Assembly (NCBI RefSeq): GCF_025699485.1
Contig: NZ_JANUXN010000018.1
Span: 1-64,000, forward strand
DNA: 64,000 nucleotides
Origin: Thauera carbonicopians
GTDB lineage: Bacteria; Pseudomonadota; Gammaproteobacteria; Burkholderiales; Rhodocyclaceae
Direction of reading: 5' to 3'
Shown: positions 1-64,000 of the stretch, one piece after another
Layout: every line of letters starts with the position of its first letter
Position numbering within the stretch: position 1 is the stretch's first letter
Translations under genes and position numbers: made by a program
The notes under the pieces: model-generated
Database searches by the model: none
Told to the model about the DNA's origin: nothing
The model's input: only the letters and a program-made list of their open reading frames with translations

Positions 1-64
1 AGTTGTCGTACTTCGCCTTGTGCTGCACCGGGGCCCCGGATTGGCCGGGCATTGCGTAGATCAT
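1..64 (-). CDS. NAD-dependent aldehyde dehydrogenase, N-terminal fragment
   Basis: Only the first 21 codons lie in the window; the gene runs off the left edge. The peptide begins MIYAMPGQSGAPVQHKAKYD, which I recognise as the conserved start of the ExaC/AcoD group of acetaldehyde-type dehydrogenases. These oxidise aldehydes from ethanol or acetoin breakdown in the cytoplasm. An AGGAG ribosome site lies about nine bases before the ATG at 64, which supports this start. The sigma-54-like promoter at 121-135 fits the known regulation of acoD-type genes. The identity rests on a short N-terminus only; exact substrate unknown. Confidence 0.72.
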   Translation of the reverse strand, partial: MIYAMPGQSGAPVQHKAKYDN

Positions 65-120
65 CTCGATGTCTCCTCGTTCTGGTGTTCATGGGCGTCG
101 ACCGCCACCACGCAGCTCCA

Positions 121-135
121 GCAGGCACCGTGCCA
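121..135 (-). promoter_or_regulatory. sigma-54 (-24/-12) promoter for the aldehyde dehydrogenase
   Basis: On the minus strand the sequence reads TGGCACG, then four bases, then CTGCT. The RpoN consensus is TGGCACG-N4-TTGCW, so the -24 element (129-135) is perfect and the -12 element (121-124) has one mismatch, with GG and GC correctly spaced. Initiation near position 110 would leave a leader of about 46 bases before the ATG at 64. RpoN promoters need an enhancer-binding activator, and a candidate site lies upstream at 208-258. Confidence 0.6.
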
Positions 136-207
136 GTACGACAAGCTCATTTCCCTTCAAGCAGTTACGGCAAAAACCGTTCGCATACCGGGGACGACAT
201 CATCGAC

Positions 208-258
208 GGAGCATGTCAGTACGGAACAACTGCTCCATAAATATGAACATATGGAGCA
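208..258. promoter_or_regulatory. inverted-repeat cluster, candidate enhancer site
   Basis: TGCTCCATA (231-239) and TATGGAGCA (250-258) form a perfect 9-base inverted repeat with a 10-base spacer. A third half-site, GGAGCA, lies at 208-213. The cluster is about 100-150 bases upstream of the predicted sigma-54 start near 110, the usual distance for an AcoR- or NtrC-type activator. It could also act on the rightward mrp operon. The activator itself is not in the window. Confidence 0.45.
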
Positions 259-347
259 ATCCGGCGTGCATGCCCCATGACCCATTAGGGAAGCTCCTTA
301 TCGACATTTCGGCCTCGCCGCAAAGCAAGCTAACAGCTGCAAAAAGA

Positions 348-400
348 ACGAAATTTCGTCGATCGGACACATCTTGGCGCGGTATTTGCTGTGGTATCTT
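348..400 (+). promoter_or_regulatory. possible mrp promoter with a 12-base palindrome
   Basis: A perfect palindrome ACGAAATTTCGT occupies 348-359. A weak promoter follows: TTGGCG at 374-379 and TATCTT at 395-400, with a short 15-base spacer. If used, transcription would start near 407, downstream of the GTG at 391, which favours the ATG at 436 as the mrpA start. The palindrome could be an operator. All of this is by eye. Confidence 0.3.
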
Positions 401-435
401 TCGTGGTCGTCCCCCTCCCCGACAGCCACGGCCCG

Positions 436-3345
436 ATGCTGCTTGCCTCCCTTGTCTTCGTCCCTTTCATCGCCAGCCTGATCGCGGCATCGATGCCACA
501 GGACGCCCGCAACCGAGAGTCCTGGCTGGCAGCCGGAGTAGCGGTCTACGGGCTCATCGTCGCGATCCTGCTCTATCCGGAGATGTCGGAAGGCACGGTG
601 CTGCGCGAAGGCTTCGACTGGCTGCCCGCGCAAGGGCTGTACTTCCTGCTGCGCATGGACGGCCTGGCCTGGGTGTTCACCTTGCTGGTACTCGTCATCG
701 GCCTGCTGGTGGTGCTGTACGCGCGCTACTACATGTCGCCGAATGACCCGGTGCCCCGCTTCTTCTCCTTCCTGCTCGCCTTCATGGGCTCGATGCTGGG
801 CGTGGTGCTGTCGGGCAACCTGGTCCAGCTCGTGGTGTTCTGGGAACTGACGAGCCTGACCTCCTTCCTGCTGATCGGCTACTGGCACCACCGCGCCGAC
901 GCCCGGCGCGGCGCGCGGATGGCCTTCACCGTCACTGCCACCGGTGGCCTGTGCCTGCTCGCCGGGGTGCTCGTGCTGGGCCACATCGTCGGCAGCTACG
1001 ATCTCGACATCGTGCTGGCGGCCGGCGAACTCATCCGCAGCGACGACCTGTACCTGACCGCCTTGCTGCTCATCGCGCTGGGCGCGCTGACCAAAAGCGC
1101 ACAGTTCCCCTTCCACTTCTGGCTGCCGCACGCCATGGCGGCCCCCACGCCGGTGTCGTCCTACCTGCATTCGGCCACCATGGTGAAGGCCGGCGTGTTC
1201 CTGCTGGTGCGCCTGTGGCCGGCCCTGTCGGGCACGCCGGAATGGACCTGGATCATCGGCGGCGCGGGCGTGGGCACCCTGCTGATCGGTGCCTTCATCG
1301 CCATCTTCCAGCACGACCTCAAGGGCCTGCTGGCCTATTCGACGATCAGCCACCTCGGCCTGATCACCGTGCTGATCGGCATCGGCACGCCGCTGGCGAT
1401 GGTCGCGGCGATCTTCCACATCCTGAACCATGCCACCTTCAAGGCCTCGCTGTTCATGGCCGCCGGCATCATCGACCACGAGACCGGCACGCGCGACCTG
1501 CGCCTGCTGGGCGGCTTGCGCCACAAGCTGCCGATCACCGCCACGCTGGCGATCGTCGCCAGCGCGGCGATGGCCGGCGTGCCCCTGCTGAACGGCTTCC
1601 TGTCCAAGGAAATGTTCTTCGCCGAAACGCTGCAGGTCGGCGGCGACCGCAACTGGTGGATGTCGGTCGCCGCGGTGGCGATGGGCATGTTCAGCGTTGC
1701 TTATTCGCTGCGCTTCATCTCCATCTTCTTCGGCAAGCCGGCCGGCGAACTGCCGCGCGACCCGCACGAACCGCCGCGCTGGATGCGCTTTCCGGTCGAA
1801 CTGCTGGCGTTCACCTGCCTGGTGGTAGGCGTCGCGCCAGCCATCAGCATCGGTCCGGTCCTCGACCTGGCGGTGGCCGCCAGCCTGCGCGAACACACGC
1901 CCGACTACAACCTGGCGACCTGGCACGGCTGGAATCTGCCCCTGTTGATGAGCATCGTCGCCTTGTTCGGCGGCATCGCCCTGTACTCGGTGCTGCGCTG
2001 GCGCTTCAACCTGCGCGAGCGCACGCGCGCACCGCTGCTCAGCCATTTCAACGGCGCCCAGGCCTACGAAACCTCCATGCAGTCGCTGACCCGCGCGGCT
2101 GAATGGCTGGTCCGCCACCTGGGCACTTCGAAACTGCAGAAGCAATTGCTGCTGTTGATGCTGATGCTGCTGACCGTCCCGCTGCTGCTCGTCGGGCAGC
2201 CGCCCGACTGGACGGTGCTGCCGCTGGAAGGCTTCGACCCGCTGTTCGCCGGCATCTGGCTGATCGGCGGTGCCTGCGCGATCGCCGCCGCCTGGATGGC
2301 GAAATACCACCGCCTGACCGCCCTGGTGCTGGTCGGCGGCACCGGCATCATCACCGCCGCCACCTTCCTGTGGCTGTCGGCACCCGATCTCGCACTGACC
2401 CAGTTGATGGTCGAGACCGTCACCACCGTGCTGCTGCTGCTCGGCCTGCGCTGGCTGCCGCCCCGCATCGAATCTGCGGAGATACAGGCGGCCGCCTCCC
2501 GCCGCGACTGGACACGGCGTGCGCTGCACATGATGCTTGCCGTGGCCGGCGGCCTGGCGATGGCGGTGCTGACTTACGCCGTGCTGGTGCACCCCGCCTC
2601 GGACACCATCGCCGACTTCTTCGTGCTCAACGCACTCTCCGGTGGAGGCGGCAGCAACGTGGTGAACGTACTGCTGGTCGATTTCCGCGCCTTCGATACG
2701 ATGGGCGAGATCACCGTGCTGGCGATCGTCGCGCTCACCGTCTACGCCCTGCTGCGCCGCTTCCGTCCGGCGCCCGACAGCGCCGAAGTGCCTCAACAGC
2801 AGTTGCACGCCTTCGACCCGGCCAGCCGGCAGACGCCGTCCGAGCAGGCCGACAGCGGCTACCTGTTCGTACCGGGCATCTACCTGCGCACGCTGCTGCC
2901 CTTCATGGGCGTGATCGCGGCCTACTTCTTCATGCGCGGGCACAACCTGCCCGGTGGCGGTTTCGTCGCCGGCCTGATCTTCGCCGTCGCCATCCTCGTC
3001 CAGTACATGCTCGCCGGCGCGACCTGGGTCGAGGCCCACATCACCCTCAGGCCCCACCGCTGGCTGGGTCTCGGCCTGCTGCTGGCCGGCCTCACCGGCC
3101 TGGGTTCCTGGGCCTTCGGCCATCCCTTCCTGACCTCGCACACCGCGCACCTCCATCTTCCCGTGCTCGGCGAACTGCACGTGCCCAGCGCCTTCGTCTT
3201 CGACCTCGGCGTGTTCGCGGTGGTGGTCGGCACGACGATGCTGATGCTGGTCGCACTGGCGCACCAGTCGCTGCGCGCACACAAGAAGGCGGGCGAGCAG
3301 GCCGCGGATGCGGCCGTTCCCGCCGCCAACGGAGGAGCGCTGTAA
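436..3345 (+). CDS. mrpA: Mrp Na+/H+ antiporter subunit A with fused MnhB domain
   Basis: This is the large membrane subunit of the Mrp cation/proton antiporter, related to NuoL of complex I, and it conducts protons across the inner membrane. The protein is about 969 residues and almost wholly hydrophobic. The antiporter domain fills the first two thirds, with the NuoL-like stretch TKSAQFPFHFWLPHAMAAPT. From about residue 805 the MnhB domain begins (LFVPGIYLRTLLPF), so separate mrpA and mrpB genes are fused, as in many proteobacteria. The ATG at 436 gives a hydrophobic start; an in-frame GTG at 391 is the alternative, and neither has a clear ribosome site. It overlaps mrpC by one base. Confidence 0.93.
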   Translation: MLLASLVFVPFIASLIAASMPQDARNRESWLAAGVAVYGLIVAILLYPEMSEGTVLREGFDWLPAQGLYFLLRMDGLAWVFTLLVLVIGLLVVLYARYYMSPNDPVPRFFSFLLAFMGSMLGVVLSGNLVQLVVFWELTSLTSFLLIGYWHHRADARRGARMAFTVTATGGLCLLAGVLVLGHIVGSYDLDIVLAAGELIRSDDLYLTALLLIALGALTKSAQFPFHFWLPHAMAAPTPVSSYLHSATMVKAGVFLLVRLWPALSGTPEWTWIIGGAGVGTLLIGAFIAIFQHDLKGLLAYSTISHLGLITVLIGIGTPLAMVAAIFHILNHATFKASLFMAAGIIDHETGTRDLRLLGGLRHKLPITATLAIVASAAMAGVPLLNGFLSKEMFFAETLQVGGDRNWWMSVAAVAMGMFSVAYSLRFISIFFGKPAGELPRDPHEPPRWMRFPVELLAFTCLVVGVAPAISIGPVLDLAVAASLREHTPDYNLATWHGWNLPLLMSIVALFGGIALYSVLRWRFNLRERTRAPLLSHFNGAQAYETSMQSLTRAAEWLVRHLGTSKLQKQLLLLMLMLLTVPLLLVGQPPDWTVLPLEGFDPLFAGIWLIGGACAIAAAWMAKYHRLTALVLVGGTGIITAATFLWLSAPDLALTQLMVETVTTVLLLLGLRWLPPRIESAEIQAAASRRDWTRRALHMMLAVAGGLAMAVLTYAVLVHPASDTIADFFVLNALSGGGGSNVVNVLLVDFRAFDTMGEITVLAIVALTVYALLRRFRPAPDSAEVPQQQLHAFDPASRQTPSEQADSGYLFVPGIYLRTLLPFMGVIAAYFFMRGHNLPGGGFVAGLIFAVAILVQYMLAGATWVEAHITLRPHRWLGLGLLLAGLTGLGSWAFGHPFLTSHTAHLHLPVLGELHVPSAFVFDLGVFAVVVGTTMLMLVALAHQSLRAHKKAGEQAADAAVPAANGGAL

Positions 3346-3686
3346 TGGAAATCGTCATCGCGCTCGCCGTCGGCGTCATGTTCGGCTCGGGCATCTGGCT
3401 GATCCTGCGGCCCCGCACCTTCCAGCTCATCACCGGTCTGCTGTTGATGTCCTACGCCGTCAATATCTTCATCTTCGCCATGGGCCGGCTATCGGTCGAC
3501 CGTCCGCCGATCACCCTCAGCCCCGACATCGACCCCTCCCAGTTCGCCGACCCGCTGCCGCAGGCCCTGGTGCTGACCGCCATCGTGATCGGTTTCGCGA
3601 CCACCGCGCTCTATCTCGTCATCATGATCGGCGCACGCGGCCTGACCGGCAGCGACCATGTGGACGGCAAGGAGCCGCGCGAATGA
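3345..3686 (+). CDS. mrpC: Mrp antiporter subunit C
   Basis: A 113-residue membrane protein of the NuoK family with three predicted helices, including LITGLLLMSYAVNIFIFAMG. It is a structural subunit of the Mrp antiporter that packs with MrpA and MrpD. GGAGG at 3331-3335 is the ribosome site, and the ATG overlaps the mrpA stop by one base (TAATG). The last four bases overlap mrpD as ATGA, indicating translational coupling along the operon. Length is normal for the family. Confidence 0.93.
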   Translation: MEIVIALAVGVMFGSGIWLILRPRTFQLITGLLLMSYAVNIFIFAMGRLSVDRPPITLSPDIDPSQFADPLPQALVLTAIVIGFATTALYLVIMIGARGLTGSDHVDGKEPRE

Positions 3687-5311
3687 ACGCCCTGCCCTTC
3701 CTGCAGCACTTCATCGTCCTGCCGATCCTGCTGCCGCTGCTGGCCGGCGCGCTGCTGATCCCGGTCAAGCAGAGCCGCTACACGCTCAAATTCGCCCTCA
3801 GCGTCACCAACACGGTGCTGCTGTGGCTGCTGGCCGCAGCGCTGCTGGTGATGGCCGACGGCGGCTACTGGCCCGACGGCATCGGCGTCTATCTCGCCGC
3901 CAACTGGCCCGCGCCATTCGGCATCGCCCTGCTCGTCGACCGGCTCACCGCGCTGATGCTGCTGCTCACCGCCACCATCGCGCTGGCGGTGCTGGTGTTC
4001 TCGGCCAAGCGCTGGGACCGGGTGGGCATCCAGTTCCACACCCTGTTCCAGTTCCTGCTGATGGGCCTGAACGGCGCCTTCCTGACCAACGACCTGTTCA
4101 ACCTGTTCGTCTTCTTCGAGGTCATGCTGGCGGCGTCCTACGGCCTGGTGCTGCACGGCTACAACCTGCAGCGCATCCGGGCCGGCATGCAGTACATCGC
4201 CATCAACCTGGTCGCGTCCTTCCTGTTCCTGATCGGCGTGGCGCTGATCTACGCCGCCAGCGGCACGCTCAATCTCACCGACCTCGGCATGCGCGTCGCC
4301 CTGCTCGGCACCGAAGACACCTGGCTGCTGGCGATCGGCGTCACCACCCTCGGCCTGGCCTTCCTGACCAAGGGTGCGATGTGGCCGCTGGGTTTCTGGC
4401 TGCCCGGCACCTACGCCTCGGCCTCGGCGCCCGTCGCAGCGATGCTGGTGCTGATGACCAAGGTCGGCGTCTATGCCGTGCTGCGGGTATGGATGACGGT
4501 GTTCGGCGATGGTGCCGGAGCACTGGCCGGCTTCGGCTTCACCGCGCTGACGATCGGCGGCATGGCGACGCTGTTCTTCGGCGCGGTCGGCATGCTGGCC
4601 AGCCAGGACGGCGGGCGCATGGCCGGCTATGGCGCGATCATCTCGTCCGGCACCCTGCTCGCCGTGATCGGCCTGGCCGGCGGCCCGGTGCTGGCCTCCG
4701 GCCTGTACTACCTGCTCGGCTCGACGCTGGCGATGGCGGCCTTCATGCTGCTGGTCGAACTCACCGACCGCATCCGCCCGCCCGGCGCGGCGCTGATCGC
4801 GATCACGATGGAAGCCTTCGCCATCGAGGACAAGCCCGAAGACCCGGTCGGCCAGGGCATCCCCGGCACGCTGGCCTTTCTGGGCCTGAGCTTCGCCGCC
4901 TGCGCGCTGGTCATCAGCGGCATGCCGCCGCTGTCGGGCTTCGTCGCCAAGTTCAGCCTGTTCCACGCGCTGCTCGACATCCTGCCCACCGACGGCCGCA
5001 TTCCGGGGCTGACCTGGGGCTTCATCGCCCTGGTCATCGTCGGCGGCCTGGCCGCCATCATCGCCCTGATGCGGCTGGGCGTGCGCATCTTCTGGGCCTC
5101 GGGCGACATCGCACCGCCGCGGCTGCAATTCACCGAGGCGGCGCCGATCACCGCACTGGTCACCTTCTGCGTGCTGCTCACGGTGCAGGCCGGACCGGTC
5201 TTCGACTACCTGGACCGTACCGTCGCCGGGCTGACGCAAACCTCCACCTACGGCGAACGCGTACTGCAGGAGCCCGCGGTGACGCGCATGCCCCGGCAGG
5301 AGGCGGAATGA
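3683..5311 (+). CDS. mrpD: Mrp antiporter subunit D
   Basis: A 542-residue polytopic protein of the NuoL/M/N family and the second proton-channel subunit of the Mrp complex. It has the family pattern of membrane helices with an embedded lysine segment (FLTKGAMWPLGFWLPGTYAS). It starts in an ATGA overlap with mrpC and ends in another overlap with mrpE. Length is slightly above that of Bacillus MrpD and typical of proteobacterial homologues. No sign of degradation. Confidence 0.93.
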   Translation: MNALPFLQHFIVLPILLPLLAGALLIPVKQSRYTLKFALSVTNTVLLWLLAAALLVMADGGYWPDGIGVYLAANWPAPFGIALLVDRLTALMLLLTATIALAVLVFSAKRWDRVGIQFHTLFQFLLMGLNGAFLTNDLFNLFVFFEVMLAASYGLVLHGYNLQRIRAGMQYIAINLVASFLFLIGVALIYAASGTLNLTDLGMRVALLGTEDTWLLAIGVTTLGLAFLTKGAMWPLGFWLPGTYASASAPVAAMLVLMTKVGVYAVLRVWMTVFGDGAGALAGFGFTALTIGGMATLFFGAVGMLASQDGGRMAGYGAIISSGTLLAVIGLAGGPVLASGLYYLLGSTLAMAAFMLLVELTDRIRPPGAALIAITMEAFAIEDKPEDPVGQGIPGTLAFLGLSFAACALVISGMPPLSGFVAKFSLFHALLDILPTDGRIPGLTWGFIALVIVGGLAAIIALMRLGVRIFWASGDIAPPRLQFTEAAPITALVTFCVLLTVQAGPVFDYLDRTVAGLTQTSTYGERVLQEPAVTRMPRQEAE

Positions 5312-5835
5312 TGAAACGCTGGCTCCCCTCCCCGCTGCTGTCGCTGTGCCTGCTGCTGATGTGGCTGCTGCTCAACCAGACCATCGAGCCCGCCCACCTG
5401 CTGCTCGGTGCCGTGCTCGGCATCGTCGCACCGGTGCTCGCCCGCCCGCTGCAACCCCAGGGCTATCCGCGCATCTCGCGGCCGTTCGTGCTGTTCCGCC
5501 TGCTGTGGCTGTCGCTGATCGAGATCGTGCGCTCGTGCTTCAACGTCAGCCGGATCATCCTGTTCCGCCGCACCGAGGGGGTCAATTCCCAGTTCATCCA
5601 CATCCCTCTCGACCTGCGCGACCCCTACGGCCTCGCCCTGCTGTCCTGCCTGATCAACTCGACCCCCGGCACGGTATGGGTGGAGATCGTGCCCGAAACC
5701 CACGAACTGCTGCTCCACGTGTTCGATCTGCACGACGAACAATGGTGGATCGACACCATCAAATCGCACTACGAACAACCGATCATCGAGGTGTTCGAAC
5801 AACCCAGACATTCGGAACGGGAGAAAACGACGTGA
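5308..5835 (+). CDS. mrpE: Mrp antiporter subunit E
   Basis: A 175-residue protein of the MrpE/MnhE family: two or three N-terminal membrane helices (including LLLMWLLLNQTI), then a soluble domain ending in acidic and basic residues. In Mrp complexes it is needed for assembly. The start is ATGATG; either ATG could be used, and the first overlaps the mrpD stop. The gene ends overlapping the GTG of mrpF. Identity is secure from sequence and operon position. Confidence 0.9.
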   Translation: MMKRWLPSPLLSLCLLLMWLLLNQTIEPAHLLLGAVLGIVAPVLARPLQPQGYPRISRPFVLFRLLWLSLIEIVRSCFNVSRIILFRRTEGVNSQFIHIPLDLRDPYGLALLSCLINSTPGTVWVEIVPETHELLLHVFDLHDEQWWIDTIKSHYEQPIIEVFEQPRHSEREKTT

Positions 5836-6116
5836 CAACCGCGAGCCTGCTGTCGGCAGCCATCGTCTTCGCACTCGTCTGCGTGGTGCTGGCAATGATC
5901 CTGTGCACCCTGCGCCTGCTCATCGGCCCGTCCGCGCAGGACCGCGTGCTGGCCCTGGACACGCTGTGGATGTGCGCGATGCTGCTGGCCTTGATGCTGG
6001 GCATCCGCCACGGCAGCCAGATCTACTTCGAGGCGGCACTGATGATCGCGCTGCTCGGCTTCGTATCGACGGTCGCACTGGCAAAGTTCCTGATGCGCGG
6101 CGAGGTGATCGAATGA
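5832..6116 (+). CDS. mrpF: Mrp antiporter subunit F
   Basis: A 94-residue protein with three predicted helices and the family signature RLLIGPSAQDRVLALDTLW. It is a small structural subunit of the Mrp complex. The start is GTG inside a GTGA overlap with the mrpE stop; no ATG gives the conserved N-terminus, so GTG is the likely start. It overlaps mrpG by four bases. Confidence 0.9.
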   Translation: MTTASLLSAAIVFALVCVVLAMILCTLRLLIGPSAQDRVLALDTLWMCAMLLALMLGIRHGSQIYFEAALMIALLGFVSTVALAKFLMRGEVIE

Positions 6117-6484
6117 GCATCGCCGAAACCCTGCCGGTCTGGGCTGCACTGCCGGTGGCCTTCCTGCTCGTGCTGGGCGGGCTGATCTCGCTGATCGGTG
6201 CCCTGGGCCTGCTGCGGCTGGGCAATTTCTACCAGCGTATCCACGGCCCGGCCATCACCGTCACGCTGGGCGCGGGCTGCATCCTGATCGCATCGATGAT
6301 CTACTTCACCGCGACGCAGTCCAGGCTGGTGATCCACGAACTGCTGATCAGCGTGTTCGTGCTGATGACCGCGCCGGTGGTGGCGATGATGATCATGCGC
6401 GCCGCCGTCTATCGCGACCTGCGCAAGGAACACCTCGCGGACGAGGAGAAGACGGGCACCGACGGCGCAGCCACCGACGCCTGA
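6113..6484 (+). CDS. mrpG: Mrp antiporter subunit G
   Basis: A 123-residue protein with three predicted helices and the PhaG/MnhG signature GLLRLGNFYQRIHGPA. It ends in a hydrophilic tail rich in acidic residues. It is the last gene of the six-gene Mrp operon, which supports pH and sodium homeostasis. The next gene downstream is on the opposite strand and ends 14 bases away; I see no strong terminator in that gap. Confidence 0.9.
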   Translation: MSIAETLPVWAALPVAFLLVLGGLISLIGALGLLRLGNFYQRIHGPAITVTLGAGCILIASMIYFTATQSRLVIHELLISVFVLMTAPVVAMMIMRAAVYRDLRKEHLADEEKTGTDGAATDA

Positions 6485-6498
6485 GCGGCCCGCCGCCC

Positions 6499-7371
6499 TC
6501 AACACACGGCGGGCCCGGCCCACCAGCCGCTCATCAGGCTGTCGGGCTTCACCGGCGCGCAGACGCGGGCGCTGCTTTCCCAGGACTCCACCTGCACATC
6601 CAGCCCGGCATACACGCCATAGCCGTCGCCGGCACGAATCCCTTCGCCGGCCTGCAGACTCTCGCCGGCCCGGATAGCCGCTTCGGCACGGATCAGGCCG
6701 CCCGCCTTGATGCCCCAGCCGGCTTCCAGATGCATGCCGGCCTCGACCGAAGCGCCTGCGACGATCCCCTGATCCACGCGCAGATTCGCCACCACGTTGA
6801 TGCCGCCGCCGGCCTGCAGGCTCTTGCGGCAACGCAGTTCGCCTTCGCAGCGCAGATCGGAACCGATGCCGGCATTGCCCTCCACCCGCATGCGTCCTTT
6901 GCAGCATACATCCCAGCCCACGCGGAGCTCTCCCGCACAGCGCAGATCGCCCAGCGCATCCACGCCCCAGCCCACGCGCATGTCGCCGCCGACATCGGCA
7001 TGGCTTTCCGCCCGCACGCCGCCTTCCACCCGCAAGTCGCCACCGACGATCAATTCGCCGCCGACGCGCACGCCCCCCTCGACCCGCAGATCGCCGCCGA
7101 CGTAAAGCCTGCCTTCGACATCGACGTTGCCCCGCACTTCCAGCGTGCCGGCGAACACGATCGCATCGGCCTCGACCGCATCGACGACACGCAGCTCGCC
7201 GGTCGGGCCGAACTGTTCGAGCAGCCAGCAGGCATCCCCCACCCGCCCGGCCACCACCATCTGGTCGAGCAGTTCCTGGTAGTTGCCGCCTTCGCCGAAC
7301 TGGCGCACGAACCAGCGGAATCCGTCGGTGCACGGGCGCTTGGCCCGGACGAAGCTTCTTGTGAGAACCAT
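6499..7371 (-). CDS. hexapeptide-repeat (beta-helix) protein, function unknown
   Basis: The 290-residue product has two parts. Residues 1 to about 57 are a small globular domain (GFRWFVRQFGEGGNYQELL) that I do not recognise. From about residue 70 to 261 the sequence runs as 32 uninterrupted six-residue units of the type (polar)-L-R-V-(x)-G, such as DLRVEG, GVRVGG, ELIVGG and NLRVDQ. This spacing is the hallmark of left-handed parallel beta-helices. It differs from hexapeptide acyltransferases in lacking loops and catalytic histidines, and resembles bactofilin-like cytoskeletal or scaffold proteins. No signal peptide, so probably cytoplasmic. The ATG at 7371 is the best start; the frame is open further upstream. 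Last residue is Cys. It converges on mrpG. Confidence 0.65.
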   Translation of the reverse strand: MVLTRSFVRAKRPCTDGFRWFVRQFGEGGNYQELLDQMVVAGRVGDACWLLEQFGPTGELRVVDAVEADAIVFAGTLEVRGNVDVEGRLYVGGDLRVEGGVRVGGELIVGGDLRVEGGVRAESHADVGGDMRVGWGVDALGDLRCAGELRVGWDVCCKGRMRVEGNAGIGSDLRCEGELRCRKSLQAGGGINVVANLRVDQGIVAGASVEAGMHLEAGWGIKAGGLIRAEAAIRAGESLQAGEGIRAGDGYGVYAGLDVQVESWESSARVCAPVKPDSLMSGWWAGPAVC

Positions 7372-7980
7372 TTCATCACCCCATGTGCAAATGCCTCGCC
7401 ACGCAGTGCGTGGCATCGTGACTGCAGCCTGGGAGTGGAAACGCCCTGCCTGGAAGCGAAAGGCGGAAGAAATCCGGGCCATCCGGCGTTCCGCACTGGC
7501 TGCACGTTGATCAGGGCGCGCATGAAGCGCCCCGGGCAAGGTGCCGTGCGGGGTGGCCTGGGATCAGTCCCGGTGCCGACCCCGCACGGCCGGGGAAAGT
7601 ACGGCGGGAGACCCCGTGATCTTGAAAGCCTGCGCCAGCACGAGGCCGCGCTGGAATGATGGAATGGTCCGCCTGCGGCCCACGCGACGGCCCGCAGCAT
7701 GCGGTGCGGGCGAAAATTCGTCGGGGCGGAGGGAAATCATGGCAGGCGGGCGCTGGAGAAAAGCCGGAATCGGATTATAGGCTACTATCGGCCCGGACTT
7801 TCCCAACGGGCAACGTGGTGCCACTGGCGCGGATATTCCTGCGCGACCGGCAGCGACTGATTCCGCAGGGCGGCTTCCGTGTCGGCCTGGCGGATGCCCT
7901 GGAGATCAACGGCGGCGGTCCGGCCCGGTTGAAGGTGCGGCTGTCGCATCTGGTGCCGCCTGCACCCGCTCGCGCATCGC
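7372..7980. other. 609-base stretch with no supportable gene
   Basis: No frame in either direction gives a protein I recognise or a convincing ribosome site. A perfect TATAAT lies on the minus strand at about 7774-7779, some 400 bases before the hexapeptide gene, but without a good -35 element. The region may carry a long leader for that gene or decayed sequence. Confidence 0.4.
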
Positions 7981-8535
7981 TCACTGCGCAGCGCCGTCAC
8001 CACCCAGTTCGAGAGCATCGACCCGCGTGCCGTCGAGCGTCTGGATCAGCGAGAACAGGCGGCGGTAGAACGTCGGGCTGGTGACGGTTTCCTCGCCGAT
8101 CTTGACCAGCGATTCCTTGGCCGCCGTCCAGGGCAGCGAGATGGAGCCGAGGCCGGTCACGCTGAGGCCGGTGCTGGTCGAACTCGATTTCAGCGCATAG
8201 CGCGTCTGCAGCGCATTGGCATAGATCACGGCGCCGACGTTGCTCGGCAGGCACACCAGCGTGATGTTGAGCGTGACGCCTTCGTCCGGCGTGGGCTGGA
8301 ACAGCTTCTCGCCCCTGATCCGCACCATGTCCGTGCCCTCGATCCGGTAGCCCTGGCTCAGCAGGGCGCGCTTGCCGAGCTCGCATGCCTCGGCGGGCTC
8401 GCGCGTGCTCCAGGTGGCGAACGGAGATTCGTGCTGGAAGGTTTCCATGTCATACACCGGCGGCGGCGAGGAGCAGGCCGCGAACAGCAGAACGGAAACA
8501 CCGGCAAGGGAAAGGCGAAGGGCGGCTGGGGGCAT
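7981..8535 (-). CDS. DUF2242 family lipoprotein
   Basis: A 184-residue protein that starts with a lipoprotein signal: hydrophobic core LSLAGVSVLLFAACSS with the lipobox LFAAC, so the mature protein begins at Cys and is membrane anchored. The following segment YDMETFQHESPFATW matches the DUF2242 family of betaproteobacterial lipoproteins as I recall it. Function is unknown. The ATG at 8535 places the signal peptide correctly, although the frame stays open upstream. It is divergent from the Hsp70-like gene. Confidence 0.7.
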   Translation of the reverse strand: MPPAALRLSLAGVSVLLFAACSSPPPVYDMETFQHESPFATWSTREPAEACELGKRALLSQGYRIEGTDMVRIRGEKLFQPTPDEGVTLNITLVCLPSNVGAVIYANALQTRYALKSSSTSTGLSVTGLGSISLPWTAAKESLVKIGEETVTSPTFYRRLFSLIQTLDGTRVDALELGGDGAAQ

Positions 8536-8783
8536 GGACGACTGCAGGGCTCTTCGAGCAGGACAGATACGAATGGTAAAACATCGCTTATCCCCGGTAC
8601 ATGCGCAAGCCTTCGACGAAACAGCCCCATACATTTCCGGCCGGATCACCGCCGAGCTGAAAAAGAAGGGCCGGCAGACGGGCATTTCGGCCCATGCGGG
8701 CGCAAACACGGTGGAACATCCCCTTTCCGTGGGCTAACATGCGCAGCCGTTTCCGCCGCACCGGCCCTGCGCCGCCCGCCTCC

Positions 8784-10043
8784 ATGCATGCTCCCGCCCG
8801 CGCCTGCGGCATCGACTTCGGCACCTCCAACTCCACCGCCGGCTGGCTGCGGCCCGCGGCGGCTCCGCTGCTGGCGCTCGAGGACGGCAGGCCGACGCTG
8901 CCGTCGGCGGTGTTCTTCAATGCCGACGAAGACACGACCCATTTCGGTCGCGACGCGCTGGCGCAATACCTCGAAGGCTACGAGGGCCGTCTGATGCGCG
9001 CGCTGAAGAGCCTGCTCGGCTCCAGCCTGATCGACGGCCAGACCGAGGTCCAGGGCCGCGCGCTGCGCTTTCGCGACCTGCTGGCCGCTTTCATCGGCGA
9101 ACTCAAGCAGCGCGCCGAAGCACAGGCCGGCCGCGGCTTCGACCATGCGGTGTTCGGCCGTCCGGTGCATTTCGTCGATGACGACGAGGCCGCAGACCGC
9201 AAGGCGCAGGACACGCTGGAAGCGATCGCGCGCCAGGTCGGCTTTGCCGAAGTCAGCTTCCAGTTCGAGCCGATCGGCGCCGCGCTGCACTACGAGCGCT
9301 CGCTGTCGGGTGAGGAACTGGTGCTGGTCGCCGACATCGGCGGCGGCACGGCGGACTTCTCGCTGGTCCGGCTGTCGCCCGAACGCGCCCGCCACGACGA
9401 ACGCGGCGCGGATCTGCTGGGCAATGCCGGCATCCACATCGGCGGTACCGATTTCGACCGCGCCCTGAGCCTGGACTGCGTGATGCCCCTGCTCGGCCAC
9501 CGCGGCCTGATGAAGAACGGCGCCCACGTCCCGGCCAGCCTGTATTTCCAGCTGTCGACCTGGCACACCATCAACACGGCCTACAGCCGCCAGGCCTGGA
9601 ACGATTTCCAGAACATCTACCGCGATGCCGCCGAGCGCACCGGACTCGACCGCCTGGCGCGCTTGCTGAGCCGGCGCGAAGGCCACTGGCTGGCACTGCA
9701 GGTGGAACAGGCCAAGATCGACCTATCGACCGCGGCCGCGGCGGCCCTGGATCTCGGCCGGCTCGAAGACGGGCTGCAGCACACGATCACGGCAGCGGAC
9801 TTTGCTGCCGCAACGGCGGCGCTGGTGGAACGTGTCGGCGGCTGCGTGGCGCAGTTGCTCGGCGATGCGGGCGTCCGCCGCGAACGGGTGGATACCGTGT
9901 ATTTCACCGGTGGCGCCAGCGGCGTACCGCAGTTGCGCGCCCGCATCGCCGCCGAACTGCCGTCGGCGCGCGCCGTGGAAGGCGATCTCTACGGCAGCAT
10001 CGGCGCCGGCCTGGCGGTGGAAGCTGCGCGCCGCTACGGCTGA
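8784..10043 (+). CDS. yegD: Hsp70-family protein, YegD-like
   Basis: A protein of about 419 residues with the actin/Hsp70 nucleotide-binding fold. The phosphate-1 motif CGIDFGTSNSTAGW is at the N-terminus, phosphate-2 is VADIGGGTADFSLV, and the adenosine motif is VYFTGGASGVPQL. The substrate-binding domain of true DnaK is missing, as in E. coli YegD. A chaperone-like ATPase role is inferred; no client is known. I chose the ATG at 8784 because homologues start just before CGIDFG; ATGs at 8739 and 8694 are in frame but lack ribosome sites. Confidence 0.82.
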   Translation: MHAPARACGIDFGTSNSTAGWLRPAAAPLLALEDGRPTLPSAVFFNADEDTTHFGRDALAQYLEGYEGRLMRALKSLLGSSLIDGQTEVQGRALRFRDLLAAFIGELKQRAEAQAGRGFDHAVFGRPVHFVDDDEAADRKAQDTLEAIARQVGFAEVSFQFEPIGAALHYERSLSGEELVLVADIGGGTADFSLVRLSPERARHDERGADLLGNAGIHIGGTDFDRALSLDCVMPLLGHRGLMKNGAHVPASLYFQLSTWHTINTAYSRQAWNDFQNIYRDAAERTGLDRLARLLSRREGHWLALQVEQAKIDLSTAAAAALDLGRLEDGLQHTITAADFAAATAALVERVGGCVAQLLGDAGVRRERVDTVYFTGGASGVPQLRARIAAELPSARAVEGDLYGSIGAGLAVEAARRYG

Positions 10044-10097
10044 GCCCGTCACCCGGCCTCTTGCCGCAAGTCATGCCGATGGCGGACACTCGCTGTC

Positions 10098-10994
10098 ATG
10101 GACACTACGCCCCCTTCCCCTCACCCTCGCTATCCACTCGCCATCATCGGCGCCGGCGCGCTCGGCCTCACGTTTGCGGCGCGCCTTGCCGATACCGTTC
10201 CGGTCGCGGTGATCGCGCGCGACCGCCAGCGTGCCGAAGCCTTGCGCCAGGGAGTCCCCGTCGGCGCCCAGTTGCGGCAGCTGGACGTATTCGGGCCGGA
10301 CGAAGCGCCCGAGGCGGACTGGGTGATCGTGCTGGTCAAGACGGGCGACACCACCACGGCTGCGGCCACGGCACTGGCGATGCGGCCCCGGGGCGTGCTG
10401 TCGCTGCAGAACGGGCTGGTGGAAGACCTGCTGCCCGCCGCCGGCCCGGCGCTGCTGGTCGGCCAGGGCGTGAGCACCGAAGGAGCCTACCGCGATGCGC
10501 ACGGCGTGCACCCGGCCGGTGCCGGCGAGACGCTGTTGCCGCCCGGCTTCGAAGCGGTTGCCGAATTGCTGGTGGCCGCAGGCTTCGTCGCCCGCGTAGC
10601 ACCGGACATTGCCGCCGCACGGCTGGCCAAGCTGCTGGTCAATGTCGCCATCAATCCGCTCGCAGCGCTGTTCCGCGTGCCCAACGGCGCGCTGCTGCAG
10701 CCGCCGCACCGCCTGCTGCTCGACACCCTGGTGCACGAGGCCTGGCCGGTGCTGCATGCGCAGGGGCTGGCGCTGGACGAGGCTGCCGCCCATGCCCGCG
10801 TCCATGCGGTGGCGACGGCGACGGCCGGCAACCGCGCCAGCATGCTGCAGGACGTGCTGGCCGGGCGGCGCACCGAGATCGACGCCATCACCGGCGTATT
10901 GCTGAAGCTGGCGGATGAAGCCGGCCTCGCGCTGCCGGTCCATCGCGCCATCTACACGCTGATCAGGACCTTGGAAGGCACCGCCGCTCCGTAG
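10098..10994 (+). CDS. panE: 2-dehydropantoate 2-reductase family protein
   Basis: A 298-residue NADPH-dependent reductase of the PanE/ApbA family, which converts 2-dehydropantoate to pantoate for coenzyme A synthesis. The Rossmann motif IIGAGALGLTFAARLAD is at the N-terminus. LVKTGDTTTA matches the conserved segment after the fifth strand, and KLLVNVAINPLAALF carries the family lysine and asparagine. The C-terminal domain has the conserved N-R-A-S-M-L-Q-D stretch and a glutamate in TEIDAITG. Many genomes hold several paralogues, so another 2-keto acid substrate is possible. It converges on gabD. Confidence 0.82.
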   Translation: MDTTPPSPHPRYPLAIIGAGALGLTFAARLADTVPVAVIARDRQRAEALRQGVPVGAQLRQLDVFGPDEAPEADWVIVLVKTGDTTTAAATALAMRPRGVLSLQNGLVEDLLPAAGPALLVGQGVSTEGAYRDAHGVHPAGAGETLLPPGFEAVAELLVAAGFVARVAPDIAAARLAKLLVNVAINPLAALFRVPNGALLQPPHRLLLDTLVHEAWPVLHAQGLALDEAAAHARVHAVATATAGNRASMLQDVLAGRRTEIDAITGVLLKLADEAGLALPVHRAIYTLIRTLEGTAAP

Positions 10995-11132
10995 CCGCGA
11001 ACGACGGGTTGAGCCTGCGGCGCCACCTGCGTGCGCGGCCCCGCCTGCGCGGCCCACACCCTCCATCCATGGCGCTGTCGTGGATGGGTCGCGCAGCGAA
11101 GCCCGCTCAGCGGGACGATGCCGTGAATCAGT

Positions 11133-12590
11133 TCAGCGGATGCCGCCCATGCACAGGTACTTGATCTCGACGAAGTCCTCGATGCCGTAGCGCGAGCCTT
11201 CGCGGCCGATGCCCGACTCCTTGATGCCGCCGAAGGGCGCGACCTCGGTCGAGATGATGCCTTCGTTGATGCCGACGATGCCGTATTCCAGCGCCTCGGC
11301 GACCCGCCATACGCGGCCGATGTCGCGGGCGTAGAAGTACGCCGCGAGGCCGAACTCGGTGTCGTTGGCCATGTGGATCGCTTCTTCCTCGGTGTGGAAA
11401 CGGAACAGCGGCGCCACCGGGCCGAAGATTTCCTCGCGCGCCACCCGCATCGCCGGCGTCACGTCGGCGACGATGGTGGGTTCGAAGAAGGTGCCGCCGA
11501 GCGCATGCCGCCTGCCGCCGCAGACCAGCCGCGCGCCCCTGTCGAGCGCATCGGCGAGCAAGGTCTCGACCTTGGCGACCGCGTCCTCGTTGATCAGCGG
11601 GCCTTGCTGGACGTCGCCCGACAATGCCGGGCCGACCTTCAGCTTCGCCACCGCTTCGGCCAGCTTGGCGGCGAAGGCGTCGTAGACGCCGTCCTGCACG
11701 ATCAGGCGGTTGGCGCAGACACAGGTCTGGCCGGCATTGCGGTACTTCGAGGCCATCGCGCCCACCACCGCGGCATCCAGGTCGGCGTCGTCGAAGACGA
11801 TGAAGGGCGCGTTGCCGCCGAGTTCAAGCGACACTTTCTTGACCGTGTCGGCGGACTGGCGCATCAACAGCTTGCCGACTGCGGTCGAACCGGTAAACGA
11901 GATCTTGCGCACCAGCGGGTTGGCAGTGAGCTCGCCGCCGACCTCGGCCGCCCTCGCAGTGGGGACGATGTTGAGCACGCCCTTGGGCAGGCCGGCACGC
12001 TCGCCCAACTCGGCCAGCGCCAGCGCGCACAGCGGCGTGTCCTCCGCCGGCTTGATCACCATCGTGCAGCCGGCTGCCAGTGCCGGGCCGGCCTTGCGCG
12101 TGATCATCGCGATCGGGAAGTTCCACGGCGTGATCGCCGCCACCACGCCGATCGGCTCCTTGACCACGACGATGCGCTTGTCCGCGCCGTGCGCCGGAAT
12201 CACATCGCCGTAGATGCGCTTGCCTTCCTCGGCGAACCATTCGAGGAAGGACGCGCCATAGGCCACTTCGCCGCGCGCTTCGGGCAGCGGCTTGCCCTGC
12301 TCCGAACTCATCAGCAGCGCCAGGTCTTCCTGGTGCGCGAGCATCAGTTCGCACCACTTGCGCAGCACGGCGGCGCGTTCCTTGGCAGTGCGCGCCCGCC
12401 ATGCCGGCAGGGCGGCGGCGGCGGCCTCGATCGCCTGCCGGGTTTCGGTACGTCCCATGTCCGGCACGCTTGCCACCACGCGGCCGTCGGCCGGATTGTT
12501 CACGTCGAAGCGGGTGCCGTCGGCTGCGTCGCGCCAGGCGCCGTCGATATAAGCTTGGGTGCGCAGCAGCGCGGAATCGGTCAGTTGCAT
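11133..12590 (-). CDS. gabD: succinate-semialdehyde dehydrogenase, GabD type
   Basis: A 485-residue NAD(P)-dependent aldehyde dehydrogenase with full GabD similarity, including ITPWNFPIAMITRKAGPALA, the catalytic glutamate in SLELGGNAPFIVFDDADLD and the catalytic cysteine in RNAGQTCVCANR. GabD oxidises succinate semialdehyde to succinate in 4-aminobutyrate use. GGAGG lies just before the ATG at 12590, fixing the start. No gabT is adjacent. Glutarate semialdehyde is a possible alternative substrate. Confidence 0.88.
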   Translation of the reverse strand: MQLTDSALLRTQAYIDGAWRDAADGTRFDVNNPADGRVVASVPDMGRTETRQAIEAAAAALPAWRARTAKERAAVLRKWCELMLAHQEDLALLMSSEQGKPLPEARGEVAYGASFLEWFAEEGKRIYGDVIPAHGADKRIVVVKEPIGVVAAITPWNFPIAMITRKAGPALAAGCTMVIKPAEDTPLCALALAELGERAGLPKGVLNIVPTARAAEVGGELTANPLVRKISFTGSTAVGKLLMRQSADTVKKVSLELGGNAPFIVFDDADLDAAVVGAMASKYRNAGQTCVCANRLIVQDGVYDAFAAKLAEAVAKLKVGPALSGDVQQGPLINEDAVAKVETLLADALDRGARLVCGGRRHALGGTFFEPTIVADVTPAMRVAREEIFGPVAPLFRFHTEEEAIHMANDTEFGLAAYFYARDIGRVWRVAEALEYGIVGINEGIISTEVAPFGGIKESGIGREGSRYGIEDFVEIKYLCMGGIR

Positions 12591-12642
12591 GGCACGGCCT
12601 CCGTTGATTGATGTGTCCCGTCGCTGATGCGGACTCAGCGCC

Positions 12643-13728
12643 TTATTCGTACCGGGTTGCGCGCTCGACACGGCGCTGGCGCACGCCTTCGGCAAGCGTG
12701 TCGAGCACCTTCACGCTGTCCTCCCAGCCGATGCAGGCGTCGGTGATGCTCTTGCCGTATTCCAGCTCCTTGCCCGGCACCAGGTCCTGGCGCCCCTCGG
12801 TGAGGTGGGATTCGACCATCACGCCGATGATGCGGTCCTCGCCGGTGGCAAGCTGGCGGGCGATGTCGTCGGCGACCTCGATCTGCAGACGATGCTGCTT
12901 GCGGCTGTTGGCATGCGAGAAGTCGATCATGACCTTGCCCTGGACGCCGCTGGCGGCAAGCTCCTTGCATGCGGCATCGACGCTGGCGGCATCGTAGTTC
13001 GGCGCCTTGCCGCCGCGCAGGATGACGTGACAGTCCTCGTTGCCGCGGGTGGTGACGATGGCCGAATGGCCGGCCTTGGTCACCGACAGGAAATGGTGGG
13101 GCGACTGCGCGGCCTTGATCGCATCGACCGCGATGCGCACGTTGCCGTCGGTGCCGTTCTTGAAGCCGACCGGACACGACAGGCCGGAAGCGAGTTCGCG
13201 ATGCACCTGGCTTTCGGTGGTGCGCGCGCCGATCGCACCCCAGGAGATGAGGTCGGCAATGTACTGCGGCGTGATCATGTCGAGGAACTCGGTGCCGGCC
13301 GGCAGGCCGAGTTCGTTGATTTCCCACAGCAGCTTGCGCGCCAGGCGCACGCCGTCGTTGATGCGGTAGCTGTTGTCGAGGCCGGGGTCGTTGATCAGGC
13401 CCTTCCAGCCCACGGTGGTGCGCGGCTTCTCGAAATAGACTCGCATGACGATCAGCAGATCGTCCTTCAGGCGGTCGGCCTCGGCCTTGAGCCGGCTGGC
13501 GTATTCCATCGCCGCCGCGGGATCGTGGATCGAACACGGGCCGATCACCACCAGCAGACGGTCGTCGGCACCGAACAGGATGCGATGGATGGACTGGCGC
13601 GCCTCGTAAGCGACGGTCGCAGCCTTGGGCGTGGCCGGAAACTCGCGCAGCACGTGCGCCGGCGGCGCAAGCTCCTTGATTTCCTGGATGCGGACGTCGT
13701 CGATGTGGATCTTGGTGGAAGCGGGCAT
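12643..13728 (-). CDS. aroG: 3-deoxy-7-phosphoheptulonate (DAHP) synthase, class I
   Basis: A 361-residue enzyme that condenses phosphoenolpyruvate and erythrose 4-phosphate, the first step of the shikimate pathway. Family motifs are clear: VVIGPCSIHDP with the metal-binding Cys, MRVYFEKPRTTVGWKG, the substrate segment VGFKNGTDGN, and KVMIDFSHANS. Length fits the AroF/G/H family. Class I enzymes are usually inhibited by an aromatic amino acid; I cannot tell which. A TAGAAT -10 element lies about 40 bases before the start. Confidence 0.93.
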   Translation of the reverse strand: MPASTKIHIDDVRIQEIKELAPPAHVLREFPATPKAATVAYEARQSIHRILFGADDRLLVVIGPCSIHDPAAAMEYASRLKAEADRLKDDLLIVMRVYFEKPRTTVGWKGLINDPGLDNSYRINDGVRLARKLLWEINELGLPAGTEFLDMITPQYIADLISWGAIGARTTESQVHRELASGLSCPVGFKNGTDGNVRIAVDAIKAAQSPHHFLSVTKAGHSAIVTTRGNEDCHVILRGGKAPNYDAASVDAACKELAASGVQGKVMIDFSHANSRKQHRLQIEVADDIARQLATGEDRIIGVMVESHLTEGRQDLVPGKELEYGKSITDACIGWEDSVKVLDTLAEGVRQRRVERATRYE

Positions 13729-13766
13729 GGCAAAAACTCGGCATCTCTGGCTGGAAACAACTTGTG

Positions 13767-13772
13767 ATTCTA
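13767..13772 (-). promoter_or_regulatory. -10 element (TAGAAT) for aroG
   Basis: On the minus strand the sequence reads GAGCTAGAATCAC. A start near 13760 gives a leader of about 32 bases. The same TAGAAT hexamer precedes the yggX, argA and cytochrome c4 genes in this window. No good -35 element is visible. Confidence 0.4.
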
Positions 13773-13890
13773 GCTCGCATTTCCCGCAACAGGCGGAGCA
13801 GATACAGCGCCCGGCTTGCCCGGCTTATCCCAAATGCGTGATTTTTTCCATGACTCGCCGTAGTTTGTCGCCAATCCGGCACATCGGCAT

Positions 13891-13904
13891 GTCACATACG
13901 TGAC
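13891..13904. promoter_or_regulatory. short inverted repeat upstream of the TonB receptor
   Basis: GTCAC-ATAC-GTGAC is a perfect 5-base inverted repeat about 55 bases before the receptor start and 160 bases before aroG. It has the look of a dimeric regulator site, loosely like CRP/FNR-family sites, but the arms do not match either consensus well. No regulator gene is adjacent. Confidence 0.3.
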
Positions 13905-13958
13905 CTGTTGTGGGATCATCGCCGGTTCGATCGGGTAGGTGAAACTCATGGGTGAGAA

Positions 13959-16190
13959 ATGGCGCTGACTGTGCTCGGACACCGGCCGAAATGCCGAACC
14001 CTATGTGTGGCGGGATTCGTGGCGTCGTGCTGTATGCCGGTGCAGGCAGGCGCGAGCGAGGACGTGCTGCGCCTGTTGCCGCTGTCGCTGGAAGAACTCA
14101 TCCAGACGCCGATCGTCACCGCCTCGCACCGCGTCGAGCGACGCGACGACACTCCTGCCCATGTGATCGTGATCACCCGCGAGCAGATCAGGGCCCGCCG
14201 CTATCGCGACCTGGGCGAGTTGCTGAGCGACCTGCCCGGCGTCGATTTCATGGCGGGCAGCCGTTCGTCGATCTTCAACAACTTCAGCCTGCAGGGCTTC
14301 AACAGCAACAACCAGTTGCTGATCATGCTCGACGGCGTCCGCGTCGACGACCCTGCCGGCGGCAAGATCGCCGTGGCCCGCAACTTCTCGCTGTACATGG
14401 CACGCCAGGTCGAAGTGGTCTATGGGCCGGCGGCGGCGCTGTACGGCGCCGACGCGGTGGCCGGTGTCATCAACATCATCACCGACCAGGGCGAGCAGGC
14501 CGGCGACAACTGGGCTTCGGTGGGTGCGGGACGCTTCGACAGCCGCGAAGCGCAGTTCCTGTTCACGCTGAAGCCGGCCGAGGACGTGCGCTTCACCCTG
14601 GGCGGGCACAAGCAGCGCAGCGACCGTGCGCCGCTCGACCACTACTATCCGGATGATTTTCCCGCGGTGGATGCACAGGATTACGACGGCACGATCGTCG
14701 TGCCGGCGCAGGCCCGCCACCGCCACATCGATGGCATCGAAAGCCACAGCCTGTTCGCCCGCGCCGACCTCACCGAACATCTGACGCTGGGCTACTACCG
14801 CAACGGCTTCGGCCAGCCGACCAGCACGGGCGACCGTACCGACATGGCCCTGTACGACCGCCATGCGCGCTGGGAAACGGTTTCCGAGACCCTGTACGCA
14901 CGGGCACGCTTCCAGTTGACGGAGGACATCGAGGGCCGCCTGCTGATCGACTATGCACGCCAGGAAGCCGACCCCGACTCCAATTACCTGAACAAATACA
15001 CCGGCTTCGGCGCGCGCGGCTACAACTATGCCAAGGCCACCCGCACTGGCATCCGGCCCACGCTCCACTGGCGCATCGACGCTGCGCACGATCTGCAGGC
15101 CGGCATCGGCTACCAGGATTACGAGGCCATGCTGACGCCCAACCTGCCGCGCCGCTACCAGCAATCGCTGGGGACGCACGGCCAGGGCCTGAACTATGCC
15201 AACACCGACCTGCCGATCCTGATCCCCTCGGCACGCCACCACAACGAATTCGGCTACCTGCAATGGCAGGCGCAGTGGACACCGCAGTTCACCACCATGA
15301 TCGGCGTGCGCCACGATCGCCACTCGGGCTACGGCAGCAGCCTCAATCCGCGCCTGGGCGCGGTGTGGCAACCAGCGGACCGGCACGTCTTCAAGCTGTC
15401 CTACGGCGAAGCCTTCCGCGCGCCCTCCTACGACGAGTCGCTGTCGGCATACGGCGCCTTCAGCGGCGCCCGGGATGAGGAAGGACGCTACATTGGCAAG
15501 GGTTTCCGTGCCCCGAACGGAAAGCTCGAAGCCGAACGTGCGCGCACGCTCGGCCTGACCTGGGACTGGCGCCCGACACCATCGCTGAACCTGGTCACCC
15601 ACCTGTACCACAGCCACATCAACAACCTGATCGCCACGCTCAACGAGAAGGTGCCGACGCAGTACATCCCCGGCGCGGTGTTGAGCGAAACCACGATCAA
15701 GGGCAATGCCGGAAAGGCCCACCACACCGGCCTCGACATCAGCGGCCAGTGGCAATTCCGTACCGCCGGAGCCTGGCACGGCGAAGTGTGGGGCAGCCTG
15801 AGCTACATCGACGGCACCCTCCAGACGGGCGACGACGCCCGGAACTGGGACCTGCCCTATGTCGCGAAGCACAAGTTCAAGCTCGGCAGCACCTGGCGCT
15901 ACGGCGACACGCTGACGATCACGCCGCGCCTGACCTGGGTCGGCAAGACCACCACCGGGCGCAGGAATCCCGCGCGGCCGGGCCGTCACCTGACGGCCGA
16001 CGCCTGGTGGGTCGCCAGCCTGCACCTGGGCTGGCATCGCCTGCTGGACGGGCGCGCCACGCTGTGGCTGGACATCGACAACCTGTTCGACCGCCGCTAC
16101 CACGTCGCCCACGGGGCCGCCGACAGCACCCTGCTGACGATGCCGCAACAACCGCGCAGCTGGATGGCGACGCTGGAGTACCGCTTCTAA
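13959..16190 (+). CDS. TonB-dependent outer membrane receptor
   Basis: A 743-residue receptor. After an N-terminal signal region comes a TonB-box-like stretch (PIVTASHRVERRDD), then the plug domain (about residues 60-165) with LGELLSDLPGVDF, LIMLDGVRVDDP and the plug end VEVVYGPAAALYGADAVAGV. The rest is a beta-barrel; the C-terminus ends in aromatic F (ATLEYRF) as expected for Bam-assembled barrels. Ligand unknown. The stop is followed at once by the DUF4154 gene, and the kinase and GGDEF genes follow, so this receptor may sense or feed the signal for that system and not serve nutrition only. Confidence 0.88.
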   Translation: MALTVLGHRPKCRTLCVAGFVASCCMPVQAGASEDVLRLLPLSLEELIQTPIVTASHRVERRDDTPAHVIVITREQIRARRYRDLGELLSDLPGVDFMAGSRSSIFNNFSLQGFNSNNQLLIMLDGVRVDDPAGGKIAVARNFSLYMARQVEVVYGPAAALYGADAVAGVINIITDQGEQAGDNWASVGAGRFDSREAQFLFTLKPAEDVRFTLGGHKQRSDRAPLDHYYPDDFPAVDAQDYDGTIVVPAQARHRHIDGIESHSLFARADLTEHLTLGYYRNGFGQPTSTGDRTDMALYDRHARWETVSETLYARARFQLTEDIEGRLLIDYARQEADPDSNYLNKYTGFGARGYNYAKATRTGIRPTLHWRIDAAHDLQAGIGYQDYEAMLTPNLPRRYQQSLGTHGQGLNYANTDLPILIPSARHHNEFGYLQWQAQWTPQFTTMIGVRHDRHSGYGSSLNPRLGAVWQPADRHVFKLSYGEAFRAPSYDESLSAYGAFSGARDEEGRYIGKGFRAPNGKLEAERARTLGLTWDWRPTPSLNLVTHLYHSHINNLIATLNEKVPTQYIPGAVLSETTIKGNAGKAHHTGLDISGQWQFRTAGAWHGEVWGSLSYIDGTLQTGDDARNWDLPYVAKHKFKLGSTWRYGDTLTITPRLTWVGKTTTGRRNPARPGRHLTADAWWVASLHLGWHRLLDGRATLWLDIDNLFDRRYHVAHGAADSTLLTMPQQPRSWMATLEYRF

Positions 16191-16733
16191 ATGTGGCGGC
16201 GATACACGCGCGCCCTTGCAGGCCTGCTTGCCGGACTATGCTGCGGACTGGCCGCGGCACAGCCGCCGCCCCATGCCGCTTCGGAACAGGCCCTGAAGGC
16301 CGTCCTGCTGTTCAAGCTGCCGCTGTTCGTCTATGAACCACCGCTCGAAGACGCCCCCTCGCCGTCGATCTGCCACCTGGGGAGAAGCGGCCTGGAAGAC
16401 GCGCTGGCCCAGTTGCAGCGCTCCGTCACCGACGAACGCACGTTCAGCGTGCGCTACCTGGACGATGCCGCCCAGGCCGCCGACTGCGACATGGTGTTCA
16501 TCGGCAACTCCGAACGGCATCGCCTGGGGGCCATCCTGTCGCAACTGCACCGGCGCCCGCAGGTGACGGTATCCGACATCAAGGGTTTCGCCCAGTCCGG
16601 CGGCATCGTCGAACTGCTCGTCCGGAGCGAGGGTACGGGCATCGACATCGTGATCAACCAGCGCGTGGCACGCGAACGGGGCGTCAGCTTCAGCGCCCAA
16701 CTGCTGCGCCTCGCCCGCCCTCCGGGAGACTAG
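16191..16733 (+). CDS. periplasmic DUF4154 (YfiR-like) protein
   Basis: A 180-residue protein with a signal peptide (LLAGLCCGLAAAQ). The mature part matches the DUF4154 pattern: ALKAVLLFKLPLFVYE, then ICHLGRSGLEDAL, DCDMVFIGNSE, VTVSDIKGFAQSGGIVELL and the C-terminal LLRLARPPG. In Pseudomonas, YfiR is a periplasmic repressor of the membrane cyclase YfiN and acts on its CHASE8-type sensor. The next gene encodes a kinase with such a sensor, so a similar regulatory contact is a natural inference. Its ATG directly abuts the receptor stop. Two cysteines (in CHLG and DCDM) may form a disulfide. Confidence 0.8.
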   Translation: MWRRYTRALAGLLAGLCCGLAAAQPPPHAASEQALKAVLLFKLPLFVYEPPLEDAPSPSICHLGRSGLEDALAQLQRSVTDERTFSVRYLDDAAQAADCDMVFIGNSERHRLGAILSQLHRRPQVTVSDIKGFAQSGGIVELLVRSEGTGIDIVINQRVARERGVSFSAQLLRLARPPGD

Positions 16734-16736
16734 CCG

Positions 16737-19700
16737 ATGCGCCCGCAGCCGCGACATCGCATCGCGCGCCTGGCAGCCTCGCTGCCGGCCACCCTGGGCG
16801 GGCGCCTCAATCTGCTCGGCGCCGTCGCCCTGAGCGTGGCGACCCTGCTGGTCTTCGCCCTGATGTCGTTCCAGCAACAGCGCCTGCTGCGGACCGAATG
16901 GGTGGCCTCGCTTTCCGCTCAAGCCGCCCTGATCGCCAGCAACAGCCGTGCGGCCGTGGTCTTCGCCGACTACCGCGAGGCCGACGCCCTGCTGCAGGCA
17001 CTGTCGGCCAACCCGCTGATCCTCGAAGCCCGGCTGATACTGCCCGACAACGGCCTGCTGGCGGGCTATGCGCGCAACGGCAGCCCTTCCGCCGATGCAA
17101 GCGATGCGCCCGACGAGGCAACGGGCCACCGCTTCGGCGACGGCAGGCTGACCGTCTGGGCCCCGGTGCTGGAAGGCCAGCGGCAGGCGGCCCGGCTCGA
17201 GCTGGTCGCCTCGCTGGATCATCTCGGCAAGGTCTTCCTACGCTCGGCGCTGGAGGCGGCCACGGTCCTGCTGCTGGTACTGGCGGCGACGCTGGCGTCG
17301 ATGTCGCGCGTGATGCGCCGGTTGCTGGCGCCAGTCCATGCGCTGCGCGACCTGCTGCGGCGGCTGACCGACAATCCGGATCTCAGGACACGCGCGCAGC
17401 CCGGCGGAGGTACCGAAATCGCCGCCTTGGGGCGCGGCCTCAACGAATTGATCGACACCGTGCAGGCGCGCGACGCCGAGCTGGCTGCCTACCGGGACAA
17501 TCTCGAACAACTGGTCGAGCAGCGCACCCATGCACTGGCATCGGCGATGGCCGAAACGCACCGCGCCAACCAGGCAAAATCGGAGTTCCTGGCACGGATG
17601 AGCCACGAGATCCGCACCCCGATGAACGCCATCATCGGCCTGGGCGGACTGCTGCGCCGCTCGACGCTGACGCGCCGGCAGCGCGACCAGCTCGACAAGA
17701 TGCTGGCCTCGTCCGAAGCCTTGCTCGGCGTCATCAATGACGTGCTCGACTACTCCCGTATCGAAGCCGGCAAGCTGCCGCTGGAGTCGATTCCCTTCGA
17801 TCTGCTGGAGCTGTGCGAGCAGGCGCTCAGCGTGGTGGCGCTCAGGGCGGAGGAAAAGAACGTCGAGCTGCTGATGCTGCCCGACGAAAACCTGCCGACG
17901 CGGCTGGTCGGCGACCCGCTGCGCCTGCGCCAGATCCTGATCAACCTGCTGGCCAACGCGGTGAAATTCACCGAACAGGGCGAAGTCATGCTGCACGTCG
18001 GCCTGCGCGCCGGCGCAGCCCCGGCCGGCAAGGCAGCCTTGCGCCTGAGCGTGCACGACACCGGCATCGGCCTCACCGCCGCCCAGCAGGCCGTGCTGTT
18101 CCAGCCCTTCTCCCAGGGCGACGACTCCATCACCCGCCGCTTCGGCGGCACCGGGCTGGGGCTGTCGATCTGCGCACAACTGGTACGCATGATGGGCGGG
18201 CGCATCGACGTCGAGTCCGTTTCCGGCGAAGGCGCGCATTTCCACGTCGAGCTCGAGCTGCCCATTGCCCAGGCCGATGAGGCGGCCCCGGCCGAGATCG
18301 GCTTCCGCCATGCCCTGGTGGTCGCCGAAAGCCCGTCCGGCCGCCACGTGCTGTCGACCCTGTGCGCCCAGCAGGGGCTGCGCGCGAATGCCTGCGCGGA
18401 CGCAGGCCAGGCGGCTGCGCTACTGCAGGAAGGGCTCGACGCCGGCGACGCCTTCGACCTGATCCTGCTCGACTGGCGCATCGGCGACAGCGACGGCCTG
18501 GCGCTGGCAAGGCAGTTGCGCACCCGATTCGGCAAGGTTTTCGCCAGCGCGGACCTGCCCTTCCCGAAAGTCGTGCTGCAGACCGGCAACACCGGCCACG
18601 CCGGCATGGACGGGCAACCGCATACCGTCGGCATCGACGCCACGCTGGTCAAGCCTGCCCTGCCGCGAACCTTGCGGGCCGCCCTGGACGAGGCCCGCGC
18701 CGAAACGCCTCCTGCCGATTCCGCTGCCCAGCCTCCCGCTCCAGCCGCCCTGGCACCCTTGCGCGGCGCCCGGGTGCTGGTCGTCGACGATATGCCGCTC
18801 AACCGTGAAATCGCCCGCGCCTTTCTGCAGGACACCGGCCTGCAGGTCGCCGAAGCCAGCAATGGCGAGGAAGCGCTGGCCAGGCTCGCGGCGCAGCGCT
18901 GCGACCTGGTGCTGATGGATGTGCAGATGCCGATACTGGACGGCCTGGCGGCGGCGCGGCGCATCCGTGCCGGCTCGAACTGCCCGGACATCCCGATCAT
19001 CGCGATGACCGCGCACGCCCTGGACGGCGACCGCCAGCGCAGCCTCGAGGCCGGCATGAACGATCATCTCACCAAGCCGATCGACGTCGGCATGTTGTAC
19101 GCCGCGCTGCTGCGCTGGCTGCCGGCGCGCGACACCGACGCCCCCGCATCGACCTCGGCCACGGTCGCGGCGGCCGACTGCCCGCCGGCAACCCAGGCCG
19201 CGGCACCGGACACGGCAGGCTGGCCTGCCGAACTGCCCGGCATCGACATGGTCCGCGGCCTGGCCAACCACCTCGGCCGTCCGGCCCTGTACCGCCGCAT
19301 CCTCGACGAATTCGCCGCGGCCTTCGCCAGCGGAGGCGCTCCACTGCACCAGGCATTGGCATATGGGGATACCGAAACCGCTCACCGCTGGGTACACTCG
19401 CTGAAATCCGGCGCGGCGACCATCGGTGCTGCCGGGCTGGCTGCGCAGGCGCGCGACCTGGAGCACCGGCTGCGCGCCGGCCAGGCGCCCGGCGAGGCCG
19501 ATTTGCAGGCACTGGAGGCAAGCCTGCGTGCCGTATGCTCGGCACTGGCAACCTTGCCCGGCACGCGAACGCCGGAAGCGGGGCCGGCATCGGCTGCCGA
19601 GACTGCACGGCAAGTGGAGGAGGCGCTGCCGCTGATCGACGAAACGCTGGCGCTGCTGGCCCGTCACGATGCTCGCGCCGAAGGCGAAATACGCAGGCTG

Positions 19701-19835
19701 GGCAGCCTGCTGGAAGGTTCGGCCTGGCAAAACCATGCGGAAGCGATACGCACGCTGATCGAAGATGTCGAATACGAAACCGCCCTGCCACTGCTGGCCG
19801 CCCTGCGCGAGGACATGATCCAGGCACCGACATGA
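16737..19835 (+). CDS. hybrid sensor histidine kinase with CHASE8-like sensor
   Basis: A 1032-residue inner membrane kinase. Order: TM helix (about 24-44); CHASE8-like periplasmic domain (about 48-155; [20 protein letters not shown]); second TM (about 160-182); HAMP; HisKA with His290 in [16 protein letters not shown]; HATPase with [13 protein letters not shown] and [10 protein letters not shown]; receiver 1 with Asp579; receiver 2 with VVDD and Asp728 in [12 protein letters not shown]; HPt with His887 in [10 protein letters not shown]; and an 80-residue C-terminal tail. Receiver 1 has lost the acidic pair (VVAESPSG replaces the usual VVDD), so it may be a pseudo-receiver. The phosphate most likely passes to the receiver-GGDEF protein encoded in a 4-base overlap downstream. 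Confidence 0.88.
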
Positions 19836-20800
19836 ATGCCGATTCCACCGTACTCGTCGTCGACGACGAAAAGCACAATCGCCAGTTGCTCACCGAACTG
19901 CTGCAGCACGAATGCCGCCTGCTCCTGGCCAAGAGCGGAGAACAGGCGCTGGCGCTGGCACGCGAACTGCAGCCCGACCTGATCCTGCTCGATGTCGTGA
20001 TGCCGGGCATGAACGGCCATGCGGTGATCCGCCAGCTCAAGGACGACGACCGCACGCGCGACACGCCGGTGATCTTCATCACCGCGCTGGACTCCTTCGA
20101 TGACCAGAAGGTCGGCCTCGAACTGGGCGCCGTCGACTACATCACCAAACCCTTCCATCCCCCGATCGTCCGCGTCCGGGTCCGCAATCACCTGCGCCTG
20201 GTGGAACAGCGCCGCCTGCTCGAACAACTCGCCATGCTCGACAACCTCACCGGCATCCCCAACCGGCGGCGCTTCGTCGAAACCCTGGAGCATGAATGGC
20301 GGCGCTGCCTGCGCCATGCGCTTCCGCTGTCGATGATCGTGGCGGACGTCGATCACTTCAAACGGATCAACGACACCTATGGCCATGCGGAAGGCGACGA
20401 AGCGCTGCGCAGCGTGGCGCAGGCCCTGAAACGGGCGATACAGCGCCCCGGGGATTTCGTCTGCCGCTACGGTGGAGAGGAATTCGTGCTGCTGCTGCCG
20501 GGCGTCGACGAGGATGGCGCCGCCGAGTTTGCCGAAGCCGTGCGCCAGCGCATAGCCGCGATGCCGTTCCAGACCGCCGACGGCAGGCCGCTGCAGCTCA
20601 CGCTCAGCCTGGGAGGCGCAAGCCATGTGCCGACGACGCCCGAGGTGGGCAAGGAGCTGTTCCTCGCCGCCGACCGCGCGCTCTACGATGCCAAGCACGC
20701 CGGCCGCAACCGCATCGTCTGGGCGCGCACGCCGCCGCAGCCCGGCGGGCACGGCACCGTGAATGTGGCGGCGGCCACCTCTTCCACGCGCCCCTGCTGA
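19832..20800 (+). CDS. response regulator with GGDEF diguanylate cyclase domain
   Basis: A 322-residue PleD/WspR-like protein. The receiver (about 7-120) has [14 protein letters not shown], phosphoacceptor Asp54 in [13 protein letters not shown] and the conserved lysine in YITKPF. The GGDEF domain has [10 protein letters not shown] and the active site GGEEF at 214-218, a functional variant. The product-inhibition site RxxD is intact as RPGD at 205-208, five residues before it. It should make cyclic di-GMP when phosphorylated and be feedback inhibited. The start overlaps the kinase stop as ATGA, so kinase and cyclase are coupled. Confidence 0.9.
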
Positions 20801-20857
20801 ACCCCTCGACCGTTCCGACGGTCTATCCGGAACCGCATCCCCGCCTGAAAACTCCAC

Positions 20858-21808
<951 letters not shown>

Positions 21809-21823
21809 GAGAAGCCCCCCGAC

Positions 21824-22504
21824 ATGCCGAATTTCCTGCGCGCGCCCTCAGGCACGCAGATCGCCCTGATCAAGGCCGCCGTCTTCCTGGCCTGTCTGGT
21901 CCCCGCCGTGCAACTCGCGCTGGGCTGGCAGAACGACACGCTCGGTGCCAACCCCATCGAAACCATCACCCGCGCAAGCGGCGAATGGACGCTGCGCCTG
22001 CTGCTGATCACGCTCGCGGTCAGCCCGCTGCGGCGCTACACCGGGCTGCACTGGCTGCTCCGGCTGCGGCGCATGCTCGGGCTGTTCGCCTTCGCCTACG
22101 CTGCCGCGCACTTCACCACCTATGTCTGGCTGGACCAGTTCTTCGACTGGCAGGCGATCGCCCGCGACATCCTCGACCGCCCCTTCATCACCGTCGGCTT
22201 CGCCGCCTTCGTGCTGCTGATCCCGCTCGCCGCCACCTCCAGCAACGCCGCCATCCGCCGCCTGGGCGGCCGGCGCTGGCAGTCGCTGCACCGCTCGATC
22301 TACGCCATCGCCATCCTCGCCGTGGTGCATTTCTGGTGGCTGGTGAAGGCCGACCTGCTGAAACCCTTCATCTACGCGCTGATCCTCGCCGCCCTGCTCG
22401 GCCTGCGCGCCTGGTGGCGCGAACAGGAACGCCGCCGCCAGTTGTCGGTGCCGCCGCCGGCGAAGCACCTGGAAAGGCCCGTGATCAGGATCGTGCAGAA
22501 GTAG
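21824..22504 (+). CDS. msrQ: heme-binding membrane subunit MsrQ
   Basis: A 226-residue inner membrane protein with about six helices, the cytochrome b subunit that passes electrons from the quinone pool to MsrP. Heme-ligand histidines lie in helices: AAAHFTTYVWLD, WQSLHRSIYAIAI and VVHFWW. The segment TRASGEWTLRLLLITLAVSP is typical of YedZ/MsrQ. It forms an operon with msrP. Confidence 0.94.
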   Translation: MPNFLRAPSGTQIALIKAAVFLACLVPAVQLALGWQNDTLGANPIETITRASGEWTLRLLLITLAVSPLRRYTGLHWLLRLRRMLGLFAFAYAAAHFTTYVWLDQFFDWQAIARDILDRPFITVGFAAFVLLIPLAATSSNAAIRRLGGRRWQSLHRSIYAIAILAVVHFWWLVKADLLKPFIYALILAALLGLRAWWREQERRRQLSVPPPAKHLERPVIRIVQK

Positions 22505-22510
22505 GATGGG

Positions 22511-22560
22511 TCGGGCCGCGTAGGTCGAGCCGCGTAGGCCGGGCCGCGCAGGTCGGGCCG
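22511..22560. repeat. 14-base tandem repeat, about 3.6 copies
   Basis: Three units of 14 bases, TCGGGCCGCGTAGG (22511-22524), TCGAGCCGCGTAGG (22525-22538) and CCGGGCCGCGCAGG (22539-22552), are followed by a partial fourth ending at 22560. It lies in the gap between convergent msrQ and the methyltransferase gene. Low copy number and intergenic position suggest a variable minisatellite rather than a functional array. Confidence 0.7.
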
Positions 22561-22632
22561 AAGGCTAAACCCATCCCCCCAGCGAACATCCCGACCGATG
22601 GGTTTCGCTTCGTTCCACCCTGCGGCGCTGCT

Positions 22633-23817
22633 TCAGGCGACGCCCAGCCGCCACAGCGAAGTCACTTCCGCCGCCCGCGCCGCGTGCATCGGATCGTCCG
22701 CATCCGTGGCCTTGGCATGCCGTGGGCGGACGTCTTCGCGACCGAGCACCTGCAGGCCGGCATCGCCGATCCAGCCGAGCAGTTCGGCGCGGCTGCGCAA
22801 GCCGAGGTGTTCGGCGAGATCGGACAGGATCAGCCAGCCTTCGCCGCCCGCTTCCAGATGCGCGGCAAGGCCTTGCAGGAAGCCACGCAGCATGCGGCTG
22901 CCGGGATCATAGACGGCATGCTCGACGGCAGACGTGGGCTTGGCCGGCACCCACGGCGGATTGCACACCACCAGCGGCGCGCGGCCGGCGGGGAAGAGAT
23001 CGGCTTCGACCACCTCGGCCTGCGCGGACAGCCCCAGCCGGGCGAGATTGTCGCGCGCGCAGCCGAGCGCGCGCGGCGACAGATCGGTCCCCACCACGCG
23101 CTGCACGCCGCGGCGCGCCAGCAGCGCGGCGATGGCGCCAGTGCCGGTGCCGATGTCGAAGGCGAGCGTTTTCGCCGGCAAGGGCACGCGGGCGACGAGA
23201 TCGAGGTATTCGCCGCGGATCGGCGAGAACACGCCGTACCAGGGATGGATGCGCTCACCCAGCGCCGGCACCAAAACGCCCTTGCGCCGCCATTCGTGCG
23301 CGCCGATCAGGCCCAGCAGTTCACGCAGCGACAGCACGAACGGCGCTTGCAGCAGCGCCGCGTGCTCGTCGCCGAAAGCTTCGGCCAATGCATCGTGTAC
23401 GTCGGGCGCGCGGCGCAGCGCAATGCGCCCGCCGGCTTCGACCGGGATCAGCAGCATGCCCAGCGTCCGCGCCCGCTGCGCCTGGGCCATGCGGTGCAGG
23501 TGGAAGGCCTCGGCCGGCGACGCGGCCGCCTGAGTCCCCTTTCCGCCTGCTTTCCCGCCAGCCTTGCCACCGCTCTTGCCCGACCGGCGACCGGCACGAC
23601 GGGCCATGGCTTGCAGCAACTGGCGGGCATTGTGGTAGTCACCCCGCCACAGCAGCGCCGTGCCTTCGCAGGCCAGGCGCCAGGCGGTGTCGGCGCTCAG
23701 GGTATCGTCGGCCACCACCACCCGCTTCGGCGGCGGCTGGCCGTTTTCCGAGCGCCAGTGTGCGCAGTGCGACAGCTCGCCCTCGGTCCAGTACAGCAGC
23801 AATCCTTGTTCGCTCAT
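22633..23817 (-). CDS. class I SAM-dependent methyltransferase
   Basis: A 394-residue protein. The catalytic half (about 215-394) has the SAM-binding motif LAFDIGTGTGAIAALLARRG, an acidic motif IV region (VVGTDLSPRAL) and the NPPW motif (VVCNPPWVPAK), which marks N-methyltransferases acting on planar amides or amines, such as PrmC or RlmF/RsmC-type enzymes. Between the N-terminal part and the catalytic part lies a Lys/Gly-rich linker (GKSGGKAGGKAGGKG), perhaps RNA-binding. The exact substrate is unknown; rRNA or protein glutamine are both possible. Converges on msrQ. Confidence 0.7.
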   Translation of the reverse strand: MSEQGLLLYWTEGELSHCAHWRSENGQPPPKRVVVADDTLSADTAWRLACEGTALLWRGDYHNARQLLQAMARRAGRRSGKSGGKAGGKAGGKGTQAAASPAEAFHLHRMAQAQRARTLGMLLIPVEAGGRIALRRAPDVHDALAEAFGDEHAALLQAPFVLSLRELLGLIGAHEWRRKGVLVPALGERIHPWYGVFSPIRGEYLDLVARVPLPAKTLAFDIGTGTGAIAALLARRGVQRVVGTDLSPRALGCARDNLARLGLSAQAEVVEADLFPAGRAPLVVCNPPWVPAKPTSAVEHAVYDPGSRMLRGFLQGLAAHLEAGGEGWLILSDLAEHLGLRSRAELLGWIGDAGLQVLGREDVRPRHAKATDADDPMHAARAAEVTSLWRLGVA

Positions 23818-23876
23818 CCCGTCCGGCTCACTCTACCCGCCTCGATTCGCACCAATCGTTTCACCCGGAACCCGCT

Positions 23877-24467
23877 TCAGACCTGTTTCGGCCGGATGGC
23901 ATTCTTCGGGCGGAAGGCCTTGATCACCGACTCGTCGGTTTCGACGTAAGGGCCGCCGATGAGGTCGATGCAATAAGGCACGGCGGCAAAGATGCCGACG
24001 TGGCGCACCGCGCCGTCGGCATCGCGCACGCCTTCGAGCGTTTCGCGGATCGACTTGGGCTGGCCGGGCAGGTTGATGATGAGGCAGCGGCCGCGGATCA
24101 CCGCGACCTGGCGCGACAGGATGGCGGTGGGCACGAAGTTGAGGCTGATGCGGCGCATTTCCTCGCCGAAGCCGGGCATCTCCTTGTCGGCGACGGCCAG
24201 CGTGGCTTCGGGCGTGACGTCGCGCGGCGACGGGCCGGTGCCGCCGGTGGTCAGCACCAGGCTGCAGCCGGCCTGGTCGGCGAGATCGGCCAGTGTGCGT
24301 TCGATCAACGGCCGCTCGTCGGGGATCAGCCGCGTCTCGGCGCTCCAGGGCGAAGTCAGCGCCCTGCCCAGCCAGTCCTGCAGCGCGGGAATGCCCTGGT
24401 CTTCATAAGTGCCGTCGGAAGCGCGGTCGCTGATCGACACCAGGCCGATACGGATGGGTTCGCTCAT
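23877..24467 (-). CDS. mog: molybdopterin adenylyltransferase Mog
   Basis: A 196-residue protein of the MoaB/Mog family that adenylates molybdopterin before molybdate insertion. The signature LTTGGTGPSPRDVTPEAT and the INLPGQPKSI stretch are diagnostic; IGLVSISDRAS is the usual N-terminus. It works with MoeA (50865-52112), encoded elsewhere in the window. The reading direction and spacing suggest co-transcription with darP upstream. Confidence 0.92.
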   Translation of the reverse strand: MSEPIRIGLVSISDRASDGTYEDQGIPALQDWLGRALTSPWSAETRLIPDERPLIERTLADLADQAGCSLVLTTGGTGPSPRDVTPEATLAVADKEMPGFGEEMRRISLNFVPTAILSRQVAVIRGRCLIINLPGQPKSIRETLEGVRDADGAVRHVGIFAAVPYCIDLIGGPYVETDESVIKAFRPKNAIRPKQV

Positions 24468-24518
24468 GGGAATCGTCTCGCTATACGGGGAAGCCGGGTG
24501 CGGAGCACGCTTCGCGCA

Positions 24519-25124
24519 TCAGGCGCGCGCATCGCCACCGTCGTCCCGGCCGCCCTCGTTTGCATCGTCATGCGCAGCTTCGGCGCCGCCAGCTTCGGCG
24601 GCCGCGTCCTGCGCTTCCTGCAGTTCGCGCAGCACACGGAAGATCTCGCGGAAGGCCTTGGGCGGCTTGCCGGCCTCGCGCTCCTTCAGCGCGTTGCGGC
24701 GCAGCGTGCGCAGGTATTGCAGGTCGGCGTCGGGCCAGATCTCGGCGATGGCGCCGATGGTCTGCTCGTCTTCCAGCAGGCGCTCGCGCAGGCGTTCGAG
24801 GCGATGCATCTTCGCCACTTCGGCGGCCGAGTTGCCGTTGAAGATGTCGAGCTGGGCCTGGATCGGCGCCGGGTCGATCTTGCGCATCAGCTTGCCGATG
24901 TACTGCATCTGGCGGCGGCGGGCTTCCATCTTGAAACCCTGGGCAGCGCGGACCGCTTCGTACAGCGTATCGGGCAGCGGCACCTTCCTGAGGCGTTCGG
25001 GCGACAGCGCGACGAGCTGTTCGCCGAGTGCCTGCAAGGCGTGCATTTCGCGCTTGAGGCTGCTCTTGCTGGGCGGCTCGACGAAATCGTCTTCATCGTG
25101 GGAGGGGCGCGAATCTGAACGCAT
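24519..25124 (-). CDS. darP: ribosome-associated protein DarP (YjgA)
   Basis: A 201-residue basic/acidic protein of the DUF615/YjgA family, a late 50S ribosome assembly factor. Family features include PPSKSSLKREMHALQALG, LVALSPERLRKVPLP and RRNALKEREAGKPPKAFREI. The C-terminal tail is rich in Asp, Glu, Gly and Ala and probably disordered. The darP-pmbA divergent pairing is common in betaproteobacteria. Confidence 0.92.
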   Translation of the reverse strand: MRSDSRPSHDEDDFVEPPSKSSLKREMHALQALGEQLVALSPERLRKVPLPDTLYEAVRAAQGFKMEARRRQMQYIGKLMRKIDPAPIQAQLDIFNGNSAAEVAKMHRLERLRERLLEDEQTIGAIAEIWPDADLQYLRTLRRNALKEREAGKPPKAFREIFRVLRELQEAQDAAAEAGGAEAAHDDANEGGRDDGGDARA

Positions 25125-25155
25125 TGCGGCTGGCTCGGGGCTTGGACGGGTTAAG

Positions 25156-25161
25156 ATTATA
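25156..25161 (-). promoter_or_regulatory. -10 element (TATAAT) for darP
   Basis: A perfect TATAAT on the minus strand sits 32 bases before the darP ATG and would give a leader of about 25 bases. The -35 region is poor. It lies in the 62-base gap shared with the divergent pmbA. Confidence 0.45.
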
Positions 25162-25186
25162 GCCTTTGCCCGACAGCAGCCCGCCC

Positions 25187-26533
25187 ATGTCCGACCAAGG
25201 CTTCTCCTTCTCCCAGGCGCATCTGCGCGAAATCGCCACCGACATCCTCAAGTATGCGAAGAAGCACGGCGCCAGCGCCTGCGAAACCGATGTCTCGGAA
25301 GGCTTCGGCCAGTCGGTGGGCGTGCGCAAGGCGGAAGTCGAGACGATCGAATACAACCGCGACAAGGGTGTCGGCGTCACCGTGTATATCGGCCAGCAGC
25401 GCGGCTATGCGAGCACTTCGGACTTTTCGAAGAAGGCGCTGAAGGCCACGGTCGATGCCGCGCTGTCGATCGCCCGCTTCACCGCGCCCGACCCTTGCGC
25501 CGGCCTGGCCGACGCCGCGCTGATGGCGCGCGAGAAGGACATGCCCGAGCTGGATCTGTTCCACCCCTGGGCGATCGGCGTCGATGAGGCAATCGCGCTG
25601 GCCCGCCGCTGCGAGGCGGCGGCGTTCGCGGTCGGCCCGCAGATCAGCAACTCCGAAGGCGCCAGCACCTCGATCCAGCAGTCGCATTTCGTCTCGGCCA
25701 ACAGCCACGGCTTCATCGGCGGCTATGCTAGCACCCGCCACGGCCTGTCGTGCTCGGTGATCGCCGGCGAGGGCGACGGCATGCAGCGTGAATACTGGTA
25801 CGACTCGCGGCGCGATCCGGCCGAACTGATGAGCGCGGAGGACATCGGCCGCATCGCCGGCGAACGCGCGCTGGCGCGCCTGGGCGGCAGGCAGATCCGC
25901 ACCTGCGAAGTACCGGTGCTGTTCGAGGCGCCGCTGGCGGTCGGCCTGATCGGCAGCTTCGTGCAGGCGGTCAGCGGCGGTGCGCTCTACCGCAAGGCGA
26001 GCTTCCTGCTCGACAGCCTGGGCCAGCAGGTGTTCTCGCCGGTGGTCGGCATCTCGGAACGGCCACACCTGAAGAAGGCCTTCGGCTCCAGCCCCTTCGA
26101 CAGCGACGGCGTCGCCACCCGCGATCGCGAAGTCGTCACCGACGGCGTGCTGAACGGCTACTTCCTGTCCACCTATTCCGCGCGCAAGCTCGGCATGCAG
26201 ACCACCGGCAACGCCGGCGGCTCGCACAACCTGATCGTCAGGCCAGGCGAGCAGGACCTGGCCGGCCTGATCAGGCAGATGGATCGCGGCCTGCTCGTCA
26301 CCGAACTGCTCGGCCACGGCGTGAACTACGTCACCGGCGACTATTCGCGCGGCGCGGCGGGCTTCTGGGTGGAGAAAGGCAAGATCAAGCACGCGGTGGA
26401 AGAAGTCACCATCGCGGGCAACCTGCGCGACATGTTCCGCAACATCGTCGCCATCGGCAACGATGCGCTGCCGCGCGGGGCCAAGCACTGCGGCTCGGTC
26501 CTGATCGAGCGCATGAAGGTGGCGGGCCGCTGA
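25187..26533 (+). CDS. pmbA: metalloprotease PmbA (TldE)
   Basis: A 448-residue member of the TldD/PmbA family, the non-metal partner of the TldD-TldE peptidase that matures microcins and degrades unfolded peptides. Typical stretches are KYAKKHGASACETDVSEGFG, VRKAEVETIEYNRDKGVGVT, FDSDGVATRDREVVTDGVL and NYVTGDYSRGAAGFWVE. The zinc HExxxH motif of TldD is absent, as expected for PmbA. The ATG at 25187 is preferred; a TTG at 25166 is in frame. TldD is not in the window. Confidence 0.94.
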   Translation: MSDQGFSFSQAHLREIATDILKYAKKHGASACETDVSEGFGQSVGVRKAEVETIEYNRDKGVGVTVYIGQQRGYASTSDFSKKALKATVDAALSIARFTAPDPCAGLADAALMAREKDMPELDLFHPWAIGVDEAIALARRCEAAAFAVGPQISNSEGASTSIQQSHFVSANSHGFIGGYASTRHGLSCSVIAGEGDGMQREYWYDSRRDPAELMSAEDIGRIAGERALARLGGRQIRTCEVPVLFEAPLAVGLIGSFVQAVSGGALYRKASFLLDSLGQQVFSPVVGISERPHLKKAFGSSPFDSDGVATRDREVVTDGVLNGYFLSTYSARKLGMQTTGNAGGSHNLIVRPGEQDLAGLIRQMDRGLLVTELLGHGVNYVTGDYSRGAAGFWVEKGKIKHAVEEVTIAGNLRDMFRNIVAIGNDALPRGAKHCGSVLIERMKVAGR

Positions 26534-26582
26534 CGCGGGCTGCCGTACATCGATACCTCATCACTGTCCTGAAGGAGTTCAT

Positions 26583-27719
26583 GTGGAACGTCGTTCATTT
26601 CTGAAGAAGGCCGGTGCCGGCGCTGCGGCTGGCGCCGCCCTCGGCCTCGCGGCCTGCGGCAAGTCCGAACAACACGCAGCCCCCGCCGCCGCCTCCTCCG
26701 CACCGGCCGTTCAGACCGGCCTGCCGTCGATCCAGTGGCGCATGACCTCGAGCTTTCCGAAGAGCGTCGACACCCTGTTCGGCAGCGCCGAGATGCTCGC
26801 CAACCGCCTGCGCGAAATCACCGACGGCAAGTTCGACATCCGCATCTTCCCGGCCGGCGAACTGGTGCCCGGCCTGCAGGCGCTCGACGCCGTGCAGCAG
26901 GGCACGGTCGAAATGTGCCATACCTGCTCGTACTACTACGTCGGCAAGGACAAGACCTTCGCCTTCGGCACCGCCGTGCCCTTCGGCCTGAACGCACGCC
27001 AGATGGACGCCTGGATCATCGCCGGCGGCGGCCAGGAACTGCTGGACGAGTTCTACAGCAACTACAACATCTATTCCTTCCTCGGCGGCAACACCGGCGT
27101 GCAGATGGGCGGCTGGTACCGCAAGCCGATCAACTCGCTCGAGGACATCAAGGGCCTGAAGATCCGCATCGCCGGCATCGCCGGCGAAATCCTCGCCCGC
27201 ATGGGCGCCATCCCGCAGCAGCTTGCCGGCCCCGACGTCTACCCCGCGCTGGAAAAGGGCACGATCGACGCCGCCGAATGGGTCGCGCCCTATGACGACG
27301 AGAAGCTGGGCTTCCACAAGGTCGCGCCCAACTACTACGCGCCGGGCTGGTGGGAGCCGGGCCCGGTGGTCCACTTCTATGTGAACAAGACCGAGTGGGA
27401 CAAGCTGCCGAAGGAATACCAGGCTGCGTTCCGCACCGCTTCACGCGAGGCCCACATCCTGATGACGGCAAGCTACGACCACAAGAACCCGCAAGCGCTG
27501 GCCCGCCTGCTGTCGCAGGGCGTCAAGCTGCAGACCTTCTCGAACGAGATCATGAAGCGCGGCTACGAGGTATCGCAGGAGCTGTATGCCGAGGAAGCGG
27601 CGAAGAATCCGGCCTGGGCCAAGATCTATGCCGAGTTCGAGAAATACCGCAGGGCGCAGAACGCCTGGTTCAGCGTCGCGGAAGGCAGCTACGACCGCTT
27701 CATGCAATCGATCCGCTGA
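26583..27719 (+). CDS. dctP: TRAP transporter substrate-binding protein DctP, copy 1
   Basis: A 378-residue periplasmic solute receptor. The N-terminus is a twin-arginine signal (MERRSFLKKAG) whose hydrophobic core ends in the lipobox GLAAC, so it may be a Tat-exported lipoprotein. Core motifs FPAGELVPGLQALDAVQQGT, HTCSYYYVGKDKTFAFGTA and GLKIRIAGIAGEI place it in the group that includes 2-oxo-acid binding TakP. The start is GTG with AAGGAG seven bases upstream; an ATG two bases earlier is out of frame. Its QM partners lie downstream on the opposite strand. Confidence 0.9.
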   Translation: MERRSFLKKAGAGAAAGAALGLAACGKSEQHAAPAAASSAPAVQTGLPSIQWRMTSSFPKSVDTLFGSAEMLANRLREITDGKFDIRIFPAGELVPGLQALDAVQQGTVEMCHTCSYYYVGKDKTFAFGTAVPFGLNARQMDAWIIAGGGQELLDEFYSNYNIYSFLGGNTGVQMGGWYRKPINSLEDIKGLKIRIAGIAGEILARMGAIPQQLAGPDVYPALEKGTIDAAEWVAPYDDEKLGFHKVAPNYYAPGWWEPGPVVHFYVNKTEWDKLPKEYQAAFRTASREAHILMTASYDHKNPQALARLLSQGVKLQTFSNEIMKRGYEVSQELYAEEAAKNPAWAKIYAEFEKYRRAQNAWFSVAEGSYDRFMQSIR

Positions 27720-27763
27720 GCGAATCTGCCGACGTCCGGCCTCGAGCCAGGTCGGATGAGGCG

Positions 27764-27802
27764 AAAAAAATGGCCCGCGCTCGATGCGCGGGCCATTTTT
27801 TT
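27764..27802. terminator. bidirectional rho-independent terminator
   Basis: TGGCCCGCGC (27771-27780) pairs with GCGCGGGCCA (27786-27795) around a 5-base loop, flanked by seven A on the left and seven T on the right. It therefore works on both strands, ending dctP1 from the left and dctM1 from the right. Confidence 0.9.
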
Positions 27803-27825
27803 GGTACGGCTGCGTTTCCCTGGGT

Positions 27826-29463
27826 TCAATCGCCCTGCAATTGACGCAGCAGGTCGGAAGCGGCATCGTCCGCCGGCGACGCGCCGCCGCCCAGCAACTC
27901 GTCGAGCTTCAGTTCCTGTTGCTCGCCCGGTTTCGGACTGCCGTCGCCGTAGGACACCAGGCCGGGGAAGGCGATGATCAGGCCGACCATGCAGAGCTGG
28001 ATGATCACGAAAGGCACGGCGCCCCAGTAGATCGAGGACGACTTCACCTTCTCCGACGCCACCGAGCGCAGGAAGAACAGCGCGAAACCGAAGGGCGGGT
28101 GCAGGAAGGAGGTCTGCATGTTGACCGCGAGCAGCACGCCGAACCAGATCAGGTCGATGCCCAGCTTGTCCGCCACCGGCGCCAGCAGCGGCACGATGAT
28201 GAAGGCCAGCTCGAAGTAGTCGAGGAAGAAGGCGAGCAGGAACACCAGCACGTTGACCGCGATCAGGAAGCCGATCTCGCCGCCGGGCAGCGAAGTCATC
28301 AGATGCTCGACCCACAGGTCGCCATTGACGCCGCGGAAGGTCAGGCCGAACACGCTCGAGCCGATCAGGATGAACATCACGAAGCACGACAGCTTGGTCG
28401 TCGAGTCCATCGCCTGCTTCAGCAGTGTCATCGACAGGCGCCTGCGCGACACCGCCATCAGCACTGCACCGACCGCGCCCATCGCGCCACCTTCGGTCGG
28501 CGTCGCGATGCCGATGAAGATCGTGCCGAGCACCAGGAAGACCAGGCCCAGCGGCGGAATCAGCACGAAGGTCACGCGCTCGGCCATGCGCGACAGCAGG
28601 CCGAGGCCGAACAGGCGGTTGATCATGGCGACGACGAAGGCGATGCCGATTGCCGCCATTGCAGCCACCACCCCCATCTCGTCGCGCGGCGCGCCGTCTT
28701 CGTAGAACCAGTCGATGAACAGCCAGGCACCGGCCACCGACAGCACGGTGAGGACGGCGAGCGAACGCAGGCCGCTCGAACCGTCATCCTCGCGCAAGGT
28801 GCGCGCCTCGAGCGGCATGGCCGGCACGTGGGACGGGCGCACGATCGCGACGGCAGCGACGTAGACCGCGTAGAAACCGGTCAGCATCAGCCCCGGCAGC
28901 AGCGCCGCCTGGTACATGTCGCCGACCGAGCGGCCGAGCTGGTCGGCCATCACGATCAGTACCAGCGAAGGCGGGATGATCTGTGCCAGCGTACCCGAAG
29001 CGGCGATGACGCCGCTCGCGATACGATGGTCGTAGCCGTAGCGCAGCATGATCGGCAGCGAGATCAGGCCCATCGAGATCACCGAGGCCGCCACCACGCC
29101 GGTGGTCGCGGCCAGCAGCGCACCGACGAAGATCACCGCGAAGGCGAGGCCGCCGCGCACCGGACCGAACAGCTGGCCGATGGTGTCGAGCAGATCCTCG
29201 GCCATGCCGCTACGTTCGAGGATCAGGCCCATGAAGGTGAAGAAGGGCACGGCCAGCAAGGTGTCGTTGGCCATGATGCCGAACACCCGCTCGGGCAGCG
29301 CCTGGAACAGCGCGCCATGCAGCAGGCCGAGCTCGATGCCAATGAGGCCGAACAGGATGCCGTTGGCCGCGAGCGCGAACGCCACCGGGAAACCGAACAG
29401 CAGGAACAGGATCATGGACGCGAACATCAGCGGCGCCATGTTGGCGATGATGAACTCGGTCAT
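27826..29463 (-). CDS. dctM: TRAP transporter large permease DctM, copy 1
   Basis: A 545-residue membrane protein of the DctM family, the sodium-coupled transport subunit. It has about twelve helices with family motifs NDTLLAVPFFTFMGLILERS, PPSLVLIVMADQLGRSVGDM, ATPTEGGAMGAVGAVL and TSFLHPPFGFALFFLR. It is longer than typical DctM (about 430) because of an inserted middle segment and a C-terminal tail, a trait of the subfamily that pairs with TakP-like receptors. It overlaps dctQ1 by four bases. Confidence 0.9.
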   Translation of the reverse strand: MTEFIIANMAPLMFASMILFLLFGFPVAFALAANGILFGLIGIELGLLHGALFQALPERVFGIMANDTLLAVPFFTFMGLILERSGMAEDLLDTIGQLFGPVRGGLAFAVIFVGALLAATTGVVAASVISMGLISLPIMLRYGYDHRIASGVIAASGTLAQIIPPSLVLIVMADQLGRSVGDMYQAALLPGLMLTGFYAVYVAAVAIVRPSHVPAMPLEARTLREDDGSSGLRSLAVLTVLSVAGAWLFIDWFYEDGAPRDEMGVVAAMAAIGIAFVVAMINRLFGLGLLSRMAERVTFVLIPPLGLVFLVLGTIFIGIATPTEGGAMGAVGAVLMAVSRRRLSMTLLKQAMDSTTKLSCFVMFILIGSSVFGLTFRGVNGDLWVEHLMTSLPGGEIGFLIAVNVLVFLLAFFLDYFELAFIIVPLLAPVADKLGIDLIWFGVLLAVNMQTSFLHPPFGFALFFLRSVASEKVKSSSIYWGAVPFVIIQLCMVGLIIAFPGLVSYGDGSPKPGEQQELKLDELLGGGASPADDAASDLLRQLQGD

Positions 29464-30068
29464 TTCGTGCGCCCCTGCTCATCGATCTTGACACTGTTCG
29501 CCTTGATCGCAGCGACCAGTTCCTCCGTTCCCGCACCGGCGGATTTCTTGACCAGCGGATTCGGTCCGTGCCCGGTCAGGAAAGCGATGCGCTTGATCAG
29601 TTCGGAGAGGGCCTGCAGCACCAGCAGGCCCAGGCCCAGCGGCAGCAGCAGCTTGACCGGCCAGCGGATCAGGCCGCCGTAGTTCTGCGACATCTCGCCC
29701 GACTGGATCGAGCTCATCACGATCGGCAGCGACAGCCATAGAATCAGCACCGCCATCGGCAGCATGAAGAACAGGATGCCGATCACGTCGACGATGTTCT
29801 GTCCTCGCGGCGACAGCCGGCTGGTGAGGATGTCGATACGCACGTGCTCGTTGCGCAGGAAGGTGTAACCTGCCGCCAGCATGAAGATCGCGGCGAACAG
29901 GTACCACTGGATTTCCAGCAGTGCGTTCGAACTCGTGTTGAACAGTTTGCGGGCAAGCGCGTTGCCTGCGCTGATCACCACGGCGATCAGCACCAGCCAC
30001 ATCACGCTACGCCCGACCCGTTCGTTGATCCAGTCGATCAAGCGGGCAATTCGCAGCAATAAGGACAC
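29460..30068 (-). CDS. dctQ: TRAP transporter small permease DctQ, copy 1
   Basis: A 202-residue protein with four membrane helices and the DctQ signature LEIQWYLFAAIFMLAAGYTF followed by NEHVRIDI. It is the small membrane subunit that joins receptor and DctM. The start is GTG at 30068 with GGAG seven bases upstream; longer in-frame starts lack a ribosome site. The gene is transcribed toward dctM1 and away from the phosphoglycerate-mutase-like gene. Confidence 0.88.
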   Translation of the reverse strand: MSLLLRIARLIDWINERVGRSVMWLVLIAVVISAGNALARKLFNTSSNALLEIQWYLFAAIFMLAAGYTFLRNEHVRIDILTSRLSPRGQNIVDVIGILFFMLPMAVLILWLSLPIVMSSIQSGEMSQNYGGLIRWPVKLLLPLGLGLLVLQALSELIKRIAFLTGHGPNPLVKKSAGAGTEELVAAIKANSVKIDEQGRTK

Positions 30069-30210
30069 GGGGAAACTCCAGAAACGCGCGGCGACACGCT
30101 GAACAACCGCCGCGCCTGCGCACATGCGCGCGCAAGCAAGCCCATCGAAAGCCCGGCATTATTTCACAGCCTCCATTTCTCGCGCGTACACCTTCATCAA
30201 AACGTCTTAT

Positions 30211-30879
30211 ATGGAAAACTCATCGATACCGCCGGAAACATGCCGCCTCTGCCTCGTCCGCCACGGCGAAACGGCCTGGAACACCGAACGCCGCCTGCAG
30301 GGGCATGTCGACATCCCGCTCAATGAAACCGGGCTGGCCCAGGCCGCGGCCACGGCGCAGCGGCTGCAGGCGCTGGGGCACGGCTTCGCCGCGCTGTACT
30401 GCAGCGACCTGATGCGCGCACGCCAGACCGCTGCAGCCATCGCCCGTCAGCAGGCCCTGGAGGCGATCCACGACGAACGCCTGCGCGAACGCCACTACGG
30501 CCTGTTCCAGGGCCTGACCTACGACGAAGCCGAACGCCAGCACCCCGAGCTCTACCGGCGCTTCAAGGCCCGGGAGCTCGATTTCGGCTTCCCGCAACAC
30601 GGTGAAAGCCTGATCGCGTTCTCGTCCCGCGTCGACGCGGTGCTGGGCGACATCGCCGACCGCCACACCGGCCAGACCGTGCTGGTCGTCACCCACGGCG
30701 GCGTACTGGACATCGCCCGCCGGCTGGCGAGCGGCACGCCGCTGGAGACAGCGCGCGACTTCCCGATTCCCAATGCCGCGCTGAACTGGATCGAGCGCAC
30801 CGACGGACGCTGGCGCCTGCTTGCCTGGGCCGACGAGGGCCACCTCGGCAGCGCGCTGGACGAGTTGCCGAACATATGA
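30211..30879 (+). CDS. histidine phosphatase (phosphoglycerate mutase family)
   Basis: A 222-residue protein with the phosphohistidine motif CLVRHGETAWNTERRLQGH, the second catalytic histidine in VVTHGGVLDIARRL and the acidic residue in ERHYGLFQG. It resembles GpmB/CobC phosphatases, not the glycolytic dPGM, so it is likelier a general phosphatase, perhaps alpha-ribazole phosphatase. The ATG at 30211 lacks a ribosome site. It sits between the two TRAP loci with no obvious link to transport. Confidence 0.8.
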   Translation: MENSSIPPETCRLCLVRHGETAWNTERRLQGHVDIPLNETGLAQAAATAQRLQALGHGFAALYCSDLMRARQTAAAIARQQALEAIHDERLRERHYGLFQGLTYDEAERQHPELYRRFKARELDFGFPQHGESLIAFSSRVDAVLGDIADRHTGQTVLVVTHGGVLDIARRLASGTPLETARDFPIPNAALNWIERTDGRWRLLAWADEGHLGSALDELPNI

Positions 30880-30888
30880 CGAACGGGG

Positions 30889-30959
30889 CGAAATCAACGA
30901 TTTCGTGAAATATTAGGGTTTTCCGTGGTTTCCGACTGCTGAATAATTGCATCTATAAT
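30889..30959 (+). promoter_or_regulatory. promoter region of the second TRAP operon
   Basis: This AT-richer gap holds a perfect TATAAT at 30954-30959 with only a weak -35 about 17 bases upstream. A 7-base inverted repeat CGAAATC-aac-GATTTCG lies at 30889-30905 and might be an operator or the end of the previous transcript. The ribosome site GAGGAG follows before the ATG at 30998. Confidence 0.5.
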
Positions 30960-30997
30960 CGGATACAAATTTTCGATGCACAACAGAGGAGACGAAC

Positions 30998-32079
30998 ATG
31001 GAACGCCGTAAATTCCTGCAAGGCACCGGCATGGCCGGTATTCTGGCCGCCGGCACTGCACCGGCCATCGTGCATGCCCAGCAGCAGATCCGCTGGCGCC
31101 TGGCGTCGAGCTTTCCCAAATCGCTCGAAACCGTGTTCGGCGCCAGCGAAGCCTTCGCCAAGTACGTATCGGATGCCACCGGCGGCAAGTTCGTGATCTC
31201 GGTCCATCCGGGCGGCGAGCTCGTCCCGCCCTTCGGCGTGGTGGACGCGGTGCAGCAGGGCACGATCGAATGCGCGCACACCGCGCCGTATTACTTCTTC
31301 GGCAAGGACGAGAGCTTCGCCTTCGACTGCTGCATCCCGTTCGGCATGAACTCGCGCGCCATGAGCGCGTGGATGTTCGAAGGCAACGGCATGAAGCTGA
31401 TGCGCGAGTTCTATGCCCAGTACAACATCATCAACTTCCCCTGCGGCAACACCGGCACCCAGATGGGCGGCTGGTTCCGCAAGGAGATCAAGTCGGTCAA
31501 GGACTTCGACGGCCTGAAGATCCGCATCGGCGGCTTCGGCGGCCGCGTGCTGGCAAAGCTCGGCGCCGTGTCGCAGAACATTCCGGCCGGCGAAATCTAC
31601 CAGGCGCTGGAAAAGGGCACCATCGACGCGGCCGAGTGGATCGGCCCCTACGACGATCTGCGCCTGGGCCTGCACAAGGTCGCCAAGAACTACTACTTCC
31701 CGGCGGGTGGGAAGGCAGCACGCAATTCTCGGTCTACATCAACGACAAGCAGTGGAACAGCCTGTCCGCCGAGTACAAGGCCATCGTCGATCAGGCCTCG
31801 CGCGCCGCCCATGCCACCTGCCAGGCACGCTACGACGCCCGCAACCCGGGTTCGCTGAAGCAGTTGATCGCCGAGGGCGCCAAGCTGGCACGCTTCCCGA
31901 AGGATTTCATGGACGCGGCGTTCAAGGCCTCCCGTGAAGTCTATGCGGAGCTGAACGACAAAAACCCGACCTGGAAGAAGATCTACCCCGACTACTCCCG
32001 CTTCCTCGCCGAACAGTATCAGTGGCAGCCGATCGCTGAAGGCAACTACGACCAGTACATGGCAGCGCAGAAGCTCTGA
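30998..32079 (+). pseudogene. dctP: TRAP substrate-binding protein DctP, copy 2, frameshifted
   Basis: The first 236 codons give a normal DctP: twin-arginine signal MERRKFLQGTG with cleavage after VHA, then HPGGELVPPFGVVDAVQQGT and IDAAEWIGPYDD. At about 31702 the frame breaks. The upstream frame runs into an unrelated Arg/Ser/Pro tail ending at 31858. The -1 frame continues with WEGSTQFSVYINDKQW to a proper stop at 32079. Copy 1 has PGWWEP at this place, so loss of one G from CCGG(G)CGGG explains it. The result is either a true inactivation or a sequence error in a G-rich run. Rejoined length would be about 360 residues, normal for DctP. Confidence 0.85.
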
Positions 32080-32118
32080 CTGCGCCTGCCCACGGGCGGG
32101 CAAGGTTCCGTCATCCAC

Positions 32119-32144
32119 CGCTGCCCGCTGAATGGCGGGCAGCG
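32119..32144 (+). promoter_or_regulatory. intercistronic hairpin between dctP2 and dctQ2
   Basis: CGCTGCCCGC (32119-32128) and GCGGGCAGCG (32135-32144) form a perfect 10-base stem with a 6-base loop. No T-run follows, so it is more likely an RNA-stabilising or attenuating hairpin than a full terminator. Such a hairpin would let the binding protein be made in excess over the permeases. Confidence 0.6.
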
Positions 32145-32228
32145 TTGTCGTGCCCGTCGATGTAGCTCTGCGCGCTTCCGGCATGCCGGGCCCCGCAGAA
32201 CCGCCCCGACCACCCAACGGCCGAGATC

Positions 32229-32840
32229 ATGAACACATTGCTAGACATCTCCCTGATCATCGACCGGCTCAGCCGGCTGGTCGGAAAATCCATCATCTGG
32301 CTGATCCTTGTCGCCACCCTCATCAGTGCGATCAACGCCATCGTTCGCAAGGCGTTCAACGTCGGCTCGAACGCCTTCCTCGAAATCCAGTGGTACCTGT
32401 TCGCCGCCGTGTTCCTGCTCGGCGCCGGCTACACCTTCCTGCAGAACAACCATGTCCGCATCGACGTCATTTCGAGCCGGCTGTCGCCGCGCACGCGAAT
32501 CTGGATCGACATCGGCGGCATCATCTTCTTCGTCATACCGCTGTGCTGGTTCATGGTCAGCTTCGCCTGGCCCATCGTCGCACAGGCCTACAACTCGGGT
32601 GAGATGTCGTCCAATGCCGGCGGCCTGATCCGCTGGCCGGTGTATGCGCTGGTGCCGCTCGGCTTCGTACTGCTGGGGCTGCAGTCCATCTCCGAGTTGA
32701 TCAAGCGTGTCGCCTATCTCACCGGCCACGGCCCCGATCCACTCAGATCGGGCGGCGGCCACGGCGGCCAAGACGACCACGACGCCAGCGCCGCCGACGC
32801 TGCACATTCCGATGCCAGCAACGAGGCGCGCCAACCATGA
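32229..32840 (+). CDS. dctQ: TRAP transporter small permease DctQ, copy 2
   Basis: A 203-residue four-helix membrane protein, clearly paralogous to copy 1: FLEIQWYLFAAVFLLGAGYT and NNHVRIDVISSRLSPR match its counterpart nearly residue for residue. The C-terminal tail is His/Asp/Ala-rich (GGHGGQDDHDAS) and unlike copy 1. It overlaps dctM2 by four bases. Confidence 0.9.
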   Translation: MNTLLDISLIIDRLSRLVGKSIIWLILVATLISAINAIVRKAFNVGSNAFLEIQWYLFAAVFLLGAGYTFLQNNHVRIDVISSRLSPRTRIWIDIGGIIFFVIPLCWFMVSFAWPIVAQAYNSGEMSSNAGGLIRWPVYALVPLGFVLLGLQSISELIKRVAYLTGHGPDPLRSGGGHGGQDDHDASAADAAHSDASNEARQP

Positions 32841-34549
32841 TCGAGCTCTTCACCGCCAACATCGCCCCGATCATGTTCGGGGCGCTCATGCTGTTCCTGC
32901 TCTCCGGCTTCCCGGTCGCCTTCTCGCTGGCCGCCTGCGGTCTCGCGTTCGGCTTCATCGGCATCGAACTCGGCCTGCTGCCGGCCACGCTGTTCCAGGC
33001 GCTGCCGCTGCGGGTGTTCGGCATCATGCAGAACGACACCCTGCTGGCGATTCCCTTCTTCACGCTGATGGGACTGATCCTCGAACGCAGCGGCATGGCC
33101 GAGGATCTGCTGGAGACGGCCGGCCAGGTGTTCGGCCCGATCCGCGGCGGGCTGGCGCTGTCGGTGCTGTTCGTCGGCTCGCTGCTGGCCGCCACCACCG
33201 GCGTGGTCGCCGCAGCGGTGATCTCGATGGGCCTGATCTCGCTGCCCATCATGCTGCGCTACGGCTACAACCCGGCCTTCTCCTGCGGCACCATCACCGC
33301 CTCCGGCACGCTGGCGCAGGCGCTGCCGCCCTCGCTGGTGCTGATCGTCGTTGCCGACCAGCTCGGCACCAGCGTGGGCGACATGTTCCGCGGCGCCTTC
33401 ACGCCGGCCTTCATGCTGATCGGGTTCTACGCGCTGCTGATCATCGCGGTGGCGATCTTCCTGCCCAAGCTGGTGCCGGCGATGCCGCCGGAAGCACGCA
33501 CCTTCCGTGAAGCCGACGGCACCTCCGGCGGACGCTCGCTGCTGGTGTTCAGCAGCGTCGTCATCGGCGCGTCCATCGCCTTCGGCTACCTCTACGGCGA
33601 CATCCTCGGCTGGATTCAGGGCACGGAACCCCAATCGCCCGCCCGCGACGAGACCGTGGTCGTCGCCATGACCTTCGGTACCATCCTGTCGATGATCCTG
33701 GCCGGCATCAACCGCCTGCTGCGCCTGGGCCTGCTGTCGCGCATGGCCGAACAGTTCACCTTCGTAATGGTGCCGCCGCTGGCGCTGATCTTCCTCGTGC
33801 TCGGCACCATCTTCCTCGGCGTCGCGACGCCGACCGAAGGCGGTGCGATGGGCGCGACCGGCGCGCTGCTGATGGCGCTGCTGCGCCGCCGGCTGGATCT
33901 GAAGACGCTGCGCCAGGCACTCGAAGCCACCACCCGGCTGTCCTGCTTCGTGCTCTTCATCCTGATCGGCTCGACGCTGTTCAGCTTCACCTTCACCGCG
34001 GTGGACGGCAACCACTGGGTCGAACACCTGTTCGACCAGCTGCCCGGCGGCGAGATCGGCTTCCTGCTGTTCGTGAACACGGTGGTCTTCCTGCTCGGCT
34101 TCTTCCTCGACTTCTTCGAGATCGCCTTCATCCTGCTGCCGCTGCTGGGGCCGGTGGCGGAGAAGATGGGCATCGACCTGATCTGGTTCGGCATCCTGAT
34201 CGCGGTCAACCTGCAGACCTCCTTCCTGACCCCGCCCTTCGGCTTCGCCCTGCTCTACCTGCGCAGCATCACGCCGGTATCGAGTTTCGTCGATCGCGTC
34301 ACCGGCAAGCGCATGGAAGGCATCCGCACCGGGCAGATGTACCGCGGCGCGCTGCCCTTCGTCTTCCTGCAGATCGTCGTGCTCGCGCTGTTGATCGCCT
34401 TCCCGGGCCTGATCACCGGCAGTCTGGACAAGGCGGTCGACGTCGATCTCGATACGATCCGCATCGAGGCGCCGACTGGCGGCGACAGCTGGGGCGACGA
34501 AGGAGGAAGCAGCGGCGAGGAAGGAGGTGATGGCGGCGGCGGATGGTGA
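32837..34549 (+). CDS. dctM: TRAP transporter large permease DctM, copy 2
   Basis: A 570-residue DctM with motifs matching copy 1: NDTLLAIPFFTLMGLILERS, PPSLVLIVVADQLGTSVGDM, ATPTEGGAMGATGALL and TSFLTPPFGFALLYLR. It ends in a Gly/Glu-rich tail (GDEGGSSGEEGGDGGGGW). It appears intact, although the receptor gene of the same operon is frameshifted. The permeases might then use the receptor encoded at 26583. Confidence 0.9.
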   Translation: MIELFTANIAPIMFGALMLFLLSGFPVAFSLAACGLAFGFIGIELGLLPATLFQALPLRVFGIMQNDTLLAIPFFTLMGLILERSGMAEDLLETAGQVFGPIRGGLALSVLFVGSLLAATTGVVAAAVISMGLISLPIMLRYGYNPAFSCGTITASGTLAQALPPSLVLIVVADQLGTSVGDMFRGAFTPAFMLIGFYALLIIAVAIFLPKLVPAMPPEARTFREADGTSGGRSLLVFSSVVIGASIAFGYLYGDILGWIQGTEPQSPARDETVVVAMTFGTILSMILAGINRLLRLGLLSRMAEQFTFVMVPPLALIFLVLGTIFLGVATPTEGGAMGATGALLMALLRRRLDLKTLRQALEATTRLSCFVLFILIGSTLFSFTFTAVDGNHWVEHLFDQLPGGEIGFLLFVNTVVFLLGFFLDFFEIAFILLPLLGPVAEKMGIDLIWFGILIAVNLQTSFLTPPFGFALLYLRSITPVSSFVDRVTGKRMEGIRTGQMYRGALPFVFLQIVVLALLIAFPGLITGSLDKAVDVDLDTIRIEAPTGGDSWGDEGGSSGEEGGDGGGGW

Positions 34550-34660
34550 GCCTTTGCCGGGGGCGCTCGTGCGCGGACTCCGTAAGGAATCGCGCTCGAT
34601 GCAGCCCCCGGGCTGCGTGGTAACATCCGCTTTTAAAGCCACTCATCACCGGTTCCATCC

Positions 34661-35911
<1,251 letters not shown>

Positions 35912-35919
35912 GCCCGAAC

Positions 35920-35948
35920 GCGGGGCGAGCCGACCACGCCCGCCCCGC
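35920..35948 (+). promoter_or_regulatory. hairpin between glyA and nrdR
   Basis: GCGGGGCG (35920-35927) can pair with CGCCCCGC (35941-35948) across a 13-base loop. No T-run follows, so it may modulate read-through from glyA into nrdR and not stop it. Evidence is base pairing only. Confidence 0.35.
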
Positions 35949-35962
35949 AGCGCCTTCCGGCC

Positions 35963-36475
35963 ATGAAATGCCCTTTCTGCGCTGACCCCAACACCCAGGT
36001 CACCGATACGCGCGAGAACGAGGATGGCGACGTCGTCAGGCGCCGCCGCCGCTGTCCGAAATGCGACAAGCGCTTCACCACCTACGAGCGCATCGACCTC
36101 AAGATGCCGCACATCGTCAAGCGCAACGGCAGCCGCACCGAGTTCGATCACGACAAGCTGGCCGGCAGCATGAAGCTGGCGCTGCGCAAGCGCCCCGTCA
36201 CCATCGATGCCGTCGACGCCGCAGTGGACCGCATCGAGGCCCGCCTGCTGTCGCTGGGCGAGCAGGAAGTACCGAGCGAGAAGATCGGCGAACTGGTGAT
36301 GAAAGAGCTGAAAAAGCTCGACAAGGTCGCCTACATCCGCTTCGCTTCCGTTTATCGCAACTTCGCCGACGTGGATGAATTCTCCGAACTCATCCGCGAA
36401 GTGCAGCCCCGCTCCCGCCGCGGCAAGCCCGCCAAACCCGAACTGGATTCCGGCCATGACCTTTTCGGCGGCTGA
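35963..36475 (+). CDS. nrdR: ribonucleotide reductase transcriptional regulator NrdR
   Basis: A 170-residue repressor of ribonucleotide reductase genes. The zinc ribbon has MKCPFC and CPKC pairs with the RRRRRC basic stretch between, and the ATP-cone (about 48-138) starts with [18 protein letters not shown]. It senses ATP/dATP. The C-terminus is a little longer than in E. coli NrdR and overlaps ribD by 20 bases. Confidence 0.96.
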
Positions 36476-37565
36476 CCATGCCGCCATGGCGCGCGCGCTG
36501 CAGCTCGCCGCGCTCGGCCTGAACACCACGTCCCCCAATCCGCGCGTCGGCTGCGTGCTGACGCGCGACGGCGCCGTCGTCGGCGAAGGCTGGCATCGCC
36601 GCGCCGGCGAGCCTCATGCCGAAATCCACGCGCTGCGGCAGGCGGGCGAAGCCGCGCGCGGCGCCACCGTCTACGTCACGCTCGAACCCTGCTCGCACCA
36701 TGGCCGCACGCCGCCCTGCGCCGATGCCCTGGTCGAGGCCGGCGTCGCCCGCGTCGTCGCCGCCATGGACGATCCCAATCCGCTCGTCGCCGGACGCGGC
36801 CTGGCGCGCCTGCGCGCCGCCGGCATCGCCACCGAACACGGCCTGCTGGAAGCCGAAGCACGCGAACTGAACCTCGGCTTCGTCTCGCGCATGACCCGTG
36901 GCCGGCCCTGGCTGCGGCTCAAGGCCGCGGCCACGCTCGACGGCAAGACGGCACTGGAGAACGGTATCAGCCAGTGGATCACCGGCCCCGAGGCCCGCCG
37001 CGACGGCCACGCCTGGCGCGCGCGCGCCTGCGCGGTGCTGACCGGCATCGGCACGGTGAAGGAAGACGACCCGCAGCTCAATGTGCGCGAGCTCGCCTGC
37101 GAGCGCCAGCCGCTGCGCATCCTGGTCGATGCCCGGCTGGACGTACCCCCCGCCGCCCGCATCCTGCAGGGCGAACCGATCCTGATCGCCACCGCCACCG
37201 AGGACGGCGCACGCATCGCCAGCCTGTCGGCCGCCGGGCACCGCTTGATCGTGCTGCCGAACGCCGCCGGCAAGGTCGACCTGCCGCGCCTGATGAGCGA
37301 ACTCGGCACGCTCGGCCTCAACGAAGTCCACGCCGAAGCCGGCTTCAAGCTCAACGGCTCGCTGCTGCGCGAAGGCTGCGTGGATGAGCTACTGCTGTAT
37401 CTGGCGCCGATACTGGCCGGTGACGCCGCCCACGGCCTGTTCAATCTCGCCGCGCTGACGCGGCTGGAAGACGCCACCCGGCTCGACCTCCGCGACCTGC
37501 GCCAGCTCGGCCGCGACATCCGCATCCTCGCGCGCCTGGCGACCGGTCTGCCGGCGAAGCGATAA
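36456..37565 (+). CDS. ribD: bifunctional riboflavin deaminase/reductase RibD
   Basis: A 369-residue enzyme for two early steps of riboflavin synthesis. The deaminase domain has the zinc motif EPHAEIHAL and [16 protein letters not shown]. The reductase domain (from about 150) has [20 protein letters not shown] and [16 protein letters not shown]. The ATG at 36456 gives a 20-base overlap with nrdR; an in-frame ATG at 36486 is the alternative. nrdR-ribD linkage is widely conserved. Confidence 0.95.
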
Positions 37566-37609
37566 GCACATCGCCGTGCTACGGCACGGCCTGCGGCCTC
37601 GGCCAGGCT

Positions 37610-38368
37610 TCAGCTACCGGATTCGCCGCCACAGACGACACAACCGGGGTCACGGCCGAAGCCGATACTGCGCCACTCCATCGCCAGACCGTCGAGCAGC
37701 AGCAGGCGCCCGACCAGCGGCGTGCCGCAGCCGATGATCAGCTTCAGCGCCTCGGCGGCCTGCGTCGTGCCGATCAGGCCGACGATCGGCGCGAACACGC
37801 CCATCACCGCGCAGCGCACCTCCTCGATGTCCTCACCTTCCGGAAACAGACAGTGATAGCAGGCCGCCTCCGGCCGCCGCAGGTCGAACACCGAGACCTG
37901 CCCGTCGAAGCGGATCGCGGCACCGGACACCAGCGGCTTGCGCAGCTTCACGCAGGCGCGGTTGACCGCATGGCGGGTGGCGAAATTGTCGCAGCAGTCC
38001 AGCACGACGTCGGCCGCCGCCACCTGTTCGTCCAGCGCATCGCCATCGAGCCGCGCCTGCAGCGGCACGACCTCGGCCAGCGGGTTGAGGCGCTGCAGGC
38101 CGATCCGCGCCGATTCGACCTTGGGCCGGCCGACCGTCTCGGCCGAATGCAGGATCTGGCGCTGCAGGTTGGTGAGGTCGACGTCGTCGTCGTCGGCGAT
38201 CACCAGTGAACCGACGCCGGCCGCGGCGAGATACATCGCCGCCGGCGAACCGAGGCCGCCGGCACCGACGATGAGGACCTTCGCGCCGAGCAGCGCCTCC
38301 TGCCCCTCGACGCCGATTTCGGGCAACAGGATGTGGCGGCTGTAGCGCAGCAACTGATCGTCGTTCAT
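37610..38368 (-). CDS. moeB: MoeB/ThiF-family adenylyltransferase
   Basis: A 252-residue E1-like enzyme that adenylates the C-terminus of a sulfur carrier protein (MoaD or ThiS). The ATP motif is VLIVGAGGLGSPAAMYLAAAG, the conserved Arg/Gln lies in DLTNLQRQILH, and the zinc cysteines form pairs CYHC and CVVC. Sequence alone does not separate MoeB from ThiF. It lies downstream of ctpA, a common arrangement in this group. Confidence 0.88.
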   Translation of the reverse strand: MNDDQLLRYSRHILLPEIGVEGQEALLGAKVLIVGAGGLGSPAAMYLAAAGVGSLVIADDDDVDLTNLQRQILHSAETVGRPKVESARIGLQRLNPLAEVVPLQARLDGDALDEQVAAADVVLDCCDNFATRHAVNRACVKLRKPLVSGAAIRFDGQVSVFDLRRPEAACYHCLFPEGEDIEEVRCAVMGVFAPIVGLIGTTQAAEALKLIIGCGTPLVGRLLLLDGLAMEWRSIGFGRDPGCVVCGGESGS

Positions 38369-38439
38369 GCGGCGGAGAATATGCGTGAAATGAGCGGGAA
38401 CTCGCGCAGTCTATGCGGCGACCGGAGCCCGCCCGAGAA

Positions 38440-38518
38440 GGCGGGCACCCGGTACATTCCCACCGGAATCAGGGGCGCCCGGCCAGGGGCGTCCGGCTCA
38501 AGGGTGCCCGGTCAGGGC
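38440..38518. repeat. GC-rich intergenic repeat, locus 1
   Basis: The moeB-ctpA gap carries imperfect copies of a unit close to AGGGGCGCCCGGCC: around 38470-38485, then AGGGGCGTCCGGCT, then AGGGTGCCCGGTC. Similar units occur at 53690-53770 and 60121-60212, so this is a repeat family of the genome and not a local duplication. Confidence 0.55.
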
Positions 38519-39900
38519 TTCGGCTCGGACGCCTTCTTGCCCTGGACGATCTGCAGGCCCTTGAGCAGGTTGATCGCCTGCTGCAACTGGTGATCGTCCT
38601 GGCCGGCAAGCTCGAAGCGTACCGGCTCGGCCTCGTCGGTAGCACCGTCCTTCTGCCCGGCCTCCTTGGCCCTGAGCTCGGCCTCGGGATCCTTGTCGTT
38701 GCCCAAGTGGCCTTGCAGGTCGGCTTCGCGAAGCCGGCGGTTCGAGCCATTGGCGCTCTCCTCGACGACGATGTCGGGTTCGATACCCTTGGCCTGGATC
38801 GAATGGCCGTTCGGCGTGTAGTAGCGCGCCGTGGTCAGCTTGATCGCGGTGCTGTTGTTGAGCGGCAGGATGGTCTGCACCGAGCCCTTGCCGAAAGTCT
38901 GCGTGCCCATCACGACGGCACGCTTGTGGTCCTGCAGCGCGCCGGCGACGATCTCGGACGCGGAAGCCGAACCGGCATTGACCAGCACGACCATCGGCAC
39001 CTCCTTGATGCCCGCGGGCAGGCGGCGGAGGAAATCGTCGCGTGTGCCGCGCAGGTAGTCGTCCGGCATCGCGCGGTATTCGCGCTTGGCGTCCTCGGTG
39101 CGGCCGTCGGTGGATACCACCCTCGCCCCCAGCGGCAGGAAGGCAGCGGACACACCCACCGCGCCATGCAGCAGGCCGCCCGGGTCGTTGCGCAGGTCGA
39201 GCACCAGTCCGGTGAGCGGCCCTTCGGCACTCAGCTTGTTCAGATGCTGGACCACCGATGCCGCGGTGTTCTCCTGGAACTGCGCGACGCGCAGGTAGCC
39301 ATAACCCGGCTCGACGAGCTTGGACTTGACGCTCTGCACCTTGATGACTTCACGCGTCAGCTTGAGCACGATCGGCCGCGATTCGCCCTTGCGCATGATC
39401 GTCAGTTCGATGGTGGTGTTGGGCTTGCCGCGCATGCGCTTCACCGCATCGTTCAGGCTCATGCCCTTCACCGGCGTGTCGTCGAGCTTGACGATCAGGT
39501 CGCCGGCCTGGACACCGGCGCGGAAGGCAGGCGTGTCCTCGATCGGCGAGATGACCTTGACGAAGCCGTCTTCCATGCCGACCTCGATGCCCAGCCCGCC
39601 GAACTCGCCCTGCGTGCCGACCTGGAGTTCCTTGAAGGCTTCGCTGTCCAGGTAGGCCGAATGCGGATCGAGCCCCGACAGCATGCCGCTGATCGAATCG
39701 ACGATCAGCTTCTTGTCCTCGACCGGCTCGACGTAACCCTGCTTGATCGCATTGAACACGTCGGCATAGGCGCGCAATTCCTCGACCGGCAGCGGCATCT
39801 GGGTCGTGCGGTCGGCGTTGGCGGAAAAATTGAGACTGAGCGCCACGCCGGCGAACACGCCGGTCATGACGAGGCCGAGCTGTTTCAGCTTGCTGCGCAT
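38512..39900 (-). CDS. ctpA: carboxyl-terminal processing protease (S41)
   Basis: A 462-residue periplasmic serine protease. After an N-terminal signal/anchor (LGLVMTGVFAGVALSL) comes a PDZ domain (about 100-185) and the S41 catalytic core: Ser in NAGSASASEIVAGAL and Lys in GTQTFGKGSVQ. GYVEPVEDKKLI and GLDPHSAYLD are typical CtpA features. It trims protein C-termini and affects cell wall hydrolases. Upstream envC on the same strand, 46 bases away, makes a functional link with peptidoglycan turnover likely. Confidence 0.94.
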   Translation of the reverse strand: MRSKLKQLGLVMTGVFAGVALSLNFSANADRTTQMPLPVEELRAYADVFNAIKQGYVEPVEDKKLIVDSISGMLSGLDPHSAYLDSEAFKELQVGTQGEFGGLGIEVGMEDGFVKVISPIEDTPAFRAGVQAGDLIVKLDDTPVKGMSLNDAVKRMRGKPNTTIELTIMRKGESRPIVLKLTREVIKVQSVKSKLVEPGYGYLRVAQFQENTAASVVQHLNKLSAEGPLTGLVLDLRNDPGGLLHGAVGVSAAFLPLGARVVSTDGRTEDAKREYRAMPDDYLRGTRDDFLRRLPAGIKEVPMVVLVNAGSASASEIVAGALQDHKRAVVMGTQTFGKGSVQTILPLNNSTAIKLTTARYYTPNGHSIQAKGIEPDIVVEESANGSNRRLREADLQGHLGNDKDPEAELRAKEAGQKDGATDEAEPVRFELAGQDDHQLQQAINLLKGLQIVQGKKASEPKP

Positions 39901-39946
39901 GAGAACTCCATCGGGGAAGCGGCTCCTGCCCTTCGCACCGTTTGAT

Positions 39947-41293
39947 CTAGTTGAGTCGCACCCACTGCATCGGGTCGAGCGGGCGGCCCTGATGGCGGAG
40001 TTCGAAGTATAAACCCGATTCTCCACCCCCTCCGCTGGTGCCCACGCTGGCGATCGCGTCGCCGCCGGACACCGCGTCGCCCACTTCCTTCAGCAAGGTA
40101 TCGTTGTTGCCATACACGGTGAGGTAGTCGCCGCCATGGTCGATGATGATCAGATTGCCGTAGCCGCGCAACCAGTCCGAATACACGACCTCGCCCGTCG
40201 CGACCGCCTTGACGTCCGCTCCGGTGCCCGCCCGGATGAACACGCCTTTCCACGTCGTGCCACCTTCCGCCCTTGGAGCGCCGAAGCGCCCGACGAGTTC
40301 GCCGCGCACCGGAAAGCGCAACTGGCCGCGAAGCTGGGCGAAGCGCACGCCGGTCGGCGTCGCCCCTGCGCTGCTGCGCGCTTCACCGACGACCGGCTCC
40401 GCACGCCGCGCCGGCGGGCGGGCCGCAGCCGACGGCGGCGTGGCATTCCCGGCCGCCTTCGCCTGGGCCGCCGCGGCGGCGGCACGCGCCTCGGCCGCGC
40501 GCTGTTCCGCCAGCTTCCTTGCTGCCTCGCGTGCAGCCGCTTCGCGGGCACGCTTGACCAGGGTGTCGATCACCTTCGCCAGACGCTGCTCGTCCTCGCG
40601 CAAGGTCGCCACTTCGCGCTTCTGGCTCTGCAGCTGCTTCGAGATTTCGGCCAGCGCAGCCTTGCGCTGGAGCAGGCTGGCTTCGAGCTGCTTGCGCTGC
40701 TCGTGCTGCCGGGTTTCGAGCTCGGCCACGCGGTCCCGCCGGCGGCCGATTTCCTGCGCACGCAGCTCGGTTTCGCGCAGATCGGCGCGCATGCGTTCGA
40801 TCAGGCCCAGGCGGGCACGGCCGAGCTGTTCGAGATAATAGGCGTCGCGCGCGATCTGGTTCGGATCGCGCGCCGACAGCAAGGGCGCCACGCCATCCGC
40901 CGCACCATGCACGTAGTGCCGCCGCAGCCACTCGGCCAACTCTCCGCGACGGGCATCGATGCGCGCGCCCGCCTGCTGCTGCTCCCGTTCCAGTTCGGCC
41001 AGCCGCGCATCGGCCTCGGCGCGCTCGCGCTGCAGCTGCAACACCCGGCGCTGCGCGCGCGACACTTCGCGCTCCGACTCGGTCAGCGCCTTTGCCGCAT
41101 CGGAACGGTTCGCCTCGGTGCGCGACATTTCCTGCTGCAGGTCGCGGATACGCTTCTTGAGGTCGTCGAGATCCGAGCGCTTGTCGGCGATGTCGCCCGT
41201 GGCCTGTGCGCGAACGGCATTCGGCGCCACCGCCGACGCCAGCATGCAGCCAAGGACGAAAGCAGCCAGATAGCCACGGCCAGCGATACGCAT
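39947..41293 (-). CDS. envC: murein hydrolase activator EnvC
   Basis: A 448-residue periplasmic protein: signal peptide (LAAFVLGCMLASAVAPNAVRA), a long coiled coil (about 35-260, rich in Glu, Arg, Gln and Ala), an Ala/Pro linker and a LytM domain at the C-terminus (GRFGAPRAEGGTTWKGVFI, IIIDHGGDYLTVYGNN). The active-site residues of LytM peptidases are degenerate (no H-x-H: ELRHQGRPLDP keeps only part), as in EnvC, which activates amidases and does not cut itself. The ATG at 41293 precedes the signal peptide. Confidence 0.92.
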   Translation of the reverse strand: MRIAGRGYLAAFVLGCMLASAVAPNAVRAQATGDIADKRSDLDDLKKRIRDLQQEMSRTEANRSDAAKALTESEREVSRAQRRVLQLQRERAEADARLAELEREQQQAGARIDARRGELAEWLRRHYVHGAADGVAPLLSARDPNQIARDAYYLEQLGRARLGLIERMRADLRETELRAQEIGRRRDRVAELETRQHEQRKQLEASLLQRKAALAEISKQLQSQKREVATLREDEQRLAKVIDTLVKRAREAAAREAARKLAEQRAAEARAAAAAAQAKAAGNATPPSAAARPPARRAEPVVGEARSSAGATPTGVRFAQLRGQLRFPVRGELVGRFGAPRAEGGTTWKGVFIRAGTGADVKAVATGEVVYSDWLRGYGNLIIIDHGGDYLTVYGNNDTLLKEVGDAVSGGDAIASVGTSGGGGESGLYFELRHQGRPLDPMQWVRLN

Positions 41294-41426
41294 GAAGCGA
41301 GAATTCCGATTCAAGGGAATGAGCGAAGTTGCAGGAAGAAAGCCGAACGAGGCCAAGGGGACACGAACGAAGAGCGGATCCGCGCCCGGCACGTTGCCGA
41401 GCGCGCAAGACGGAGACGCCTTATTT

Positions 41427-41432
41427 TATACT
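41427..41432 (+). promoter_or_regulatory. -10 element (TATACT) for the ArsR-type gene
   Basis: TATACT lies about 26 bases before the GTG start, so transcription would begin near 41440 with a leader of about 18 bases and no ribosome site. The -35 region is weak. Confidence 0.4.
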
Positions 41433-41457
41433 AGCGCTTTGCTCCGCCGGCCCTACC

Positions 41458-41787
41458 GTGAACAAAGACGACATCTTCACGCTCATCGACAAGAACGAGC
41501 ACATAGAAACCGCCGCGCGCGCGCTCAAGGCAATCGCCCATCCGCTGCGCCTGAAGATTCTGTGCGTGCTCGGCGACGGCGAAGTCTGCGTGCAGGACAT
41601 CGTCGATGCGGTGGGCACTTCGCAGAGCAACATCTCGCAGCATCTCGCCATCCTGCGCGACAAGGACGTGCTGCAGACGCGCAAGGATGCCAACCGCGTC
41701 TATTACCGCGTCGGCGATCCGCGCACGCTGCAGCTCATCGCGCTGATGCGCGAAGTGTTCTGCGGCGTCGATGACGAGCAAGGCTGA
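41458..41787 (+). CDS. ArsR-family winged-helix regulator
   Basis: A 109-residue repressor-type protein. The DNA-recognition helix is VGTSQSNISQHLAILRDKD and the wing has TRKDANRVYYRVG. The arsenic-site motif ELCVCDL is not conserved (GEVCVQDI), so it is unlikely to sense arsenite. One Cys lies in RLKILCVLG and another at the C-terminus (REVFCG), a layout like that of persulfide sensors BigR/SqrR. With rhodanese and glutaredoxin genes next, sulfur or redox sensing is an inference. Start is GTG, with a short leader and no ribosome site. Confidence 0.82.
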   Translation: MNKDDIFTLIDKNEHIETAARALKAIAHPLRLKILCVLGDGEVCVQDIVDAVGTSQSNISQHLAILRDKDVLQTRKDANRVYYRVGDPRTLQLIALMREVFCGVDDEQG

Positions 41788-41819
41788 TTTCCCTTCCCCT
41801 TACCGGAGCACCGTTTTTC

Positions 41820-42236
41820 GTGGAATTCCTGCAACAGAACTGGTATTGGGCGGCGCTGGCCGCCGCAAGCGGCAGCTGGCTGCTCGTCGACCTGGCACGC
41901 GGCCGAGGCGGCGGCGGCCAGCTTTCCCCGGTCGAAGCCACGATGCTGATCAACCGCGAAGACGCCGTCGTCATCGACGTGCGCGACCAGGGCGAATACG
42001 CCCAGGGCCACATTCCCAACGCCCGCCACATTCCCGCCGGCGACCTCGAGCGCCGCAGCGGCGAGCTGGACAAGTGGAAGAGCCATCCGCTGATCCTCTG
42101 CTGCGCCACCGGCACGCGCTCGACCTCGGCCGCCACGCAGTTGCGCAAGGCCGGCTTCGAGAAGGTCTATAACCTGCGCGGCGGCATGATGGAATGGCAG
42201 AAGGCCGGCCAGCCTGTCAGCCGCAAGAGGAAATGA
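41820..42236 (+). CDS. membrane-anchored rhodanese (YibN-like)
   Basis: A 138-residue protein with an N-terminal helix (YWAALAAASGSWLLVDL) and one rhodanese domain: VVIDVRDQGEYAQGHIPNA and the active loop LILCCATGTRSTSAA, where the second Cys is the persulfide carrier. Rhodaneses move sulfane sulfur. In E. coli yibN lies upstream of grxC-secB-gpsA and the same order holds here. Start is GTG at 41820 with GGAG upstream. Confidence 0.88.
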   Translation: MEFLQQNWYWAALAAASGSWLLVDLARGRGGGGQLSPVEATMLINREDAVVIDVRDQGEYAQGHIPNARHIPAGDLERRSGELDKWKSHPLILCCATGTRSTSAATQLRKAGFEKVYNLRGGMMEWQKAGQPVSRKRK

Positions 42237-42508
42237 GCATGCCCGCCGCGATCCGCATGTACGCCACGGCGACCTGCCCCTACTGCATCCGCGCCGAACA
42301 GCTGCTGCGCAGCAAGGGCGTGACGCAGATCGACAAGATCCGCACCGATCTCGATCCCGCCCAGCGCGGGCGCATGATCGAGGAAACCGGGCGGCGCACG
42401 GTTCCGCAGATCTTCATTGGCGGCTACCATGTCGGCGGCTGTGACGACCTGATGGCGCTCGACCGCGCCGGCAAGCTCGAACCGATGCTGCGCGGCGAAC
42501 CCGCCTGA
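42233..42508 (+). CDS. grxC: glutaredoxin 3
   Basis: A 91-residue glutaredoxin with the dithiol site TCPYCIRAEQLL, the cis-Pro segment RTVPQIFIGG and GGCDDLMALDRAGKL at the glutathione site. It reduces disulfides and mixed disulfides using glutathione. The start overlaps the rhodanese stop by four bases (ATGA); a second ATG six bases on is possible. Confidence 0.94.
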   Translation: MSMPAAIRMYATATCPYCIRAEQLLRSKGVTQIDKIRTDLDPAQRGRMIEETGRRTVPQIFIGGYHVGGCDDLMALDRAGKLEPMLRGEPA

Positions 42509-42554
42509 GCCTTCCTTCCCGCAGTCCAATCCTCACTCACCGGATACCCATCCC

Positions 42555-43016
42555 ATGTCTGAAAACACCCAACCCGTCTTCTCGATCGAAAAACTGTACG
42601 TCAAGGACCTGTCGGTCGAAGTGCCGGGTGCACCGCAGATCTACCTCGAACGCGAGGCGCCGAAAGTCAATGTCCAGCTCCGCACCGAAGGCAAGAACAT
42701 CGACGACGGCGTCTTCGAGATCACGCTGACCGTCACCGTCTCCGCCACCATCGGCGAAGACCGCACGCTGTTCCTGGTGGAAGTGGCCCAGGCCGGCATC
42801 TTCCAGATCCGCAACGTGCCCGAAGCCGACCTCGAACCGGTGATGATGATCGGCTGCCCCAACATCCTCTTCCCCTATGCCCGCGAAGCCGTGTCGGACG
42901 CCGTCACCCGCGCCGGCTTCCAGCCCGTGCTGCTGTCGCCGGTCAACTTCGAGGCGCTGTACCAGTCGCAGCGCCAGCAGGCCGCCGCGCAGCAGGGCGA
43001 AACGCCGATCCAGTGA
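42555..43016 (+). CDS. secB: protein-export chaperone SecB
   Basis: A 153-residue chaperone that keeps preproteins unfolded and hands them to SecA. The sequence IEKLYVKDLSVEVPGAPQIY and GCPNILFPYAREAVSDAVTR are diagnostic of SecB. C-terminus is Gln-rich. It lies between grxC and the SH3 gene in the conserved betaproteobacterial cluster. Confidence 0.96.
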   Translation: MSENTQPVFSIEKLYVKDLSVEVPGAPQIYLEREAPKVNVQLRTEGKNIDDGVFEITLTVTVSATIGEDRTLFLVEVAQAGIFQIRNVPEADLEPVMMIGCPNILFPYAREAVSDAVTRAGFQPVLLSPVNFEALYQSQRQQAAAQQGETPIQ

Positions 43017-43030
43017 CGAGGCCTGCCGCC

Positions 43031-43501
43031 ATGACATCCCTGCGCCGCCCCATCCTGCCCCGCCTGATCACGATGCTCGCCGTACTCGCCGGCGTGGTGG
43101 CGGGGCCGGCGCTGGCGCAGGCGATCGAATTCCGCTCGCTGACCGAGCAGGCAATCCTGTACGACACCCCTTCGGAGCAGGGCAAGCGCCTTTTCATCCT
43201 GCGCTCCGGCACCCCGGTCGAAGTCGTCGTCAGGCTCGACAAGTGGGTCAAGGTGCGCGAGCCCGGCGGCTCCCTGAACTGGCTGGAAAGCCGCGTGCTC
43301 TCCAACCGCCGCACCGTGCTCGTCGCCGCGGACCGCGCCGTCATCCGGCGTGAAGCCCGCGACGACGCGGCACCCAGCTTCGAAGCGGTGCGCAACGTCG
43401 TGCTCGACCTGGTCGAGCCGCCCTCGCTCGGCTGGGCCAAGGTACGCCATCGGGACGGCGAGGAAGGCTACATCCGCATCAACGAGGTCTGGGGACTGTG
43501 A
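43031..43501 (+). CDS. secreted SH3-like domain protein
   Basis: A 156-residue protein with a signal peptide (LAVLAGVVAGPALAQA). The mature part has two bacterial-SH3-like segments: AILYDTPSEQGKRLFILRSG and WVKVREPGGSLNWLESR, then WAKVRHRDGEEGYIRIN. Such domains often bind peptidoglycan. Function unknown. It overlaps gpsA by four bases. Confidence 0.78.
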   Translation: MTSLRRPILPRLITMLAVLAGVVAGPALAQAIEFRSLTEQAILYDTPSEQGKRLFILRSGTPVEVVVRLDKWVKVREPGGSLNWLESRVLSNRRTVLVAADRAVIRREARDDAAPSFEAVRNVVLDLVEPPSLGWAKVRHRDGEEGYIRINEVWGL

Positions 43502-44508
43502 CCGCCGACACGCAGCCCTGCCGCCACCGCATCGCCGTTTTCGGCGCGGGCGCATGGGGCACTGCGCTGGCCCAGGCCTTCAGTGCCGCCCATGAGGTAT
43601 GCCTGTGGGGACGGGACGCGGAACACCTGCGGGCACTCGCCCTGACGCACGAGAACCGCCGCTATCTGCCGGACATCCGCCTCAGCGACACACTGCGCTT
43701 CGAAGCCGATTTCTCCCGTGCGGCACAAGGCGCCGATCTCCACCTGGTTGTCACGCCGCTGGCCGGCTTGCGGGACACCGCGCGCGCCCTCCACCGCCTG
43801 CAGCCCGGCACGCCGCTGCTGTGGGCCTGCAAGGGGCTCGAAGCCGGAAGCGGGCGGCTGCCGCATGAAATCGTCACCGAAGAGCTCGGCGACGCGGCCA
43901 CCAGCGGCGTGCTGACCGGCCCCAGCTTCGCCGCCGAAGTCGCGCGCGGCCTGCCGACCGCGATCACCCTCGCCGCCGCCGATGCGGCCTTCGCCCATCA
44001 CTGGGTGGCGACCCTGCACCAGCCGCGCCTGCGCATCTACGCCAATACCGATGTCGTCGGCTGCGAGGTCGGCGGTGCGGTCAAGAACGTCATGGCCATC
44101 GCCGCCGGCGTGTCGGACGGCATGGGCTTCGGCCTCAATGCCCGCGCCGCGCTGATCACCCGCGGCCTGGCCGAAATCTCCCGCCTCGCCGCCGCGCTGG
44201 GCGGCAACAGCGAAACGCTGATGGGCCTGACCGGCATGGGCGACCTGATCCTGACCTGCACCGGCAACCTCTCGCGCAACCGCCGCGTCGGCCTGGAGCT
44301 CGCCAAGGGCAGCACGCTGGCCGACATCCTGCGCGACCTCGGCCACGTTGCCGAAGGCGTCTCCACCGCGCGCGAAGTCGTCGGCCTGGCCCGGCGCCAT
44401 GGGGTCGAAATGCCGATCTGCGAAGCGGTCGATGCGCTGCTGCATCACGGCCTCGATGCACGAACCGCAGTCGAGAAACTGTTGGCACGCGACCCGCGCC
44501 ACGAATAG
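43498..44508 (+). CDS. gpsA: glycerol-3-phosphate dehydrogenase [NAD(P)+]
   Basis: A 336-residue enzyme that makes sn-glycerol 3-phosphate for phospholipids. The Rossmann motif IAVFGAGAWGTALAQAF, the conserved GPSFAAEVARGLPTAITLA, the catalytic lysine in GGAVKNVMAIAAGVSDG and LTGMGDLILTCTGNLSRNRR are diagnostic. Start is GTG within a GTGA overlap with the SH3 gene. Confidence 0.96.
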   Translation: MTADTQPCRHRIAVFGAGAWGTALAQAFSAAHEVCLWGRDAEHLRALALTHENRRYLPDIRLSDTLRFEADFSRAAQGADLHLVVTPLAGLRDTARALHRLQPGTPLLWACKGLEAGSGRLPHEIVTEELGDAATSGVLTGPSFAAEVARGLPTAITLAAADAAFAHHWVATLHQPRLRIYANTDVVGCEVGGAVKNVMAIAAGVSDGMGFGLNARAALITRGLAEISRLAAALGGNSETLMGLTGMGDLILTCTGNLSRNRRVGLELAKGSTLADILRDLGHVAEGVSTAREVVGLARRHGVEMPICEAVDALLHHGLDARTAVEKLLARDPRHE

Positions 44509-44547
44509 AGCGCCCAGCCCGAGACAACCCCGCCTGCAGCGCCCCGC

Positions 44548-45042
44548 TTAAAGCGGCCCTGCGTGAGGCGGCTCCGCCTGGGCAGCGCCGGCAAAGCCAT
44601 GCTGGCGCCAGGCCTCATAGACCACCACCGCCACCGCATTCGACAGATTGACGCTGCGGTTGGTCGGCCGCATCGGAATGCGGATGCGCGCCTCGGGCTC
44701 GAAACCTGCCAGCAGTTCCGCCGGCAGGCCGCGGCTCTCCGGCCCGAACACGAACACGTCGCCTTCGCGGTAAGCCACAGCGTCGTGCCGCCGCACACCC
44801 CGGGTCGACAACGCGAAGAAGCGCCTCCCCTCCAGCGCCGCACGGCACTGCGCCCAATCCGGATGCACGGTGACGCAGGTCAGATCGTGATAGTCCAGCC
44901 CCGCGCGCGCCAGTTGCTTGTCGGACAGGTCGAAACCCAGCGGCTCGATCAGATGGAGGCGGCTGCCGCTATTGGCGGCGAGGCGAATGATGTTGCCGGT
45001 GTTGGGCGGAATCTCGGGCTGGTAGAGGACGATCTCGAACAT
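44548..45042 (-). CDS. trmL: tRNA (cytidine(34)-2'-O)-methyltransferase TrmL
   Basis: A 164-residue SPOUT methyltransferase of the wobble nucleotide of leucine tRNAs. YQPEIPPNTGNIIRLAANSG, FVFGPESRGLPAELL and PTNRSVNLSNAVAVVVYEAW are the three conserved motifs that form the knotted SAM site. It converges on gpsA. Confidence 0.95.
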   Translation of the reverse strand: MFEIVLYQPEIPPNTGNIIRLAANSGSRLHLIEPLGFDLSDKQLARAGLDYHDLTCVTVHPDWAQCRAALEGRRFFALSTRGVRRHDAVAYREGDVFVFGPESRGLPAELLAGFEPEARIRIPMRPTNRSVNLSNAVAVVVYEAWRQHGFAGAAQAEPPHAGPL

Positions 45043-45092
45043 CGGGACGGAAGTGGCGGACAGCGCCTTGCGCGCGAAGCCGGCACTGTAGC

Positions 45093-45824
45093 TCAGGCCG
45101 GTGCCGGCGTGCGGGCAACGACCAGATTCGTGACCCGCGCCGCGCCCTGCGCCTTCAGGCAGCGCGCCAGTTCGTCCAGCGTCGCCCCCGTGGTCATCAC
45201 GTCATCGACCACCAGTACATGCAGGCCATCCAGTGCACGATCGCAGCGGAAGGCACCGGCCGGGCTCAGCAGGCGCTCTTCGCGGCTCAGCGAAGCCTGC
45301 GGCGGCGTGTCGCGCAGCTTGCGCACGCAGGCCAGTTCCATCGGCAAGGCCTGCTCACGGGCCAGCGGACGCGCAAGCTCCACCGCCTGGTTGAAGCCAC
45401 GTTCGGCCAGCCTGCGCGCATGCAAGGGCATCGGAAGAATGACGTCGGTATCGGTCGTGATCTGCTCGCCGAGCACGCGCAGTTCGGCCGCGAGGAAAGT
45501 GGCCACGCTCAACTGGTGCCGATACTTGAGCGCGAGAACCAGCACATCGACCGGGAACACGTAGTCGAACAAGGCCAGCGTCGCATCGTAGGCCGGCGGC
45601 TGACGCAGGCATTGCCCGCAGGGCCCGCCATCCAGCCCCGGCAGGGCGCAGACCGGGCACGCACTGGGCGACCGCCGCGGCATTTCGGCCAGGCAGGCGG
45701 TGCACACGCCGCACGCCTGCGCCGCCTCGCCGCAGACGAGGCAGTCCTGCGGCATCAGCACGTCCAGCACGCGGGCCAGCAGGCGGCGCAGGTCTCGAGT
45801 TCGGTTTGACAAGATTTTGATCAA
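45093..45824 (-). CDS. comF: ComF-family amidophosphoribosyltransferase-like protein
   Basis: A protein of about 243 residues with the ComF arrangement: N-terminal zinc-finger Cys pairs (CLVCG, CGVCTAC, CPVC, CGQC), then a PRTase domain with LHARRLAERGFNQAVELARP and the PRPP loop VLVVDDVMTTGATLDELA. ComF helps DNA uptake in competent bacteria; outside them its role is less clear. The longest frame starts with TTG at 45824; an ATG at 45755, just before PQDCLVCG, is the alternative. Confidence 0.85.
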   Translation of the reverse strand: MIKILSNRTRDLRRLLARVLDVLMPQDCLVCGEAAQACGVCTACLAEMPRRSPSACPVCALPGLDGGPCGQCLRQPPAYDATLALFDYVFPVDVLVLALKYRHQLSVATFLAAELRVLGEQITTDTDVILPMPLHARRLAERGFNQAVELARPLAREQALPMELACVRKLRDTPPQASLSREERLLSPAGAFRCDRALDGLHVLVVDDVMTTGATLDELARCLKAQGAARVTNLVVARTPAPA

Positions 45825-45973
45825 TGGCAGAACATTCGGGGTTCGCCATTACAGCCCCCGGCGCCGGAAATGACAATGACTTCGATCAAAGCCGACCGTG
45901 TAGCGCACCGACGCGACACGGCCACCGCTCACGACGGCAAGGCCGCGGGCCTTGCTCGCCCGCGGAGCGCGCG

Positions 45974-46897
45974 ATGAGCGAAACGGGCGACAGCGACGCG
46001 AATTTCGCGCTCGACCACGGCCTGCTGCGCCGCCGCTTCGCCCGCGCCGCGGCGACGGCCGACGGCGCCGACGTCCTGGCGCGCGAAATCGCCCGCCGGA
46101 TGGACGAGCGCCTCGACTACATCCGCATCGAGCCGAAGCGCGTGCTCGACCTCGGCTGCGGCACCGGCGCCGACCTGCCCCGCCTGGTGCAGCGCTTCCC
46201 TCAGGCCTGCGTGCTGGCAGCCGATTTCGCCGTGCCGATGCTGGCCCGCGCCGGCCAGCGCCTGCGCGACGGCGCCCCCGCTCCCGGCTTGCTGCGCCGC
46301 CTGCTCGGCGGCAAGGCTGTGCCCCTGCCCCACGCCGTCGCCGACGCCCGCCGCCTGCCCTTCGCCCGCGGCAGCCTCGGCCTGGTGTGGTCCAACCTGA
46401 TGCTGCCGGCGCTGGACGATCCGCTGCCGGCCTTGCAGGAGATCCACCGCGCGCTGGAAGTCGGCGGCCTGCTGATGTTTTCCACCCTCGGCCCAGATTC
46501 GCTGCGCGAACTGCGCGACGCCCTGCCCCGCACGGCGGGCGAACGCGTGCACCGCTTCATCGACATGCACGACCTCGGCGACGCCCTCGTCAAGGCCGGC
46601 TTCGCCGACCCGGTGATGGACATGGAGATGCTGACGCTGACCTATGCCGAACTCGACGGCCTGCTGTCCGACCTGCGCGCCAGCGGCGCCGCCAATGCCG
46701 CCGTCGGCCGCCCGCGCGGCCTGTCCGGCCGCAGCGGCTGGGCACAGGCGCGCGCCGCCTACGAAGCCCTGCGCCGGGACGGACGGCTGCCCGCCACCTT
46801 CGAGATCATCCAGGGCCATGCCTGGAAAGCCGCGCCGAAGACCACCGAGGACGGCCGCAGCGTCGTCCGCTTCCAGCCCCGGCCCACGCCGCGCTGA
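45974..46897 (+). CDS. bioC: malonyl-[acyl-carrier protein] O-methyltransferase BioC
   Basis: A 307-residue SAM methyltransferase. VLDLGCGTGADLPRLVQRFP is motif I, WSNLMLPALDDPLPALQEIH and LLMFSTLGPDSLRELRDAL match BioC, and FIDMHDLGDALVKAGFADPV follows. BioC masks the malonyl group to start pimelate synthesis for biotin. No other bio gene is adjacent. ComF and BioC are divergent. Confidence 0.88.
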   Translation: MSETGDSDANFALDHGLLRRRFARAAATADGADVLAREIARRMDERLDYIRIEPKRVLDLGCGTGADLPRLVQRFPQACVLAADFAVPMLARAGQRLRDGAPAPGLLRRLLGGKAVPLPHAVADARRLPFARGSLGLVWSNLMLPALDDPLPALQEIHRALEVGGLLMFSTLGPDSLRELRDALPRTAGERVHRFIDMHDLGDALVKAGFADPVMDMEMLTLTYAELDGLLSDLRASGAANAAVGRPRGLSGRSGWAQARAAYEALRRDGRLPATFEIIQGHAWKAAPKTTEDGRSVVRFQPRPTPR

Positions 46898-46909
46898 ACC
46901 GACGTCGCC

Positions 46910-47571
46910 ATGCCCAACCGTACCGTCTGGCTGTTCGACCTCGACAACACGCTGCACAACGCCAGCCCGCACATCTTTCCGCACATCAACCGCAGCATGA
47001 CGGCTTATCTCGAACAGCACCTGTCGCTGTCCCCCGAGGACGCCAATGCCCTGCGGATGAACTACTGGCGCCGCTACGGCGCCACCCTGCTCGGCATGAT
47101 GCGCCATCACGGCACCGACCCGGCGCACTTCCTGATCGAGACCCATCGCTTCGATCGCCTGCACGAGATGATGGTGTTCGACCGCGCGCTGCGCGGCATG
47201 CTGCGCAAGCTGCCGGGCCGTCGCTTCGTGTTCTCGAACGCACCGCGCCACTACGCCCTGGCCGTGCTGGGGCTGATGGGCATCCACGAGCTGTTCGAGG
47301 ACGTGATCGCCATCGAGGACCTGGAATACCACCCCAAGCCCGGCATCCGCGGCTACCGCAAGCTGCTGTCCTCGCGGCGCCTGGACCCAGCCCGCTGCGT
47401 GATGCTGGAAGATTCGGCCGTCAACCTGCGCACCGCGAAACGGCTGGGAATGCGCACCGTGCTGGTGAGCCGCAACCTGCGCACGCCGGCCTATGTGGAT
47501 ATGAAGCTGGCCTCCATCCTCGACCTTCGCCGCCAATACGGCCGGCTGCTCGGCGGACGACCGAACGCCTA

Positions 47572-47575
<4 letters not shown>
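46910..47575 (+). CDS. HAD phosphatase, pyrimidine 5'-nucleotidase type
   Basis: A 221-residue HAD hydrolase: nucleophile motif WLFDLDNTLHNAS, motif II FVFSNAPRHY, motif III lysine in HPKPGIRGY and motif IV MLEDSAVNL. The cap segment PHINRSMTAYLEQHL resembles yeast SDT1-like pyrimidine 5'-nucleotidases. The start is 12 bases after bioC, likely one operon. Its stop overlaps the GNAT gene stop on the other strand. Confidence 0.85.
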
Positions 47576-49294
<1,719 letters not shown>

Positions 49295-49295
<1 letters not shown>

Positions 49296-49978
49296 CACCC
49301 CCGGCTACTCCCCTGGTCGGGGGTTTTTATTTGCCCCTCCTCCGCCCGATCCGCGGACGGAGCTTCCTGCCCGGCATCCGCCCCGGCGAGGCCGAGCCAG
49401 CCGCCGATGACGCGTTCGGCATCCTCGACGCCCGTCTTCTTCAGGCTGGAGAAGAGCTGGACCGTCACCTGCGGTCCCAGCGGCGCGAGCTGGCGCCGCA
49501 CGTCCTGCAGCGCCGCGCTGGCGGCGCCGCGCGACAGCTTGTCGCTCTTGGTCAGCAGGACGTGCATCGGCCGCCCCGACGGTGCGAACCAGTCGATCAT
49601 CTGGCGGTCGAGCGGCGTCAAGGGATGGCGCGAATCCATGATCAGCACCAGGCCGATCAGGCTTTCCCGCTTGCGCAGATAGTGCTCGATCAGGCCCTGC
49701 CACTCGCGCCGGATCTTCTCGGGAACCGCGGCATAGCCGTAGCCCGGCAGGTCGACCAGCAGCGCACCGCTGTTGAGGCGGAAGAAGTTGATCAACTGGG
49801 TGCGCCCCGGCGTCTTCGACACGAAAGCCAGCCGGACATGTCCGGCCAGCGTGTTGATCGCGCTCGACTTGCCCGCGTTGGAGCGCCCGGCGAAGGCGAT
49901 TTCCGCCCCGGAAGGCGGCGGCAGGCCGGACGGCTTGGCGATGGATATCTCGAATTGTGCGTTGCGGAAGATGGGCAT
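49295..49978 (-). CDS. engB: ribosome biogenesis GTPase EngB (YihA/YsxC)
   Basis: A 227-residue GTPase. G1 IAFAGRSNAGKSSAINTLAG, G3 LLVDLPGYGYAAVP, G4 LLTKSDKLSRG are in order, and SKTPGRTQLINFF is typical of EngB. The ATG at 49978 (MPIFRNAQF) matches the usual N-terminus; no ribosome site is visible, only a pyrimidine-rich tract. The C-terminal tail (about 25 residues) is longer than usual and its codons overlap the downstream hairpin region. Divergent from cytochrome c4, as in many gammaproteobacteria. Confidence 0.95.
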
Positions 49979-50054
49979 GAAAAAAAGAAGGGGAAAGACC
50001 GGGCGGATGCGCCACAAAGCCCACATCGCGTCGCGCAAGGCGGGTTTCCTGTTA

Positions 50055-50060
50055 TAGAAT
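50055..50060 (+). promoter_or_regulatory. -10 element (TAGAAT) for cytochrome c4
   Basis: TAGAAT in the engB-cytochrome c4 gap gives a start near 50067 and a leader of about 35 bases, with a GAGGA ribosome site before the ATG at 50102. The -35 is not clear. Confidence 0.4.
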
Positions 50061-50101
50061 ACCGCGTTTGAAACAATCACTCACGGCTTTCCGAGGACAT
50101 C

Positions 50102-50731
50102 ATGACCAAGCGTTCCCTGCTGCTCTCGTCCCTGTTGCTTGTCGCCGGCGGCCTGCAGGCCCAGGAACAGGCTCCGGACCTCGCCAAGGCAAAACAGACT
50201 GTCGAAACACTCTGCGCCGCCTGTCACAGCACGGATGGCAACAGCCAGTTGTCGGCCAACCCGAAGATCGCAGGGCAGCATGAGGACTACCTCTACAAGC
50301 AGCTGCGCGAGTTCAAGGGCTGGAACGGCGAGCCCCCGGCACGCGAAAACGCGGTCATGACGGCAATGGTCGACAGCCTCGAAGAAGCCGACATGCGCGC
50401 GCTGGCCAAGTACTTCGCCTCCTTCGAGCTGCAACCCGAGCCGGCGAAGAGCCTCGACACCATCGAACTCGGCCAGAGCATCTGGCGCGGCGGCATCGCC
50501 GCCAAGGGCGTTCCCGCCTGTGCCGCCTGTCACGGTCCCGCCGGTGCCGGCCTGCCGGCGCAATATCCGCGCATCGCCGGCCAGTTCGCCGACTACACCG
50601 AAGCCCAGCTCAAGGCCTTCCGCGACGGCGGCCGCGAGAACGACCCGAACCGCATGATGCGCATGATCGCGCTGAAGATGACCGACGCCGAAATGAAGGC
50701 CGTCTCGGACTTCGCCGCCGGCCTGCGCTGA
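50102..50731 (+). CDS. diheme cytochrome c4
   Basis: A 209-residue periplasmic cytochrome. A signal peptide (LLLSSLLLVAGGLQAQ) is followed by two similar heme domains, each with CAACH: Cys38-Cys41-His42 in the first and the second at about residue 140. The axial Met lies in domain-end segments such as NAVMTAMVDSL and RMMRMIALKM. It carries electrons between the bc1 complex and terminal oxidases. Divergent from engB, as is typical. Confidence 0.92.
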   Translation: MTKRSLLLSSLLLVAGGLQAQEQAPDLAKAKQTVETLCAACHSTDGNSQLSANPKIAGQHEDYLYKQLREFKGWNGEPPARENAVMTAMVDSLEEADMRALAKYFASFELQPEPAKSLDTIELGQSIWRGGIAAKGVPACAACHGPAGAGLPAQYPRIAGQFADYTEAQLKAFRDGGRENDPNRMMRMIALKMTDAEMKAVSDFAAGLR

Positions 50732-50756
50732 GCGCTGCCGGCCGTCGTGCGGACAG

Positions 50757-50786
50757 AAAAGGGGTGGAGCGATCCACCCCTTTTTT
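50757..50786 (+). terminator. rho-independent terminator after cytochrome c4
   Basis: AAAAGGGGTGGA (50757-50768) pairs with TCCACCCCTTTT (50773-50784) around GCGA, ending in a T-run. It lies 26 bases after the cytochrome stop and before moeA. Confidence 0.9.
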
Positions 50787-50864
50787 CATGTGCCCACCCT
50801 TGTGTGAAAATGGCGGCTGTGCCGGCCCGCCCCGGCAACTTCCGGTTTCACTAGCACGCAGCAG

Positions 50865-52112
50865 ATGAACCATCCATCCCCCAGCAGCACGGCACAGGAC
50901 CCCCTGAAGGCCGCCGACGCGCGCCGGCTGATCCTCGACGGCCTGTCCCCGGTCACCGGCAGCGAACGCGTCGAGCTGCATGCCGCCCTCGGGCGCGTGC
51001 TGGCGCAGGACGTGATCGCCCCGCTCGACGTGCCGATGCACGACAACTCGGCGATGGACGGCTACGCGGTGCGCGCCGAAGACCTGAGGGCCGGCAGCGA
51101 AACCATGCTGGCCGTGGTCGGCAGCGCCCTTGCCGGCCATCCCTTTGCTGCCTGCCTCGGCGCGGGCGAGGCAGTGCGGATCATGACCGGCGCGGTCATC
51201 CCGGACGGCGCCGACACGGTCGTGATGCAGGAAATCGTCCGCCGCGAAGACGACAGGATCTTCATCCCCGCCGGCCAGCAGAAAGGCCGCAACCTGCGGC
51301 GCGCCGGCGAGGATCTCGCTGCCGGCAGCGTCGCCCTGGCCGCCGGCAGACGCTGCGGCCCTGCCGAACTCGGGCTGATCGCCTCGCTCGGCATCGGCGA
51401 GGTCGTGGTGCGCCGCCGCCTGCGCGTCGCTTTCTTCTCGACCGGCGACGAACTGGCCTCGATCGGCCAGCCGCTGGCACCCGGCGCGATCTACGACAGC
51501 AACCGCCACACCCTGTCCGGCGCACTGGCGCGGCTGGGCTGCGAGCTGCTCGACATGGGCATCGTGCCCGACCGGCCCGCCGCGCTCGAAGCCGCTTTCG
51601 CCGAAGCGGCCGGCACCGCCGATGTCGTCATCACCAGCGGCGGCGTCTCGGTCGGCGACGCCGACTTCATCCGCGAGCTGATGGCGCGCATGGGTGAGGT
51701 TTCGTTCTGGAAGCTGGCGATCAAGCCCGGGCGGCCGATGGCCTTCGGCCGCATCGGCGATGCCGTGCTGTTCGGCCTGCCCGGCAACCCGGTGGCGACG
51801 ATGGTGAGCTTCTACCAGTTCGTCCAGGATGCCCTGCTGAGCCTGATGGGCGTGACGCCGCTGCCGCCGGCCGAACGTTTCGCCGTCCGCGCCGACTTCG
51901 CCCTGCGCAAGCCGGCAGGCCGCGTCGAATACCTGCGCGGACGTCTGCTGCGGGACGGCACCGAACCCGGCGTCACGCTGGCCGGCGCCCAGGGCTCGGG
52001 CGTGCTGCGCTCGATGTCCGAGGCCGACTGCCTCATCGTGCTGCCGGAAGACTGCACTTCGGTGCAGGCCGGCGACACCGTCTTCATCCAACCTTTCCAC
52101 GGCCTGGTCTGA
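50865..52112 (+). CDS. moeA: molybdopterin molybdenumtransferase MoeA
   Basis: A 415-residue enzyme that inserts molybdate into adenylated molybdopterin, the product of Mog. [52 protein letters not shown] and [14 protein letters not shown] are diagnostic. The final domain has [14 protein letters not shown]. It would supply cofactor to MsrP among other enzymes. Confidence 0.95.
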
Positions 52113-52128
52113 GGACCGGGAAACGAAC

Positions 52129-52791
52129 ATGACCCAGGACGAACTCAAGAAAACCGCCGCCCTCGCCGCACTCGACTACATCGAGGACGGCAGCATCGTC
52201 GGCGTCGGCACCGGCTCGACGGTGAACCACTTCATCGACGGCCTCGCCGGCATGCGCGAGCGCATCCGCGGCGCGGTCTCCAGCTCCGAAGCCAGCTCCA
52301 AGCGGCTCGCCGCCCACGGCATCCCGGTGTTCGATCTCAACGACATCGACAGCATTCCGGTCTATGTCGACGGTGCCGACGAGATCGACGGCGGCTTCGC
52401 CATGATCAAGGGCGGCGGCGGCGCGCTGACGCGCGAAAAGATCGTCGCCGCGGTCGCCCGGCGCTTCATCTGCATCTGCGACGCCAGCAAGCGCGTGCAG
52501 ACACTGGGCCGCTTCCCGCTGCCGGTCGAGGTGATCCCGATGGCGCGCCGCCACGTCGCCTGCGAACTCGCCCGCCTGGGCGGGGAGCCGCGCCTGCGCG
52601 AAGGCTTCGTCACCGACAACGGCAACCTGATCCTCGACGCCCATGGCCTGGCGATCGACGATCCGGTCGGTACCGAGCAGCGCATCAACCAGATCGTCGG
52701 CGTGGTCACCAACGGCCTGTTCGCCGCCCGCGGCGCCGATCTGCTGCTGCTGGCCGGCAGCACCGGCGTGGAGCGCCTGCAGCGCAGCTGA
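52129..52791 (+). CDS. rpiA: ribose-5-phosphate isomerase A
   Basis: A 220-residue enzyme that interconverts ribose 5-phosphate and ribulose 5-phosphate. [16 protein letters not shown] is the phosphate loop, [19 protein letters not shown] carries the catalytic acids, and [18 protein letters not shown] follows. Ribulose 5-phosphate is the substrate of the phosphoribulokinase encoded at 60287. It begins 16 bases after moeA. Confidence 0.96.
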
Positions 52792-52871
52792 GGCGACGCT
52801 CGATCGCCGTGTGACATGCAACAAAACCTTAACCTTGCGGTGCTAGCCTGCGTGCTTCCATCGACAGGAAC

Positions 52872-53576
52872 ATGGCGAAGATGACTGGACACACCTACAA
52901 ACAGTTCAGCAGCGAACTGGAAGAAATCCGCAGCGGCGTGCTGCGCATGGGCGGGCTGGTCGAAGCGCAGGCCGCGAACGCACTCGAAGGCCTGCGCACC
53001 GGCAACCTCACCCTTCTCAATCAGGTCATCGAAGGCGACCAGCGCATCAACCTGATGCAGAAGCAGCTCGACGACGCCTGCAACCACATCGTCGCCCTGC
53101 GCCAGCCGACCGCAACGGACATGCGCCTGGTGATGACGGTGATCAGGTCGGTGGCCGATCTCGAGCGCATCGGCGACGAAGCCAAGAAGATCGCCAAGTC
53201 GGCCAAGCGCCTGCATTCGGCCGAATTGAGCTTCGCCCCCCGCATCGACCTGTCGCCTTCGGCCCAGGCTGCGCTGGCGATGCTGCACTCGGCGCTCGAC
53301 GCCTTTGCCCGTGCCGACGCCTCCGCGGCGCCGCGCATCGAGCGCGAGGACGCCGAAGTCGATGCCAGCTTCAAGGCGATCATGCGCCAGTTGATCACCT
53401 ACATGATGGAAGATCCGCGCACGATCACCAGCAGCCTCGAACTGCTGTTCAACGCCAAGGCGATCGAGCGCATCGGCGACCATGCGATGAACATCGCCGA
53501 GTACGTGGTCTTCCTGGCCCAGGGCGAGGACGTGCGCTACAGCAAGTCGGAAGAGGCGCTGCGCAGCGGCAACTGA
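52872..53576 (+). CDS. phoU: phosphate signalling regulator PhoU
   Basis: A 234-residue all-helical protein with two PhoU repeats. The metal-binding E-x-x-x-D motifs appear in SVADLERIGDEAKKIAKSA and KAIERIGDHAMNIAEYVVF. PhoU dampens PhoR signalling when phosphate is plentiful. It is not next to pst genes in this window. I see no convincing Pho box upstream. A strong terminator follows. Confidence 0.95.
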   Translation: MAKMTGHTYKQFSSELEEIRSGVLRMGGLVEAQAANALEGLRTGNLTLLNQVIEGDQRINLMQKQLDDACNHIVALRQPTATDMRLVMTVIRSVADLERIGDEAKKIAKSAKRLHSAELSFAPRIDLSPSAQAALAMLHSALDAFARADASAAPRIEREDAEVDASFKAIMRQLITYMMEDPRTITSSLELLFNAKAIERIGDHAMNIAEYVVFLAQGEDVRYSKSEEALRSGN

Positions 53577-53601
53577 GTAGCCGAAAGGCTGCTCGACAAT
53601 A

Positions 53602-53628
53602 AAAAAGGATGGCCAGGCCATCCTTTTT
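53602..53628 (+). terminator. rho-independent terminator after phoU
   Basis: GGATGGC (53607-53613) pairs with GCCATCC (53617-53623) around CAG; the flanking five A and five T extend the stem. It is symmetrical enough to stop transcription from either side. Confidence 0.88.
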
Positions 53629-53689
53629 CGTATGTGCCGCTTCGCTGCACTCGATGAGTTTCGCTGCGCGCCGGCCACGCGGCCCGGCC

Positions 53690-53770
53690 CATCGGCCACC
53701 GTCCCGCCGGGAACGGCTCTGGTCGGGGGCGCCCAGCCGGGAGCACCGAGTCGGGGGCGCCTAGCCACGA
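53690..53770. repeat. GC-rich intergenic repeat, locus 2
   Basis: Two close copies, TCGGGGGCGCCCAGCC and TCGGGGGCGCCTAGCC, about 30 bases apart, occur between phoU and yggX. They match the core GGGGCGCC-C-GGCC of the units at 38440-38518 and 60121-60212. Confidence 0.5.
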
Positions 53771-53830
53771 ATGCGGCTTTGCTGCCCCCAAAACACTGCT
53801 TTCGCGGCTAAAGCCTACAGGAGAGCTGCG

Positions 53831-54103
53831 TCACTGCGCGGGCGGCACATAGCCGCTCACCTGGTCCGCGCCGCCTTCGAAGAAGTGCTTTTCCATCTGC
53901 TCGGCCAGATACTTGCGCGCGCGCGCATCCATCAGGTTCAGACGGTTCTCGTTGATCAGCATGGTCTGGTACTTGACCCATTGCTGCCACGCTTCCTTCG
54001 ACACGTTGTCGAAGATGCGCTTGCCCAGCGCGCCCGGCACCGGCGGGAAATCCAGCCCTTCCGCCTCACGGCCGAGTTTCACGCAATTCACCATGCGAGC
54101 CAT
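53831..54103 (-). CDS. yggX: YggX-family Fe(II)-trafficking protein
   Basis: A 90-residue protein with the YggX pattern: [39 protein letters not shown] and [17 protein letters not shown]. YggX protects Fe-S proteins from oxidants. The ATG at 54103 has AGAGAGGA upstream. Its promoter lies inside the end of the PAS-GGDEF gene (TAGAAT at 54149-54154). Confidence 0.94.
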
Positions 54104-54105
54104 GT

Positions 54106-55551
54106 TCAATCCTCTCTGCTAACGGGTTCATCGGAGCTCGAAGCCGGCATTCTAGCGGATTCACCCCCGCCTCTCGCCGACAGGCTCCAACGATTGCGCC
54201 CTTCTGCCTTCGAGCGGTACATCGCCTCGTCGGCGGCCGCCATCAGGCTTTCCTCGTCACGGCCATGCTCGGGAAACAGGGCGATGCCGATGCTTGCGGT
54301 GACGCCCGTCTTGTGTCCATCGAACTCGAACACCAGATTGCCGATCGACTCGCACAGGCGATTGGCCAGCTCCGACAGGGCCGAAGCCCCGGCATCGGGC
54401 ACCAGGATGGAGAACTCGTCGCCACCGACACGGAAGAACATTTCATTGCGGCGCACCACGCTGCCGACCCGCTCGACGAGCTTCACCAGCACTTCGTCGC
54501 CCGCTTGGTGGCCGAAGGCGTCGTTGATCGGCTTGAAGCCGTCGAGATCGATGCCGAGCAAGCCGACCGAGGTACCGCGCCGCGCGGCGTCGGCCAGCAT
54601 GCGCTCCAGCTCCTCGTGGAAACGGCGCCGGTTGAAGATGTTGGTCAGCGGGTCGCGCTCCGCCATCGAGATCAGCTGTGCCGAGATGCGCCGGGCCTCG
54701 GTCACGTCCTCATAGATCCAGACCCGGCCGATGCGCTGATCCTTGCCCGCCCCGGCCACCACCGCCGAACGGTCGGTGATCACACGTCCATCGGCGAAAC
54801 GGAATTCGTACTCGTCGCTCATCGGCTGCTTGGCGTCCAGCACCTCGGCGATGTGGGCGAAATAGGCCTGGGCATCTTCCAGCAGCGACGCGGCCTTGTT
54901 CTGCAGCGTGCTCTCGCGCATGCCGATCAGGTGCGTATCCTCCGGATAGCCCCAGATTTCGAGCATCGCCCGGTTGTAGTACAACACCCGCCGCTCCTGG
55001 TCCATGAACAGGATGCCCAGCCGGATCAGGTTCAGCAGCGCGGCGAGGCGCTGGCGCTCGTCGTTGCTGCGCAGCAGGTAGTGCTCGCGCAGCGCCTGGG
55101 CGCGGCGAAGCTCGGTGACCGTTTCGAGCAGCTTGTACTCGGTTTCCTTGCGCGACTGGATGTCCTCGGCCGACAACCGCAGGGCGGCCAGCCCCGGCGC
55201 GGCATCCGGCATCGCCCGCCAGTGGGAGGCGACCCAGGCCGCTTCGCCGTCCCGCCGCCTGAGCCGCAGCTCGAAATCCTGCGCCACGCCGTCCACCACC
55301 ATCTGCGTCAGCATGCGGCGGCAGTAGCTGCGGTCCGACTCGTGTACGAGCAGATCCAGCGCGTCCTCGGCCTCCATGCACTCCCGCGGCTCCAGCCCGG
55401 TGACGCGCTCGATCGAGGGGCTGATCCACAGCAGGCGCAGGTCGCGGTCGAACACCGCCTCGATGCCGTGGACACCCTCCGCCACCTGCCGCAGAAGCGC
55501 CAGTTCGACATCGGCCTGCCGCCGCATCGCACGTCTGGGCCAGAGGATCAT
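54106..55551 (-). CDS. PAS-PAS-GGDEF diguanylate cyclase
   Basis: A 481-residue cytoplasmic protein with two PAS domains (about 20-135 and 165-285) and a GGDEF domain (about 300-460). [18 protein letters not shown] and the active site [15 protein letters not shown] are intact. The inhibitory RxxD site is not: the four residues five before GGDEF are RRNE, so feedback inhibition is probably lost. PAS domains suggest sensing of redox or a small ligand. The start overlaps the argA stop by four bases, so it is translated with argA. Confidence 0.88.
54149..54154 (-). promoter_or_regulatory. -10 element (TAGAAT) for yggX
   Basis: On the minus strand ATCCGCTAGAAT ends here, 46 bases before the yggX start and inside the C-terminal codons of the upstream cyclase gene. 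The identical 12 bases occur before argA. Confidence 0.4.
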
Positions 55552-56897
55552 AGGAGCTTCACGAATACCTTCGAGCGCCGCTGCAGGTTGTACAGCTCAC
55601 GCTTCTTGCGCGGCAGGGCTTCGGGGCCGATCTCGCTGAAGCCCCGTTCGCGGAACCAGTGCGCGGTGCGCGTCGTCAGCACGAACAGCCGCTCGAGCCG
55701 CTGCACGCGGGCACGGCGCTCGATGCGCTTCAGCAACTGGTCGCCCAGCCCGGCGCGGCGATATTCCGGCGTCACCGCGAGACAGGCGAGTTCGGCGGCA
55801 TTGTCCTCCGAGAACGGGTACAGCGCCGCGCAGCCCACCAGCACGCCATCGTGCTCGACCACGGTGAAACGCTCGATTTCCTGTTCGAGCAGCTCGCGGC
55901 CGCGGCGCACCAGCGTGCCGTCGGCCTCCATCGGCGTGATCAGCGAGACGAGCGCGGCGACGTCGTCGACCGTCGCCTCGCGCAGGCGGAACAAGGGGTC
56001 GCGCGACACCACGGTGCCGACGCCGGCGTGGGTGAAGAACTCGAGCAGCAGCCCGCCGTCCTTGTCGTGATCGATCAGGTGGCAGCGCGCCACGCCGCGG
56101 CGCACCGCGCGGATCGCACACGGCAGGAACAGCCCCAGGTCCTCGGTCAGGCCGTCCCCGCTCGCGAGCCTGGCTTGCGCCTCGTCCGCGGTCACCGATT
56201 CGACCAGGCCGCCGTCGGCATCCAGCAGCCCAGGCGCATCGCACAGGTAGATGAGCTTTTCGGCCTTCACCGCCACCGCCACCGCTTCGGCGACCTCTTC
56301 CATCGCCAGGTTGAAGATTTCCCCCGCGGGCGAGACGCCGAGCGGCGTGATCAGGACCACGTTGTGCTGGTCGAGGTCGGCGTTGATCTCCTCGGCGACG
56401 ATCTTGCGCACCGCGCCGGTGTATTGGTAATCGACGCCATCGACGACGCCGACGGGACGCGCGGTGATGAAGTTGCCGCCGGTCACGCGCATGTAGCTGC
56501 CCGCCATCGGCGTGTTCGGCAGCCCCTGCGACAGCAGCGCCTCGACTTCGAAGCGGGTCACCGCCATCGCTGCCTTCACGCACTCCAGCGCCTCGGCATC
56601 GGTCACCCGCAGGCCGTGGTGGAAACGCGGCTCCAGGCCGCGGCGGGCCAGCTCGACATCGATCTGCGGCCGCGCCCCATGCACCAGCACCAGGCGGATG
56701 CCGAGCGCGGCGAGCAGGTTGCAGTCGTAGGCCAGGCGCTGCGCGCGATCGCCCGCCGCCACTTCGCCGCCGAAGCCGACGACGAAAGTTTTGCCGCGAA
56801 AGGCGTGGATGTAAGGCGCAGCGCCACGCACCCAGGCGACGAACTGGGAAGTGGGGTCGTCGGGCACCGGTACGGCAGAGGTCGTTTCAGCGTTCAC
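55548..56897 (-). CDS. argA: N-acetylglutamate synthase ArgA
   Basis: A 449-residue enzyme for the first step of arginine synthesis. The N-terminal kinase-like domain has FVVGFGGEVAAGDRAQRLAY and VLVHGARPQIDVELARRGLE; the C-terminal GNAT domain has ELACLAVTPEYRRAGLGDQL and WFRERGFSEIGPEALP. The full-length form is feedback inhibited by arginine in the family. A TAGAAT -10 lies about 75 bases upstream. Confidence 0.95.
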   Translation of the reverse strand: MNAETTSAVPVPDDPTSQFVAWVRGAAPYIHAFRGKTFVVGFGGEVAAGDRAQRLAYDCNLLAALGIRLVLVHGARPQIDVELARRGLEPRFHHGLRVTDAEALECVKAAMAVTRFEVEALLSQGLPNTPMAGSYMRVTGGNFITARPVGVVDGVDYQYTGAVRKIVAEEINADLDQHNVVLITPLGVSPAGEIFNLAMEEVAEAVAVAVKAEKLIYLCDAPGLLDADGGLVESVTADEAQARLASGDGLTEDLGLFLPCAIRAVRRGVARCHLIDHDKDGGLLLEFFTHAGVGTVVSRDPLFRLREATVDDVAALVSLITPMEADGTLVRRGRELLEQEIERFTVVEHDGVLVGCAALYPFSEDNAAELACLAVTPEYRRAGLGDQLLKRIERRARVQRLERLFVLTTRTAHWFRERGFSEIGPEALPRKKRELYNLQRRSKVFVKLL

Positions 56898-56968
56898 GCA
56901 GTCACCGCGGCAGAAGCCGGACCAGCGGCATGCGAAGCCACCGAACCGACGGAATTTCGGATGGCGGG

Positions 56969-56974
56969 ATTCTA
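56969..56974 (-). promoter_or_regulatory. -10 element (TAGAAT) for argA
   Basis: The minus strand reads ATCCGCTAGAAT, the same 12 bases as before yggX. It lies 72 bases before the argA ATG. No good -35 is seen. Confidence 0.35.
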
Positions 56975-57011
56975 GCGGATGCGTGCGCGCGGCGACATCG
57001 CCACGCCCAAA

Positions 57012-58499
57012 TCAGGCCAGCTCCGCTTCGATGCGCTCACAAATCGTGCGCAGAACCTTGATCCGGGCAAAATATTTGTTCTCCGCCTCGACCAAGATCC
57101 AGGGCGCGCGCTCGGTACTGGTGCGATCGACCATGTCGCACACGGCACGGACGTAGTCGTCCCACTTCTCGCGATTGCGCCAGTCTTCCGCGGTGATCTT
57201 GAAGCGTTTGTGCGGCTCGGCCTCGCGCGCTTCGAAACGCGCCAGCTGTTCATCCTTGCCGATCGCCAGCCAGAACTTGATCACGATGATGCCGGCGTCG
57301 GCGAGTTGGTCCTCGAAGTCGTTGATCTCGGCGTAGGCCCGCATCCAGTCGGCTTCCGAGCAGAAGCCCTCGACCCGCTCGACCAGCACCCGGCCGTACC
57401 ACGAACGGTCGAACACGACGGTCTTGCCGCGCGCCGGCAGGTGGCGCCAGAAGCGCCACAGATAGGGCTGCGCGCACTCCTCCTCGGTCGGCGCCGAAAC
57501 CGGCACCACGCTGTACTGGCGGATGTCCAGCGCCGCGGTGACACGGCGGATGGCACCGCCCTTGCCGGCGGCGTCCACGCCTTCGAACACGAGCGCCAGC
57601 GCATGCCTGCTGCGGAACGCCGCCTCGCGCGTCAGCAGCGCCAGCCGGCCCTGGAGATTTTCGAGTGCCTCTTCGTATTCCTTCTTGCCCATTTCCCGGC
57701 GCAGCACCAGGCTGTCGAGCAGGTTGCGCCGGTCGATGAACGGCGGCAGCGGCGGTGCCAGCTGGCGCGGCGCGTGCTTGCGGCAGGCGGCCTCGAGGCG
57801 CTTCTGCAACGCCGCGAGCAGCGTGCGGCCGACGAACAGCGCACGGAAGCGCGGATCGCTGCCATCGACGATCATCCACGGCGCATTGCCGGTACTGGTC
57901 TGGCGCAGCGCGCGTGCGGCGACGTCGCGATAGCGCGCGTACTGCCGGTAGAAATGCCAGTCGCGCTCGGTGACGCGCCAGCGCGTGCGCGGATCCTTTT
58001 CCAGTTCGCGCAGGCGCTTCTTCTGCCCGCTCTTCGGCAGGTGGAACCAGAACTTGACCAGCAGCACGCCTTCCTGCGTCAGCATGTCCTCGAAACGGCG
58101 GATCTCGCCGAGGCGCTGCTCGAAGCGGGCCTTGCTGCCGATGCGCCCGACCCGGTCGCGGATCGGCTGCGAATACCAGTTGTTGAACATCACGCCGATC
58201 TTGCCGCGCGGCGGCAGCGCCCGCCAGAAACGCCACATGAACGGACGCTCGCTCTCCTCGGCGGTCGGCTGGTCGAAGGCCCAGCCTTCGATGTGGCGCG
58301 AATCCATCCACTCGTCGAGCAGGTTCATGGTCTCGCCCTTGCCCGCGCCGTCGATGCCGTTGATCAGCACGACGACGGCGAACTGCTTCAGCTCGAGGAT
58401 TTCGTACTGGGCATCGAGCAAGGCCATGCGCAGCGGCGGCACGGCGGTCTCGTACTCTTCCTTGTCGGTCCTGTGGCCGAGCTCCGCGGTTTCGAACAT
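57012..58499 (-). CDS. pap: polyphosphate:AMP phosphotransferase (tandem PPK2)
   Basis: A 495-residue enzyme that phosphorylates AMP with polyphosphate. Two PPK2 domains lie in tandem. The first has the Walker A GIDGAGKGE (about 48-56), and the second GVDAAGKGGAIRR with DRSWYGRVLVERVEGF. The N-terminal copy has NNWYSQPIRDRV in place of the usual DRSWYxR, so it is probably the inactive one, as described for this class of enzyme. The ATG at 58499 is chosen. Confidence 0.92.
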   Translation of the reverse strand: MFETAELGHRTDKEEYETAVPPLRMALLDAQYEILELKQFAVVVLINGIDGAGKGETMNLLDEWMDSRHIEGWAFDQPTAEESERPFMWRFWRALPPRGKIGVMFNNWYSQPIRDRVGRIGSKARFEQRLGEIRRFEDMLTQEGVLLVKFWFHLPKSGQKKRLRELEKDPRTRWRVTERDWHFYRQYARYRDVAARALRQTSTGNAPWMIVDGSDPRFRALFVGRTLLAALQKRLEAACRKHAPRQLAPPLPPFIDRRNLLDSLVLRREMGKKEYEEALENLQGRLALLTREAAFRSRHALALVFEGVDAAGKGGAIRRVTAALDIRQYSVVPVSAPTEEECAQPYLWRFWRHLPARGKTVVFDRSWYGRVLVERVEGFCSEADWMRAYAEINDFEDQLADAGIIVIKFWLAIGKDEQLARFEAREAEPHKRFKITAEDWRNREKWDDYVRAVCDMVDRTSTERAPWILVEAENKYFARIKVLRTICERIEAELA

Positions 58500-58536
58500 C
58501 CCATCCTCCCGTCCTTGCAGCACCGCATGGGTCCAG

Positions 58537-59259
58537 TCAGAAATCTCCCCAGCGCGCCTGCAGTACCGCCAGCGCCGCCAGTCCCGCGGTTTCGGTCCGC
58601 AGCACCCGCGGTCCCAGCGTCACCCGCCGCACGCCTGCCGCATCGCAGGCAGCAAGCTCGCCTTCGGTCCAGCCGCCTTCGGGGCCGACCAGCACATGCA
58701 CGTCCCCCTCCGGCCGCTCGCCCGCCGGCAAACCGTCGCTCCCCCCCGGCGCCAGCACCCAGGCAGCCTGCCCACGCACGGCAGCGAGCCATTGCAGCAG
58801 CGGCCGGATCGGCGCCACTTCCGGAATACGGTTGCGCCCGCTCTGCTCGCAGGCGGACACCGCCACCTGCTGCCAGTGGACGCGCCGCTTGTCCGCACGT
58901 TCGCCCGCCAGCCGCAGCACCGAACGCTCGGCCTGCACCGGCTGGATCGCCGCCGCCCCCAGCTCCACCGCCTTCTGCACCACCCAGTCCATCTTGTCGC
59001 CCGCCGCCAGCGCCTGCACCAGCACCACACGCAAGGGAGATTCGCGATCGAACGGACGCCGCTCGCCGAGCACGGCAAAACCGGCCTTGCCACGCACCAC
59101 CAGGCGGGCCTCGACTTCGCCGCCTTCGCCGTCGAACAGCACCAGCGGCTCGCCGTCGCGCAGGCGCAGCACGCGCAGCGCGTGATGGGCGAGATCGTCG
59201 GGCAGCGCAACTTCGCCACCATCGGGCAGACGAGCCGGGAAATGGAAACGTGAAATCAT
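58537..59259 (-). CDS. rsmE: 16S rRNA (uracil(1498)-N3)-methyltransferase RsmE
   Basis: A 240-residue SPOUT methyltransferase. DDLAHHALRVLRLRDGEPL forms the PUA-like N-terminal region, VVQKAVELGAAAIQPVQAER and HVLVGPEGGWTEGELAACD plus LGPRVLRTETA form the knot. A perfect TATAAT lies 7 bases before the ATG at 59259, so the mRNA may be leaderless. Confidence 0.94.
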   Translation of the reverse strand: MISRFHFPARLPDGGEVALPDDLAHHALRVLRLRDGEPLVLFDGEGGEVEARLVVRGKAGFAVLGERRPFDRESPLRVVLVQALAAGDKMDWVVQKAVELGAAAIQPVQAERSVLRLAGERADKRRVHWQQVAVSACEQSGRNRIPEVAPIRPLLQWLAAVRGQAAWVLAPGGSDGLPAGERPEGDVHVLVGPEGGWTEGELAACDAAGVRRVTLGPRVLRTETAGLAALAVLQARWGDF

Positions 59260-59265
59260 CGTAAG

Positions 59266-59271
59266 ATTATA
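59266..59271 (-). promoter_or_regulatory. -10 element (TATAAT) for rsmE, near-leaderless
   Basis: TATAAT on the minus strand would start transcription at about 59259, which is the A of the ATG. No ribosome site lies before the ATG. Confidence 0.5.
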
Positions 59272-59308
59272 GGCCTCGCATCAAGCAGCCGACCGGCCAG
59301 GAGCCCGC

Positions 59309-60118
59309 ATGCCCACCGCAGCCCAACGCCTCGCCCGTGCCAGAGCCCTCGAATCGCTGGTGCGCGACATCGCGCGCGACGAAATTCTGCCCCGCTACCT
59401 GAAGTCGGCGCGCAACCGCAAACCGGACGGTTCGCTGTTCACCGAGGCCGACCTGGCCTCGCAGCGCTGCTTCAGCGAAGCCTTGCCGAAATTCCTCGCC
59501 GGCGAGGTGCTCGGCGAGGAAATGACCGCCACCGAACAGGCCCACCTGTGGAACGAAGGCGGGCGCGGCCTGTGGTGCATCGACCCGATCGACGGCACGA
59601 CCAACTTTGCCAACGGCATTCCGCTGTTCGCCGTGTCGATCGCCTACCTGATCGACCACGAGCCGGTGCTGGGCGTGGTCTACAACCCGATCACCGACGA
59701 ATCCTTCTATGCCGCGCGCGGCGCCGGCGCCTTTCTCAACGGCACCGAACTGCCGCTGCGCGAAGGTGCGTCCAGCCTGCGCGATGCGGTGGCCGGCGTC
59801 GACTTCAAGCGCATCAGCCATCACCTGGGCGACGAACTGGCGGTGCGTCCGCCCTATTACTCGCAGCGCAACTTCGGCTCCAGCGCGCTGGAATGGTGTT
59901 TCGTCGCCGCCGGCCGGCTGGACGTCTACCTGCATGGCGGCCAGATGCTGTGGGACTACGCCGCCGGCAGGCTGATCCTGGCCGAAGCGGGCGGCGTGGC
60001 CGAAGCGCTGGACGGCGGCTCGCTGATGGCCGGCCCGGCGCTGAAGCGCGGCGTCATCGCCGCCGTCAATCCCAGCCTGTTCACCGAATGGTCTGCATGG
60101 GTGAAGGCGCGATCCTGA
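59309..60118 (+). CDS. inositol monophosphatase family protein
   Basis: A 269-residue phosphatase. Metal-site motifs are GEVLGEE (about 65-71), CIDPIDGTTNFANG with Asp92 and Asp95, and WDYAAGRLILAEAGG. These fit inositol monophosphatase, HisN-type histidinol phosphatase and CysQ relatives. Upstream of prk, but no evidence makes it a fructose bisphosphatase. Confidence 0.85.
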   Translation: MPTAAQRLARARALESLVRDIARDEILPRYLKSARNRKPDGSLFTEADLASQRCFSEALPKFLAGEVLGEEMTATEQAHLWNEGGRGLWCIDPIDGTTNFANGIPLFAVSIAYLIDHEPVLGVVYNPITDESFYAARGAGAFLNGTELPLREGASSLRDAVAGVDFKRISHHLGDELAVRPPYYSQRNFGSSALEWCFVAAGRLDVYLHGGQMLWDYAAGRLILAEAGGVAEALDGGSLMAGPALKRGVIAAVNPSLFTEWSAWVKARS

Positions 60119-60120
60119 GC

Positions 60121-60212
60121 AATGGGCGCCTGGCCAGGGGCGCCCGGCTGAGCAGCAAGCGGCGAGGGCATAGCTGAGCAAAGGGTGTCCGGGCGCCTCC
60201 TCGCCGGGCGCC
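60121..60212. repeat. GC-rich intergenic repeat, locus 3
   Basis: ATGGGCGCCTGGCC is followed at once by AGGGGCGCCCGGCT; a second set (GTGTCCGGGCGCC and GCCGGGCGCCTGCG) lies about 50 bases on, partly inverted. It matches loci 1 and 2 in core sequence and lies between the phosphatase gene and prk. Confidence 0.55.
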
Positions 60213-60242
60213 TGCGATCTGTTCCGTTTTGCTGCACCGCAA

Positions 60243-60248
60243 TATACT
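60243..60248 (+). promoter_or_regulatory. -10 element (TATACT) for prk
   Basis: TATACT lies 39 bases before the prk ATG, giving a leader of about 32 bases with GGAG at 60277-60280. The -35 is weak. No LysR-type (CbbR) site is evident. Confidence 0.4.
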
Positions 60249-60286
60249 AAAGCACGGGCACCAGCTGGTGCGGCGTGGAGACCATC

Positions 60287-61162
60287 ATGACCATGAAACA
60301 CCCGATCATCGCCGTCACCGGCTCATCCGGCGCCGGCACGACGACGGTCAAGCACACTTTCGAAGCGATCTTCCACCGCGAGCACGTCAACGCCGCGATC
60401 GTCGAAGGCGACAGCTTCCACCGCTACACGCGTGCGGAGATGAAGGAGCAGATCGAAGAGGCCGAACGTGCCGGACAGCGCGGCATCAGCCATTTCGGCC
60501 CCGAAGCCAACCTGTTCGCCGAGCTGGAAAGCCTGTTCCGCTCCTATGGCGAAGCCGCCACCGGCCGGCGCCGGCACTACATCCACAACGAGGCGCAGGC
60601 CATGCGCTGGAACCTGCCGATGGGCACCTTCACCGAATGGGAAGACCTGCCGGTCGGCACCGACTGCCTGTTCTACGAGGGCCTGCACGGCGCGGTCGTC
60701 ACCGACGATGTCGATGTCTCGCGCCACGTCGACCTGCTGATCGGCGTGGTGCCGACGATCAACCTCGAATGGATCCAGAAGCTGCACCGCGACACCCGGA
60801 TCCGCGGCTACTCGGCCGACGCGGTGCAGGACACCATCCTGCGCCGCATGCACGACTACGTGCATTACATCGTGCCGCAGTTCGCCCGCACCCACATCAA
60901 CTTCCAGCGCGTGCCGATCGTCGATACCTCGAACCCCTTCATTGCCCGCGACGTACCGACGCAGGACGAATCGATGGTGGTGATCCGCTTCAAGGATCCG
61001 CGCGGCGTCGACTTCCCCTACCTGCTGAACATGATCCCCAACGCTTTCATGAGCCGCGCCAACACCATCGTCATTCCGGGCGGCAAGCTCGACCTGGCGA
61101 TGCAGTTGATCCTGACGCCGCTGATCTGGAAGCTGATGGAGCGGCGCCGGCAATCGGTATGA
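60287..61162 (+). CDS. prk: phosphoribulokinase, class I
   Basis: A 291-residue kinase making ribulose 1,5-bisphosphate. The P-loop is AVTGSSGAGTTTVKHTF, followed by IVEGDSFHRYTRAEM, and FYEGLHGAV and VVPTINLEWIQKLHRD match CbbP. HFGPEANLFAELESLFRSYG is closer, as I remember it, to autotrophic CbbP than to E. coli PrkB. GGAG sits six bases before the ATG at 60287; a GTG at 60275 is in frame. It is followed by tkt and gap. Confidence 0.94.
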   Translation: MTMKHPIIAVTGSSGAGTTTVKHTFEAIFHREHVNAAIVEGDSFHRYTRAEMKEQIEEAERAGQRGISHFGPEANLFAELESLFRSYGEAATGRRRHYIHNEAQAMRWNLPMGTFTEWEDLPVGTDCLFYEGLHGAVVTDDVDVSRHVDLLIGVVPTINLEWIQKLHRDTRIRGYSADAVQDTILRRMHDYVHYIVPQFARTHINFQRVPIVDTSNPFIARDVPTQDESMVVIRFKDPRGVDFPYLLNMIPNAFMSRANTIVIPGGKLDLAMQLILTPLIWKLMERRRQSV

Positions 61163-61206
61163 GCAGCGCAACGGTGCGCCGGACAGGCCGATGCGCCATT
61201 GCGGCA

Positions 61207-61237
61207 TTGGCATCGGCAAGGGCTTTTAAGGGATAAT
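61207..61237 (+). promoter_or_regulatory. possible promoter for tkt
   Basis: TTGGCA (61207-61212) and GATAAT (61232-61237) with a 19-base spacer. A start near 61244 gives a leader of about 35 bases. If real, tkt-gap has its own promoter in addition to read-through from prk. Confidence 0.45.
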
Positions 61238-61278
61238 TGCGGTTTTTCCGATGGTGGCCTCCGGCCCGAGAACACAGC

Positions 61279-63294
<2,016 letters not shown>

Positions 63295-63339
63295 GGCGAG
63301 CAATCGGTTTCGTGTATCCATGAAGAGGGAGAAGCATCG

Positions 63340-64000
63340 ATGAGCATCAAGGTCGCCATCAACGGTTTCGGTCGTATCGGTCGCTGCACGCTGCGCGCCA
63401 TCTACGAGCAGGGGCTGCAGAACGAATTCGAAGTGGTCGCCATCAACGCCTCCGGCGATCTGGCCACCAACGCCCACCTGCTGAAGTACGACACCACCCA
63501 TGGCCGCTTCGCCACCTCGGTCGACACCGAAGGCGAGAACATCATCATCATCGACGGCAAGAAGATTCCCTTCTACTCCACCAAGGATCCCAAGGGCGTC
63601 AACTGGGGCAGCCACGGCGTCGACGTGCTGCTGGAATGCACCGGCGCCTACACCACCAAGGCCAAGGCCCAGGCGCTGCTCGACCAGGGTGCCAAGCGCG
63701 TGCTGATCTCGGCGCCGGGCGGCGACGACGTGGACACCACCATCGTCATGGGCGTCAATGAAGAAGCGCTGAAGGCCGGCATGACCGTCGTCTCCAACGC
63801 TTCGTGCACCACCAACTGCCTGGCCCCGGTCGCCAAGATCCTGGCCGACAGCGTCGGCATCAAGCAAGGCCTGATGACCACCATCCACGCCTACACCAAC
63901 GACCAGGTCACCGTCGACGTCCGCCACAAGGACCTGCGCCGTGCCCGCGCCGCCGCCGCAAACATCATCCCGACCAAGACCGGCGCCGCCAAGGCCGTCG
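63340..64000 (+). CDS. gap: glyceraldehyde-3-phosphate dehydrogenase, N-terminal part
   Basis: The first 220 codons are present; the gene runs off the right edge. KVAINGFGRIGRCTLRAIYE is the NAD-binding motif, and the catalytic Cys156 lies in SNASCTTNCLAPVAKILAD. It acts in glycolysis, gluconeogenesis or the Calvin cycle. It follows tkt by 45 bases with a GAGGGAGAAG ribosome site region, so the prk-tkt-gap run is probably co-transcribed. Confidence 0.97.
   Translation, partial: MSIKVAINGFGRIGRCTLRAIYEQGLQNEFEVVAINASGDLATNAHLLKYDTTHGRFATSVDTEGENIIIIDGKKIPFYSTKDPKGVNWGSHGVDVLLECTGAYTTKAKAQALLDQGAKRVLISAPGGDDVDTTIVMGVNEEALKAGMTVVSNASCTTNCLAPVAKILADSVGIKQGLMTTIHAYTNDQVTVDVRHKDLRRARAAAANIIPTKTGAAKAV

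Follow-up and report, generated by a model that had tools for sequence, protein, structure and literature searches.

Background

To our knowledge, YfiR proteins are known almost only from the YfiBNR system and its relatives, such as AwsXRO of P. fluorescens. Signaling inward from the outer membrane is also carried out by TonB-dependent transducers of the FecA/FpvA type, by means of their N-terminal periplasmic part, and the control of an I-site-bearing GGDEF domain by a receiver domain is exemplified by PleD and WspR. Passages of Malone 2012 (PMC3375315) describe modules of the YfiR-YfiN(PAS) kind whose output may be kinase, HPt or GGDEF-EAL, and mention Thauera MZ1T as possessing two YfiRs along with a hybrid kinase; the coupling of YfiR to a kinase output is thus already known, also in Thauera. 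The new part of the system described here is its outer-membrane side. The locus lies in a window of 64,000 nucleotides from Thauera carbonicopians (NZ_JANUXN010000018.1, positions 1 to 64,000), by which we mean the whole stretch of DNA that was analyzed. In it, a pairing of a TonB-dependent receptor with YfiR, which recurs in many related bacteria, seems from sequence comparisons to take the place of the YfiB sensor.

Organization and conservation of the four-gene locus

Four co-directional ORFs on the forward strand were confirmed at 13959-20800. The TonB-dependent receptor (13959..16190; 743 residues), the proposed outer-membrane input, abuts with 0 intervening bases the gene for YfiR (16191..16733; 180 residues), a proposed mobile periplasmic adaptor or repressor. 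A gap of 3 bases separates the latter from a hybrid histidine kinase (16737..19835; 1032 residues), whose ORF overlaps by 4 bases (ATGA, 19832-19835) that of a receiver-GGDEF diguanylate cyclase (19832..20800; 322 residues), the proposed output. The tight order with zero, 3-base and overlapping junctions reported in a first-pass annotation is therefore upheld by the ORF positions. Since a scan of 13600-21000 for promoters and terminators gave no signal above shuffled sequences, the operon was judged from these junctions and from conservation. No riboswitch was detected at the operon in an Rfam search of the whole window at gathering thresholds. The sole match in the window at these thresholds is anti-hemB, at 49245-49331.

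The same annotation had proposed searching for co-occurrence of the four families in this order, and such a search was positive: the same four genes occur in the same order in 12 of the 14 loci retrieved with the window receptor. Both exceptions lie at contig ends, one (L324) being a 3.6 kb contig with the receptor alone and the other (L323) carrying, after receptor and YfiR, a kinase ORF of reduced length (656 residues) that stops about 650 bases short of the contig end, so that it gives no verdict on the fourth gene. Chance adjacency of the four genes is ruled out by this kept order together with the survey of YfiR neighbors given below.

The domain content seen in the first-pass annotation was confirmed. 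The receptor matches the Pfam Plug (1.8e-22) and barrel (2e-38) models, its best PDB matches by sequence are BtuB and Cir, over the N-terminal part only, and no STN domain was matched up to an E-value of 0.1. YfiR, identified earlier as a DUF4154 protein, indeed matches PF13689 (E 1.6e-30, 106.6 bits against a gathering cut-off of 24.9), and by eye its N-terminus is signal-peptide-like. For P0001, phmmer found no PDB relative at E-values up to 1. The kinase has the architecture CHASE8-HAMP-HisKA-HATPase-REC-REC-HPt by Pfam and alignment. The CHASE8-like sensor claimed for it is confirmed (7.7e-12; 45.8 bits, cut-off 27), and is followed by HAMP (1e-7), HisKA (17574..17771, with the phospho-acceptor MSHEIRTP), HATPase_c, two Response_reg stretches, the second of which (18774..19109) bears the phospho-Asp, and Hpt (1.4e-7; 19344..19535, phospho-His in VHSLKS). 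The cyclase combines Response_reg (3.8e-27) with GGDEF (9.8e-49), and the stretch from the I-site RPGD, correctly described as intact, through the active-site GGEEF spans 20444..20485.

Strict regular expressions for the catalytic residues proved too narrow, and alignment was used in their place; by this means the residues of the phosphorelay, the cyclase and CHASE8 docking were found to be kept in 13 of 13 sequences, with the His-Asp-His-Asp series toward the separate cyclase intact in all. Within CHASE8 the kinase carries AAVVF (16950..16964) exactly as in P. aeruginosa YfiN, where it is the proposed YfiR-binding site according to passages of PMC3375315. The docking Phe is present in every CHASE8 ORF of the fetched loci (125/125), comprising 85 of 85 kinases and 40 of 40 CHASE8-GGDEF proteins. 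We regard a chain leading from YfiR through the kinase to the cyclase as likely. A GGDEF or EAL protein is encoded by the next gene in 17 of 28 systems of the relatives set and in only 20 of the 80 kinase systems, and c-di-GMP is therefore not the general output.

Outer-membrane partners of YfiR

The neighbors of YfiR were surveyed for 149 genes, drawn from 145 fetched loci and the window; four of 104 additional matches in the phylum were left out (G074:C29, G203:C173, G176:C155, G066:C1:1970384). A TonB receptor adjoins 103 of these genes, a YfiB-like OmpA protein 21, neither 25, and both none. No OmpA match lies beside the window YfiR, which has the TonB receptor there instead, while a YfiB-type system is present elsewhere in the same genome (L032). 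All OmpA-linked cases have CHASE8-GGDEF outputs. On a tree of YfiR the TonB/OmpA label requires 1 change and the kinase/cyclase label 7; YfiB-type and TonB-type YfiRs are split, and the window YfiR falls outside the OmpA-linked clade.

The split is also visible in the cysteines. The second pair (C145-C152), which borders the YfiB interface according to passages of PMC4655355, occurs in 21/21 OmpA-linked YfiRs versus 0/103 TonB-linked ones, and the same counts hold for the presence of all four conserved cysteines, the window protein being among the 103. It retains the first pair and lacks the second; both pairs are missing in 22 of the 103 TonB-linked proteins. F162, a proposed YfiN-binding residue, is Phe in 116 of 149 YfiRs and Ile in that of the window. 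The YfiR passages of PMC12691633 have no bearing on the present system.

The locus had originally been described as a phosphorelay version of YfiBNR. Of this, the CHASE8 kinase with its docking Phe, the intact relay and a TonB receptor regularly adjoining YfiR stand, but the equation with YfiBNR itself does not: the full reading was rejected given that no YfiB adjoins and that the window YfiR lies outside the OmpA-linked clade.

It could be argued that the receptor is just co-regulated with an unrelated YfiR-kinase system, contact between products of one operon not being required, and that the motif described below marks only a receptor subfamily. Most YfiR-linked receptors are mutually related on the receptor tree, as this explanation would have it. 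However, the linkage extends across the phylum sample and both output types, a TonB neighbor being found in 66 of 80 kinase-output and 13 of 39 CHASE8-GGDEF-output systems; of the 14 kinase systems without one, some lie at contig ends. Moreover, L037, L040 and L062 pair a TonB receptor with YfiR and show no kinase within the sequence fetched. Along with the distribution of the receptors and the replicated motif linkage considered next, these observations make mere co-regulation very unlikely.

A short N-terminal motif in YfiR-linked receptors

YfiR-linked receptors bear a short N-terminal motif ahead of the TonB box. In the window receptor this proposed YfiR-docking element is LRLLPLSLEELI (residues 37-48; 14067..14102), immediately ahead of the TonB-box-like PIVTAS. 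The A1 profile matches the receptor from 14082 (E 2.3e-12), and its version of the motif is LSLEEL. Linked receptors, defined as those in fetched YfiR loci (a few, such as the second receptor of L190, not being YfiR neighbors), were thinned for redundancy from 106 to 68, and unlinked ones from 51 to 41, with seven copies of linked receptors taken out of the unlinked set. Out of sample, the upstream profile exceeded 8 bits in 60 of 68 linked versus 1 of 41 unlinked receptors. A strict regular expression was too narrow (46/68 and 2/41), and a 26-residue profile including the TonB box separated the sets more poorly at 5 bits (59/62 versus 27/42).

The linkage was replicated in genomes outside training (G450 and above only, some genera being shared with the training genomes): 60 of 69 motif-covering matches lay within 6.5 kb of a YfiR gene, versus 1 of 54 partial matches without the motif, and a motif receptor was nearby for 57 of 79 YfiR genes and not for the other 22. 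These scans scored at most 26 candidates per genome, and those of the phylum sample at most 20. Motif-covering receptors farther than 6.5 kb from YfiR number 9/69 in the replication set and 14/107 in the phylum sample, which includes genomes used to train the profile. Six genomes have a motif receptor and no detected YfiR (G059, G123, G212, G278, G520, G545); conversely, 33 of 84 phylum-sample genomes with YfiR have no motif-covering receptor, 18 of them being YfiB-type and 15 not.

On a receptor tree for which the motif was left out, comprising 58 of 80 thinned linked and 52 unlinked receptors, YfiR-linked receptors sit in more than one part, which runs against the co-regulation explanation, and YfiR linkage requires 6 changes on 110 receptors versus a shuffled mean of 36. 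The association is thus partly due to descent. The hydrophobic moment of the motif (73 segments) averages 0.32 at 100 degrees versus 0.24 at 165, and because this favors a helix just mildly, a helical motif is only inferred.

A more serious alternative is that YfiR is a ligand sensor: the receptor would import a small molecule, the binding of which in the YfiR pocket would switch the CHASE8 kinase with no contact between receptor and YfiR, the loaded or the empty protein acting as solute-binding proteins do with some sensor kinases. Passages of PMC4887326 and PMC4655355 report that the pocket of P. aeruginosa YfiR binds vitamin B6 and Trp and that its fold resembles ABC substrate-binding domains. 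In the same vein, a PF04392 ABC_sub_bind protein in one genome (G278, L310) is flanked by a motif-bearing receptor on one side and by an sCache-GGDEF cyclase on the other, another genome (G545) has a PF04392 protein about 2 kb from its motif receptor, and in a third (G059) such a protein is found about 2 kb away from a receptor for which the match does not include the motif. Yet this explanation, which we consider doubtful, accounts neither for the motif, nearly absent from the other receptors tested in these genomes (1 of 41 above 8 bits), nor for the fact that TonB and OmpA partners never coincide in the survey.

A proposed route from the cell surface to c-di-GMP

We propose instead a relay in which YfiR, by analogy with YfiBNR, would bind the kinase CHASE8 domain at AAVVF and keep the kinase off. 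The receptor would stand in for YfiB, a role that the comparisons make fairly probable: once loaded or TonB-energized, its N-terminal element ahead of the TonB box may contact YfiR and draw it to the outer membrane, thereby freeing the kinase. Phosphate would then pass from His to Asp (REC2), to His (HPt) and to Asp of the cyclase receiver, and the phosphorylated cyclase would produce c-di-GMP. Taken whole, this explanation has in our view somewhat better than an even chance; direct docking of YfiR by the motif is a more tentative element, to which we would give somewhat less than an even chance.

The sign of control, with YfiR as repressor, rests on analogy. YfiR might conversely support the kinase, so that capture by the receptor would switch it off, or the kinase might act mainly as a phosphatase of the cyclase, hybrid kinases being generally able to work both ways. 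Such an inversion is unlikely, however, considering that YfiR represses YfiN and that mutations at the AAVVF site, kept here, abolish YfiR control (passages of PMC3375315).

More broadly, it is possible, if short of probable, that the YfiR family has TonB receptors as its chief partners in the outer membrane, and that the motif, carried by receptors of more than one lineage, provides the docking site for a mobile periplasmic adaptor (YfiR, or an ABC_sub_bind protein in a sister genus). This would constitute a form of TonB surface signaling apart from STN domains and anti-sigma factors, directed into kinases, cyclases or both, with YfiBNR as its OmpA branch. Should many YfiRs indeed respond to TonB receptors, the uptake of scarce nutrients would feed directly into biofilm control and two-component signaling in many Proteobacteria by way of a small, deletable receptor element, and TonB receptors, DUF4154 proteins and CHASE8 kinases without an assigned role would gain one.

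Comparison with known systems

YfiBNR of P. aeruginosa and AwsXRO of P. fluorescens share with this locus an outer-membrane partner, a periplasmic YfiR, an inner-membrane CHASE8/PAS sensor with AAVVF and a c-di-GMP output. YfiBNR differs in having the OmpA/Pal-like YfiB where a TonB receptor is found here, and in uniting sensor and GGDEF domain in one protein, YfiN, whereas here a CHASE8 hybrid kinase is accompanied by a separate receiver-GGDEF protein; the window YfiR is also set apart by the missing C145-C152 pair and its position outside the OmpA-linked clade. The modules in passages of Malone 2012 (PMC3375315) likewise couple a periplasmic domain bound by YfiR to a kinase as output, but TonB receptors, the receptor motif, the cysteine split and the receiver-GGDEF partner do not appear in those passages, and 'TonB' occurs 0 times in the main text. 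FecA/FpvA transducers resemble the window receptor in the N-terminal periplasmic inward signaling proposed for it, though they employ an STN domain and an anti-sigma factor in place of a motif of about 12 residues and the putative partner YfiR. Finally, the receiver-GGDEF architecture with an I-site is that of PleD and WspR, from which the window cyclase would differ in taking its input from an HPt-bearing hybrid kinase under the control of YfiR.

The operon and its conservation among relatives

The first-pass annotation had proposed a four-gene operon at 13959-20800, and this assignment stands as claimed, with the ORFs, junctions and Pfam domains all in agreement. On the + strand it encodes a TonB-dependent receptor (13959-16190; Pfam Plug and barrel), YfiR (16191-16733; PF13689), a hybrid kinase (16737-19835; CHASE8, HAMP, HisKA, HATPase_c, two receiver stretches and Hpt) and a cyclase (19832-20800; receiver and GGDEF), and the window ORFs are separated by junctions of 0, 3 and -4 bases, respectively. 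Directly 3' of the operon lie two ORFs (20858-22504) that we take to resemble the MsrPQ (YedYZ) pair, and an anti-hemB RNA (RF02837; 68.7 bits) is found at 49245-49331.

The expectation that the four families co-occur in related genomes was borne out at 12 of 14 loci from named relatives, which carry receptor, YfiR, CHASE8 kinase and receiver-GGDEF protein in the same order and orientation. These loci, from Thauera, Dechloromonas, Azonexus and loosely classified Betaproteobacteria, were gathered by similarity to the window receptor (47-96% identity over the best segment; nearest, at 96%, is that of Thauera butanivorans), and hence tell of the age of the gene order, which is old, rather than of its frequency. 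Of the two incomplete loci, L324 is confined to a short contig that encodes just the receptor, whereas at L323 the receptor and YfiR are followed by a kinase ORF of 656 aa near a contig end, with no fourth gene visible. When the window and the 12 complete loci were aligned, the HisKA His, the REC2 Asp, the HPt His and the CHASE8 docking Phe proved to be present in 13/13, as were, in the cyclase, Asp and Lys of the receiver, the GGEEF site and an RxxD I-site. The first receiver is kept in just two of the 13, namely the window and T. butanivorans.

Proposed outer-membrane partners and outputs of YfiR

Of the 61 genomes in the relatives set, 29 encode PF13689, as do 84 of the 397 in a phylum sample; from the two sets, 45 and 100 neighbourhoods, respectively, were fetched (4 of 104 phylum matches were omitted). 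Neighbours were annotated with HMMs grown from the window and locus proteins, and Pfam itself was applied to the window and selected locus proteins only. By these home-grown HMMs and distance rules, with some loci cut by contig ends, 103 of 149 YfiR genes have a TonB receptor as neighbour, 21 an OmpA protein, 25 neither and 0 both; the phylum sample alone (109 genes) gives 67, 19 and 23. The window genome (4.5 Mb) encodes 55 plug domains and ten other genomes 160 in total, so that, at such densities, a receptor would be expected only rarely beside a random gene.

Among the 80 YfiRs with a CHASE8 kinase partner, the TonB receptor is upstream in 54, downstream in 11, divergent in one and absent in 14, whereas the 39 with a CHASE8-GGDEF partner are linked to OmpA (21), TonB (13) or neither (5). 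TonB receptors also accompany three of six YfiR-kinase fusions, 3/3 YfiRs beside CHASE8-only ORFs and 18 of the 21 without a CHASE8 neighbour by the distance rule. A GGDEF or EAL protein is the next gene in just 20 of the 80 kinase systems, so that the cyclase is one output among several.

Several unusual arrangements were observed. The YfiR-histidine kinase fusions comprise L076 (Pfam-confirmed) and L182, L197, L202, L204 and L205 (survey HMMs). HDOD-receiver-GGDEF proteins, an unusual output make-up, adjoin the kinase or lie just past it at L034, L044, L045, L046 and L057 (Pfam-confirmed for L044 and L045). The genome G051 has seven YfiR matches, including TonB-YfiR pairs for which the fetched DNA contains no kinase (L037, L040, L062); here several receptors possibly feed few kinases.

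A motif preceding the TonB box

YfiR-linked receptors typically carry a short motif, exemplified by LSLEELM, ahead of the TonB box (LSLEEL, residues 42-47, in the window), which is rare in other receptors of the sampled genomes. Motif profiles, built from a subset of the linked receptors with no plug sequence included, scored >8 bits in 60 of 68 held-out linked receptors, as against one of 41 unlinked receptors. Across the genomes of both survey sets, 93/107 motif-covering receptor matches lay <=6.5 kb from YfiR, compared with 1/101 partial matches missing the motif. In the phylum sample, YfiR is present in 51 of 55 genomes having a motif-covering receptor and in 33 of 342 without; of these 33, 15 are not YfiB-type and 18 are, the latter being every OmpA-linked genome of the sample except the window's own. 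In a replication set of genomes outside training, drawn from 299 order genomes, the corresponding matches within 6.5 kb were 60/69 versus 1/54; a motif receptor lay near 57 of 79 YfiR genes, and 42 of the 44 genomes encoding such a receptor have YfiR.

On a receptor tree computed with the motif left out (FastTree), the YfiR-linked label requires 6 changes, where shuffled labels average 36. Thus, the linked receptors are clustered, yet at more than one place: the window receptor falls outside their main clade, and those of L120 and L125, beside YfiR-kinase genes, fall among siderophore-type receptors. The motif profile reported no match for the latter two; their N-termini have an MDILELV/MDITELV stretch, motif-like by eye, with differing spacing. 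The residue pattern lends mild support to our guess that the motif might form a helix.

Motif receptors away from YfiR number 14 in the survey sets and nine in the replication set, and six genomes have a motif-covering receptor with no YfiR detected. In G278 (L310, 8417-12458) the motif receptor is followed by an ABC_sub_bind protein (PF04392) and an sCache-GGDEF cyclase, and in G545 (C1:455579-458235) PF04392 lies ~2 kb from the motif receptor. These are the only two of 22 searched exception genomes with this association; in G059, the receptor next to PF04392 is one whose match does not cover the motif. For most other exceptions, the survey HMMs reported neither YfiR nor CHASE8 as a neighbour. 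Given that the YfiR fold resembles the ABC_sub_bind-type fold, according to the text of PMC4655355, the YfiR slot may be taken by another periplasmic protein. This would be consistent both with docking of YfiR by the motif and with the alternative that YfiR binds a small molecule imported by the receptor, with no contact between the two proteins needed.

Two kinds of YfiR

Both Cys pairs of P. aeruginosa YfiR are present in 21/21 OmpA-linked YfiRs and in 2 of 25 with neither partner, whereas the second pair is found in 0/103 TonB-linked ones (one retains its first Cys only), of which 22 are without the first pair as well. As described in PMC4655355, the second pair adjoins the YfiB contact surface in the P. 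aeruginosa protein. In a tree of 126 YfiRs, made by a quick method with 54 of 123 inner branches below 80 and several long-branch warnings, the 14 OmpA-linked rows and two without a detected partner are separated from the rest by a branch with full support. With unlabelled rows left out, the TonB/OmpA label changes once and the kinase/cyclase label 7 times on this tree; output was thus exchanged more often than outer-membrane partner. The window genome holds both kinds: L032 (G000:C25:1-9500, from 1708 on), with YfiR, CHASE8-GGDEF and OmpA, is a YfiB-type system and offers an internal reference for the TonB-type one.

Comparison with known systems

A YfiR-TonB receptor link was not found in searches of the main texts of open-licence papers, and the main texts of PMC3375315 and PMC4655355 never use the word "TonB". 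YfiR-YfiN cores with kinase outputs were already described in the former (Malone 2012), which names Thauera MZ1T as having two YfiRs and a hybrid kinase. One CHASE8 hybrid kinase with two YfiRs is also seen at L036, L041 and L050, loci of related genomes in which the second YfiR brings its own TonB receptor; each YfiR has its own at L036 and L041, and at L050 one does, the other lying at a contig end.

In the accounts of PMC3375315, PMC4887326 and PMC4655355, YfiR represses YfiN via a periplasmic domain with an AAVVF site, and YfiB pulls YfiR off at the outer membrane through a surface overlapping with the proposed YfiN site. The window kinase has an identical AAVVF, and the docking Phe is present in 85/85 CHASE8 kinases and 40/40 CHASE8 cyclases of the fetched loci. 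By analogy, YfiR would gate the kinase as it does YfiN, phosphate would flow to the receiver-GGDEF protein, and the receptor would take the place of YfiB.
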